This document shows positions 1 to 64,000 of a DNA stretch of 64,000 nt, piece after piece. A program made the translations under genes and the position numbers. The stretch is from Lepisosteus oculatus (taxonomy: Eukaryota > Chordata > Actinopteri > Semionotiformes > Lepisosteidae). Position 1 is the first letter of the stretch; each line of letters begins with the position of its first letter. The stretch is from contig NC_090711.1 of the NCBI RefSeq assembly GCF_040954835.1, forward strand, positions 13,449,001 to 13,513,000, in the 5' to 3' direction. The notes beneath the pieces were generated by a model. It worked only from the letters and a program-made list of their open reading frames with translations, was not told the origin of the DNA and did no database searches.

Positions 1-1040
1 CAGAATAGACTAATGTAACCACATATAACCTAATTACTGAAAAGTATGAATTATTAATGCACTAAGGGCAGCTTGGTTCCTGTTTGACTCCGAAAAGAAA
101 GAAATATAAAAGAAATTTGTCTGCAGAATTTTAATAGAGAAATAACAAAAAATGTAGAAGTCAGTTGTGTTCACAGCTCATGAAACTCCATCTATTGTGA
201 GTAATGTGCAATAACTAAAGAAAAATTAAAGTTTCAGTCTTTTGAAAAGAAGTGCTAAAAACAAGTTCAAAGCAGCACGTTCCATCACTATTATAAACAA
301 AAATCAATTTTCCTAAATATTACACAAAGTAAAACTTGTATTTTACTCAACAGGACTGTCGTCTGTGGGAACTAATTAAAGGCAAATCTTTTGTCATTAC
401 CCTCACAAAGAAAAAGAAACCACAAAGCTTACATTGGCAGATTCCCACTGCCAAGAACAGTCTGTTGGTTCTATTTAAAAATTAAAACACCAACAGCCCC
501 GGGCCTAAAACTGTCTGTAAACGTGATGCTACCATTTCCCTGTGAAAAACAAGCTGGAAAAAAAGAGCTCCATTCTATTTTAAATGATGTCATTTAAAAT
601 CAGGGTCAATTTTTTTTATCTCTTTCTCTACTATCAAATCTTTACAGCAGCTTAAGCTTGCTTAAGAATCCTTGCATGTGACTTACTATTGACCTTTGCC
701 TCATTCATCATTCAGCTCTTTCAAATATGCTCCGTGTTCATCATGTAATCAAACCCGATGTTGCATTATGACTGTGTCTCATCTGTGATAGCCTCATGAT
801 GCACGGTAAGCAACTGTATGTTCTACACGTCTCCCCTGCCAAGAGTTATAGAGACGTTAAGGAATTCAACATTTCTCAGATTGTTTTTCTTTAATATGTT
901 TGAAGCTGTGATTCAGGGCGACTTTGTGTTGCTGCCTAAAAGATCTTTGCTTTGATTATTGCTTGGGGCCCTTTCGACTGGTGTTCATTTTTTTTCAAAA
1001 AAAACATGCTGACTAGGTTAATTTAGAGGTTTCTAAATTT
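1..1040. other. Intergenic, no gene recognised
   Basis: AT-rich sequence with no exon-like segment, splice pair or repeat family that I recognise on either strand. The short open frames here have no protein-like composition. In mammals RTEL1 lies directly upstream of TNFRSF6B, but I see no RTEL1 coding exon in this stretch. Confidence 0.6.
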
Positions 1041-1064
1041 GTCTTGGGATGAACTGGGGTTTGG

Positions 1065-1300
1065 TCCTGCCTTGTGTCCTGTGATGGACTGGTGTCCTGT
1101 CCAGGGTGTGTCCTGCCTTGTGTCCTGTGATGGACTGGTGTCCTGTCCAGGGTGTGGTCCTGCCTTGTGTCCTGTGATGGATCGGTGTCCTGCCCAGGGT
1201 GTGTCCTTTCTTTTGTCCTGTGACGGACTGGTGTCCTGGCCAGGGTGTGGTCCTGCCTTGTGTCCTGTGATGGACTGGTGTCTAGACAGGACACAAGAGT
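1065..1300. repeat. Minisatellite of 46/47-bp units derived from a SINE core
   Basis: About five units begin at 1065, 1111, 1158, 1204 and 1251, so the spacing alternates 46, 47, 46, 47. Units ending GGTGTG and GGTGTGG alternate, which makes a 93-bp higher-order repeat. The unit contains TGTGATGGACTGGTGTCC, which matches the internal segment of the tRNA-headed SINEs elsewhere in the window (for example TGTGATGGACTGGCATCC near 28662). After a short spacer, an inverted piece of the same unit follows at about 1327-1352. Both strands are open, so translated frames here are artefacts. Confidence 0.85.
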
Positions 1301-1359
1301 CAGAAAGCAGGGCTTCACCCTAAACAGAACACCAGTCCATCACAGGACACAAAGCTGGA

Positions 1360-3640
1360 CTACACACAATACATATGGAGGACAACACACAAATTAACTG
1401 AAATCTGACATCTACTGTATGCATATAATGTTGGAAACTATAGTCATTAAATATTTTCTGCATGTTCTGTTAGTTATTCTTTATGAAGACTGTAAACATC
1501 CATACTGTGTAAGTTGTGATGTTGATAAAGAATTACCTAAACACATCTATAAATCAAACATTTACATAGGAACCTGATTTGTTTGTTTTTTTAAGCCAGT
1601 AATTGCTAACTTAATCTTTATAATTATGGGTCACAGTTTCTAAAGGCAGAGATTTAGCTAAAACTTTAACCAGGCGGGTCGATTAATAAGGTTTCATATT
1701 TTTGCTTTAGCAGATATCGGACTAGAAGAGCAGTCTAAATATGCGCAGCGCCGTTTGTTTAATGCTACCAGATCTCTTAATCACAGATAATGTGGACGTT
1801 GACTGGTTTTGAAACTTGCGGGTTGTTGACGCATGTATAGAAACCATATTAATGAAAAACGATTAAGGGTTCAAGTATCTAAGTTTATTTTTTTAGAGCG
1901 CTAATGTGTTTTGCAATTACTGGATCTTACGCACCAAATCTGCTTTCCTATTCAAATGGGTAATTGACCTATCACTTGTTCTGGTGCCCCGGAGCAGGTA
2001 AAAAAATCCAATTATGAAGCCCACTAAACACATTCAGAAGACTGGTGTCCATGATCGATGATGACCGATTAAAAGGACACTGACTTTTACTACAACTTTG
2101 CATCTTTTCTGTGGTCGATTTTCTTTCAGAAATCGAGTTTACTTCTGGAGTCGGCTAGTACGTTGGACAGACCTACTGGTTCCTTTTCAACCAAAGCGCC
2201 GGTTTCGCGTCAAATGCTCAAATTTTAGTCTAAAACCTCCCACTCCGCCCACATAACACAGCCAGCGATTGCGGATATCGAACACCTGAAATTAGCGAAG
2301 TGGGAAATACAAGAATCGAGACTCGGAAGTCGAGGAGGTGATGTAGTTTTGGTCTGCAGGTGTGTTCCTGTTCTTTCTTTAGTCTTTAGCGCGTAGTAGC
2401 TTTAAACCTAAAGAAAAGATAATTGAGATTAAAGAAATCTGTCGTAACCAATCCGTACTCATCGCATTTTTTCCCCTGTTCAGGCAAACCTTTTATGGGA
2501 TGCGTTTTATTTACTGGCATTTTATAGAACGTGTTGGTTTGCACTCGATAATCATTCAGAGCCGAAAATGTGAAATGGCTCTGCAAGTCAACATACTTTA
2601 TAAGGACAGCAGTAACATTATGTCCACTTCAAAGAGGCGAGACAGACTGTCCCCCTATATTTCTCTGATAACATGCGCTAGTGTTCAGCGGCCACTACTG
2701 TAAGTACTGTAAGGCTTCAGTGTTGCTTGTCGTATTTGCTTTGGACGAGCAAATGGAAGTTTTGAATAACCTCATGTGACGCTTCTTTGGATTTGGATAA
2801 ACTGTCTATAACGAAACACTCGACCCTCAGAGCCTACGGGGTCGGCCGCTGATTCTCGCATCGTCCATACAGTCACCGTTGCGCCCCACTTGAAAAGCCA
2901 ACATTTCCCCTCGGAATCTCCTCTCAGGGCTGTGCATGTGTTTTATCATGAGACTCGGCTCGTTTCCCCAGTGGGTTGCGTGGGTGGAGGGCGTCACCTT
3001 ATACCCGAATGTGCCAACAGATTTGAAATTAAGAGTACATCGAATTGTTATAAAAAGCATCTCATAAGACGCAATACAATACATGAGGTGAATAATTCAA
3101 TTACATTCGTGTCTGATCATAATGCCCTTATAATTATTGTTTTCTCCGGATCGTGCCGTCCATTCCTGTCAAGCGCAGAATATGTGTACAAACAATTCTT
3201 CTCTTGAACGATTGACATAATTTAATCATATAATGAAGCAGTCAGCTCTGAAAGAATGTTTTGCCTGCAATGCGCGGAAAAGTTCCTTATGACACTCGTA
3301 TATGACGATTCCTGTCTCATAGTACGTCGAGGGTGTCGCATCTGGGCATTTAGTTTGCAAAACGCTTAACTGATTATGTTTTGTAGTTCACATTGTGGAG
3401 ACCAGCTGGAGAATAAATAAACGCGCTAATAGTGAACTGATTTGAGCTCTATTGGATGACTAAGCACACGCGGGAAATTGATCACCTAGATCCCTTTGCC
3501 GAAACTCTATACTAATCAATAGCGCATCTAGTTAGGCATTAACAGGGTATCTATATCAGAACACCCCCCTCCGTCAGAGTGGAATGAGGGGTATTTGTAC
3601 CATTATAATTGGGTTTATATACTGTAAAGCTTACGTCCGA
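1360..3640. other. Intergenic, unassigned
   Basis: There is no recognisable gene or dispersed repeat. From about 1650 to 3550 the sequence has more CpG and more mixed composition than its flanks, including GC-box-like CCGCCC near 2245. This could mean regulatory DNA or the 5' end of an unseen transcript, but I found no open exon with matching splice sites. Confidence 0.4.
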
Positions 3641-3734
3641 CAGGTTCTATGTAGGTATGTACCTTATCAGAGCGGTGTCGTCGCCGCCCTTCCCTGTGAT
3701 AGCAGGACTACAGCTACCGGGCTGTAAAGATATC

Positions 3735-3850
3735 TCTCTTTGGCTCACCGGGCTGGGTCCCTGCTGAGTGACGCGGGAGTCCCGGGTTCGAGCCCCCGAC
3801 GGTGGGGGGCCGACCTCATGCGGCAAGGGCGCCCGCCTGAGCCCCCGTTG
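3735..3850 (+). repeat. tRNA-like / SINE-head-like segment
   Basis: A Pol III A-box-like stretch (TGGCTCACCGG, near 3739) is followed after about 45 bases by a good B box (GGGTTCGAGCCC, near 3783). The T-arm does not fold into a clean 5-bp stem and no cloverleaf is complete, so it is not a functional tRNA gene. A decayed tRNA-derived SINE head is the better reading. The family is not identified. Confidence 0.4.
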
Positions 3851-4423
3851 CGTTACATTATTAATGCCATATAACGTGTTAAACTGTATATGCGGTTTAC
3901 TACATTCCATCTATATCATTTGATATCTGCACGATAATAAAACGTTTTATACACTCCAGAATCTGTTGTTTATTTTATTTATTTTTTTTTTTTCCTGTGC
4001 CGATTCTGAGCCAGAGCTGCAATCTTCCCCGTTCAGAATGAAACTGGAGCGGGGCACTTAAACCCGTCCGCGACTCATAATAACTGACGCACGACCTCTC
4101 TGCTCTCGCTGATCCGATCAAGATCAACACTCTGTATCCCAGGGACCGCTTCGCAACCAAACGCTCTGGGGGGGGAAGGAGAAGGGAAAATTCCGGGATG
4201 TTTTAAGATATTTGAAACTCTCTCCCAGACGCAGATTAAGAACCAAAAGAAGAGGACATGTCCGTGGGGAAAAAAACAACAACGGACGCTTCGTAACCCT
4301 AGGAAGTAATTATTTAATTTCAAACTTTAGTACTATCGGTTGTAATTTTATTTGGATATGCATTTTTTTGTGAAGATTATTTCTGGAAATTTTTGCTTGT
4401 GGTAAATTGTGATGACAGACGTG

Positions 4424-4430
4424 TGAGTCA
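4424..4430 (+). promoter_or_regulatory. AP-1-type site upstream of TNFRSF6B
   Basis: TGAGTCA is an exact AP-1 consensus about 30 bases upstream of the TATA box. AP-1 input would suit an inflammation-responsive receptor gene, but the link rests on the motif alone. Confidence 0.4.
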
Positions 4431-4460
4431 TTCTTCCGCTTCAGTGACTGGCAGGTACTG

Positions 4461-4468
4461 TATAAAAA
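4461..4468 (+). promoter_or_regulatory. TATA box of TNFRSF6B
   Basis: TATAAAAA lies 35-42 bases upstream of the predicted ATG at 4503. This gives a transcription start near 4490 and a very short 5' leader of roughly 10-15 bases. A focused TATA promoter is typical of inducible secreted immune genes. Confidence 0.6.
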
Positions 4469-4502
4469 ACCCCGGGGCTCATGGAGAAGGCATCATTAGA
4501 AA

Positions 4503-6822
4503 ATGAACACGGTAAGTGAGCCCGTATTTTTTTCATTAATAAATAGATTGCGGGAGCCCAGATTCCACTGGCCCGTCCGTTGTCAAGCGACTGATTTAGC
4601 GTTTCTGAAAGATCATTTTGTAAGAAGGTATTGCTTAGGGCATGAAGATCATGGGTCCATTCAAAGAGTTCCTTAGACTGTTGAGGACTTTTCTAACGGT
4701 TCAATGTCTTGGGGGAGGCACTGTAAGAGCAGAATAGAGAAATTATATCGAACATCAAGGAGAAAATGCAGTTGCACGATGCTGCCAAAACACTGACAAG
4801 AGCTCCTTCAAAGTACTGTAATGACGGGGCACGGTGCATGTATTTCAAGCGCTGGCATCTGGCATTGTAATGTGACTGATGAACAGAAACGATCTTTTCA
4901 CTACAGTGACACGCTGTAGACCGTATATAATAGATACAGTAGAAGGGGTAGAACTAACCGCCTGTGCAGATTCAGGACTTTCACCTGCAGCTCCGCGCCA
5001 CTCAGTGAAATCATGTAACCGCGGACGACTTTCAAATAAGAGCAGCGAAGGACGAACTTCTCTATCCCTCTCTTCAGACGGTGTGGTTTTGCTGCTCTGT
5101 CCTGGTTTTCGCTGCGGGCAGCGGCGCCTCGCTCACGCCGACCTACCAGTGGAAGGATGACAAGACGGGGGAAGCCGTGACGTGTGAGAAGTGTCCTCCC
5201 GGAACTCACATGAAGCGGCACTGCGGCAGAGACAGGCGGACCGAGTGCGCGCCGTGCCCCGGCCTGCACTACACGGAGTTCTGGAACTACATCGACGAGT
5301 GCCGCTACTGCAACGTGTTCTGCACAGAGAACGAGTTCGAGAAGCGCAAGTGCAGCCGGACGCACAACAGGCTGTGCGAGTGCCGGGCTGGTTTCTACCG
5401 GAGATACGAGTTCTGCATCAGACACAGCGTCTGCCCAGCTGGCGAAGGAGTTGTTGCGAATGGTACGTGTGTTCGGTAAAGAAAAATAGATTTTATAGAC
5501 TAAGAATATATGGATTTTTTTTGTGCGTTTGGCATAAAGGCTTAGTGTGTACAAGAAAGTGGACATGAGCGCAGAAGACGAGAGTTTGAATATGTCCCAG
5601 GTTGAAAAAGCGAAACCTGGGACGTTTAAGCCCAGGTATTTAATGATGTGTCAAGTACCGTCTCCACTGAATATTTTGAGGATGTCGTGAAATAAAAGAT
5701 AATAGTGCGTAACAGATGCACCCAGCTTGCTTTTAAAAGTCATTTTTTTTAGCTGCACAGACATTGTTCAACTACACCTATTTTTTATAGTTACTGTAAT
5801 AACGTCTGCTGTACTATAGCTGAACATAGGTCACGTCCATGCGCTTTCAGCTCCCGGCTCACTCCCCGTCTCTCTCCTTCCCGGTCTCCGCAGGCACGGC
5901 GCATGAGGACGTGCAGTGCCAGACCTGCCCCATCGGCTCCTACTCCTCCTCGCCCTCCGGCACGGAGCCCTGTCGGCCGCACAGATGGTGCCCTCCCGGG
6001 CAGCTAGCCATCCCCGGCGACGACAAACACGACACCTTCTGTTCTTCCTGCAAGAAATACGGGAGCGAGGAAATCGCTAAAAGCGTTGAAGGTATTTTTT
6101 TGTTTGTTTGTTTGTTTCCAATTTAATTTCTTAGCCCTTACTAAGAGTGCATCGCAATCAGATTATTGTCCGTAGTTGAATGAGAATCACTTTCAGTTCT
6201 CTCGACATTGAGTTAAAGGACACGGCTCCAGTTTTTGCAGGCTATTCAGGTGTACCAGCAGAAACTGCTTTCATGTGACCAGGGCTCGGTTTCCCCTGCG
6301 GGGTTCATGACGCATTGCTGGGTATCTGAATAGACGGGAATTCTGTCACTTCAAAAGTGAAAACCTTTATTGTGCGTTTCAGGGAAAGAGTCATTGTGTA
6401 GGGTTACAGGTGATTTCCACTGAGCCGAACTTTGCATTGGGATTTTTTTTCCCCTCTAACTTGTTGCATTCTGGCTCTAAGGTTCTGTTGAAGCCAGGAA
6501 ATCAGGTGGGGTGAAAATAAATGTGAATGAATGGGTGCCATTTGTTTACACAGCTAAGAGGCTCTGCGACCGAGAAGTAATGGAGTACGTGGCACAGCAG
6601 CACCTCTCAGAAAAGAAGCTGAAGAGGCTTATGACTGTGGCCAAGAAGCGCACCCGGGAGAACGCCACTGAGCAGGAGGAGGGCACGCTCCTGAGCTTGT
6701 TGGACTCCATCTCGAAGAATGAGCACGGTCGAGATTTCATCGAGGAGATTCTTTTCATTTTGAAGAAGGCCAAGCTGGCGAACCTGGAGAAGAAGGTGAA
6801 GAGATGGTTTATGGAGCGTTAA
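4503..6822 (+). CDS. TNFRSF6B: TNF receptor superfamily member 6B (decoy receptor 3), complete
   Basis: Secreted decoy receptor. The family binds TNF-type ligands such as FasL, LIGHT and TL1A and blocks signalling. Coding exons: 4503-4511 (only ATG AAC ACG, donor GTAAGT), 5078-5462, 5894-6091 and 6554-6822. All phases agree and give 286 aa (human 300). Residues 1 to about 21 form a signal peptide (MNTTVWFCCSVLVF). Residues 26-195 hold the cysteine-rich repeats with family signatures (PTYQW, CPPGT, FWNY, CRYCNV, CPPGQ). There is no transmembrane helix. The C-terminal 89 residues are helical and strongly basic (KKLKRL, AKKRTR, LEKKVKRW), matching the heparan-sulphate-binding tail of DcR3. NGT (131-133) and NAT (234-236) are possible glycosylation sites. 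The short first exon rests on the splice fit; the in-frame GTG at 5081 is not a start. The neighbour ARFRP1 supports orthology with DcR3 rather than osteoprotegerin. Confidence 0.93.
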
Positions 6823-7164
6823 GCCCCTGGGTCAACAGAGTCCGGCGTTTCCAACACGCAGGGCAGGAACTCTGCATTTCGCAGGTTCTGTCCAATACTG
6901 GAGAAAAAGCAGTATTCAGTAGTTTTTGTTTTCCAGTTTTTTTTTTTTAACAGTGCTGTGCAAAGCAAGTGAAAAACATTTTTTTGGCAACACAGTTAAG
7001 CTCGAATAATTTGTCTAGAATGGAAATCCTTGTGCATGTTCGAATATAGAAAACAAATTGCCTTCAAAGAGTGGATATTGGAACTGTGTTACCAATTTTG
7101 CCTGTGATTCCTGTTGTTAGTAGTAAGCCTTTAAGCTGAGGTAGTTAAGCATTATTGTCTTTTG

Positions 7165-7170
7165 AATAAA
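7165..7170 (+). terminator. Polyadenylation signal of TNFRSF6B
   Basis: AATAAA occurs 343 bases after the stop codon and is the first canonical signal downstream. It implies a 3' UTR of about 360 bases. Confidence 0.65.
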
Positions 7171-7189
7171 GTGCATTTGACATTAATGT

Positions 7190-8595
7190 GTTTGCTGGGA
7201 AAGAAGTGTAGATTGCGACTGTGTATTTAAAATAAGCTTGGGCACAAGACAGATGAATAAGGGTTTATATGACTATAAACTTAAGGTCACTATCATTTGG
7301 CTGTGCTCTTCAGCACTGAAATCATTTAGTTCCAGGAGTTTCAGATGCTTAATGGACTGCTTGTGACAAAGTCCTGCATTGTCCTGGATCTGTGTCAGGT
7401 TTCAGGATAAAAGACAAGGCAGAAAGGGAACATTTAGGGCTTATATCCAGCTCACCAGTGATGTTAACAGTGCCTTTCATTGGAATGGCAGTTTTCAAGA
7501 GTCCAAGCTATGGCCATTAAGAAAAGTCTTAATTGTAGCTGCACTGATGCGTAAAACCATTTCAAAACTCAAAAGGGAAGGATTGTGCTTTATGCAAGTT
7601 TCAAAGGATTAACCTTAAGTCTGCCAATGAAAGTAAAGGTACAGGAATCTCCAGCAGTTCTTTGGGTCTTTCATTTTTCCCAGCCTGCTTACTTACATAT
7701 CAGGCCATGAGTGGGAATCGGGACCTGCCTGCTCTTGGAGGGCTCAGGCTTCATAAGGACCTGCAAATATCCAGGAGACGAAGAGAAGTCAAGACAGTCT
7801 TTCGTCTTGCCTAGATTTTTCTCAGGGTGTACATCTTCCTGCTCACCTGCCATTGTAAATAACATCTTTTATAGCCATACATTGACACATACCGCCCTCT
7901 TTGTGTTGTTGCTGGTTGTTTTGTTACTTGTGACTTAATGTTATTGCTCTTAAATTATTTTTAAGACTGAAGTATTTTATATTATGTACAGACTATATAC
8001 AGAGATATATTTTTGAACAACATAAGCTAACTTTCCTCAAGTCCGTTGCTTTTGCGTGCTTGTCCACAGAGTTGAATGCTGTTGTCCAGTGAGAAACTGA
8101 GGTATTGATTATTTGATGTGTTGATTATCCTTTATCCTGAGGATGTCATTGATACAATTAAAATGAATTTCAAACCAGAAGACTGTGCGTGCGTGTTCTT
8201 CACGTCTTTGTCTTTGACTCTCCTGCCAGGATCTTCCTAATTCTTGGCAGCGTTCATTAAAAAAAATGCTTACAGCTTTCAGTAGTGAAAGTATTTTTAT
8301 ATTGGAGTTATCTTGCAATTTCCTATTGCTCTACTATTTATTGTGGTTTAGCTTAAGGCAACTTTTACATTTCATTTGCAAATTGCTGTTAAAAGTAGAT
8401 TATGTGCCTCTTTCAATACTTGCAATACTTTATTGCCATAACTAGTTGGAATATGGAATTTTGTTTGTTGAGCTCAGACATTTAAAGACGAACAATACAA
8501 ATACACAACATTAAGCCAATAACAGAAATACATCCAACGAGCGCATTCACAAACCTTAAAACACCAGCATTTAAATAACAGTGAGATATATGCAG
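7190..8595. other. Intergenic, nothing recognised
   Basis: AT-rich sequence between the TNFRSF6B polyadenylation signal and the first 5S-type SINE. I see no exon with paired splice sites and no repeat family. Confidence 0.5.
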
Positions 8596-8599
8596 CCAG

Positions 8600-9012
8600 C
8601 AGCCATATCACCCTGCAACTCACAACTGGCAACCCACTGAAGCTCAGCAGGTGTGAGCCTGGTCAGTACCTGGATGTGAGACTTCCTGGGTTGTTGCTGC
8701 TAGAAGAGGTGTTAATGGGGCCAGCAGGGGGCGCTCACCCTGCGGTCTATGTGGGTCCTAATGCCCCAGTATAGCGACGGGGACACTATACTGTAAACAG
8801 GCACCGTCCTTCAGATGAGATGTAAAACCGAGGTCCTGACTCTCTGTGTCGTTAAAAAAAATCCCAGGGCGTTTCTCGTAAAGAGTAGGGGTGTAACCCC
8901 GGCGTCCTGGCCAAATTTCCCTTTGGCCCTTACCAATCATGGCCTCCTAATAATCCCTATCTACGAATTGGCTTCATTACTCTGCTCTCCTCCTCACTGA
9001 TAGCTGATGTGT
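8600..9012 (+). repeat. 5S rRNA-derived SINE (copy 1)
   Basis: The head resembles 5S rRNA: CATATCACCCTG, GAAGCTCAGCAGG, GCCTGGTCAGTACCTGGATG and GAGACTTCCTGGG occur in 5S order. It is followed by a body shared with the copies at 21872 and 53285 (GCGCTCACCCTGCGGTC, then the GGACACTATACTGTAAACAGG segment). It ends near the GATAGCTGATGTGTGGTGA segment instead of continuing to the family 3' end, so it is 3'-truncated or recombined. Confidence 0.85.
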
Positions 9013-9013
9013 G

Positions 9014-9115
9014 GTGATTATTATTATTATTATTATTTTTTTTCTGCAATTTCCCTCACGGGATCAATAAAGTATCTATCTATCTATTATTATTATTATT
9101 TTATTATATAACAGT
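9014..9115 (+). repeat. LINE 3' tail with ATT and TCTA microsatellites
   Basis: (ATT)n is followed by TTTCTGCAATTTCCCTCACG, then GGGATCAATAAAGTATC and a (TATC)n run. This is the usual 3' end of a fish non-LTR element. It directly abuts the truncated 5S SINE, so the junction is either a template switch or a nested insertion. Confidence 0.6.
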
Positions 9116-9578
9116 GGAGCCTGATAAGAGTAACAATGTACCATCGACACTGCTCCGTCTAGCTGCTGCTTATCCTGGGCTGAAATTTTGCCAAACTACA
9201 CAATTATGGGGAAGATCAAAACATTCTCAGGGACAGATCTGTAGAAAAAGGTCATTGCTTCATGTGACATTTCAAACTATCTTAACTGTTCAGGTGGCTC
9301 TTTCCCAAGACCAGAGCTTGTTTTTGAGTTTTCACCCACACAAAAACCCAAGGGGTTCCAGCAACATCTATTAACCTAAAATACCTCGTAGACGACACCT
9401 GTAGGCTTACAAGCAGCATCTCGAACCATAGTACATCTTCAAGAATAGGATTAACTAGACCTCAGATCCCCAGTCCCATTGTTCTCATACTGTATGTCAC
9501 CCTAAATAGCCTGTTATTTCAAGGGAAGGGACACCTTTTTAAGCGGTTGATCAATCAAGTAAATAATGTTTCAATACA

Positions 9579-9886
9579 GGGCAGCATTGGGGTGAGTAGT
9601 GGTTAACGTTGCTGAATCACAGTACAGGGGCTCTGAGTTCCATTCCTGGGATGGTCTGTGTGGAGTTTGTATGTTCTGCTTGAGTTTCCTCCAGGTGCCC
9701 TGGTTTCATCCCACAGTTCAAAGACATACTGGTAGGTGAATTGGCTTCTGGGAAAATGGTTCCTGGAGTGAGTGTGTGTTTGTGTCTGTGTGAGCTCTGT
9801 AATGCCTTATACTCATTGTTTTCCAGGACAGACTGGCTCCTTCGCAGCCCTGAATTGGATTAAAGTGGTTAGAAATGGATGGACGC
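9579..9886 (+). repeat. tRNA-headed SINE, family B (copy 1)
   Basis: It has the family landmarks in order: GTAGTGGTTAACGTTGCTG, TGTGTGGAGTTTGTATGTTC, CCACAGTTCAAAGACATACT and CCCTGAATTGGATTAAAGTGG, ending GTTAGAAATGGATGGA. It is diverged at many sites and so is old. Confidence 0.8.
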
Positions 9887-9899
9887 TTCAATGAGAGAT

Positions 9900-11015
9900 G
9901 AAGATTAAACTGTGTTCCAAACGATCTGTCAATGACTTAATTCAACAAACTGCCTATATAACCGATCATAGTGAAATTGTCTCAGGCCTTTATAAATGTA
10001 TGTTTTGAAGGACACTTGTAATACCTGTTTGAGGTTTGAGGACCATTGTTTGAGATCCCTGAACTAGATGTTGGAAAATCCACAGGCATCCGTATTGCAT
10101 TTCAGTGTATGTGTGGATGGTCCGTTTCGAAAATAGTTCTTGAATTTATAAAATAGCTCAGGTTAAAAAAAAACAACATTTATTTTTGTAAAGCCTTGGG
10201 CCTGTGTGTTATGTCTCCAAAGGCCACCCACAGTTCTGGAACTACATGTTGCCCACCGTTGCTTCTCTAGGACATGAGCCTCTCTGTTGCACTCAGGGTT
10301 GTTAGAATGTGTAACGTGTGTGGAGAAGAACTTGTTTGGGAATGAACGGCAGGGACACAGCAGTGGCAGATAAAGACAAAGATGGTGCTTGGAGGACAGA
10401 GGGCTTGTAATGTGATTGGAGGCTTCTGAGAGGCCATCATGTGAACCATGTGCAATTAGTTGAGCTGGAAAATGAATGGCCACTTCAGGTCACACAGCAG
10501 AGATGGAGAGGGAGAATTCAGGGCCCTGGCCATCTAGTGCGCTGGACAAGCTAGAGGCAACCAGTGTTATCTTGGGCCAATTAAAGTGTCTTGTGCTCCC
10601 TGGGTGATTGATTCAACAGTCACCACAAAAGATCTCATTTCTGTATGACTTTTCTCTGTCGTTTAAAATCTGTCGCTTGCCTGTTACCTCTTCATGGGGA
10701 GCTATACCAGCTGGATTGCAGTATGGGGTAATATCTTCTCTTAAACCACAGAAACATTGCTTTAAATGTGTGCAGACAACATCACCTCATAAGTGGCTCC
10801 AAATGTAGACTACTCCCGGCCTTCAGGGTGGATCTGATACCCATCTAACCATTTCAGGAGTGCTCTGTGTGAGAGTGCCTGTGGAAATACTTGGCAATTG
10901 ATAATGATAAGACTGGTATGATGATGACAAAGCCCTCAAGCATCCAACAATTCTTTCTCAAGGAGAGTTGAAAAATTACTATCAGGGGAGTAAATACTTT
11001 TAAGCATCATTTATT
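9900..11015. other. Intergenic, nothing recognised
   Basis: Unique-looking sequence without open exons, splice pairs or known repeats. It lies between two family-B SINEs. Confidence 0.45.
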
Positions 11016-11019
11016 TTCA

Positions 11020-11334
11020 AAAGGCAGTGGCAGAGTAGAGCAGAGGTCGACATTGCTGTCTCTCAGGGCTGGGTCCCTGGGTTCAATTCCGGACCTGGGG
11101 TACTATCTGTGTGGAGATGTTCTCCATGTGTTTGTGTGTGTTTCCCCCCAGTTCAAAGACATGGTGGTAGGTTAATTTGCTTCCGGGAATATTGACCCTG
11201 GTGTGAGGGGGGTGTGTCTCTCTGTGTGATGGACTGGCGTGTTGGCCAAGGTGAATCCTACCTTTTAGCCACTGCTGGGATGGGCTCCAGCTCCCCCATG
11301 ACCCTGTACTGGGTAGAGTGGTTAGAAATGGATG
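11020..11334 (+). repeat. tRNA-headed SINE, family B (copy 2)
   Basis: The head carries GGGTTCAATTCCGG (B box). It is followed by TGTGTGGAGATGTTCTCC, CAGTTCAAAGACATGGTGG, TGTGATGGACTGGCGTG and GCTGGGATGGGCTCCAGC, and ends GTTAGAAATGGATGCA. This is one of the fuller copies in the window. Confidence 0.85.
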
Positions 11335-11974
11335 CACACATTATGTTGAAAAATAGATACATATGTTGGACAGCTTGGGTTTTGTGATACTGAGTACTGA
11401 CAGTCCTTTATGCAACAAATACTGTAACCAGACATTTGCTTACATTACATCAATCCTGTGAATACTTTTTTTGGTAGCATTGTTGCTGTACCAATGACGT
11501 AAACCCCTGTAAGGAAATGCAGAGTCACCAGGTGTCTTCATTCAAGTTACCGAGTGGAAGAAATCACGTCACCGCTTAAGACACAGAGGTAATCACCTTT
11601 TTCATTCCTTTCAGGTTGAGTACCAACACCAATTTACACCTTCCTTTCCCTCAACAAAAGGCTGCCATAAAAAAAGTAAACATGGTTCATTCTGTGTGCA
11701 AGAATGCTCTCATTCATGCCTGGTCACACCCTTGCTGACTGCTGTGGCAACGCTTAGTGTGCTTATACAGTACATGCTCTTTCTTCCCTCTTTTAAATGT
11801 CATGCAAGTGCATTTAGAGTTTATACTCACGCTAACTGCAAGGGCTGGGCTGAAGTGCTGAAATGAAAGTCAACCAAATGGAACAGCTTAAGTATTGCTG
11901 TTATCATCACTTACTGTATGTCTTAGCACAATAGTAGATTCCCATTAACAGAAAATAATTATGAATATAATTAA

Positions 11975-12290
11975 TACATCCACTTTATCCAGTCCAGGGC
12001 TGGGGGGAGCTGAAGCCTATTCCAACAAGCAATGGGTGCAAAGCAGGATTCACCCTGGATGGGATGCAAGTCTATTTCCAGGCACATACAGATACAAACA
12101 CGATGTTTTCAGAGGCCAATTATCCCATGAGTATGTCTTTAGGCTGAGGGAGAAACCCAAGCAAGACCAGGGAGAACATACAAACTCCACACAGACAGCA
12201 CCCCCTGGTCTGCAGTTGAACCCAGGGCCCCAGCACTGCAATCAGCAATGCTGATCACTGCACCAGCGTGTCGTCCAGCACAGCTAATCG
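11975..12290 (-). repeat. tRNA-headed SINE, family B (copy 3)
   Basis: Reverse orientation, with the 3' end (CCAGTCCAGGGCTGG) first and the B-box complement (GAACCCAGGGCCC) near 12218. An open frame across it comes from the SINE and is not a gene. Confidence 0.8.
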
Positions 12291-12299
12291 TATAACTGG

Positions 12300-13290
12300 T
12301 CAAAATTCAGACACAATGAAACCAAATCTCGGCACAAAGAATGTGAATAATCATGTTGACAAATTTTATTTTTCAACACAGTGCTGCACACCTGCACACC
12401 ACTGCACTGCATCACTGCCCAGATGAGAGGGGATCGCGGAGCCCATCTTTCTCAGCTGGCTGTGAGTAGTTATTGGATCCCAAGACCTCATCCAGGTGAG
12501 ATTTAACAGACATCGGGGTTCCAGCTTTAATTCAACAGCTGGATAGCATATTCTAGACTGTTTTTTTCCAGTTGCATCCTGTCCTCTGGTTTATTTGTTG
12601 TGATTGATTCTGACAAACTCCACTGGGTCAGAGCCTCCCTGCTCATGGCTAGAAACTTTCAATACTGGTAGCCTGTCTGGATAGTCCCTACTCCTTGCTT
12701 CGACAGAGCTCTGACCTCCCCAGAAAATGGGGAAATCATGCAATAGAAACACTCTTTGTCATCGGGAATGTTATGATAATATTATTCCATTAAGAGAAGA
12801 GCGTTCACAGGGAATGCCTCAGGCACTTAATAGGGGGGCCTAAACCACAGGCAGACAGGGTGTGTCAGTCACATGGGCAGGACCAACAACTGTGTATGAG
12901 AAACGTAAACTGAGTAAAACTTGAACCCACGACGGGAGAAGTGGGTGTGCTTGTCTGCAGGAGATTAGGGAAAGAAACATATGTAATCTGCATGAAAAAA
13001 TTCCATGAATGTAGTATTTTGCTCACTACAGCGTGGGAACGCAGACTTATTAGCTGGTACGAGGAATGACATCAGTGAGGTTTTTATATAGCAGCATTAA
13101 AGATTTTACACAAAGTTTTATATTGTACTTCTTGGCATGCGTACACAAACAAGGCCTTATTTTTACAGAGCAGCTGTATTTTTGTTCATTCCACAATAAC
13201 CCCTTCCATAAAGTTTTACAACCACTGTGTTCTTTAAGAAGGAAAGGACAAAAAAACATGTGTGTTGATATTACTCACAAAGTAAGAGCT
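12300..13290. other. Intergenic, nothing recognised
   Basis: No gene-like exon and no identified repeat, apart from the family-B SINE that starts just after it. Confidence 0.45.
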
Positions 13291-13299
13291 GTAAGATAT

Positions 13300-13585
13300 A
13301 TTTGGCCTGGGCAGCACAATGGGTTCAGTGTGTGGGGAGTCTGTGTGTTCTCCACAGGGGTTTCCTCTGGGTGCTCCAGTTTCCTTCCCCAATCCAATGA
13401 CGTGCTAGTAGGGTTAATAGGCCTCTGGGAAACCGGACCCTTGTGTCAGCATGTGTGTCTGCCCTGCGTTGGAGTGGTGTCTTAAACAGGTTGTGCCCTA
13501 CCTTGCACCCATTGCTTGCCATGGTAGACTCCTGCTCCCCTGTGACCCTGAAGTGGATGAAGCAGCTCAAAAATGGATGGAGGGA
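13300..13585 (+). repeat. tRNA-headed SINE, family B (copy 4)
   Basis: Landmarks include GGGAGTCTGTGTGTTCTCC, GTTTCCTCTGGGTGCTCCAG and TAGGGTTAATAGGCCTCTGG, ending CCCTGAAGTGGATGAAGCAG. The B-box region is poorly preserved. Confidence 0.75.
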
Positions 13586-13658
13586 TATTTTATTTGACCT
13601 AAAAGGGGGTGCTGGTGTGAAGGGGGTTTTTACAGAGGGACCCAGTGCAGGCACCATT

Positions 13659-13934
13659 GGGTGGAGCAGTGGCCCTGTGGCTAAGGATCTGCACCTGTGG
13701 CTGGAAGGTTGCCGGTTCAAATCCTGTGGCCAGAAGTGGAATCCTATGTTGGGCCCCTGAGCAAGGCCCTTAACCCCAGCTGCTCCAGGGGCGCTGTACA
13801 AAGGCTGACCCCCAGCTTCTCTTTCTCTCTCTGTGTGCCTGTGTGTCTCATGGAGAGCAAGCTGGGGTTTGTGAAAAGACAAATTCCTAATGCAAGAAAC
13901 TGTATAGGGATAATAAAGTGATCTTATTTTATCT
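13659..13934 (+). repeat. tRNA-headed SINE, family A (copy 1)
   Basis: It begins GGTGGAGCAGTGGCCCTGTG, with an A-box-like TGGCTAAGGAT and B box GGTTCAAATCC about 35 bases later. The body has GGGCCCCTGAGCAAGGCC and TCATGGAGAGCAAGCTGGGG. The tail is TAATAAAGTGATCTTATTTT. The same structure recurs at 33742-34000 (minus) and 49048-49320 (plus). Confidence 0.85.
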
Positions 13935-13939
13935 GAAGT

Positions 13940-15690
13940 AAATCCCACCTAGATTCTCACCAACACATGAAGGGAAGCTTTGCTAAGTTGTCTCTCTACC
14001 CAGACAGTGTGTCCCTTTCTTGCTACGCGGCTACCAACATTCAGGACCATGAACTGTCCATACCACAAACGCAAGGAGACATTCGAAATGCTTTTGTTGT
14101 GTGTTATTGAATTGGCAGTTTATTTTCTCCTTTTCACACAGCTGAAGAAAAGACTTGCTTCTGTTGTGAAAGTGAACAGTGAGGGCTACAGAGAACAGAG
14201 AAGCACCATGGACATGCGCTACAAAGAAATGCTACAAAAAATATACTTTTCTTAAAGGGAAACTGCAGTCCCAAGTTCTCAGACCAGTTACTAAATCTCA
14301 GTAACAAAATACATTCATCGGTAGTATCGCAAATTCCAAGTTAAGCACAAAATACAAAGTCCAGTATTGTTGCCATGATGTGGCCCTTCCTGCTCATTAG
14401 TCTTTGTAACGACTAATGGAATGCGATATATGAGGGAATAAGTACAGATTGTGCAGCAGATATTTCACCACAGAAATATTCCAATGTGATCTGAATGCAG
14501 AATTAACAGTAGTATTTGTTGGCAAAACCTTCTTGAAATCGAGAGCAATATTTCTAGTGGATTTAAAGAGTGTTAATAAGCCTGCTTGTTTACAATGTCA
14601 CAGGGCTGCTTCATGTCACTGAAGATTTGCCTTGTATTGAATCGTTCTGAATTTGACTATGACGCTGGAGGTTTGACATGTTACTGTGTACACTTTACTT
14701 TTACTGCGGTAAAATTCCCCTTTAATACCTGTTGAACCTGTCCTGTCAATGTAGCATTTTTTGAACTTTCCAAAAGAATAACTATCCCATTACGTGGATA
14801 CCAGTGGCATGATTACTACAGTTTGTCTCTGACCAGACAGCTGTCAGGGATATCCCTACTTTTTTTAAACATGACTCAGAGTCGAGCAATAATACTGTCA
14901 TGTGCAACAGATAGCAAAAATAAACAGTGTTAGTCACTCAGGTAAAAGAGGCACACCGATACTAAAGGGTTGCTAGAAGTACCAGATTTTATAGCGTGAT
15001 GTGTCTCTATGTAAAGGGCAAAGAGTATTTTTGAGGAAGTTATCCTTCTTTTCCATGACTTGGCAAAACTGCACGGGGCTTGCGCAATCTTGCCTACCTT
15101 AATTTGCCCTTTTAATTCAATTTCTGCAGTGGACTTCTCTGCCTTATCTGCTGTGCAGAGAGGCTGCTGGTGCAGTCCTCAGACAGTTGGTTAGAGGAGC
15201 CCATGGTGTCACACACAAATGAGATACTTTCTTGACAAGAAGAAACACCAGATTATGATCAGTTGTACCAGAAACAACCACCACTTTCAAAATGTAAGCA
15301 GAATATTTCAGCAACTCAACCTTTATTTTTTATACACTCTCAAAAATTAATTCTATTCAACATCAATTCATGAAATGGATCAAGATTCCGTTTCTTTAAT
15401 GCAGGGTGATTATTTAGCACTCATGAGCTGAAGGGTCTTGCCACGTTTAGCAGTCTGAAAGCTGAAAGCACTTTGTTTATGGTCAAGGTGTGATAGTATT
15501 GTCCCTTCAGGCTTGCTCTGCTGGGTTCTCGATTCTCTGGGTATGATGTTGGTGATGCCTGGTCAGCATCATTTCCTGACAATCAGTGCCAAGAAGCAGG
15601 AGAATGCTGGGAAGAAGATGGGGATTTGAAAGTACAGTGGGTGAATGATGTCGTGGGCCACTTTCCTGACTCCTTTCCTTCCAGTTCACT
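13940..15690. other. Intergenic, nothing recognised
   Basis: No gene-like structure. A 91-codon open frame at 13980-14255 has no splice context and no family features. Confidence 0.45.
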
Positions 15691-15692
15691 GG

Positions 15693-15745
<53 letters not shown>

Positions 15746-15990
15746 TACTTATACTTACATAGCGCTTTTCTGGACACTCCACTCAATGCGCTTTACGTGT
15801 AATGGGGACTCCCCTCCACCACCAGCAATGTGTAGCCCCACCTGGATGATGTGCGCCTGTTTACAGTATTGTGTCCCCGTCACTATACTGGGGCATTAGG
15901 ACCCAAATGGACCGCAGGGTGAGCGCCCCCTGATGGCTGGATGTGGTGGCATGTCAATGAACACTGGTCACTGGTGATTCTGGCCCCTTC
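15693..15990 (-). repeat. 5S-type SINE body (copy 2), headless, with (TAA)n tail
   Basis: It starts with about 53 bases of (TAA)n (15693-15745). It then continues as the complement of the family 3' end (AGCGCTTTTCTGGACACTCC, AATGCGCTTTACGTGTAATG) and body up to about 15940. The 5S-like head is missing, so this is a 5'-truncated insertion. The open frames encoding poly-Ile or poly-Tyr come from the microsatellite. Confidence 0.8.
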
Positions 15991-16599
15991 TATTCGTGCT
16001 GCTCTTCCTAAACTCAGCTTGAGCGCACCATGCTATCAGGCTCTGACCTTCTCCTTAAACCTCATCTGGCTGGTTCTGACTTCTGTGCCTGCGCCGTCGC
16101 CAGATTAAGACGATACTGAGTGTGTCTACGAACTACAATTCCAAGAAGTTAGACAAAGTTCAACAGAAGTGGTTCACATTTCTAATGCAAAACAGTACTA
16201 TGACCTGACTGGGAGTTCTCTTAAGCTTATAAACAGAAAACAGAACTGTATTAATCACAGTAGATAAACATCAACGTAAAACATTTCCATACGAGGAAAG
16301 CAGGGAGGGAGCACAAATTAAAATGTTAGAAAAAGTATATTGTTAACAATTTATTCATGTTTATATGGTGCTACTGTATACCCACTTTACTGGGAAGTGA
16401 ATGGGTTATTCCCAATATATACATAAATAATAAATGAGGGGGAGTAACTCCTGTTTTCAGATAACTGAACTGTTTCCGAGAGAGAATAAAAAAAAAGAGG
16501 AATATGAACTTTGAGATTAGTCTCTACTGTAATAGTGGTGAGAGGAAGTTGTACTATCACTGCCTCGCCTTTTTGTCAGTCATTATTTAAGAGCTGGAA

Positions 16600-16745
16600 C
16601 TACTGGATTATGGTCAGAAAAGCAGCACTTACTTACAAGGCACTTACTGCCTTGTCTTTCTCACACCTGAAGAAGGCTCCACGGCCGAAATGTTGTGGTT
16701 TCTTTCTCCTTTTTTTCAGCATGGAATAAACCTATTACTTGTTCC
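16600..16745 (+). repeat. Retroelement 3'-end fragment with hammerhead-like core
   Basis: CTGAAGA (16667-16673), a GGC/GCC mini-stem (75-77 with 84-86), then GAAA (16687-16690), followed by a pyrimidine tract and GGAATAAACC. The segment CCTGAAGAAGGCTCCACGG looks like a dispersed fish repeat. The order CTGANGA, stem, GAAA resembles the hammerhead ribozyme core carried by Penelope-like elements, but one extra A precedes the stem, so activity is doubtful. Confidence 0.45.
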
Positions 16746-16812
16746 TATATATATACACATGATCAGTTTATATAATACAATACAGAGCCAGACGTGTAAA
16801 GTAAATGAATAT

Positions 16813-16818
16813 ATTTAT
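16813..16818 (-). terminator. Candidate polyadenylation signal of ARFRP1
   Basis: AATAAA on the minus strand, about 1.27 kb past the ARFRP1 stop. I noticed no closer canonical signal. A variant signal nearer the stop is possible. Confidence 0.3.
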
Positions 16819-18090
16819 TTGAAAACATTTAAACATAACTAATGGTGACTGTAGTGCCCATTTGCTGGAAAATCCTGTTTTCTTGTAAAATTATTTGATT
16901 CTGGAAAAATCTCAAACTTCAGTGACTTCATGGAAAACTATTCAGGGAAATTCAGAAGACCACCCCTTTCAAAAAAACAAACAGACCTTTGAATTCATTT
17001 TCACTATCATTTTATGTACTGACGTACTCACGGTAACCTAATGCAGTTTTACTATGACAAAACAGAAGCGATACTTAATGACAACGTCTATTCCACCCAG
17101 TTTACTACTGTGGGAACTGGAAAAATCAAGTCAGGGAACAAAGGGACAGAAGCTCAAAGGACAATACAAAGAAAGATGTGTGTAAACAAAATGTGTAGGT
17201 GTGTATTGTTTCTGGAATTGCTATGTACAGGTAACACACACATAATCTGTGGTTCTCAATATAAGAATCAGGCCTTGCTTACTCATTTTGCTTCCCTCAG
17301 TGAAACGGGCTACGTAGTCTTAGTTGGATAACTTCTTTTTCCAACAGCAACAAAACGAAACACAGTCTGCAGCTGCAGGCCCTGGTGCATTGCACATCCA
17401 CCAGGCTGACCTGAAAATGTTAATGCATTCCTAAGACCAATGCGTGCTGGAAAGAAATCTCATTCCATCCTACAATGTCACTGATCACCCCTGATTGTTT
17501 GCAGCCAAGCCTCTGAGGCACACCACCAGGAGATCCTTCTTATTTTGCCTTATTTCCTGGTTGACGTAAGTTTGCAATTACTTAACGCCATGGTGGCGTG
17601 TGTTACAATGAATAACAATGCTCAAGAATGCGTGAACCACACGCAGGATTAAAAAAAACAACAACGTGTGGAACATGTCATGCTTGAAGAGCGAAAAACT
17701 CCCCCCCCCACCAAGTCAGCTGAATAGCTGAGCTGTTCTACCCCCGATGTGGTCACGATGTGCAGGGTCACACAGAGAAATTACGCAAAATGCTATTCTT
17801 TGAAAGCCGGCTACTGTTACAGATTACAATCTAGTTTCACATGGTATAAAAAAGGCCTAGACACCAAAAGAGCAACTATGTGGCATGCAGGTGATTGTCC
17901 AATCAGCATCTGTGCCACCACCGTCAGTTTCTACCCCCACAAAGGTACACAAACACAATGCATTTAAGTCTCCGACAGGCGAGCTATACAAAAAAACCCA
18001 ACACGTTTTCTTCTTGACAGGCCAACAGGAGTGATCGGCAGTACATGTAGCGGGGGCTTGATCCCTCTGAAGCTGCAGGGGTGCAGGGCC

Positions 18091-21000
18091 TTACGTGATG
18101 TCCTTCTGCCTGGGAGGCCGGTGAATATTTCTCACCACACACTTGACCATCCACTCGATGCCTTCGTTGACTCCTTGGCTGCAAAGCAGGAAGCAGAGAC
18201 AATGAGTTTGTTCACCTCGATCACGTCATGAATTCAAAAGGCAGAGGGGTGACCCAATCAAATACAGCTGTATTGTGGTAACCGTGTTGCACCCTGGAGA
18301 AATGGGATCTGATTGTCAGACACGTACTGTAGGATCCAGGGGAACCACTCTCTAGCCTGAGAGATTCTATACCCTGTTACTGCACTGATGCTATAAACCC
18401 CCTCTGGTGTGCACAGTTGATCTCAATAATCCTGTGTGTTTTCGTGCATTCTCAGAAAGCCTATCCCAGGAGTAGGGGCTGCAAGGTGAGACCATACGCT
18501 GAACAGGACAGCACTCCATTGCAGTGCAAACACACACAGACAGATTAAGAGAAATGTATTAATTAACCTGGCCATTAACTAACCGGACTGGAAGGTGGAA
18601 GGAAACTGAAGCACCTGGAGAAAACCCGCACAGAAATGGACAGAGCATACAAACTCCACAGAAGGCTCTCCAGTCTGAAACAGAATCCAGGGCCCATGTC
18701 CTGCATTGTATTAAATTCCAGTGTTCCACAGTTTTCTTGTGTGTATAGTAAATGCATTATATATGCTCATTATGAAGTCTTTAATTCCTTGTACAGCCAT
18801 CTCGAAGAAATGATACCCCTTGGTTTTGTCAATTCTGGCAATGCTGGTCCTGACATCTAAAGAGATTCTAAGAGTTTATGCTGTATGCACCGAGAACAGC
18901 CTTGAGGACAGATTTCTGTTAACATTAGTTGTGACAAAAGCATTGTTGGCATGAGCACAAAACATGAGCTAGAACACCCTGTCCTCTCCTTTCCATAAAC
19001 ACCTCGCCTCCATGTAAATGTCAACTAAGCAAGTCCGTGTGGAAATGATCAACACTAACGTCAATCTAAACGCAAGGGCTCCCCTGAAAATAAACAGTGC
19101 TTTTTGTTATGCGCATTCGCCTCGAGGAAAAACATTCCACATTGAGTTCTTCGGATGCTCTCGGGCTGGATGTCCCAGCCTTCTTCATCTGATTAACGGG
19201 AGCTTCCACGCATCAGGGCAGACTTCTTAAACCCTACTGTGCCACTGATCCAGTGCTCTGTCATTGAGATACCTTCCAACCTAGGTAGTGCACTCAGCAA
19301 TATCAACTGCATCACTAAAGGAAGGCCCGAATCCACCTGCAAGACTCCTAGTTTGTCCTGAACCTAGTTTGTCTTGTCGTCAGTAACCAGTCTCCTGCTC
19401 GGCACCATACCATTGGCTCGGGTCCCTGCAAGATTCCCGGACAGCGGCGCAAGCTGTGCTCGCCTCCAGTGCTGTCAGATCGCGATCGTCATCTTTCTCT
19501 CAGTATATCTGCATATCTCCGTCCTGCCTCGGCCGTCTCTGTCAGCCTCAGTTCACCCGCCCACTTCGGCGGTCTCCGGCTGTGAGCCCCTCCAGGTGTT
19601 CTCACTTGGGTTCTCGCGCCTGTCTGCATCAGCTCGCTGCGTCATAACGCTCTTCTGCCCGAAACTCCCTTTTTATGGGTGTCCTGCTCACAGGTTTTGA
19701 TCAAAACTAGCTGCGATCACAGATCTCAGCTCTCTTGGCAGATTTTAAGCACTTTCAGATCTCAGCTGACAAACGTATCGCTCCGTGTAAAAGGAGAAAA
19801 CGCAATGTATTTACATGTTTAAATGTCATCCATGGGCAACAGATGCTTTCTGTTATGAGGTGAAACCCCAGAAGGTGCACTAGTGGAAAATCAGAGATGC
19901 ATCATTCTCCATTTCTTATAGCACAACCTCATGCTGACACAGCAGTTAAAAGGGAATTTTCAGAAATAAAAAAGCAGCAAAACATTTTACGGCAACTATG
20001 GCAACTGTCTTGGGAATGCCTCTTCTTAAAACAGCAAGCTGAATCATCCTTCATTTAAACTATTATTTTGCCAAGTACTTATCCAATAAACAGCTCCCCC
20101 CCTCAGTTTCTGAGCCTTGATTTCCGTTTCTTTTGTTACAGCAGAACACTCGTTTTATTTTTTGTACATTTTTGCAGTGTGTTTTCTTATTCCCTTGTGC
20201 TCTAAAACGAATTTTAAAAAAAGATTCAGTGTCTATAGGGGTAGTAATATACTTCCTTGGATTAAGATTAAAGCAGTGTTTTTTTTCCAGTGTAGGCTTG
20301 TACCTCAAAAGGGAATTCTTATCATCACTCTTATTAAACTTTATTGAGGTGAATTCATTACAGAGCATTCAAATAACTCCCACACTCACCGATCCCAGTT
20401 TTGTCAAAGAGCTTTTTTTCCCCAAAGAATATCCTAATATTGCAGAGGCACTTGAGCCTTCACAAGACCCCAGATGAGATGCAAATGACTGTAAATTCCT
20501 GCAGTAAACTGGATAAAAAGGTTGAAAATGAGCCAGTTTCAAGGAGAAAGACAAAGTGGTGCACTACAAGGTGGGTTAAAGGGGAAGAAAATGGTTTTCA
20601 GGTAGAAAAGGTGGCGAAACACCAGAAGGTTGAAGAAAAGAGAGGAAGTTGATTCCCAAATCTGTCCAGCTGGAGAGTAGCCTGAACACAACCGAAAAGT
20701 AGGGCAATACTACACTCTTATCAGCAAAAGAAAGCCCAGGGCACGCACCACCTGAACAAACACAAGGAGCCTGTTTTATAACTGTTGTTTGGACTGAGTT
20801 GAATCAATTGACACACAAAATTCCAATGGGGTCAGGACATCCACAGATCAGCTCCCGTGACAAGTTCGGTTCGTAACTTTGTAGAACAACAGTAAGGCAG
20901 CAGGCCGGGCCCATTTGAAAACAAACATATGGGAGTCTGTTTCTCAGATAATGGCAAGACACAAGTCTTAACAAGTGCATTCCCTGTGCTTTACAAGTGG

Positions 21001-22429
21001 GCAGAGTCTGAGGGGTGTGAGAAGATAAGGGCAGGTGAGCCTAAGAACTCCAGGCCTCTGGCTTTCCTCACGCCCACGAACCACGGCCTCCCTTTGTTCC
21101 TTGCTTGCTCTTTTCTCACGAAGGAGTCTGTCTCACACAGATGCCAAACTGAAACACAGGTGAGCCAGGCTACAGCTCAGCACCCTAGCTCCAGAAAACG
21201 TCTTGGGATCAAATTCAGAAACTTCCATTCTGAAACGAGCCTTTCTGAAAAACCTGCAGCTTGAGTGAGCCCAAAGTCCAAGTAAAACTCCCAATTCACT
21301 TTAAGTGCAAGAAATAATTAACTTAGGGTTCACCAATGTGCTCCTGCCAGTTAGATTTGTGCCTATACCTTCGATAACCTGCAACGACCTTTTCATTTGT
21401 GTCATGAACACGCAGAAAGACATTTTCCTTCCACAGTTAAATTATTTCAAAAATAAACCGGGACTTTTATGTAATCAAATGTATCCGTTATGCATTTTTA
21501 TGCTGACCGTTATTAAAAAGAAAGCATTTTAAAGATTTTTGAAAAGGGTGTTGTTTTCTCAGTAACATACTGTCCTAATAACATTTAGTCAAATTCAAAA
21601 TAAGGAATGTCCTTCCGCTTGCTAAAGATTTCACAAGGCATGTGAAAAAAGGTCACTAACATTCGTTTACTGCCATGTCTCTGGACTGGGGCAACAGAAG
21701 CGGTAAGTCAAACACCTTTGAAAATACCACAAAATCCCCTTATGTGTGTTAAAGGTAACTATATCAATTACACGTCATGGCGAGATGACTGCTACTCCCC
21801 CTGGGTGGAGTCCCGTGTTTCCAAGGCTGTTTTTAATGGCCGTGCTTCCAAATGAACACAATATCATATCACCATATCACCCTGCAACTCACAACTGGCA
21901 ACCCACTGAAGCTAAGCAGGTGTGAGCCTGGTCAGTACCTGGATGGGAGACCTCCTGGGAAAAACTAAGGCTGCTGCTGGAAGAGGTGTTAGTGGGGCCA
22001 GCAGGGGGCGCTCACCCTGCGGTCCATGTGGGTCCTAATGCCCCAGTGTAGTGACGGGGACACTATACTGTAAACAGGCGCCGTCCTTCGGATGAGACAT
22101 AAAACCGAGGTCTTGACTCTCTGTGGTCATTAAAAATCCCAGGGTGTTTCTCGAAAAGAGTAGGGGTGTTACCCCGGCATCCTGGCCAAATTTCCCCATC
22201 GGCTGTTATCAATCATGGCCTCCTAACAATCCCCCTCTGTGAATTGGCTTCATTACTCTGCTCTCCTCCCCACTGATAGCTGATGTGTGGTGAGCGTTCT
22301 GGCGCACTATGGCTGCCGTCTCATCATCCAGGTGGATGCTGCACATTGGTGGTGGTGGAGGGGAGTCCCCATTACCTGTAAAGCGCTTTGAGTGGAGTGT
22401 CCAGAAAAAGCGCTATATAAGTGTAAGCA

Positions 22430-22467
<38 letters not shown>

Positions 22468-25400
22468 AATCATGTTGCGATGAGCTTCTGGTTCCAGTTA
22501 ATTTCACTTGATGTGTCTGTGACAATCTTTAGACATGCAGCTTTTAAGCTACTGAATGTTATTTGGAAACAATAAGACTGGCAGTGTGGCGGATCAATTT
22601 TTTCACAGCTGGGTGGAAACAGTTTCTCACACAGCCAGAGTGCTGAGGGCTGCGGGCTTGTTGCTCGGGAACGCACGCGGGGCTGAGCTCTGAAAGCCCT
22701 CCAGGCTGCGCACGGAGCACACGTGCCCTTACCCGGTGAGCGCTGTGCACGGCTGCACCAGGCAATCTCGTTTCCCAATCTTCGGCGCGCAGTCGCTGAA
22801 CGCCGTCTTGATTTCCGGAACCGACAGGCAGCCCTGGGGGACAAAAAAAAAGCAAGGGGTTCAAAATAAAGTTGTCTTATTTTCAATAGGTTCCACAGCT
22901 TGTTCCCATCTCCCCACGCCCCTCCCCTCCCCCCCCACTGGGAAGAGAAGTGCCTCTGGGTGCCTTGCTTCTACGTGACACCCATTTTTGGCCTCTAGGT
23001 CGCGTTTGGCTGCTGATTGTGAAGACATTCACGGGACGGACGTGGTCATTTGCTGGTCAGGATTGTGAACACTTGAGTCCGGGCCCCTCGCAGGTTATCT
23101 GTTTTCAGGACTAAAACGATTCCGTTGTTTTAGCCTGTCGATGTAGGACATGCCTTTGAGGTCAAGCAACGTAATGCAAGACCATATGGCAAAAGAACTT
23201 CTCCGCATTTGCCTTACAAACACACTGCAGTACTAACTCGGCCACTCGTTTTGCAGTTCACCATATTTTCCCACAGTAATACTGCACTATGCAATTCCTA
23301 TACCTTGTGTCTTGCTGTAGCTCAATTTTCCCTGTTTTCACCTGTGTGTCCTATAGTAGACTCTAATGTAGTAGTAGTATAGTAAACTCTAATGAGGCGC
23401 CTGTTAATTCCTACTGTGCATGTACCATTTCCTGATTTAATTCCCACCATTTCATGTGCTACTGACCTAATGCAGCTTTTGGGGTTTTGCAAGAAGTTAG
23501 AAAAGGCCCTGCCACAGTTCTCAGTTCAGACATGTGGCTTCAGGTGCTCTGTCGCGAGAACACTAAGAGGAAATGGATACACGATATTGAATATTTTTAG
23601 CCACTCCAGAACAAAAGAACAATTGCAAATGGGGGACTTTAATCAAAGTAGTTTCAACCTCAAAAATATGGCAGAGTAGTTTATTACAGATATCCTTAAT
23701 CCTTTGTGTGAAGAACTCCCTCTTGTTCACCATTGTTATACGGTTTCCATTTGTGGACCAAAGGCAAGATGTAACTGCATGAATGTACATTTTAATGCCC
23801 TGTTATTGACACTTGTTTATCCCATTTGTCTTATCTGTTGTGTGTACAACAGGGATGCAGAGATTCGAGCCACTCTGAGTCAGTGAAATAGGAACAGGGA
23901 TCAAGCCCAGGAAAGACGGTTTGCACAGCCAATCAAACAAAGCTGGTATGTCTTTCGACTGTGAGTGAATTAGCAAGGCAATTTAGAGACACCAATTTAA
24001 CTAGATTTCCTACCACCAACATGGGACGAAACCAGAGAACCCATGCAAATTCCACACAGAAGATGCCCAATCCCAGAACCTCCAGAATCCTAGAGCTCTG
24101 GGGAAGCAGCCACACCAGTGTGCAGCCCAATCTCCTTTGTTGAAACTATCTTACACAGCCTAGCTTCACATGTCTCCATGCATCTTAGATTAGGAAAAGT
24201 CTCCCCCTGGTGGAGACAATTGATATAAACTGTTCTTTGAAAAAATGTGCAGAGATTCCAATTGCTGCAGTATTGGTAGCAACTTCTGCAGTATTATCCG
24301 ATTGGCATAGTTCATTTTAGAATTTAACCAAAGAACGTTTCCAATGCAAAACTCAGACTTTGAGGAGAGACAAAAAATGTACATAGCAAAAGCTACAGTA
24401 ACTCAGCACAGGAAATATTGTAAAATAATGTGTCCAGATGTACATGGAACAGTTTACGCTAACCCATAGGGCCTACTGATTCTGCTGTGGTCTTCTGCAC
24501 AAACATTACTGCTGAAGATGTAAGACTACAGGTTTTGTAAAATAATCAGCAGCACTGGCTTGTACCAGAGCTGGAGCTGGGGGGGAGCTTGATTAAAGCC
24601 GACTCTGGTGCTCTGGAGTGGAGCTGGAATACTGGAGCTGGGGGTCTCAGCACTGGTGTGGAGCTGGAATACTGGAGCTGGGGGTCTCAGCACTGGTGTG
24701 GAGCTGGAAAACATGGAGCTGGGGGTCTCATAGTCTGGAGAGGAGCTGGAATATTGGACCTGGTGGTCTTAGCTCTGGAGAGGAGCTGGAATACTGGAGC
24801 TGGAGGTCTTTCAGCTCTGGAGAAGTGCTGGAATACTGGAGCTGGGGGTCTCAGTTCTGGTGAGGAGCTGGAATACTGGAGCTGGGGGTCTCTCAGTCTG
24901 GAGAGGAGCTGGAATATTGGACCTGGTGGTCTCAGCACTGGTGTGGAGCTGAAATACTGGAGCTGGGGGTCTCAGCTCTGGAGAGGAGCTGGAATACTGG
25001 AGCTGGGGGTCTCTCAGTCTGGAGAGGAGCTGGAATACCGAAGCTGGGGGTCTCTAAATCACTGAAAGAACTAAGGCTTCCTTAGAAAAGGGTAATCTAT
25101 CAGCGCAGTGCCAGCTGGAGCAAAGTCCATCACAGCCAAGACACGTACGAAACACTGACTGTGAAGCACTTTGGCCCATCTCCATTGGGTCGGGTTGGAG
25201 GCACAGGCCCTGCTCCCCTGCTCTGATCACCCCACCAAGGTCCCGGCTCTGGCTGCGATGTCCTGTTTCCTGGTTGGCCATTCACACCGAACACAGAATT
25301 GCAGGCAGTGTAGCAGACTCACCTCCACGTCCTGCTTATTGGCCAACACCAGGAGAGGAACGCCTTCTAAAGCCTCACTGCTGATCATCTTCTCTGAGAG

Positions 25401-28400
25401 AGAAAGAAAACAACTCACAACAACAGCACCTTGCGGGAGCATCCACCTCTGTCCAGTGATGTTGCATTTTGAGGACGTCTTAAAATAGGGCACCGCTAGA
25501 AGGGAGCGAATACTTTTACAAGGCACTGTAAATAAGAACATCACAAAAGTGCCTTTTGCAGAATGCTTTTACTGCTGTACCTCAGAATGCACACAACCAT
25601 GGGAATGCGAAAAACTCACTTATGTAAAGACATTTGTCTCCAAAGCACTGAGTTCTTGGTTATGTTATCAGGCCACAGTTCCCAGTTACACAACAGATGC
25701 GACACTGATATAACATTATAACGTGATTGAGGGGTCCATACCTGGCAGACTGCATCATGTGTGCTCCACATTAGAACAAGGATTACTATTCTTGGTCCTG
25801 ACTCATTTACAATCACACGAGTCAAATTAATACTCTATATACAGGAACGTCTCCTCCATTCTTTAAAATTGACCCCAGTCTTTCATATACATTACATTTA
25901 TTATTAATATAAGTTAAGTTTAAAATAGACAGAAAATAAGCACATTTGTACACATCTATAACTGTAATGGTTCACAGTTGTTTTTTCCAAAAATTAGGGA
26001 AGGGCTTATTTTTACTTTCAGAAAAAAGTATAGTGCTATAGCTTGGGATATAGAATAACTACTGTATCTATTTCAACAACTATTAGTGTTCCAGAGCTTT
26101 TGCTTTCTGTGATAATATACTTGTTCTTTTACGACACTTGTATTTTTGCTAAGCATAAAACAACTCAATAAAGCACTCTTTTAAAGTTAATTGCCTTAAG
26201 AAAACACTGATGTACATTAATTGCTTTCTCCATTTGACTGGAGGTTGGGGAGTTTCTTCATTTAAAGTGATAACTTGATAAATTAACTTTTTTTTTTATT
26301 TCTACAGATCTGAACCACGGTAGGAGAGCTGTGTGTTTGAAGAATTCAGCAGAGGGTGTCTTTTATGACATTTAATTTGCAAGTTTAATGCATATGGGCC
26401 CTTACTAATTTTAAAAGTTTTTTTAAAATTGTAAAAAACACTTCAAAATTGCTAAAATTGCACTTTCATTCTGGATAGTTAAACAGCATAACATTAGCAA
26501 CAACAACCGTGAAACCATGAGTTACTTTTAAATATGTTAGACATGTTTGGCCTACTGATTCTGCTGTGGTCTTCTGCACAAACATTACTGCTGAAGATGT
26601 AAGACTACAGGTTTTGTAAAATAATCAGCAGCACTGGCTTGTACCAGAGCTGGGGCTGGAGGGGAGTTTGATTCAAGCTGACTCTGGTGCTCTGCAGTGG
26701 AGCTGGAGGTTACAGTCTGGAGAGGAGCTGGAATACTGGAGCTGGAGGTCTTTCAGCTCTGGAGAGGAGCTGGAAAACATGGAGCTGGGGGTCTCACAGT
26801 CTGGAGAGGAGCTGGAATATTGGACCTGGTGGTCTCAGCTCTGGAGAGGAGCTGGAATACTGGAGCTGGGGGTCTCAGCACTGGTGTGGAGCTGGAAAAC
26901 ATGGAGCTGGGGGTCTCACAGTCTGGAGAGGAGCTGGAATATTGGACCTGGTGGTCTCAGCTCTGGAGAGGAGCTGGAATACTGGAGCTGGAGGTCTTTC
27001 AGCTCTGGAGTAGATCTGGAATAGTGGAGCTGGGGGTCACAGTCTGGAGAGGAGCTGGAATACTGGAGCTGGGGTTCACAGTCTGGAGAGGAGCTGGAAT
27101 AGTGGAGCTGGGGGTCACAGTCTGGAGAGGAGCTGGAATAGTGGAGCTGGGGGACTCAGCTCTGGAGTGGAGCTGGGGGCCACAGTCTGGAGAGGAGCTG
27201 GAATAGTGGAGCTGGGGGTCTCAGCTCTGGAGTGGAGCTGGGGGTCACAGTCTGGAGAGGAGCTGGAATACTGGGGCAGGGGGTCTCAGCTCTGGAGTAG
27301 AGCTGGAATAGTGGAGCTGGGGGTCTCAGCTCTGGAGTGGAGCTGGAATACTGGGGCTGGGGGTCACAGTCTGGAGACTGTAATATACACTGTGCTCTGA
27401 AATACTTTTCCAGCATCTCTTCTGTGGTGCAGCCATGGTAATCCAGCCTTTGTGAAAACACTTCTCTCTCTATAAAACAGCACCATTCCTAGATACAGTA
27501 CCTGACTAGCAGACGTAAGGACAAAGGCTCCCTGCTGTACTCACCAAAGGCATTCTTCGATTCAGACAGCCGCTCTTCATCAGTGGAGTCGATCACGTAT
27601 ATCACCCCATGGGATTCAGCGTAATACTGCACCAGGAGGGAAACAGATCTGAATCAACCCTGAGCAGAGTCTGCATGAACACCTTTCTCCCCCTTTCCCT
27701 TTCTTGCAATATGTCTCAGTGTTGAACAGGGATTAATTTTTGCCTCAGTACACAGTGGGAAAAGACTGCAAGACGCGTCAGTAAGGCCACATCTGGCACA
27801 TGGTGTACAAGTTTGTGTTCCACATTACCAAAAGACATTGCTTCTAGGGAGTTTTCCCAGGAAAGAGTAACCAGGTTAGTTCCTGGTTTTAAAGTAATGT
27901 TACACTGGTCTTGAAAAAATGAAATTATGAGGACACTTGATTCATGCATTTAAAATCTTTCAGGTTATTAACTCAAATAATCAAGTTGGAAAAGTGGATA
28001 CTGAAAGGATGTCCATTCAGTACAAAGTATGGAAGTATTTTTTTCAACAAGTTACCCATTACTGTTGTTATAATGAAGCATCAAATGGTTCCATATGTTC
28101 TTATATATAGGTCCTATGACAGCTTCCTTTTGGTAGCAAGGCTCTGGGAGGTGTGCAAAATAAATGACGGTTGTAATTGGGCTCAGGAATTATATATAAC
28201 ACACCCTAATAAAACAAAAACTAAAAAAGTTTTAAATAACATTTAATACCACTGATAACCCTTCAGTGACCTCTAGTGGTCTTAATGGTCACTGCAGGTG
28301 TCTCCATGGGATAGCCTACCACAATTGTGAACAGCAGTGCTTCATGCCTCACATTGCAAAGCAACTGATAAATATTTAGGAAGAAGATTCTGTGAATCAC

Positions 28401-29349
28401 AATATGAGCTATTCAGTTGCAGATTTTAGCTATACTATATATTATAGCCAGGGCCGCATGGCAGTGCAGTGGTTGGCATTGCTGTCTCATAACGCTGGTG
28501 CCCTGGGTTTTAATTCCGGGCCTGGGGTGCTGTCTGTGTGGGGGTTGTATGGTCTCCTGTGTTTGCGTGGGTTTCCTCTGGGTGCTTCCATCTCCTCCCA
28601 CAGCTCAAAGAGATGCTGGTAGGTAAACTGGCCCCAGTGTGAGTGTGTGTCTCTACGTGCCCTGTGATGGACTGGCATCCCATTCAGGACGTATCTCGCC
28701 CATGGCCCCCCAGCAACCCTGAATTGGATGAGGCAGTTAGACCAGTTCAGGCAACCCCACTGCCTTGCCTTACTTTGTCCCACAGTGACTGCAGCTCGTC
28801 TTGACCTCCCAGGTCCCAGAACATGAGGCGCGCCTTGCCCACATCTATTGTGCCAACTGATCAGGAAAAGGGAAGGACACACAGATCAGTCTGATTTTAA
28901 AACATTGGCTGTACTGTCTAGATATATAAATATACTGTACAATGTATTTCATACAAAGAGGATCAAAACTTACTGTTCAAGCCCACAGTGGTGGTGATCT
29001 TGGACAAACTCATGCCCTTATAATTCTTGCTGAATTTAGTCTTGGTCTGCTCCAGAAATGTCTATAGCAATAAATGGAAACGGATGAAATCACTCAGTTG
29101 GCAAAATCTCACTGTCTAATAATACACACACACATATATATATAATGCATTTGCAAGTGTACAATAAGAGAATCACATGCAGGATTTTATATTGCCCATA
29201 AATCATACTGTCCATAGGTCTAAAAGGCATTCACTAAATTCACTAAAACAACTTACAGTTTTCCCTGCATTGTCTAAGCCGAGGATCAGAATGCAATATT
29301 CATCCTTCTGGAACATGTATTTGTACAGACCCGATAATAAGGTGTACAT
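18091..29349 (-). CDS. ARFRP1: ADP-ribosylation factor-related protein 1, complete (7 coding exons)
   Basis: Arf-family small GTPase of the trans-Golgi. With SYS1 it recruits ARL1 and golgins and supports post-Golgi sorting. Exons in transcript order: 29257-29349, 28974-29061, 28774-28856, 27545-27626, 25323-25393, 22733-22833, 18091-18178. Every junction is GT-AG and in phase, giving 606 bases and 201 aa, the same length as human. Motifs: G1 GLDNAGKT (24-31), switch region KITTTVGLN (52-60), G3 WDLGGQ (74-79), G4 NKQD (134-137), C-terminus PPRQKDIT. The N-terminus [13 protein letters not shown] is the classical one, where the family is acetylated on Met instead of myristoylated (there is no Gly2). 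The introns are large, and two of them hold copies of one minisatellite on either side of exon 5. An upstream in-frame exon (31358-31455) may extend the N-terminus. The gene is head to head with ZGPAT. Confidence 0.96.
18452..18705 (-). repeat. tRNA-headed SINE, family B (copy 5), decayed
   Basis: Inside the last ARFRP1 intron. Recognisable pieces are AGCCTATCCCAGGAGTAGG, GCACCTGGAGAAAACCCGCA and CATACAAACTCCACAGA. It is strongly diverged. Confidence 0.65.
19370..19700. other. GC- and CpG-rich patch in the last ARFRP1 intron
   Basis: About 330 bases that are much richer in CpG than the surrounding intron, including TCGCGATCG at 19478-19486. It matches none of the SINE or LINE families found here. 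On the minus strand a CATAAAAAGG element precedes a GC-rich tract with several ATGs, but no clean long exon. It could be an internal promoter, an enhancer, or the remnant of an old insertion such as an LTR. Confidence 0.35.
19720..21865. other. ARFRP1 last intron, unassigned part
   Basis: Intronic, AT-rich, with no repeat family or internal exon that I recognise. Confidence 0.45.
21872..22468 (+). repeat. 5S rRNA-derived SINE (copy 3), full length
   Basis: The most complete copy. The 5S head has CATATCACCCTGCAACTC, A-box GAAGCTAAGCAGG (21908-21920) and a C-box-like block with TACCTGGATGGGAGACC (to 21952), so the internal Pol III promoter looks largely intact. The body follows, then the 3' end AAAGCGCTTTGAGTGGAGTG and GCGCTATATAAGTGTAAGC, and a (TTA)n tail at about 22430-22467. 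It lies in the last ARFRP1 intron, antisense to the gene. Confidence 0.9.
23955..24120 (-). repeat. tRNA-headed SINE, family B (copy 6), fragment
   Basis: Recognisable pieces are GGGACGAAACCAGAGAACCC and CATGCAAATTCCACACAGA, and it ends near CAGCCACACCAGTGTGCAG. It lies in the ARFRP1 intron between exons 5 and 6. Confidence 0.6.
24470..25063. repeat. 40-bp minisatellite array 1 with duplicated left flank
   Basis: A flank of about 150 bases (24470-24620) is followed by about 11 units of 40-42 bp built on GGAGAGGAGCTGGAATACTG and GAGCTGGGGGTCTCAG. The flank and the unit recur at 26549-27375 at about 96% identity over the flank (by eye). No unit variant carries a stop in any plus-strand frame, so long open frames arise by chance. 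The array lies in the ARFRP1 intron downstream of exon 5. Confidence 0.9.
25830..26545. other. ARFRP1 intron between exons 4 and 5, unassigned
   Basis: AT-rich intron sequence with no repeat or exon recognised. It separates exon 5 from the second minisatellite array. Confidence 0.45.
26549..27375. repeat. 40-bp minisatellite array 2 with duplicated left flank
   Basis: A direct-orientation copy of the block at 24470. The identity starts abruptly at GGCCTACTGATTCTG (26549). The array is longer (about 17 units) and more varied, with unit types ending in AATACTGG, AATATTGG, AATAGTGG and AAACATGG. It lies in the ARFRP1 intron upstream of exon 5 in transcript terms. Confidence 0.9.
28446..28745 (+). 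repeat. tRNA-headed SINE, family B (copy 7)
   Basis: Begins GGCCGCATGGCAGTGCAGTG. It has GGGTGCTGTCTGTGTGGG, GGGTTTCCTCTGGGTGCTTC and TGTGATGGACTGGCATCCC, and ends CCCTGAATTGGATGAGGCAG. It sits in the ARFRP1 intron, ending about 30 bases from exon 3. Confidence 0.85.
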
Positions 29350-29989
29350 CCTGGAAAACAACAACCAAAAAAAACAAAACAAAGATCATTTAAAATGCCC
29401 ATTTGGACTTTAAAAATACACATTAACAGATGCTTGATATTTGAGCAAGATCATACGCATTGCTTGATACTTTAAATCAATGCAGAGTAAAGATGTAGAG
29501 AAACGAGCCAGTTAATACATAGACAGGTAGGTGTAGATAGATCCACAAGGTAGGTGAAGAAGTCCTTTTTGGATAAGAAATCATGTGCGAGATAGGATTT
29601 ATTGTAGTGAGAAATTTACCTTTTTTCCCCCAAAAAGCACAAAACCAAGTTTGCTAGCTAGCAGAAAGTAACTTGGTAAGTGTGGCTAATGACAGCCTTC
29701 TTACACAGAGCACAAACAGGATGGGAGACATGTGTTGAACTAGTCTTTCCAAACAATCAAGTCATAATATGGTATTCTTTGAAGAAAGTTCAGGTGGGCA
29801 GCTGCATCAGCATGCGTAGGCTGCAAAGGAACAAGTAAAAAGTTTATTCCATGCTGAAAAGAGAAGAAAGAAAACACAACAAATGAAGAAATGAAGAAAT
29901 GGTGACATGGACTCACAGTGGTTACCACTGCAGCCTCAAAGCGCTGGGGTCTAATTTATAACAATGATCTAGATTCCGGCACAGTTAGT

Positions 29990-30720
29990 ACCAAAGTCTG
30001 AAGATTATTTCAAAATAGGAGGATTACCAAACCAAATTGAAGATGAAAACACAAAACAGGAAGATTCTGATAAAATGCTCAACTCGGAAACATCCTGTCC
30101 TATGATGTTTAATCTAGACAAGTGCATATTATTACATGCCGAAAGTAAAAATGCAGTATAGATACAAAGTGAGGAACAACGGACTTGAAAAAGCTAAAGA
30201 GAAAGTGTTTGTTGACATTTGTATCTCCAGTTACAGTGGGCAAGCAATAAAAAGGTCAACAGAATATGAGGGGGAAATTATTAAAATTTCAGGATTTAAA
30301 TCGAGGGATGATATGTCAAAACTATGCAATGCACAAGTAAGACCTCACTTAGAACACTGCATGATGGTCACCATGTGACTAGAAGTCTAGTGCGCTTCTG
30401 AAAATGTTCTAGAAAAAAGAGCAACCAGGTTCATTCACATTAAAAGGATGCCCTACATTTTCGGGACAAAGTGCTGAACCTTTTTAGTCTCAAAGGCAGA
30501 TGACAATGAGGGGGACCTGATTTCAGCCTTCAAAATCCTCAAAGACATTGGCAGTGTCAGCCCAGTGTATTTCTTCACAATAAACAGAGAAAGACAACCC
30601 AGAAGTTACAAGAGGAAACTAGATTGGAGAACTTTTAAAACTGAGAACAGGATACACTTTATGGAAGGGCCATTATATGTATTATTTTATAGAGTTGATA
30701 ATGTTATTATTATTATAACT
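29990..30720 (+). mobile_element. CR1/L2-like LINE remnant (reverse transcriptase C-terminal part)
   Basis: Broken plus-strand frames show pieces typical of the end of a non-LTR ORF2: NNGLEKAKEKV, AQVRPHLEHC (30321-30360 region) and, in a different frame, GDLISAFKILKDIG (about 30512-30553). Frameshifts and stops make it inactive. It lies in the intron just upstream of the first canonical ARFRP1 coding exon. Confidence 0.65.
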
Positions 30721-31357
30721 ATTACGTTATAACTATAATAAATATTATAATGTATACTCCGGCCTCATCAGGGAACGACTGGATGAGAACCCAGGATCAA
30801 TAGCTTCTAGTTACCAAACGGGCGAAATGAGAAGAATCGTGACGTTAGTTCCGTGCTTCTGATTATATCTCGGCTAATGTTTACCTTTGTGTCTGGGATC
30901 GCCCGCACTTTACTTGCTGTTTAAGGTCTTAATAATCCAGCTGAGATGGAATTGAGATGATAGATTTCACTTTATAAAACCGTACAAAGGCGAATAGCTT
31001 ACACACTCTCAGGTTAATATAATTGTAAATGCTAGTTCTTTTGTATTGGGGTGGATGTATTTAAAAGTGCGCTGTTAGAGATGACTGGTATTCCATCTAA
31101 TTTTACTTAGGACTAAAATCCTTGTATACAGTACTGTCAAAATAATGAGCTCAATTACATTATAAAACAAACAAAACCAACTGGTTTGCAGCAGTACAAA
31201 CCACAGGCTATAACTATTAACTCTGAATCAACATCCCTGTAAAATAATAATTTCTCTAATCCGTCGCTCTTTTCCTTTTTTGTTACCATCCTTAGATGTT
31301 AAAATAACCATACATGCATTTGAAAACTGCTCTTATAACACATTTCCTTGAACTTAC

Positions 31358-31455
31358 CTTTCATTTGCGACCAAGTCATCATCCGTAAATAGGAAGTGCT
31401 TACCGACTGGCAATGCACTGTAGGAATTGATGTTTTTTGTTGGTTTCACCCCCAT
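31358..31455 (-). CDS. ARFRP1: Predicted upstream exon of ARFRP1, in-frame N-terminal extension
   Basis: Read on the minus strand: a strong start context (GCAGCCATGG), 32 open codons and a split Arg codon, then donor GTAAGT (31357-31352). The acceptor before 29350 (pyrimidine tract, CAG) supplies the missing base, and the next codon is the classical Met1. The result is 33 extra residues (MGVKPTKNINSY at the start, FLFTDDDLVANER at the end) in frame with ARFRP1 and no stop. Human ARFRP1 as I know it has no such extension. The exon certainly fits as a 5' leader exon; whether its ATG is used is open. A second donor inside it (GTAAGC, 31403-31398) would instead leave an out-of-frame upstream ATG. 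Confidence 0.5.
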
Positions 31456-31485
31456 GGCTGCTGAACGGATGTCCTGAGCTTGAAA

Positions 31486-31505
31486 ACTACAAATCCCAGG
31501 ATACC
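31486..31505 (+). promoter_or_regulatory. ZNF143/THAP11-type motif at the ARFRP1 promoter
   Basis: ACTACAAATCCCAGGATACC closely resembles the ACTACAATTCCCAG motif bound by ZNF143/THAP11. It sits about 31 bases upstream of the upstream ATG at 31455. Such motifs are typical of housekeeping and bidirectional promoters. Confidence 0.55.
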
Positions 31506-31600
31506 ATTGGAAAGGAAAAGGCCGGCGTGTAGTTTGCAGTGGTTACTGGGAATTTACGTTTTCACTGGTGCTTCTAAAACTGTAGATGTGGTCCAAATAC

Positions 31601-31620
31601 ACTACAATACCCACAATTCA
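31601..31620 (+). promoter_or_regulatory. Second, weaker ZNF143-type motif
   Basis: ACTACAATACCCACAATTCA matches the same consensus with two or three changes, 115 bases from the first motif and in the same orientation. Confidence 0.4.
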
Positions 31621-31629
31621 CAAATATAC

Positions 31630-32470
31630 TCTAATAACTTCCTCTCAAAAATGGAAGGATATCAAATTGTCATTTAAATGGTGACTGCAATATCAGAACC
31701 GGTAAATGTAAGGTTACATTGCTTTTCTTATACTACATACCTATCAGTAATGCAGGATTTCTGTATGGAAGATTGTTAGCAACAGTTAGCAACTGAGCAA
31801 CAATTTTTTTTATTTTTGTATTCCAGTTTATATATTTTGCGATTATACATCCTGATCAGTAGTTACCGTAAATATATTTAAAGGCATCAAACGCAAGAGA
31901 TAAACATAGTTTTGGTATAAGTAACAAATCTGTGTTTTTAAGGCTCTCTTTGTATGTATCATTTAGTTCTTCGTGAATAAACGATTAAAAGTAAACAGTA
32001 TTTTAAGAAATAATTTCTGGTTTAATATTTGTCTCCGTTACATGTTATAGATGTTATAAATGTTATTTTTCGTATGTGTAATTAAATTACTAAAGATATT
32101 GCTTTACAATTACACATTTTTGAACGGCGCCTTAATTAAAACTAGCAAAATACTTTTAAAATCAAAGCAATTGCTTTAAAGTAGCAATAAATAGCACTTA
32201 TTGCATGGATTGCTTATCTCAGTGTTAAAGCATTTTCAGAGACAAATACGCTAGTTTTAGTACCCAATTTTTTACCTAGTTTAAACAGAGGTTCATACGG
32301 ACGTCTGTGAAATGTTGACATCAGAAACCTGCAACTTAAGATGTGAAATCGATCGTTTCGTCTCTGGGATGCGTGACAGGTCTCATCTCCGTGTTAATTT
32401 ATTCGGAAAATTTTATTGCTTTATTCTTGCGCTGAAGGCTAAATTGTCGGATTTCTCATTCTTCCAGCTT
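31630..32470. other. Shared intergenic region between ARFRP1 and ZGPAT
   Basis: AT-rich head-to-head spacer with no recognised repeat. The candidate untranslated first exon of ZGPAT follows: its donor AAAG|GTATTT is at 32565/32566, and the matching acceptor GCCAG is at 32788-32792, 37 bases before the ZGPAT ATG. Confidence 0.45.
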
Positions 32471-32829
32471 GCATCCCGGAGTAGATTGCCCAAGGGATTT
32501 GGAAATATCAGCTTCGGGAAAGCTTGGTCAGTTTGAGACAAAGGAGAAGAAGCAATCTCATAAAGGTATTTATGGGAGAGGCAGCAAGTGATTGGATTTC
32601 CTCTACTTTGAACATACTGACTCAAGCTTTTCCGCATGACTGTATTAAGACGAATGCTCGCCTGCTGTGTGCAGGGTGCCTCAAAGTGCAGGGATAATCA
32701 CGGTTTTCCGTAGTTTGAACAGGAGAAACAGTTGGAGGAGGGAGAAACACATCTCCAGGTTAAAGCGTTTGACCTCTCCTCTTCCTCGCCAGACCGATTC
32801 CTGAATGCCGGCCTGTCCCCCCGGTCGTG

Positions 32830-35800
32830 ATGGACGAAGGTAGCTTGGAGGCGGCCATCGAGACTTACCATGCCCAGCTCCAGCAGGTGGAGACGGCCCT
32901 GGGCGCCGGGCTGGAGCCCTCCCAGCAGTCCGACCTCCTGCAGCTGAAGGAGGACCTGCTCCAGCTGATCGAGCTCACCGAGGCCAGCCTGGTGTCCGTG
33001 AAGAAGAGCCGGCTGCTGGCCAGCCTGGAGGGCTCGTCGGCCTGGCCGGCGGAGCCCCCCGCGGGGCAGCCGCCGGCGGGGGACCCCGGCATGCGGGACG
33101 AGTTCGCTGCGTTTTACGCGGCGGTGAGCGAGCCGTCCTGCGCCGAGCCTTCCACCAGCGAGAGCGCCCCTGCGGCCCAGAGATCTGGAGGAGGATCCGG
33201 CAGCCCCGGATCTCAGCAGGCAGCTGAGGAAGAGGAAGAGGAGGAGGAGGAGGAGGATGTGATGAGTGGCATGAAGGTCTGTGCCCCTTACCGCACCTCC
33301 TGGGGAACGCTGGAGTACCACAACGCCATGGTGGTGGGCACAGAGGACTCGGAAGATGATGACCCGCAGGTCCGGGTTCTGTATGTCCACCCGACCCAGA
33401 AGTCCATGAAGCCCTGCCCCTTCTTCCTGGAGGACAAGTGTCGCTTCATGGACAGCTGCAGGTGAGGAGCTGCAGATTGCCACTGGGAAACTGCATCTGT
33501 TCCCCTCTGGATGGGTTCAGAGGCAGACTCGCACAACCATTGTACCCCTGAAGCTGAAAATATGATGGAATGCATTGCAGTTGTTTTAGCTCTTGCATAC
33601 CTTTCTGTGATTTATTCCAAAGAATTCAAATTAAAAAATACACAGCACCTCCTTCTTTATAACACACTGGATTCTTTATAGCTTCTTGGCTGCTATGTAA
33701 CACAGACAAAAAGAAACATATCCTAAAATAATGAAGCATGTTCACTCGGAGATAAGATCGCTTTATTGGCCATATACAATTTCTTGCACTAGGAATTTGT
33801 CTTTTCACATACCCCAACTTGCTCTCCATGAGACCCACAGACAGGGAGAGAAGCTTGGGGTTAGAGCGCAGGGTCAGCCACTTATACGGCACCCCTGGAG
33901 CCGTTGGGGTTAAGGGCCTTGCTCAGGGGCCCAACGGAATAGGGTTCCTCTGCCGGCCGCGGGATTTGAACCGGCAACCACTGACGTGGATTGAAGTTGG
34001 GGTTAAAGCTGCACGCTGACCCCTGTGATTGCCGTGCCTTTAGACAGAACCGTTGTTTATAAATGGAGCAAAGCCGTTGTGATTCGGCTGCTCTGAGCCG
34101 GCGCTCCGGATCGAATCGGAATTGGAGTGCCCGCGATACCGAGCATTCCCGTCCGTTCCCACACTGTCGTGAATCTCTCCCCGAGTTCGTCCTTTTCGCC
34201 TCCTTCAGGTTCTCCCACGGAGAAGTGGTGTTGGTGTCCGAGCTGCGGCCTTTCCAGGAATCGGACCTCAGCTCACTCCAGGAGGGCTCAGCCTGTTTAG
34301 CCAGGCATGAGGATGGCATCTGGTACCCGGCCAAAATTACAGGTTTGTGGTGATCGCTCATAGGCCCTGAACGCACGTGAGGTACTCATGAAGTCGTCCG
34401 CACAGTGGACTGGCCAGCTTGCACTCATCATTGTTTGTCCAGCCATTCTGAAACATACATTCAGGTAACAATTTCAAAAAATGAGACAACACAGCAATAT
34501 TGAGCAGTGTTGGCATCTAACAGCAGCATGCAACGGCCTAATCTCACCAAAGCCTTCTTTGAAGGGCTCTCAGGGTTTGGTGGATTGTCCACAAATCTAA
34601 GTCTTTTCCCCGTGTGGCCCGTGTGGAGAGCCTGTGCACATTGCGGTACTTTGTGTGACCTTTTTGTGTCCTGCCGTTGCCCTTAGATGTTGACAGCGGC
34701 TACTACACAGTGAAATTCGACTCCCTGCTCCTGAGGTCCGCCGTGGTGGAGGCTGATGGCATCATCCCGCCCCTGAGGAAAGACGACCCCCCCTCGTCCG
34801 AGTCCGAGGACGAGGACATGGTGGAGGATTCAGCCTACGCCCGAGGTGACCCGGGACACGCCCTCGCTGTCGTGGCCCAGCTCGTTAGCGTGCTTATTCC
34901 ATCACGAACCTCCGGCTGTGCTTCTGGCCGGCACCAGCAGGAAGCATCGGAGAAGATGGGGTGGTTTAGACGGAGTAATCAGACTGTGGTTTCTGTGCTC
35001 GCAGTTTTTGAAATAACGTTGTTAATAATCCCTTGCATTTCTGTCACACCTTTCATTCCCAAATAATTCCAAAGTGATTTATCCAGTGGAGGGGATCCAC
35101 TTCATCCATCTCAAAAGCAGCAGCTGCCTGGGTAACTCACAGCTGTCATTAGGACCTGGGGGAGGAAAGTGGCACCGTGGTTAACACCCCTAACCTTACG
35201 AACTGTGCCATAGATCTTTAATGGCCAAAGCAGGCAGGACCTCAGTTTATTGTCTCATTCAAGTGTGGTCCATCCTACGGCACGGGATTCCCAGTCACCA
35301 TCCCCAGGGATTTGGTTTTGAATATTTTGGTCCAGAAGGAAGAGCACCACCTGGTCTGTTTACAGCAACCTCCTGGTTTTGCAAACCCCAGCCCAAGCAG
35401 GCCCAGATCTTCTGAGATCTGAGGGCCGCGAGCTGGGCGATGGTGACGGTGCTGACAGGGGTTGTAAGATGTGGGATTTCTGCTTCCGGATGAGCGGTCT
35501 GACATATCTATCTCTGTTCTGCAGTTGTGGATCTGGCCTCTGAGGCGAATGGGGACTGGGCTCCTTCCTCTTGCTCCGAGTTTGGGGGCTGGGAGGCACA
35601 TACCCGAGGCATCGGCTCCAAACTGATGGCCAAGATGGGCTACGAATTCGGGAAAGGTAAGAACTGTGGGTGGAACCGGGGTCCCAGGACACTTTGACCT
35701 CCCATGCGAAGACCATAAAATTGCATGGAATTGCAAAGCAGCTGCCGGAGGCTTTGCTTGTGCAAGCAGAGGTTTTGCTCCTCGAGTCGGCAAGGGGATG

Positions 35801-38072
35801 CCATGCCGCAGAGTCACACGGAGTTACGGGACAGGGTTCCCCCTTCTTGTCCTCCGCCAGGCTTGGGAAGAAACGCCGAGGGCCGGGTGGAGCCGGTGCT
35901 GGCTGTGGTTTTGCCCAAAGGGAAGTCCCTGGACCAGTGCGCCGCGATTCTCCAGAAGAGAGCGCCGGGGAATCCGGGGGGCAAGCTGGCGAAGCCCCGG
36001 AAAAAAGGCAAAACCAGGACGGGCTCTTCCCAGCCCCGCACGGACGTGTTTGACTTTTTAAACAGCCAACTGGGAGACCGGAATCGGCCCGGCGCGGCTG
36101 AGGCAGGAGTCCCGCTGGCTGAGAGGAACAGCAAAGAGACCTACAGGGGAGGGGAAACCACCAAGAGGTCCCTCAATGTCAGGCTCTACCAGGCGGCAGA
36201 GAAGGTCGCCCAGACCGAGAGAGAGATCGGCAGGATCACAGAGTCCCTGAGCAGAAACCTGGGAAGGTAAGGTCTGCAGAACCGATCGGCGTAGTGCCTC
36301 CCTTTCCGCTGCACTGCGGGCACCCATCCTGCCTCATTCTGTAAGCATTTCCTTCATCGTGAGCTGAAGAGGCATTTAGTGATGGTAAGTATCACTTAGG
36401 TCAAAGTAGTTCTCTCACGCGTAGTGTAACTGCCACGAGCTTGTTGATGTCACAGGCCTTTTTCTGATGCATCAGTTTTCACAGGACTCCTATAAAACCT
36501 AGATCTTAATTTGAAAGTGGACTGCAGTGAAGATTTCACCACACAGGCTCAAGTAGGTTTGCATTCTCCTATACCTTGTAACACCGGGGATAGAGCTTTA
36601 ATGAAGACGGGTTGGCTTTTTTATTCTGAAGACAGGGATTAGGTCGAACAAATGCAGGGTTTTTGCAATCACAGTCACCGCCGAGCAGAAAACCCAGGCA
36701 ATTTAACGTGAGCGGACGATGGTTTAGAACCTGATAGATTCCCATTCAGGTTATGTTAATCTGTCCGAATCCATGCATTTTTAAACAGCGTGATTTACAT
36801 AAAATGGACAGTTTCTGCTGTTTGTCGTTCCCCATGAAATTGAAAGGACGTGCCTTTGTGACCGCGCACTACGTAGAGACTCCAGCTGGTATGGGAGCTC
36901 AGTGTGAACACCGCATTCTCCATTCATATCACACAATTTCAGTTTAGTGTTCTGCTGTATTTTTCCTGTGCTATTTTGAGAGTATTGCTTCCCATTCTTG
37001 AGCTGCACATCTCTCTTCGCCAGCTGTGTAATTACGGGCCTTACTGCAAGCATTATATCATTATGTGATACCTGCAATTTGTCTTTTCCCCACATGGAGC
37101 CAGTATAGAGCTGAATCACCTTTGGAACGCAACTGAGCCTTGGAGCTCTGGATGATTGAATGTGGCCTCAGACAAAGTGAATCTGAATGAATGTTCTCAT
37201 TATTTGTAATTAATTGATGGTGACATGAAATCCTCATGTCGATACACAGCTAGGGAATAAACCGGCAAGACTGATGAGCTGAACAGCTATCCCCTGTTTT
37301 AAACTTTCCTAGTGATGTTGAAACTGCTGTTTGGCTCCAGCATAATGATTGATACAAAATACTATGATGTTACCAAATTATTATTATTATTCAAGGGAAT
37401 GAGGATATTATGTTCAATGCAGTCAAAAGTGTGTAAAGTTTCACAAATTGTTTTACAGTAATTGGAACATCTCTTCTTATTGCATTGTTAAAATGATTTG
37501 CATTAAATTCGTAGTAGCACTCTTGATGTGAAGCTGTGTGCTTCGCGATGGGTTTTGTTGTAGAAAGCCAGTGTAGCAGACGGCAGGTTATAACACCCAC
37601 AAAGCAAACTGTGCAGATGTGTAGCGTGGCTTCCTGAAAACGCTGTTCCTTTTGAAGGGATCTTGGGGTCGGATTTAGCTCTCTGCGGCCCGTGGCCATG
37701 GAGATACTGCCTTAGACCGTGTGTGGCTCCTCCGAGTATAATCTGTAGATGCACCGCCTTCAGCAGACAGACATGATGTTGATGTTCGCCTGTTCAGCCT
37801 TTTCTGGTTTAATTTAGCCCTGTAGCACAGTCAGAGGCATGTTCCAATAACCTAAAGTTACAGTACATAGCTCGTGTATCACCGGTGGCATTCTTTCCTG
37901 GCTCTTGACCTGCCCTTCCTGGGGTTTTTGCAGGGATAAAGCCATGACCAGTCACCTGGAAGAGAGGCTGTCAGCTGCCAGGAAACAGCTGGTCCAGCTG
38001 AAGGCCCAGGAGGTCCACATCCAGAAGGAGCGCAAGAAAGCCGACACGCACAAGAAGATGACAGAGTTTTGA
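32830..38072 (+). CDS. ZGPAT: Zinc finger CCCH-type with G-patch domain protein, complete (6 coding exons)
   Basis: Nuclear protein. In mammals it is a transcriptional repressor acting through the NuRD complex, and one isoform takes part in splicing. Exons: 32830-33461, 34209-34342, 34687-34845, 35525-35656, 35861-36266, 37934-38072. All are GT-AG and in phase, giving 1602 bases and 533 aa (human 531). The start ATG has G at -3 and +4; the in-frame GTG before it is not used. Order: N-terminal helical region (1-65), acidic run of ten Glu (133-142), CCCH finger C196-C204-C210-H214 (spacing 7-5-3, split by the first intron), a Tudor-like segment (DVDSGYYTVKFDSLLL, from about 256), G-patch RGIGSKLMAKMGYEFGKGLG (from 336), basic linker, and C-terminal coiled coil ending KADTHKKMTEF. 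Intron 1 holds an antisense SINE. The promoter faces that of ARFRP1. Confidence 0.97.
33742..34000 (-). repeat. tRNA-headed SINE, family A (copy 2), in ZGPAT intron 1
   Basis: Reverse orientation. It begins with the tail complement (GATAAGATCGCTTTATTGGC), followed by CTCTCCATGAGACCCACAGA and GGCCTTGCTCAGGGGCCC. The B-box complement GGATTTGAACCGGC is at 33961-33974. It ends about 210 bases before the exon 2 acceptor and takes up a third of the intron. Confidence 0.85.
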
Positions 38073-38279
38073 CTCGTTGCCTCATTTTACTGTAACGGCG
38101 CCCGAGCAGTACTTATTTTATTACTTATTTCTGGGGATTTTTTATTTTCATCACTTAACTGTGGATATGATTTCAATCTAAGTTGCTAATGTAAACCCAA
38201 ACCTCCTGACTTCATTTCTTACATTAACTGGTTCAGAAAATTCTGGGCAATTGTTCAAGGATTTTGTTTTTAAGAGAAA

Positions 38280-38285
38280 ATTAAA
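38280..38285 (+). terminator. Candidate polyadenylation signal of ZGPAT
   Basis: ATTAAA, about 208 bases after the stop codon, is the first signal-like hexamer. A longer 3' UTR remains possible. Confidence 0.4.
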
Positions 38286-38299
38286 CCAAAACATCCAGT

Positions 38300-40860
38300 T
38301 ATTTTGTAGCGTTTTGTTTAATGTCAAGACCCGGACATTAATGGCCATGATGTTTTCCTCTTTGCATCCAGGGCTTTCCTTGTTGTGTTAAGTTTTGAAG
38401 CCCTGATTCTAAGGCAGGTGCTTATGTGGTTCTGGTTCTTATGGGGTCACCTGGGCTGAGAGCTGGGAATTCTGAATTGGACATTGTCTATAGAAGATTA
38501 TCTAAAAGAGCTGTTTCTGTGGTGATAAGAGAGACTTAGATCCAGGTGCACCTCACAAACTGGGGGCATTCGGCTACCATTTTTTCTCATCAGTGCGAAA
38601 AAGAAAATGAGCAAACCTTTGTTAATATTTTTGGGGATTTAATCTTGAGGGCAGTCCTGTGTTCTTTTCCCTTTAAATATGAAATGTTTTTTGTCTTGTG
38701 CTCTTTGTCCCTGCTATCTTTAAGTAAAGGAATGGAAGTTGTACATCTTTTTCCTTATAACCCTGAATTCCAGAGAGAGGCCTTTGAGTCGATTGTCACT
38801 GAAGGCAGTCGAAGGACAGATTCTGAAATGTCGCCTGGTCTGAGACAGTCACTGTGGCTGCACAAAAGAGTTCTCTTTAGAAACGGGGGAATGTATTGAG
38901 TAGTTCAGGTTATTGGAGACCTGCAGACAAAGCAAATTGTGTTGTGCAAGAGACTCTCTTTTATAGATAGAACACAGTCTTGGCTCCTGACACAACTTCC
39001 TTTGCAAATGAATGTGATCTGTATAGAGTAGGTTTTTAAAAGTCTGATTTGTTGGTACATATCAGGTATTGTTTAATGATGCCTGTGCTGTTATTAAACG
39101 AGAAAAAAATGTTGTTCATTTTATTTTATAACATTGGACATTCTACCTGGTGGAGTCTTTGTGTCCTGAAAAGATTACATAATTAATGACATCATAACTT
39201 ATCACTTATCTCATCTCTCTTTCGAGTCCCCTGTGTACCAGAAGGATATGTGAGTCGGCTTTACTTTGGAAAGCGTTAAGAAAAAGAGTTAAGAAAAAGT
39301 GCTTAATTCTTTATTTTGTATTATTGTTTTTAAATGAGGGATATTTAGTCTTAAATCTTTAATTCCTGCAACAATTAAAGTTCTGCTTTAATGAGGAAAG
39401 ACGTAATTCCTAATTAAAACGGACTTGGGAGTTCACAGCGAGAGCAGATAAATTATTCTCAGTGGGTTGATTTCCACTGTAATTTTCATTTATGCAAGTC
39501 CAGTAAGCTTGCTGCACTCTTCATTAGAAATGACCTTCCATCCCCAAAAAAAGTTTTAAGGGTCAGTAATTGAGCAATCAAATTGGAAACAATAGGAAAT
39601 CAGAATGCAAATATGTCATCTAATTATGCCATCAGCTTTTGGGAAGGGAGTTACACATCCTGTTCTGGGCAGAATAAAATATTAGGTGGAAATAAAATGA
39701 ATCTGAGGTATCAGCGATGGCATTGTTGATTATGGTAATGTCGGGTTGACTGATTTCAAGGTTGGAATGCTGTGAATTGTGAAAGAGCTGACCTTGTGTG
39801 GGTAAAAAGGTACAGTACTTGAGGCTCATGGTTATTTCAAGATGCGTTAATTGTGTTTACAGGCAAAATAAAAATCCTGGCTATATAATAGTGTGAGCAT
39901 TTAAATCACACAATGCCAAATGAATTATCCTGTTAATTGTAGTGTAGAGGTTTAATATGCCATATGTCAGACCAGCACATATTACTTACAATCTTGTAGA
40001 CTGGATGCTGTCTATGCCTTTGTATGCCTGCCCATTTTTCATAAATATTTGATTTTTCATAACTTGCCAACTTTTAAAAATATAATCTTAGTAGTTATTT
40101 GATTCGGAAAGTATAAAATTAGTATCAAAGTATCATCTCCTTGAAGACAGATCCTTTTATCTTTAAACATTGTTATCTTTGACAGCAGTGCAGGATTCCC
40201 CTGCACTTTGAGAGATGGGAAAAGGGGTTAAACTGCTCCAATTAACCTAATAATAAATGTAGCAATAATTCAATAGATCAACTGGTTTGTTAAGAGAGAT
40301 GAGCTAAAACTAAAAAATGCAGCTACTGTATAGCAGCACTTCGGGAATGAAGTTGGTCACCGCTGTCTTACCCTATACAGAAGGTAGCATTTAGGAAGGT
40401 TATTTAAGTCACCAGCTGGCAGTCTGTGCTCTACATAGCTCCGTGTGTGACTGATCTAGGGTTTGTGTGCATTGTCCTTTCTGGTGTCTGTCTGTCTGCT
40501 CCCTGTCCATCTGTTTTAATGTCTTCCTCCTTATCAACCCAATGGCATGATAGAGGCTGTATGAAGAAATTCTCTGACCTCTCTGTTACCTTGTTGGTTG
40601 AAAAACAGCTGACATGGGCCCGTGTTTACTGTATATAAAGAGGAGCAATGCATTTGGATTTGTGCACATGCAGTATATATGGTGCAGGCGGGAATTTTAC
40701 TGAAGCTATCTGAGTGCCTTAACTCAGGGGTACAACAGCAGTGCACCAAGTGCAATCAGAACCCACAAACTCAGTTCTGAGCCCAGCAACCTCTCCCCTT
40801 CCACATCTCACAGTTTATTAAACATGAGGTGTGTTTGCTAGTGTGATACTGTGTGCTGCC
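38300..40860. other. Intergenic downstream of ZGPAT
   Basis: No gene or repeat recognised. Part of it (39420-39640) is rich in homeodomain-type TAATTA and contains an octamer ATGCAAAT (39605-39612), a composition often seen in conserved vertebrate enhancers. That is only a suggestion. Confidence 0.4.
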
Positions 40861-40865
40861 TGTTC

Positions 40866-41160
40866 CTTCCATTCATCTATTTTCTAACTGCTTCTTCCAA
40901 TTCAGAGTCACAGAGGAGCCAAAGATCCATCCCTGGACTGGACTCCAGTCTATCTTAGGGCACACACGAACACAAACACCTGTGGCCAATTTTCCAAGAA
41001 ACCTATTAACCTACCAGTACAGTATGTTTGGATGGAGGGAGGAAACCCACTTAAACACAGGGAGAACATACAAACATAGAAACTCCACACATATAGCACT
41101 CCAGGAACTGAACTCGGGGCCCCAGTGCTATGAGGCAGTAATGCTAACCTCTGGGACGTG
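40866..41160 (-). repeat. tRNA-headed SINE, family B (copy 8)
   Basis: Reverse copy: CCATTCATCTATTTTCTAAC, CTGGACTGGACTCCAGTC, ACCTATTAACCTACCAGTA, GGGAGAACATACAAACATAG. The B-box complement GAACTCGGGGCCCC is near 41111. Confidence 0.8.
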
Positions 41161-41179
41161 CATTCTGCCTGTTTTGAAA

Positions 41180-42255
41180 GGTCAACTAATAGTTTCTGGG
41201 ACTTGAATCCAGGATGTTCCAATTTAAATTGTTTTAAAATTGGGTTTTAAATTGGGAAATGAATTTCCCATGTTTTGAGGATGATAAGGGTCTTCTAATC
41301 TTTTACTCAAAAGAACAGGCAGAAAAGTGGTTGGAGAGCTTAATTCAAAGCAATGGGCTCTAATTGGAAGTTTTCAAAAAAGCTGGGTCATTGCCAGAAT
41401 GCAGCGTTTCCAAGACTACCATTCAAGATTTTGTCCTCATGAGTTCCACAGCAACATAAAAAGAAAAGACATGAATATGGAGAAAAAACTAATGTGCTCC
41501 TAAGTCAAAGGGGACCAAATGATGTAGCTGGGTGATGGCGATTTGCAGAGAAAGGTAAAGTTCATGTGGAAGGAGACCTCCTGTTTTCTGTAAATGGCAG
41601 TGAGTGCTTTGGAGCTATTGTGCAGCTTCTCTTCCTGGTGCCTTTTTCAGAATCGAAGAACAGATGGATTCATCATGATATCAGAATCCTTTGAACTGTT
41701 GTGTACAGATGCGTGCTCTGGTTGCCTTCCATATTTCAAAGGCAGGCCGGCTCATTTCATTGGTGTCAGCTGATGTCTGGTCTGCAGTGCTGGTTTAGGC
41801 TCTGGCTCAATGTTACCCTCTGCTGTAATAAGCGAACAAGTAAAATTTGCCTGAAATTCAAAAAGACCTTTTTACTTGTGAGCCATATCAGAATATCTTT
41901 ACGAGAATCTCCTATACAGCACGTTATCCCTATGACCTCATTCTTACCTCATTAGCTCCTGGTAAATATGCAATGTTACTGTAGTAGAATTTTTTAAGCA
42001 ATGCCAAATTCTGTTTCTCAAGTCTCAGCAAATAATATATTTAAACAATATCCCAATTTGCGCTAACTTTAACATAGGCTTGCAGATTTTTTCCAACCTG
42101 GTGAAATGTATGCCAATGCAAATCGTTCACATCATCCAGCCCCTGGTAATTTTCTCAGAGATCCTCTGCTTTACTGAAAGGGAATGATCTTATTTTTGGG
42201 GCAGGACAAGAGGAAGCAACGTAATAAGTCGTATACAGTGCAGCTTTTTTTAAAA
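41180..42255. other. Intergenic, nothing recognised
   Basis: No splice-paired exon and no named repeat. The 84-codon open frame at 41701-41955 has no supporting features. Confidence 0.45.
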
Positions 42256-42261
42256 CCATTA

Positions 42262-42605
42262 TTATCCATCTATTCATTTCCAAACTGTTTCTTCTAATTC
42301 AGGTCATGGGGAGCTGGAGCCTATCCCAGCAAGCAATGGGTGCATTTCAGGGTCAGGACGCCAGTCCATCGCAGGGCAGACACACAGACACAAACACTTG
42401 CATTCAATGCTCACACCAGGGCCATGTTTTCCCAGAAGCCATTTACCCTACCAGTATGTCTTTGGACTGTAGGTGGTAGTCAGAGCACCTGCAGGAGACC
42501 CACCCAAACATGAGGAAAACATACAAATTCCATGATTGAACCCAGAGGTTTGCATTACTACGCTGCTCTGCAAGGCAGTAACGCTAACCACTGTGCCACC
42601 CAGCG
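42262..42605 (-). repeat. tRNA-headed SINE, family B (copy 9)
   Basis: A well-preserved reverse copy. It has GGAGCTGGAGCCTATCCCAG, GACGCCAGTCCATCGCAGGG, TACCAGTATGTCTTTGGACT and TTGAACCCAGAGG, and ends AACCACTGTGCCACCCAG. Confidence 0.85.
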
Positions 42606-42619
42606 GGAAATTTGCAAAT

Positions 42620-45600
42620 ATGCAATTTCTTTTTTTGAAGAAAATTAATGCATAACACTTTTTCCCCCATCCTAATTCTGTATGTTGGCTATGGCAGGCC
42701 AGCGACTTCTAATGTCTTTTGGTGCATGATTTAAGAAAACCTTCTAGTGTGACCAGGAGGGGTACTGAACCTCAAAAAGAAAATTATAACTGCAAACAAA
42801 TTCACAAGTTCTTAGAAATTGTCTTTTTTTATGAAGTTGTAACAGGTGCGCTAACATTGTATTGGACACACATGACACAGGTAAATGTTTTATAATCATA
42901 ATCATCATCATCATCATTAACAAGGCTGATCAGATGTTAGGGCATACAGTACATTCCATGGCATTCTTACCTTGAAGAAAGCTGCTGTTGCTCAAGTCCC
43001 TGCTGGGGTGGTGTCCCATCATGATTGCAGCCATGATGTCATTCTTTCATGTGGAGTCCTTTAGCGACTAGATGTTAACCATCACATCTGGGCGTACCCA
43101 TTGACTGATCTGCTGTAGACACTAACAGTTACATCATTGACTTAATGACAGGATACATTGGAATTGTTTGACTGTTAAGACAGATCTTAAACATGTTGTT
43201 GGTTGACTTCTGACTATTGCTTTTCCTAAAATAAAATCTCAAACTTCTAAGTGCCAAACAGACTTGCAAACATTCCAATCAAGCATCCTGTGACTTCGGT
43301 TAGGTAACTAAGCTCTGCTATAATAAAACCCAAGCTTCTGGAAATGGATTTGGAAACCCCTTTGTCTACAAAAAAAACCTTGATTAGTCTCTGAGGAGGA
43401 CTTGGCTTCACTGCTTTCAAATCTATCTGACGCATCTCAGTTCCAGTTTTCAGCACGGAGATGGCACTGCTCTCTTGATAAATAGGATTAGCTTGATAAA
43501 AGGGTAATTCACCTCATTACCTGTGTATAATCAACTAATGAGGTGATTTTGTGTTTATGCACCAGTCAGGTTTGCTCAGGTGAATCACAGCCAGTCCTGT
43601 ATAGCCAAAGTGATGATTTAAAGAATAAACAAAATTTGTATACTATGTTTTTCTAAGAAAAAATCAGAAATGTATTGTGATGTATTTGCTTTCATGCACA
43701 TTATAGTGTCACTTAAAAACTTCTGCTGTTGCCTTCACATTCCATGTTATTGGGCCCTTTTATGAAACTTGGTTTATCATTATTTTGTGCTTCCATCATT
43801 GTTCAGCTGCAGCTACTGAAGTTCACAAAGCAAGTACTGCTGCAGTGGGTCTCTCAGAGACACATTCTTTTGAGAGTTTACAATTGTTCTGAGAGTGAGT
43901 TTTAGAATGCAAGTGATCACCTATAATTGTGTGTGATGCGTTAGTAATATTGTTTAAAATTCCGACTTTTTCAAAGGTTCTCTTAAATGCGTCATCATAT
44001 GTTCTTGATTCCTGCTGCTGGTAAGGTTATTTTACCTCTGACAGCTTTTGACTAAGTCTGAAAGCAGTGGTTCAAGGGATTCCTATCAATCATCACTCCT
44101 GAGAACTGTTCACATTCCTCTTTCCTGCTGCAAATTTGATTTCTTCAGCTTCTGGGATTGGGAATTAATGAAGTCAGCCTTTGAAGAATTTAAACTGCAG
44201 ACCCGACCTTCACCTCTTATCCTGTGTAGCAGGATGTTTTAAAGGTATTTCAGAAACTAATGAAATCTACTGGAGAGAAAAAACTTTCACTGAGTACAAA
44301 ATAATTGCCTTGTACATCTGTGAGTGTGCTGATTAGTTTTGTAAGGAACTGAAAAGAGAGAGAGTATTTCTCCTGCTCACATGGGAAGTACTGTAAAGTC
44401 CTGAGAAATGGAAGAGATGGTACCTCAAAGCTGCACAATTTCACCTCATCTGCATTTTTGTTGTGACAGGCGAGAGTGTTTGAGCTGAATTTTTTTTTTA
44501 AGATTTACAATCGTGTATGTCCCTTCATTTCTGAATAACGGAAGTGGAGTTATTAAGTAGTTTGTGAAGAAGTCACTTCTGCTCTCTTAATCAAATATAT
44601 TCGCCTACTGTGCGTCACTTTGCATGCTTCATTCCCAGTACCTCTCCCTTCAGCACATCTTCACCCTTGCAGCAGCCTCCCTGTTTTATTCCTTGCAAGT
44701 GAGGGGGGCAGCCTTAACGTTTTAGCTTGGGCTGTCTTTTTCAGGAGCCAGCCAGGAGAGTTTATTTTCTCGTTGAGTTAATTAGAATTTGACCAAACTT
44801 CTGAAATGACAGGCTAAGATATCTGGAAGACGAAGTTATGTTGTCTCTATAACTTTCTTATACTGTGTAATTCAAATCTCTTAAATAGTAGCAGCTATTC
44901 CAGATTTGAATGAAAACTGAAAGAGAGACATGAAAAGCAGGTGCTGATCCAACCACGGACACATCTGTAACACAACAGATCGCCTTGACCAATTTATGTC
45001 CAAACAACATGGGACATCCTTAATGTTGCTATTTGGTTATTTAAAATTTGCCATTTTCCATCACAATCAAAAATGTTATAACAGTGTGGATTAAGACTCT
45101 TGGTGAAAATCATAACCGCAGTACACATTCAGTAGGCCTGACAGCACTCTAATTTTCCTTTTCTGTGTTTCTGCATTTTTTCTGTAATAATGGAAACCTT
45201 CTGGTCACTTTTGAATTCTATACACCTCTGGGGCCCCTGTCTGGTTTTTGACATTTTAGAGAATAATCTGTTTGTGCTTTGCATTGATGTCTTCATAACA
45301 ATGTCAGCTTGTTTTTTTTATTTATTCAATTCTTGAGGCAACGTTTCTCAGCACTGTGAAGGGGAAGCATCTACACACCTTTGGCTCCATTTACTACACA
45401 CCTTGATATAATCCTTTAATATATAACATCAGACTTACATTTACTGTGCAGCTATGGGCGTTTTGCATTTAGGAAATGTGTCCAGCTGAGAAGCATCAGA
45501 AAGATGCAACATGAGCATTAGAACTGGAAAAAATTGAATACAGATCTTACTTATTCAGCATTCTAAGAAGGTATTATAGTCCAAAGTATAACTAATGAAA

Positions 45601-46080
45601 TCCTCGCTGTGAAATAAAGAGCTTTGGAAACATTGAGTGCAATCCTTTTTAACCCCCAGTCTTTGCTCTAGCTGAAAATTGAACTTGCTTATGGATTTTA
45701 GAAAATATATTTTTTTCTGTTTTACCCCAAATGACAAAAAGTCCTCCAGCTTAGTGGTGCTCAAATTCCCTGGTGACCAGAAACACCTGTCGTGAAATAA
45801 GAGGCAATTTATTTTACACGAGCTTCCAGTTCTGCGTCAGCTAGCAAAGGTTAGAAATGTTTGGTTTGGGCTGCTTGACAGCTGACCTTTTCCCTCCACT
45901 GCGTTGGTTGTAATTCGGTGCTAGGAAAATGCTTGAACAAGCAGTTGGAACTCATTATTTTGAGTAAACTTTAAACTAAAAATAATGACATACAAATGTA
46001 TAAATGCAAAATTAAAAGAAAGCCATCGAAAACAAGCAAGTGTTGAGGTGGTATTTAGGAACATTAGCGGAGGGGGTGTT
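42620..46080. other. Intergenic, nothing recognised
   Basis: AT-rich unique-looking DNA. I see no exon structure and no repeat family on either strand, apart from a short (CAT)n near 42900. Confidence 0.45.
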
Positions 46081-46085
46081 TTTAA

Positions 46086-46352
46086 TGTGGTGAGGAAGAG
46101 TTTTCCAAAGACAAGCAGCAACTGCTGAAAGGACTCAAACCGCTAATGTACGATGTTGGGATACTGACGAGCCAGGACTACCTGAACGAAGTGATGGAAC
46201 TGGGATATGTGGGGGTAGTAACTCTGGAAGGTATGGTACACAGGAGACAGGCCATGCAGTGCCTGGTCCAAGAGAACAATGGGAGAATATTAAAGCTGTT
46301 GTCAATGAAGGCCTGTGCTCCATGTCTACATTATAAGGACATAAGGTCTTGA
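46086..46352 (+). other. Unassigned open segment with protein-like composition
   Basis: Open for 88 codons between stops. The frame includes EEEFSKDKQQLLKGLKPLMY and then a helix-prone stretch (GILTSQDYLNEVMELGY, MVHRRQAMQCLVQENNGRI), richer in charged amphipathic helix than random AT-rich DNA would give. I recognise no family. There is no clear acceptor upstream; a possible donor AAG|GTATGG occurs at 46230. It could be a decayed retroelement or gene piece, an exon of an unseen gene, or chance. Confidence 0.3.
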
Positions 46353-46359
46353 CAGACTA

Positions 46360-48680
46360 GGGAATTTTCTTTTTTCATAAGAATATTATCCTGAATCATA
46401 AAGATAGAAAGTGTTATCCCCTTTTCTGTGATTAATTAGAATTTTGGGGAAAAGAGTAATTGGTCCTCCATAAAATAATGATCAGATATTTTTCTCTTAA
46501 GAAGGAAATGTTAGGACTTTATTTTGCACTAGTAGGGCTTAAATCCATCAAATACACTAGCAGACAAACCAGAAGAGCCCAGCTGTGGTGAGCACCCCTA
46601 AAGTGTCACATTTTATTTGTGGTTCCAAAATTCTTTATTAAACATGTTTTTAATGTAAAAACAAGCTGCTTAGAAGACGTGCCTTTAAAAAGCATTATCC
46701 TGTAGTGCATATTGTATTAACATGGTATTATTGTGGTCCAGAGGTCTCAGATGTCAACGATTTCTATTTAACATTGTTAAGACCATTTTAAATACCTTAA
46801 CTAAACTGTTTTAGCCAATGGTTTTATTAAAGCTTTTTGTTTTACTGTGGTGTTGTTTCATACAAATACAAACCAACACAATTTTCATTTTACATAAGTA
46901 AAACAATTCTCTCTAACAATGATAATGATTTCTAATCTGTATTCTGGAACAAAGCTCTTATTTTCTTGTTTTTTTTATGGCTGTTTAATATACTTTGCCT
47001 TCTGTTGATGTTTGTGTAACTTCACTATTAGCTCTGTGCTCTGTGGAGAATTTTCTTAATTGATCTTCAACCCATGAAACAGAAGCCATTATATTTGGGA
47101 AGAAATTAGAAATTTAAATGTCTGTATCCCAGTTGACCATTTACTGTACGGTCCCTTTGATCTGAGTCTTGAATGATGTTGGAACGAATTAAACTACAAA
47201 GCTACCATCTCCCGGATGGTAAAACTTAATTTCTATTATTTATTTTTGAAAGGAAAACGAGTTCAGGCACCATACATGCCGCCTTGACACTGTGTAACAT
47301 GAATCACAAGAGGTACAATGATTACACTTGAATCTTAGCATTAATTCACTTTTTTATTTTATAATGGAACAGGGGGACATGCTATATGCACAGATGAGAA
47401 TCAAAGCCATTTAGGTGTATTGAACAAGCATAATCTACAGAAAAGAACCCGGAGAAAGTATTTTACAGAGTTTAAAACAAATATCTGGGAGAAGGTCGAA
47501 CCCTAATCCTGCCCCCTTCCCTCTGCCTACATAAAAGTATCCTGCCTCTTGTTTTTACTTGTTTTCACATCTCTCCCAGCATCTCATCTTCCCTGTCACA
47601 GAGACTTGACTCTCCTCAGCCAGGTGAGTCACCCCAGTAAAGCTGCCTGTTTGAATCACGCCCCTTCTCAGTTTTAAATAGGTTCTGACTGAACTACAGA
47701 GATGTAGGCAGTGTCTTTCCTTTGCAAATCTAAAATTGCCAATATTGTTTTTATTATAGATCCACCCAATTCGGAATTCACAAGGACTAATGGCATTCAA
47801 GATTTAGATGTTTTTTTTAACACACTGCAATCTCTGTTCAAGTGGTTTAAAGGTATGAGGAAGAGAGAGTTGTCAACAATTACATCACACCAGCCGGCAA
47901 ACAGCCAGGATGTAGCAGGGTCCTTTTTGCTAGGGAGCTCAGAGAGCACTGGTCGCATAATCCCAGTTTTTGCTCTGAAGGCATAGGTCTAATTGTGGTT
48001 GTTGTTCCTCAGTCAGAGGAGGCCAACGATGTGACCCAGGCTCAAACCCATGACATCTGGATCAGGGAGATCAAGCTGCACGTCCTGTGAGCACTTTTAC
48101 CACTTGAAACACCCAAGCAATGCTTTTACAAGTAATGCTAACCATACCGAAGATCAGGCTAATGATTGATTACAAGCTAAATCTGTCCAGTACATATCAT
48201 ATTTGACATGATCTCTATTAGAATGAGGAGTTCCTTTAATCTCTACTATGCCATAAGGACAAACTGTACAGAGCCGCCTACGGCATGTCTCTGAGATTGT
48301 GTAAGACAGTGCAATATCCACCTCTCCCACCCCCTTTTCTCTTTCCTGCTTCTTCAAACCCTTTTATCTGTGCTTCACTGTGTTGTGCCATATGTTTCTA
48401 TTTCTTTATGACCTATTTATTCATTTACTTCTTTCTAAACCAGTAGCCAAAGCAATGTTTTATCTTCTTTTGTCAGATGACAATAATAGAGGTAGTACAC
48501 ACTGTATGTGTCACGTTTGTGTGAATTGTGTATTTACAGTCTTTAATTAATTTCCTGGTTCTCATTGGTAATAACCAGGCTTGCCTTCTGCAACCCCACA
48601 GAATGGCTAAAGTAGAAGCAGTTAAGAAGCTATTTTCTTTAGAAATCAATGTGAACAGCTTGATCTGATTGATTTGCATC
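46360..48680. other. Intergenic, nothing recognised
   Basis: AT-rich; no coding exon or repeat identified. Confidence 0.45.
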
Positions 48681-48689
48681 AGAAAACCA

Positions 48690-49722
48690 CCATGGACTCA
48701 TTCCAAATGACTTTGCTAAATGGTGTGATGAGTTCTCTTTGCAGTTAAATGTTTTAAAAACAAAGGAAAACAATGCAACACCCCTCTAACCTAATTGTAA
48801 TTAATGGTCAGACTTTGGAAATTATCAATGACTACAAGTACTTAGGACTCGTCATTGACAAAAATCTGAACTGGGAAGAAAATGCTGCGACACCTACTGC
48901 ATGTAAGCACCTATATAAAAAAGGAGACTGTTTCTAAGGAAACTAAACCATTTCAAGGTATATAGTCATCCTAACACTACAAGTCTTCAATTGAAAGTAT
49001 TTTAACATACTGTTGCATTTGGGGGTTTGTGTGTACCATCAGTACCATGGGGCGGAGCAGTGGCTCTGTGGCTAAGGATCTGCGCCAATGGCTGGAAGGT
49101 TCTGGTTCGTATCCTGTGGCCAGCTACTCTGTTGGGCCCCTGAGCAAGGTCCTTAACCCCAACTGCTCCAGGGGCACTGTATAAATGACTGACCCTGCAC
49201 TCTGACTCCAAGCTTCTCTCCCTGTCTGTGTGTCTCATGGAGAGCAAGCTGGGGTCTGTGAAAAAAGACAAATTCCTAATGCAAGAAATTGTATATGACC
49301 AATAGAGTGATCTGATCTTGATTATAAAAGGCTGGAAAAACTAATCAAATAAGTAGGACATTAATTGGGGCCAACCAAATCGCCTTAAACATCCTTTACA
49401 AAGAGAGGGTGACAAGGAAAGCAAAGTGTTTTATGGATTTTGTCTCTCACTCCCTCCACTGCAAGTTTACACTTCTCCCATCTGGGAGACTCCTCTGTGT
49501 CCTCAGGTATGATACAATAGACACAGGAAATCTTTCACCCCCACTGCAACATCTCTTTCAAATAATGTATTGTAACTATCTTCTCCCTTATCTTGATACT
49601 GTATAACATTGTTGCACCGATATCTTGGTAGGTAAATTTTGTCTGTCATTGTGTTTTTATGCTGGAAGTGTGCTGTAAAACACATTTCCCCAGTGCGCCA
49701 ATAAAGCTTGAATTGAATTGAA
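48690..49722 (+). mobile_element. L2/Rex-like LINE 3' part, interrupted by a SINE
   Basis: Plus-strand pieces of the C-terminal part of a reverse transcriptase ORF: DFAKWCDEFSLQLNV (48707-48751 region), DYKYLGLVIDKNLNWEEN (48830-48883) and, after the SINE, a decayed tail around 49380-49500. It ends in the LINE-type 3' terminus CCAATAAAGCTTGAATTG. Several stops and shifts make it dead. A family-A SINE sits inside it at 49048-49320. Confidence 0.75.
49048..49320 (+). repeat. tRNA-headed SINE, family A (copy 3), nested in a LINE
   Basis: Begins GGGGCGGAGCAGTGGCTCTG. A-box-like TGGCTAAGGAT and B-box-like TTCTGGTTCGTATCC follow, with body GGGCCCCTGAGCAAGGTCC and CTCATGGAGAGCAAGCTGG, and it ends at GAGTGATCTGATCTTG. 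The nesting shows that it is younger than the host LINE. Confidence 0.85.
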
Positions 49723-49870
49723 GTGGAGTTGATTTGCATGGACTGTGGAAGAAAAGCAGAACCCCCCAAAAAAATGCCGATGAGAATATGGGTAGATTAT
49801 ACAAACTCCTTGGTCTGGGACTGAACCCAGGGCCTAAGTGATAACCACTGTGTCACCAAGTTGCCGACAT
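49722..49870 (-). repeat. tRNA-headed SINE, family B (copy 10), fragment
   Basis: Reverse fragment abutting the LINE 3' end: TTACAAACTCC-type segment ATACAAACTCCTTGGTC, CTGAACCCAGGGCC and GATAACCACTGTGTCACC. Confidence 0.6.
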
Positions 49871-50156
49871 GCTGTGATATTAGGTGCAATTTGTACATGC
49901 ATCAAATATCTTTGCTCTAGCAGTTTTGATTATGCAGTTGTGTCCAACGAACTTTCTTTTGTCATGTTTTTCCTTTTATCATCACAGTGCTTGCAAAATC
50001 GCTAATAAAGACAACTCACAAGCCCTGTATAAAAGGTGCTGTTTTTGTAATCTATAGAGTCAAATTGCAGTAGTGCATTTTCTCTTTCTGATAAGCAACA
50101 AGCGGGCTTTAAAGTAGACATCTCTAGTGCTTTCCTAATCTTTATTCTTTTTATAG

Positions 50157-50230
50157 ATGAAGAAGACGTATGTGCCAGAATCGGACAATGCAAGCTCGAA
50201 AACAGACATTGACAAGACTGCTTTCGAGAG
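50157..50230 (+). other. Orphan exon-like segment
   Basis: A strong acceptor (TTTATTCTTTTTATAG) and a strong donor (GAGAG|GTAAGTTT) enclose 74 bases. Only one of the three frames is open; it starts ATGAAGAAGACG and reads MKKTYVPESDNASSKTD, ending in a split codon. I do not recognise the protein. No partner exon was found within the window, so this could be an internal or first exon of a gene or long noncoding RNA between ZGPAT and CHRNA4, or a cryptic site pair. Confidence 0.35.
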
Positions 50231-51179
50231 GTAAGTTTCGATAAATCATGAATCTCAATCAACTGCTGATATAAAGTTTTGGATGGCAGAGTGGTACTCT
50301 ACCACTCACTCTGTCTGAGATATTGCATGTTTTCCTACTTCACTGACACAGCCCAAAGAAAGGCAAATGAAAGTCTGCATCTTCTCCTCTTCTGGCACCA
50401 ACAAGAGTCCCATTTCAAGCCAGGGAATACTTTTCTCAATGACAAACACCCTCACATCTGAGCTCCCTCTGCCTGAACTAATTCGAATAAATCAGGGCTC
50501 TTATCAGCTGTCCTCTGTTACTTGGGATTTCCTGGCAAATGAGAGTCTGTGTTTTGACAACTAGATGTGCAGGTGGCTTGGCTAACTGACTGCAGTAATG
50601 TGTGCTGGGGTTCAAATACATTTCAGGAACTGTAATGACAGAGGAACGAATATCCATATCTAGCATAAGGCAAACAGAGCAGCACTGCTGCTGTGTATTT
50701 AATAATGTATATTTCATTGTATTTGCTAATGTATTTAATAATTCTAACTTCAATATTGTGTGAACTGAGAAAACCAAATGCTTTGGCACATTCTGCAAAG
50801 AACTCTGTGATTTTTTTTATTGCAATATGAAGGGATTTGTTCAGATTTCTTAAATGCCAACAATGAAACAATTATTAAAATTATAACCCTTTTACGCCTC
50901 TGTAGTTCCATTAATTAGACATCTTTGTGCATTTTTAATTTATTACAGATAAAACTACCCGTCTCTGATTCCCATGTGTATCTTTATAAGCTCTGTATCT
51001 ACCGTTATTTAATTTCAATTAATAACACTTGCACTATCACTTCAACTGGGTGAAGACTATATGAAATCCCTGGTTGTTAATCCAGTTTAACCCATCTTTC
51101 TCTGTGCTGCTTGAACCAGAGTTGTTGTAGAATAGGACCTGCTCAACTCTAAGGAAGTACAGAGTCAAATCATCATTAT

Positions 51180-51730
51180 TGTGTCAATAAAAAATTCATT
51201 ATTTTCATATGAACAAGGTTGTGCAGTGAAAAATTGATGTAATTGATGAAGTCAGTAAAAGAAGGCCAGAATATCACCCGAAGGTTTTTCAATTTAGACT
51301 GAAGCTCAAGTACAGTACCATCCACAGACAGGGTTACAGGATTGGCTTTACAAAGTTGATGGGGGGTGCTAATAAGCATGACTTCAGTCTTGTCACAGTT
51401 AAGATTAAGGACATTCTGAGTCATACAAGTTTTTATGTCAGAGATGCAATTAGGTAGAATAGAGACAGCCACATTAGTGTCAGGTTAGGTTTGGATGTAT
51501 GGTTGAGTATCATCAGCATAGCAATTATAGTTGATGCCATGTGATCCGTAAAAGCTGACCAAGTGGAAACATATAAATGCTGAAAAGTAAGGGGCCCATT
51601 ATTGAGCCCAGAGGAACACCAGATTTAATGAGACCAATTTCAGCCAAGAGAGACAAAGTGACAGCGATTAGACTTGAACCATTTGAGAATAGTTTCAGAA
51701 ACTCCAAACAGTCTCCAGATGAGAAAGTAG
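51180..51730 (-). mobile_element. L2/Rex-like LINE fragment (reverse transcriptase core)
   Basis: On the minus strand the RT palm motifs are visible: SGVPLGSIMGPLLFSIYM (about 51635-51580), then CYADDTQ with the catalytic YADD (about 51525-51505), then NCDKTEVMLI (about 51410-51380). A stop after the YADD and shifts make it inactive. The more distal part (up to about 52560) may belong to the same element but is too decayed to claim. Confidence 0.75.
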
Positions 51731-51739
51731 GAGATCAAG

Positions 51740-53280
51740 AAGAATTAGGATAGAAAGAGAGCCCGAATCAGAAGCTATTAACAAAACCATTTGTTTTGGA
51801 GTTCAAATTGAATGGGATATATGTTGGCTTTCAGGATAAATGTGCACTGTAACTGAGACAGGTCTTGCAGTAAAATAAGACTTTTATGGCGACATCACTA
51901 TCTAGGACAGTAGCCTTTTAGAGGACTGGGTTTTCTGCAGTTTGTAAGGATGGTACAAGTTTGGCACAGAGAGTAGATAGAAACCTCGATCTAATCGCAT
52001 GTAACACCACCTAAAGTGTGTAACAAATTTCATCCTGTTTTATAACTGCCCTTGGTCTCTTAAAAGCATTCAGATCCATTGAACCAGGTCTTCAGTTTAA
52101 AGGGTTTCATGCATGTTTAGACTAACACACACTCAGGACTGCACTGTACCTGTGATAGCAGCAAACTGCCTCAAGACATTTCTAAAAACAGATGACTGCG
52201 CTCATTATGTAAGTAGATATGGCTTGGGGAAGCAATTAAGAACAAAAACCTTGAATTATTTCTGAACACCCACACAGTATTTAATCAACTCTCCCCACCT
52301 ATTTACATCAAAGTACTTGGAAGATCTGGTCTGGGTTCAGCACTGGTAAATTATGGATGAGCACATTATTGCAGTAGGAGAAAGCTGCACAGAGGCAAAA
52401 GCAGGCATATAAGGTACATACAAACCAAATTTGATTAGTTTTAAAAAGCTAGTTTCATAGCATAACCTTTTGATGGGCATTACAAGGTTGTTGCTGGAAT
52501 AAATTCTTTTGTGAGGCTGGGAGGTGTGTCAAGTATAGCAGAGATAGGGATTCATGCATCTGACTAGCCCATTACAGGTGGTATACTATATGTGCTCAAA
52601 TGCTCAGACTTAAGCTATCTTGCTCAATTTAAAATCAGGCAATGAAATGACTGGAGTGACTAAACCAGTCCACTGTCTTGCTAAGTTACTGGAAAGTCTT
52701 TCTTCAATGGGTATCTCATAGGGTACAGAAGTAGTTTTCTCCTGGCGTGTCTCTTTGCAGCAGAGCAGAGGTCATCTTAGTCTCATGGAGGAGAAGTGTG
52801 TCAAATGGCTTTTTGACATTGTTGGCCCATACTCGTCCACTATCTGGATAGTACCAGCGTGACGTTTTCTACTTTCTGGTTGTAAGTGGTCTCCACTCTG
52901 GTATGGACTCCTCCCTCTAGGAGCTCACAGGAGCTGCTCTTGCAGAAGCCTACACAGACCTCTTCCTTCTCCTAATCTTTCCTTGTGCACACAACTGAAA
53001 CACACCGTTAACTCCACAGACCCCGGTTTTCTGCATCTTCACTACTTACTAAACTCCTTCCCTCAGCACCCCCTTTTCTCCCAGCTGACCCGGTTTGGCC
53101 CAGGATGCCTTTCTAGAACAAGGGCTGTCATCCCTGACACAGAAGCAGTTGGGATTGACGTTTCCTAACTCTCTCCAATTCTCAATTTCCGACTGCCCAT
53201 CTGCGTGCAGCACTTACAGAATGGCTCGAGGAGAACTCACTATTAAGATCATACTATCCTCTCACTTTCAACTGTTATGA
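51740..53280. other. Intergenic, unassigned
   Basis: Possibly includes the decayed 5' part of the LINE just before it. No gene features. Confidence 0.4.
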
Positions 53281-53284
53281 AAGA

Positions 53285-53842
53285 ATAACAATAATATCCT
53301 TTTACTTACAGTATATAGAGCTTTTTTGGACCCTCCACTCAGGACACTTTACAGGTAATGGAGATAACCTCCACTACCACCTGTGTGCGGCCCCACCTGG
53401 ATGATGTGACGGCAGCCATACTGCACCAGTACGCTCCCCACACACCAGCTATCAGTGGGGAGGAGAACACAGTGATGAAGCCAGTTCAGAGATGGGGATT
53501 ATAAGGAGGCCAATGGGAAATTTGCTCAGGACACCAGGGTAACACCCCTAATTGTTTCAAGAAACGCTCTGGTATTTTTAATGACCACAGAGAGTCAGGA
53601 CCTTAATTTTATGTCTCATCCAAAGGATGGTGACGTTTTACAGTATAGTGTCCTTGTCACTTTACTGGAGCACTAGGACCCACACAACCCACAGGGTGAG
53701 CGCCCCCTACTGGCCCCACTTACACTTCCACCAGCAACCTTGTTTTTCAGGAGCAGTTTTTCCCAGGAGGTCTCCCATCCAGGTACTGACCAGGTTTACA
53801 GTGGGTCGGCTATTGTGAGTTGATATGCAGTAGCTGCTGGCT
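53285..53842 (-). repeat. 5S rRNA-derived SINE (copy 4), near full length
   Basis: Reverse orientation: the 3' end first (CCCTCCACTCAGGACACTTT), then CACCTGGATGATGTGACGG, GACGTTTTACAGTATAGTG and GGTGAGCGCCCCCTACTGG. The 5S-head complement (GGTCTCCCATCCAGGTACTG) runs to about 53835. The 5S C-box region is readable; the A box is decayed. Confidence 0.85.
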
Positions 53843-53849
53843 AAGGGTA

Positions 53850-55235
53850 ACCTATGCCAGAGTCACATACTGTAGCGTCGTCTCTCACCCTCACACCTCA
53901 CACCAGAGGTTCCACTCTCTTGCTATACCGATTAGACACAGATTGAACCTCTTTTCCCTAGCTGATCTTATAAACCTCTTAGTCACCTAGAGGAGTCCCT
54001 AATTCCACACAGAGCCTATCCTGACAGTTCCTTTGGAATTTCCTCACATAGAATTTTACTCCCTCTGAGCGATGAAGACTCACTCAGAAAAGCTGTGTAT
54101 TATTCTACAGCTTTTCTCACGTAACAGGAGTTTTTAAATGATAAGATTTAAACAGCCACTACACAGTAAATGAACTACACAGTTAATTTTATCCATTTAC
54201 TAAATACAGCTCAAATAATTCTGAAGCCATGTCCTCTTAATTGGCTGTAAATGATTTAATCCAATTATTTAAATCCAGATAGATGAATAAACACAATAAT
54301 TCAAGGTGCGTGATATTAACAAGTCATCAAAAAAAACACTTGAAAAACATCACTACAGGTGCTGTGCTCGTAATTCTACCTAGCACAAAATTAAAAATGT
54401 GTCATGTTTTGATTTATTACTAGATTTTAATTTATTCAAGAAGAAAATAGATGAACAGGCTAATGGATAAAAAAAATCATTATGTTTTTAGCTTGTGACT
54501 CAAGGATGACATGCCACAAAGCAATTTAATTTTGTCCAGGGTTCCTGAGTGCAGTAGACATTTAACAATGAAATTAGACAAGGAAGAAGTTTAACCTTGA
54601 CAGAAGCAACCAGTTTCCACAATGTGCTTACTCTTTTTTTTCTAACCGATCAATGAGTGTCCAATTCACTAAAGCTTCTGAAATACAATAGCAGTGACCT
54701 CCCGCGTTCTGTCTGACTAACACCATAAATTATTTTGATCAGTGGCAAGTTTACTGTCAATACATCTAAGCGGGAGGTTGATATTATTTCTGACTGAGGG
54801 ACATCTTCTCAAAAAAGCTCCCAATAATTACTTTTAAAGGTGCAAAAAATGTTTTGTTACTCAATTATGATGATTTCCCCCAACCCTAACCAAAATAATG
54901 AGATTCACATCTGAAGATATCATGCATACTCCTCCTAAAAATTATAAATATTTATATATAAAAGAAAAACCGACAAACAGCAGGTCCATTTAATGTTTTA
55001 GACTTATAGTGTTTCTTTGCTGCTGGGGTTCTTGATATCCATAGCTTCATGGTTTAAAGACCTTGCATGAGTTAAAACCTTGAAAAAATATTGAATGACC
55101 TTTTTGTCATTTTTTTATCCCATCCAGTATATTTAATCTCTTTCTCTGTGAGTTCTTGTCATATCTTACTTTTTTCATAGGTTTGTCTGTTGGGACTATA
55201 TGAGTGTTGAAATAAGACCCTATTAGGTACATCAG
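53850..55235. other. Intergenic, nothing recognised
   Basis: AT-rich; no exon or repeat family identified. Confidence 0.45.
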
Positions 55236-55239
55236 GCTT

Positions 55240-55985
55240 GGTTTTAATCTTTGTCACTTGCTCTGTATTTAAGCATCCTCTGCATAGAGGTGAAACGTTT
55301 TAACTGAAAGCAAATGTGCATATTTGTTGTGCATATCACAGATGACCTCACTTGGACCATCAACACCACCTCACTAGCTAAAAAAAGCACAACAATGTCT
55401 CCACTTCCTGCGGCGACTGAGAAGGTCAAACCTTCCTCCCATACTATCCACATTCTATACAGGTACCATCAAGAGTATCTTGACAAACTGTATCATTGTT
55501 TGGTTTGGGAATTGTAAGGTCTCAGACCACAAGTTCCTGCAACGAATTGTCAATACAGCAGGAAACCTCATTGGAGCCTCCCTTCCACCCACTCAGGACA
55601 TCTATAGTACCACAAACGCTGCACACACCAGGCATCCAGTATTGTGCACATTCCCTCCCAGCCCTCCTGCAACCTCTTTGCCCTTCTACCATCTGGTACA
55701 AGGTATCGCAGTATACAGGCTAGCTCCACCACACTCCGTAACAACTTTTTTCCACAGGCTGTCAGGCTCCTCAGCACCCTGGTACCTACTGCACCTACTC
55801 CAAATCTGAAAACCTAGTTCTTTTTTGCCTAATGTCAGGGATCCTGTCTGCTGTCTATGTCTACATTGTTTATAGCATTGCCTTGTCAGTGTCTTCTCTG
55901 TAGACCTGAGGAACGATATCTAGCTCCTCTGTATACAGTACTTTTATATGGCTGGATTGACAAATAAACTTGAACTTGATACTAA
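55240..55985 (+). mobile_element. L2/Rex-like LINE 3' end, comparatively well preserved
   Basis: Codes for the end of a non-LTR ORF2: HITDDLTWTINTTSLAKK, one frameshift, then FLRRLRRSNLPP and ILTNCIIVWFGNCKVSDHK, then QRIVNTAGNLIGASLPPTQD. It decays towards a 3' UTR ending GACAAATAAACTTGAACTTG (about 55980). The 5' part is missing. Confidence 0.8.
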
Positions 55986-55999
55986 TCCTACAGTGTAGG

Positions 56000-57200
56000 A
56001 GAGGTGAACTGAATGTGAAGAAGGATCAGGAGTATGGAACGTACGTATAATGAATATTTATTGGAAGTCAGACAGCAGAGATTTCAGTAGCCTTCTAAAA
56101 GCATGCTCTCTCAGACATGCTCTCTCAGAAGTTCTTTAAACATAGTTTATTACCTATCATGTCAAAATATCTGTAAACGTCCTCCTATGTACAGTAACAT
56201 TATTTCATATTCACAAAGTAATGCACAAAATGCATGCGTGACCAGTAATCTAAATTTTCACCCTCTTCATTCATCCTTATACGGGAGTTTTGTGTCTCCT
56301 TCAGCATCTAACACAGACTTGTTTTAAAGCCTAGGGCTTGTGAATTAGAATTTGTAATCAAATTTGTAGTTAAAAGAATGTTTTTTTAACTCTGAGGACC
56401 ATTAGAACTCAGTGGGTCTGGTGCTTTTAGATACGCTGCAGAGGTTCAGATAAAATACCAAGGTTAAACCTCTTTTTCTTTTTAAAGCAGCATTCCAGTT
56501 TTCCCTCTGTAGTGGAAATTGGTCAGAGGCTGAATGCATTTACTGACTTCAGCTGATAACACATGGGACATCTATTCCTTACTGTTCCTAAAATCCCACC
56601 TATACTTTTCAATAGATTATATTTGCTGTGTTTATATGCTATTAAGTGCACTACAAATGAAGGGACTTAGTATATGAAGGCGGTATTTATTAGCTGTAAT
56701 TATTGGAGCGTTAAATCATATTGTACTATATATGTTTCAGCCAATTAAAACTACCGTATATACCATCTATTTTAGTGCATACAGAAGAAAAAGGCAAGGT
56801 CTATCAAAAGTGGCACAGATTTCATTCATGAATGAACATTTCACACAGAGGAGGGCACATTGCAATCCCAGTAAGCAATCCCCTTTATTTTACAGGCTCA
56901 TATCTTTCCTCTATAATTTTAAACAAAAGATTCTCCTTTCTGAAATTTCTCCACCGTCCACTGAAGACAATAAGTAACTACACACGGATACCACAGCTTT
57001 TTTTGCAGTACACGTTTAATAGATGGTTGTGCAAATGGTTCGATCGTTTGTACAGTACGAAAATGTTCATGTTTACTCTCAAAATGTTTAAAAAACATTT
57101 ATAGTTTTATAAGGGTATTTGTTGTCCTTTAGAAACCAAACTCTAGTGGTGATCAGCTCTAGAAGGTAAAAAACCTGTGGATTTCCTGTTGATCCTATGA
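56000..57200. other. Intergenic, nothing recognised
   Basis: AT-rich sequence with only a short direct repeat (ATGCTCTCTCAGA, twice, near 56102-56130). Confidence 0.45.
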
Positions 57201-57205
57201 CTGCC

Positions 57206-57300
57206 TATGGCAGTGGTTCTTAATCTGGGGTGCACTCACCTCCTGGGAGTGTGAGATGCCCTTGCTGTGGGTGCAAGACATCAGATTTTTCAGAAGGTAA
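57206..57300 (+). mobile_element. hAT-like DNA transposon terminal fragment
   Basis: GGCAGTGGTTCTTAATCTGG followed by GGTGCACTCACC has the look of the terminal inverted repeat of nonautonomous hAT elements (CAGTGGTTCT...). The other end was not found, so this is a remnant at best. Confidence 0.4.
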
Positions 57301-57307
57301 ATCATCA

Positions 57308-57343
57308 ACACAAATTAACCACAGGCATGTGGTTAATTTGTGT
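57308..57343. repeat. Perfect 16-bp inverted repeat (hairpin)
   Basis: Arm ACACAAATTAACCACA (57308-57323), loop GGCA, arm TGTGGTTAATTTGTGT (57328-57343). All 16 pairs match. Confidence 0.95.
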
Positions 57344-57599
57344 ACAGATACAGCTACTTTGTCATCAAACCTAGGTATTTTAAGGCAAACTTAATTTTTC
57401 ATGTCTTAATGTAGCGTGAAATTAAAATAAATATCTTTAATGCTAAAAAGCAAAACATTTTCATGTTATTTTTTATTTCACTGTAAAATTAAAAATAAGA
57501 TAAAATTCTCCCTTTCAATTCTATTGATAAGAAATATTTAAGCTTTAAAGAACAAGCCTTAATTAATTCAAAATTGTTGAAGTAGGTTAAAAAACAGGG

Positions 57600-58060
57600 A
57601 CTACACATTTTTAAGTGTTCTCAGACGAGCGTTTAATGAGTTTTCTTGAAGTTCTGATGAGCAGATCTAGAGGTCTCAGGAAAGGCTGTGCTGATAGATA
57701 AGAACCTGAGAACGATTTCAGACAAGAGAAGGGCCTTTGATCAGCTGAATTTATTTAGTTGCTAGTAGCTAAGTGATCCAAATCTCATCCAGCCATTTCG
57801 TAAAAGAAGAGAAGGGTTTGATTTCAATTATATGGCTGGGCAGCTTGTTTCACACTCCTTTTTTGTTTTGAATTGCTGTTCTCGATCGAAAAAAAAATCT
57901 CTTTTGTTTCTGCTTCTGTCCTGTAGATTCCGTTTCCCTGCTGCTCTTTAAATCCATTGAGTTGATTTTGTTAACATGCTTGAGGGTTCTGAATACTTGA
58001 ATTGGTCAGGACTAAGAAGTTCAGGACTAGGTTTTTTATTTTAATTATAGTTTTTTTATT
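57600..58060. repeat. Dispersed LINE-like repeat fragment 1
   Basis: Contains GAAGGGCCTTTGATCAGCTG, CTCATCCAGCCATTTCGTAA and TGGGCAGCTTGTTTCACACT, phrases that recall a widely dispersed fish LINE segment. A related, more decayed piece follows at 58360-58750 (ATGGTCGGGTAGCTTGCTTC). The orientation is not decided. Confidence 0.45.
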
Positions 58061-58359
58061 GTTAACGGGCCACTGAAACACATTTATTTAACCACGGGAA
58101 TATGTTTAGCCACTGTACATTTGCCCTATTCCAGAGCAGCAATATCTTTTTCTGAGACATTAACAGTACAATATTCTAATTTATAGCACCTGATTCACTT
58201 GAACCACTAAGAGATTTATTTTGTTTTGCTGTTTTTCTTCAGTAAATTTGGCATTTGCGTCTTTAATAATCTTTTTTAATAGAAGAAATGGTACAAGTTT
58301 TTCAAATTAGTTTTCTGCTTTTAGGTCTTTCCTGCTTTTGTCAGGAGACCTAGAAAATA

Positions 58360-58750
58360 AGAACATAAGAAAAGGAAAGATAGATTTTCTCCAATCTAGC
58401 TTGTTAGGTAGTTAGTTTAAAAGTGATGCAAGGATATCAGCTTTAACAACATGGTCGGGTAGCTTGCTTCTTAATGCCATGACCCTTTAGGTGAAGAAGG
58501 TCTACCTGTTTTTGGCTTTTACTTCCTTTTCATGTACAGGTTGTCCCTTTTCTGGAATCAGGTTCATGTTTTACTGTTTATTTTCTGAATTGCTAACACT
58601 GTTCTGCTGTCTTTTTTGTCATTTAGATAGATCTCTGAAGGTATCAGATTCTGCTTTTTATTATTTCAACAAAGCTTGTTCAGTTTGAATTTCATTAAAC
58701 CTTTTAATCATTCCTTAAAAATAAGTAATAAATTCCCCTCCAGGTCCTTC
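58360..58750. repeat. Dispersed LINE-like repeat fragment 2
   Basis: Shares the block TTTAACAACATGGTCGGGTA and GCTTGCTTC with the fragment before it and has the same layout (a gap, then a paragraph of T-rich text). It is strongly diverged. Confidence 0.4.
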
Positions 58751-58840
58751 AAATACAGTTAATCAATTTAATTTGATAGGGACTGGGGAATCACTGCATT
58801 TGGAGACCAGTCAGAGACACAAGACTGCTCTGAGATGTAT

Positions 58841-58878
58841 CTGAAATATAAAACAATTACAGTTGTTTTATATTTCAG
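58841..58878. repeat. Perfect 16-bp inverted repeat (hairpin)
   Basis: Arm CTGAAATATAAAACAA (58841-58856), loop TTACAG, arm TTGTTTTATATTTCAG (58863-58878). Outside the arms, GTAT and ATAC can pair across a 3-base bulge. Confidence 0.95.
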
Positions 58879-59017
58879 GGCATACAGTATTTAATACTGC
58901 AATTCTGGAAAATTGTAGGATTACTGTTGTTCAAGTTTTGAGTGGGGACCTTTCTTATAAAAGGGAGCACAGACAGTGACAGGTCATCTGGCTACATACA
59001 ATGTTAAAGTAAGATCC

Positions 59018-59100
59018 TTTTAAAAAGTAATTCCTTATACTTTTCACAAGAACAAGCAACTTGTAACTGTAATGGATTACTTTTTAAAAACCCTTTCCCT
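59018..59100. repeat. MITE-like remnant with 13-bp inverted arms
   Basis: TTTTAAAAAGTAA (59018-59030) pairs with TTACTTTTTAAAA (59077-59089). The internal TTGTAACTGTAATGGATTAC resembles a common fish hAT-type MITE. It lies just downstream of the CHRNA4 3' UTR. Confidence 0.45.
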
Positions 59101-59118
59101 ACATGTGTTGTCTATGCA

Positions 59119-59124
59119 TTTATT
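59119..59124 (-). terminator. Candidate polyadenylation signal of CHRNA4
   Basis: AATAAA on the minus strand, about 310 bases after the CHRNA4 stop. It is the first canonical signal I see. Confidence 0.4.
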
Positions 59125-59431
59125 TATCAGAGAACTATATTACTAATTGACACATTTCAGTGAAGTAAGAGATTAACAGTAAAGTTAAAATGTAATTTTT
59201 CAGAGGACACTTGCTTTTTTCTAACTCGAAAGAAATGGAAATAAAATACCTCAGATAAGTAGATTAAAAAGTAACACCAGTGTTGAAGACACGTTTTCTG
59301 ACACCCTCTTTCCCTCCCAATGCTCACCAAAAACAAAAGCAAAGTGTTTTTTTAAAAAAAGAGGGAATACTAAATTATTTATGGTTTCTCTTTTTGCCCA
59401 CCAGGTGTGACAGCATCCATTTTCTCCTCTG

Positions 59432-63620
<4,189 letters not shown>

Positions 63621-63639
63621 CTGTAGGTAGACAAGAAAG

Positions 63640-64000
63640 GTCACCAAACATACCTTACTAACAATGCAGTCTTGAAACAGTAGAAAACTACACTTTGATT
63701 TTTTAAACCCAGAATGCTTTTGCTCTGTCTTATACTTAATTGGAAATGTGATCATCAGCACCTGGGTTAAACAATTAAGGATTAGTTCAATTAGGGTCCA
63801 CAGCCCTCTGACGGCATGGAGAGCAAACTACCTCTGAACTAAAGCATTAAAAAATCCTGCTGGACCAGGGTTCAAGTTCTGAAGTTGTACTGTACATCAC
63901 TATAGCAGTTGGCTGGAGCAGTAACCAGATATAACTAACTGTGGAAATGAATGAACAGGAATTTTTCCGTTTGGTTGTAAGTGTTCTGTTGCACTTCAAA
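63640..64000. other. CHRNA4 intron, right edge
   Basis: Intron upstream of the large exon. The preceding coding exon, expected to end with a split Asn codon, is not in this stretch. Confidence 0.6.

Follow-up and report, generated by a model that had tools for sequence, protein, structure and literature searches.

An open in-frame ATG in the probable first exon of gar ARFRP1, beside predicted ZNF143/THAP11 motifs

Does the gar Lepisosteus oculatus produce an N-terminally extended ARFRP1, or does the stop-free stretch upstream of this gene serve as an ordinary 5′ exon? The question arises within a 64,000-nucleotide stretch of contig NC_090711.1, hereafter the window. Its minus strand from 31455 to 31358 comprises 98 bases without a stop codon and begins GCAGCCATGG. 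The ATG at 31455 lies in a strong context (GCAGCC ATG G), and the 3′ end of the segment reads AAAG/GTAAGT, placing a splice donor (AAG/GTAAGT; 31352..31360, minus strand) with its GT at 31357. The acceptor paired with this donor, TTTTCCAG/G at 29350, preserves the frame, and the junction codon AG/G encodes an Arg immediately 5′ of ATG TAC ACC. Once joined, the segment (31358..31455, minus strand), which we call the leader and regard as the open 3′ part of a putative first exon, reads MGVKPTKNINSYSALPVGKHFLFTDDDLVANER. Splicing it onto ARFRP1 gives 234 residues instead of 201, an extension of 33. A sequence-only reading of this DNA had described the open segment, its strong ATG, the GTAAGT donor, the phase and the Arg codon before Met1, all of which proved exact to the base. 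Absent from that account were the promoter motifs, three out-of-frame ATGs that overlap Met1, and a second donor inside the exon at 31403. The frame and splice signals expected of an extended proteoform (an in-frame upstream start and no stop) are present; the spliced transcript is predicted.

The downstream gene is intact. Exon 2 (29257..29350, minus strand) follows its acceptor with a single G and then the classical ATG, and coding exons 3 to 8 continue on the same strand at 29061-28974, 28856-28774, 27626-27545, 25393-25323, 22833-22733 and 18178-18091 (18091..29061 overall). Joining the seven coding exons (29350..18091) yields 201 residues, 175 of which (87%) are identical to human ARFRP1. 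A Pfam search with the joined 234-residue protein matched Arf (PF00025, E 9.4e-48) over residues 43-218, so that the leader lies outside the Arf domain. With this match and its 201 intact residues, the classical protein carries an ARF-type GTPase domain. The start of exon 2 encodes the Met-Tyr end predicted to undergo NatC acetylation and to bind SYS1, in an adequate start context (A at -3, T at +4). As the classical Met1 lies one base past a good acceptor, ARFRP1 requires an upstream exon. For comparison, human ARFRP1 is reported to have five protein-coding transcripts expressed at more than 1 TPM, besides one of the NMD class (PMC9714508).

To what extent does the leader stand out from its surroundings? 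Scored with a donor matrix, its donor reached 7.99 and ranked first among the 3516 GT dinucleotides of the minus strand, while 2 of the 3689 on the plus strand were equal or better. All six downstream ARFRP1 donors scored lower (2.5 to 7.7). The in-exon donor (TCG/GTAAGC; 31398..31406, minus strand, donor at 31403) received 3.63 with the same matrix, compared with 7.99 for the main donor; splicing there would take the leader out of register with ARFRP1 and convert it into an overlapping ORF of 38 residues. For comparison with the open frame, three stretches were dinucleotide-shuffled (5000, 5000 and 1500 times, respectively). In these tests, defined post hoc once the frame had been noticed, the donor was preceded by some open in-frame ATG, whatever its length, in 32%, 29% and 24% of shuffles, by one with at least 33 open codons in 6.7%, 7.4% and 3.1%, and by one that also had a strong context (purine at -3, G at +4) in 0.96%, 1.5% and 0.5%. 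For GT dinucleotides on the window's minus strand (3498 sites) the corresponding proportions were 26%, 4.9% and 0.57%. The two strands together have 60 good donors; an open in-frame ATG precedes 12 of them, with at least 33 codons in 4 and, in 2 of these, a strong context as well, namely the leader donor and the donor at 33462, which ends a ZGPAT-like first coding exon. As an exon, the stretch is far better than chance; its open frame is mildly unusual.

Codon usage was weakly coding-like. The leader scored 0.044 in the coding frame, the highest value of its six frames. A score as high occurred in 6% of base shuffles and in 345 of 2123 (16%) overlapping stop-free noncoding stretches (leader excluded), and 18% of 170 ARFRP1 windows scored as low as the leader. 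The leader alone matched no Pfam family. When the leader-plus-ARF protein was used as a query against the PDB, all 18 matches started at residue 37 or later, within the ARF part, and none fell in the leader. A repeat check of 31300-31700 against the window gave a top non-self match of 15 identical bases, with no sign of a repeat, and neither Rfam at gathering score nor a tRNA search found anything in the window.

The consequences of an extension depend on what the ARFRP1 N terminus does. That ARFRP1 requires its acetylated N-terminal Met, together with SYS1, was a premise of the sequence-only reading and is supported by published work (PMC10611716, PMC7864062, PMC5408665). ARFRP1 is reported as a NatC substrate, represented by an MYTL peptide, whose acetylated end is needed for SYS1 binding and Golgi localization (PMC10611716), and its Y2A and Y2P forms are cytoplasmic (PMC7864062, PMC5408665). 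Because acetylation of Met1-Tyr2 is required for Golgi targeting, classical ARFRP1 must be made, and an extension would bury the acetyl-Met/SYS1 end. The gar gene resembles the known ARFRP1 and yeast Arl3p type, ARF-family proteins with a NatC-acetylated Met1 and a SYS1 anchor, through its intact 201-residue product, its MYTL start (that of the human NatC substrate peptide), its Arf match and its 87% identity to human ARFRP1, but differs in having an upstream in-frame exon that could add 33 residues.

The leader itself starts MGVKPTK, which fits PROSITE PS00008. This fit is weak evidence because, of 387 ATGG starts with an open frame in the window, 17 (leader included) fit as well. Mutation of Gly2 in ARL14, like mutation of Tyr2 in ARFRP1, is described as rendering the protein cytoplasmic (PMC7864062). 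Like Gly2-myristoylated members of the ARF/ARL family, among them ARL14, a translated leader would present a Gly2 within a PS00008-type start; it would differ in that this Gly2 would sit 33 residues before the helix. A parallel to the extension is UBE2M, for which a high-confidence proteoform with 42 extra N-terminal residues is reported (PMC10267514) and which is listed as a NatC substrate (PMC10611716). Both are NatC substrates whose N-terminal end matters, but the UBE2M form comes from proteomics, whereas the long ARFRP1 is predicted. Among the literature matches listed for ARFRP1, a set largely outside the subscription journals, no extended form appeared.

Upstream of the leader, the plus strand carries two candidate ZNF143/THAP11 (SBS, M4) motifs, one proximal (31486..31504; ACTACAAATCCCAGGATAC) and one distal (31601..31619; ACTACAATACCCACAATTC). 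Each agrees with the consensus at 16 of 19 positions and includes an exact M4 match, ACTAYRNNNCCCR in the distal motif; binding of ZNF143 here is putative, from the motif match. They are the two best 19-base ZNF143/THAP11 matches in the window, 31 and 146 bases 5′ of the leader ATG, and a gap of 30 bases separates the proximal motif from that ATG. The window contains 3 exact M4 matches (the third at 17306, minus strand) against 0.52 expected, a count reached by 2 of 100 shuffles. With the 14-base core alone, the proximal motif and a site at 16132 each match 13 of 14 bases and the distal motif 12 of 14. The 16132 site (16132-16145, plus strand) is remote from the ARFRP1 start. Two further elements lie between the main pair in the opposite orientation, on the minus strand: an additional ACTACA at 31533 and, at 31559, a third SBS-like site of weaker match (11 of 14 core bases). 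A string match places a CCAAT box (NF-Y-like) at 31506..31510 (minus strand). Two initiator-like BBCABW sites lie at 31408..31414 on the minus strand, with A+1 at 31414 and 31408, and a third lies upstream at 31547; as such sites have a density of one per 58 bases, they are weak evidence. An M4/SBS motif close 5′ of a first exon characterizes ZNF143/THAP11 promoters, and this arrangement is found here, the first exon itself being predicted. The candidate promoter has in common with them its M4 motifs, two within 170 bases 5′ of the leader ATG; it differs in the 30-base distance of its proximal motif from a strong ATG, through which start choice could alter the protein.

Where would transcription begin? 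Relative to start sites, M4 motifs are reported to be most frequent around -89 bp (PMC5006282, relaying earlier work). Counted from the centre of the proximal motif, this distance predicts a start near 31406, 3′ of the ATG and adjoining the initiator-like sites at 31414 and 31408; from the distal motif it predicts one near 31521, 5′ of the ATG. The consequences would depend on the start. A transcript starting above 31507 would present a short out-of-frame upstream ORF first (MVSWDL and a stop, 6 residues; 31487..31507, minus strand, overlapping the proximal motif) and the strong ATG next. A start from 31507 to 31456 would place the strong ATG first and give the extended protein. From 31455 to 31365, out-of-frame ATGs would come first, so that Met1 would be reached by leaky scanning. 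There are three such ATGs (31382, 31379 and 31364; 31362..31382, minus strand), all in weaker contexts than the ATG at 31455, with one frame overrunning Met1 to a stop at 29286. Starts below 31364 would leave Met1 alone.

ZNF143 near a start site is described as inhibiting initiation there, and as repressing when bound over or just downstream of the start (preprint PMC11118474). If this proximity rule applies, few starts would be expected in the 30 bases between the proximal motif and the ATG, and occupancy of the motif would impede starts just above it. Such inhibition beside the motif would favour transcripts beginning below 31455, and the arrangement of the promoter points to many transcripts beginning at or after the leader ATG. 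In the sequence-only reading, even an untranslated leader would imply regulated start choice. This does not follow, because starts below 31455 are plausible so near the ZNF143/M4 motif at 31486-31504, and the ATG is mere promoter DNA if transcription begins there. A related arrangement is reported for the ZNF143 gene, in which ZNF143 sites in and after a non-coding first exon decide the start used (PMC3936768); the alternative transcript is untranslated there, whereas here the N terminus would change.

Given the donor together with the promoter motifs, 31358-31455 is, to judge from these signals, very probably the first exon of ARFRP1. Other donors do lie between 32900 and 29400, for example at 29619 (4.07) and 32868 (5.85), and might serve another first exon, leaving every feature described here a coincidence. 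With a donor that is the best of 3516 and two promoter motifs ahead of it, ordered and spaced as expected, we consider that outcome very improbable. It appears moderately probable that the stretch is a plain 5′ exon with a ZNF143/THAP11-type promoter and that classical Met1 gives the main product. The 98 bases would then be the 3′ part of a genuine first exon. ZNF143 on the proximal motif would keep initiation away from its immediate surroundings, and most transcripts would begin close to the ATG at 31455 or downstream of it, near 31406 by the -89 peak. The exon would serve as 5′ untranslated sequence; ribosomes would pass its out-of-frame ATGs by leaky scanning and initiate chiefly at Met1, one base into exon 2. 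Transcripts from farther upstream, for example from about 31521 under the distal motif, would give some extended protein, and the open frame would be mostly coincidence. The strand's best donor, the two top M4 motifs directly 5′ and the -89 peak suggest such an exon, as do the weakly coding-like codon score and the 3-7% frequency with which a frame this long arises by chance. The inhibition of starts reported close to ZNF143 (PMC11118474) and the requirement for an acetylated Met1-Tyr2 end also speak for it. Against it, the distal motif predicts starts 5′ of the ATG, and the core match at 16132 rivals both motifs.

Several further observations that count against a plain 5′ exon favour a genuine coding leader. 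Transcription would then start above 31475, with the strong ATG serving as the principal start or as a regular one; a 234-residue ARFRP1 with a masked anchor would be produced, either accompanying or replacing the classical protein, and would be retargeted. The context at 31455 is strong and that of Met1 adequate; a strong in-frame ATG over 33 open codons arises by chance in 0.5-1.5% of shuffles; the only other such case among the 60 good donors ends a coding exon; and the coding frame is the best of six by codon score. Were exon 1 wholly 5′ UTR, the three overlapping out-of-frame ATGs would burden Met1, and initiation at 31455 would bypass them, which argues for the extension. UBE2M, with its 42-residue extended proteoform, provides a precedent for a NatC substrate (PMC10267514, PMC10611716). 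We nevertheless judge a coding leader rather unlikely. Its codon score is equalled by 16% of noncoding stretches (345 of 2123) and by 6% of base shuffles, the extension would cost a conserved protein its Golgi anchor, the proximal motif speaks against initiation above 31455, and no homologue of the leader appeared in Pfam or the PDB. The strong ATG might also be used on transcripts from above 31455 for translational control of Met1, without a functional long protein. The 38-residue overlapping ORF created by donor 31403 and the three further overlapping ATGs are consistent with such control, but the main donor, at 7.99 versus 3.63, keeps the frame open, and we find this improbable.

Beyond the plain 5′ exon, which we continue to favour, the state of the proximal motif could conceivably set the N terminus of ARFRP1. 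Bound ZNF143 would direct starts below 31455 and give the acetyl-Met Golgi form; in its absence, starts above would give the 234-residue form, bearing a Gly2 myristoylation sequence, with the SYS1 anchor hidden and other membranes as destinations. We regard this model as improbable. Because Golgi placement of ARFRP1 rests on a single acetylated end, concealing it through a second start would form a simple on/off switch. The ARFRP1 pathway is reported to recruit ARL1 (PMC10611716) and ARL5 (PMC11585589), and if the long form is real, the switch would act on this pathway. If the stretch is simply a 5′ exon, it warns that annotation pipelines may include a 234-residue ARFRP1 which is seldom if ever produced, and it illustrates the use of promoter motifs in assessing gene models of this kind.

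The candidate ARFRP1 promoter lies about 1.4 kb from a divergent neighbour, whose first coding exon is an ORF at 32830..33465 (plus strand) that includes the donor at 33462. We take this ORF to be ZGPAT-like; it matched no family in Pfam. An open frame at 5009-5479 (plus strand) has the look of what we presume to be a TNFRSF6B-like receptor exon, and one at 62171-63640 (minus strand) that of a presumed nicotinic receptor subunit exon. Together with ZGPAT and ARFRP1, these presumed genes resemble the gene order of human 20q13.33. Two minisatellite arrays with a nearly identical 40-base unit occupy different ARFRP1 introns, at 24610-25054 (11 copies) and 26698-27377 (about 17 copies), and each also gives a low-complexity stop-free frame of 174 residues on the plus strand. 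A segment of ARFRP1 intron 1 (29827-29881) aligns with 16691-16746, downstream, over 56 columns at 89% identity, and possibly represents the end of a dispersed repeat.
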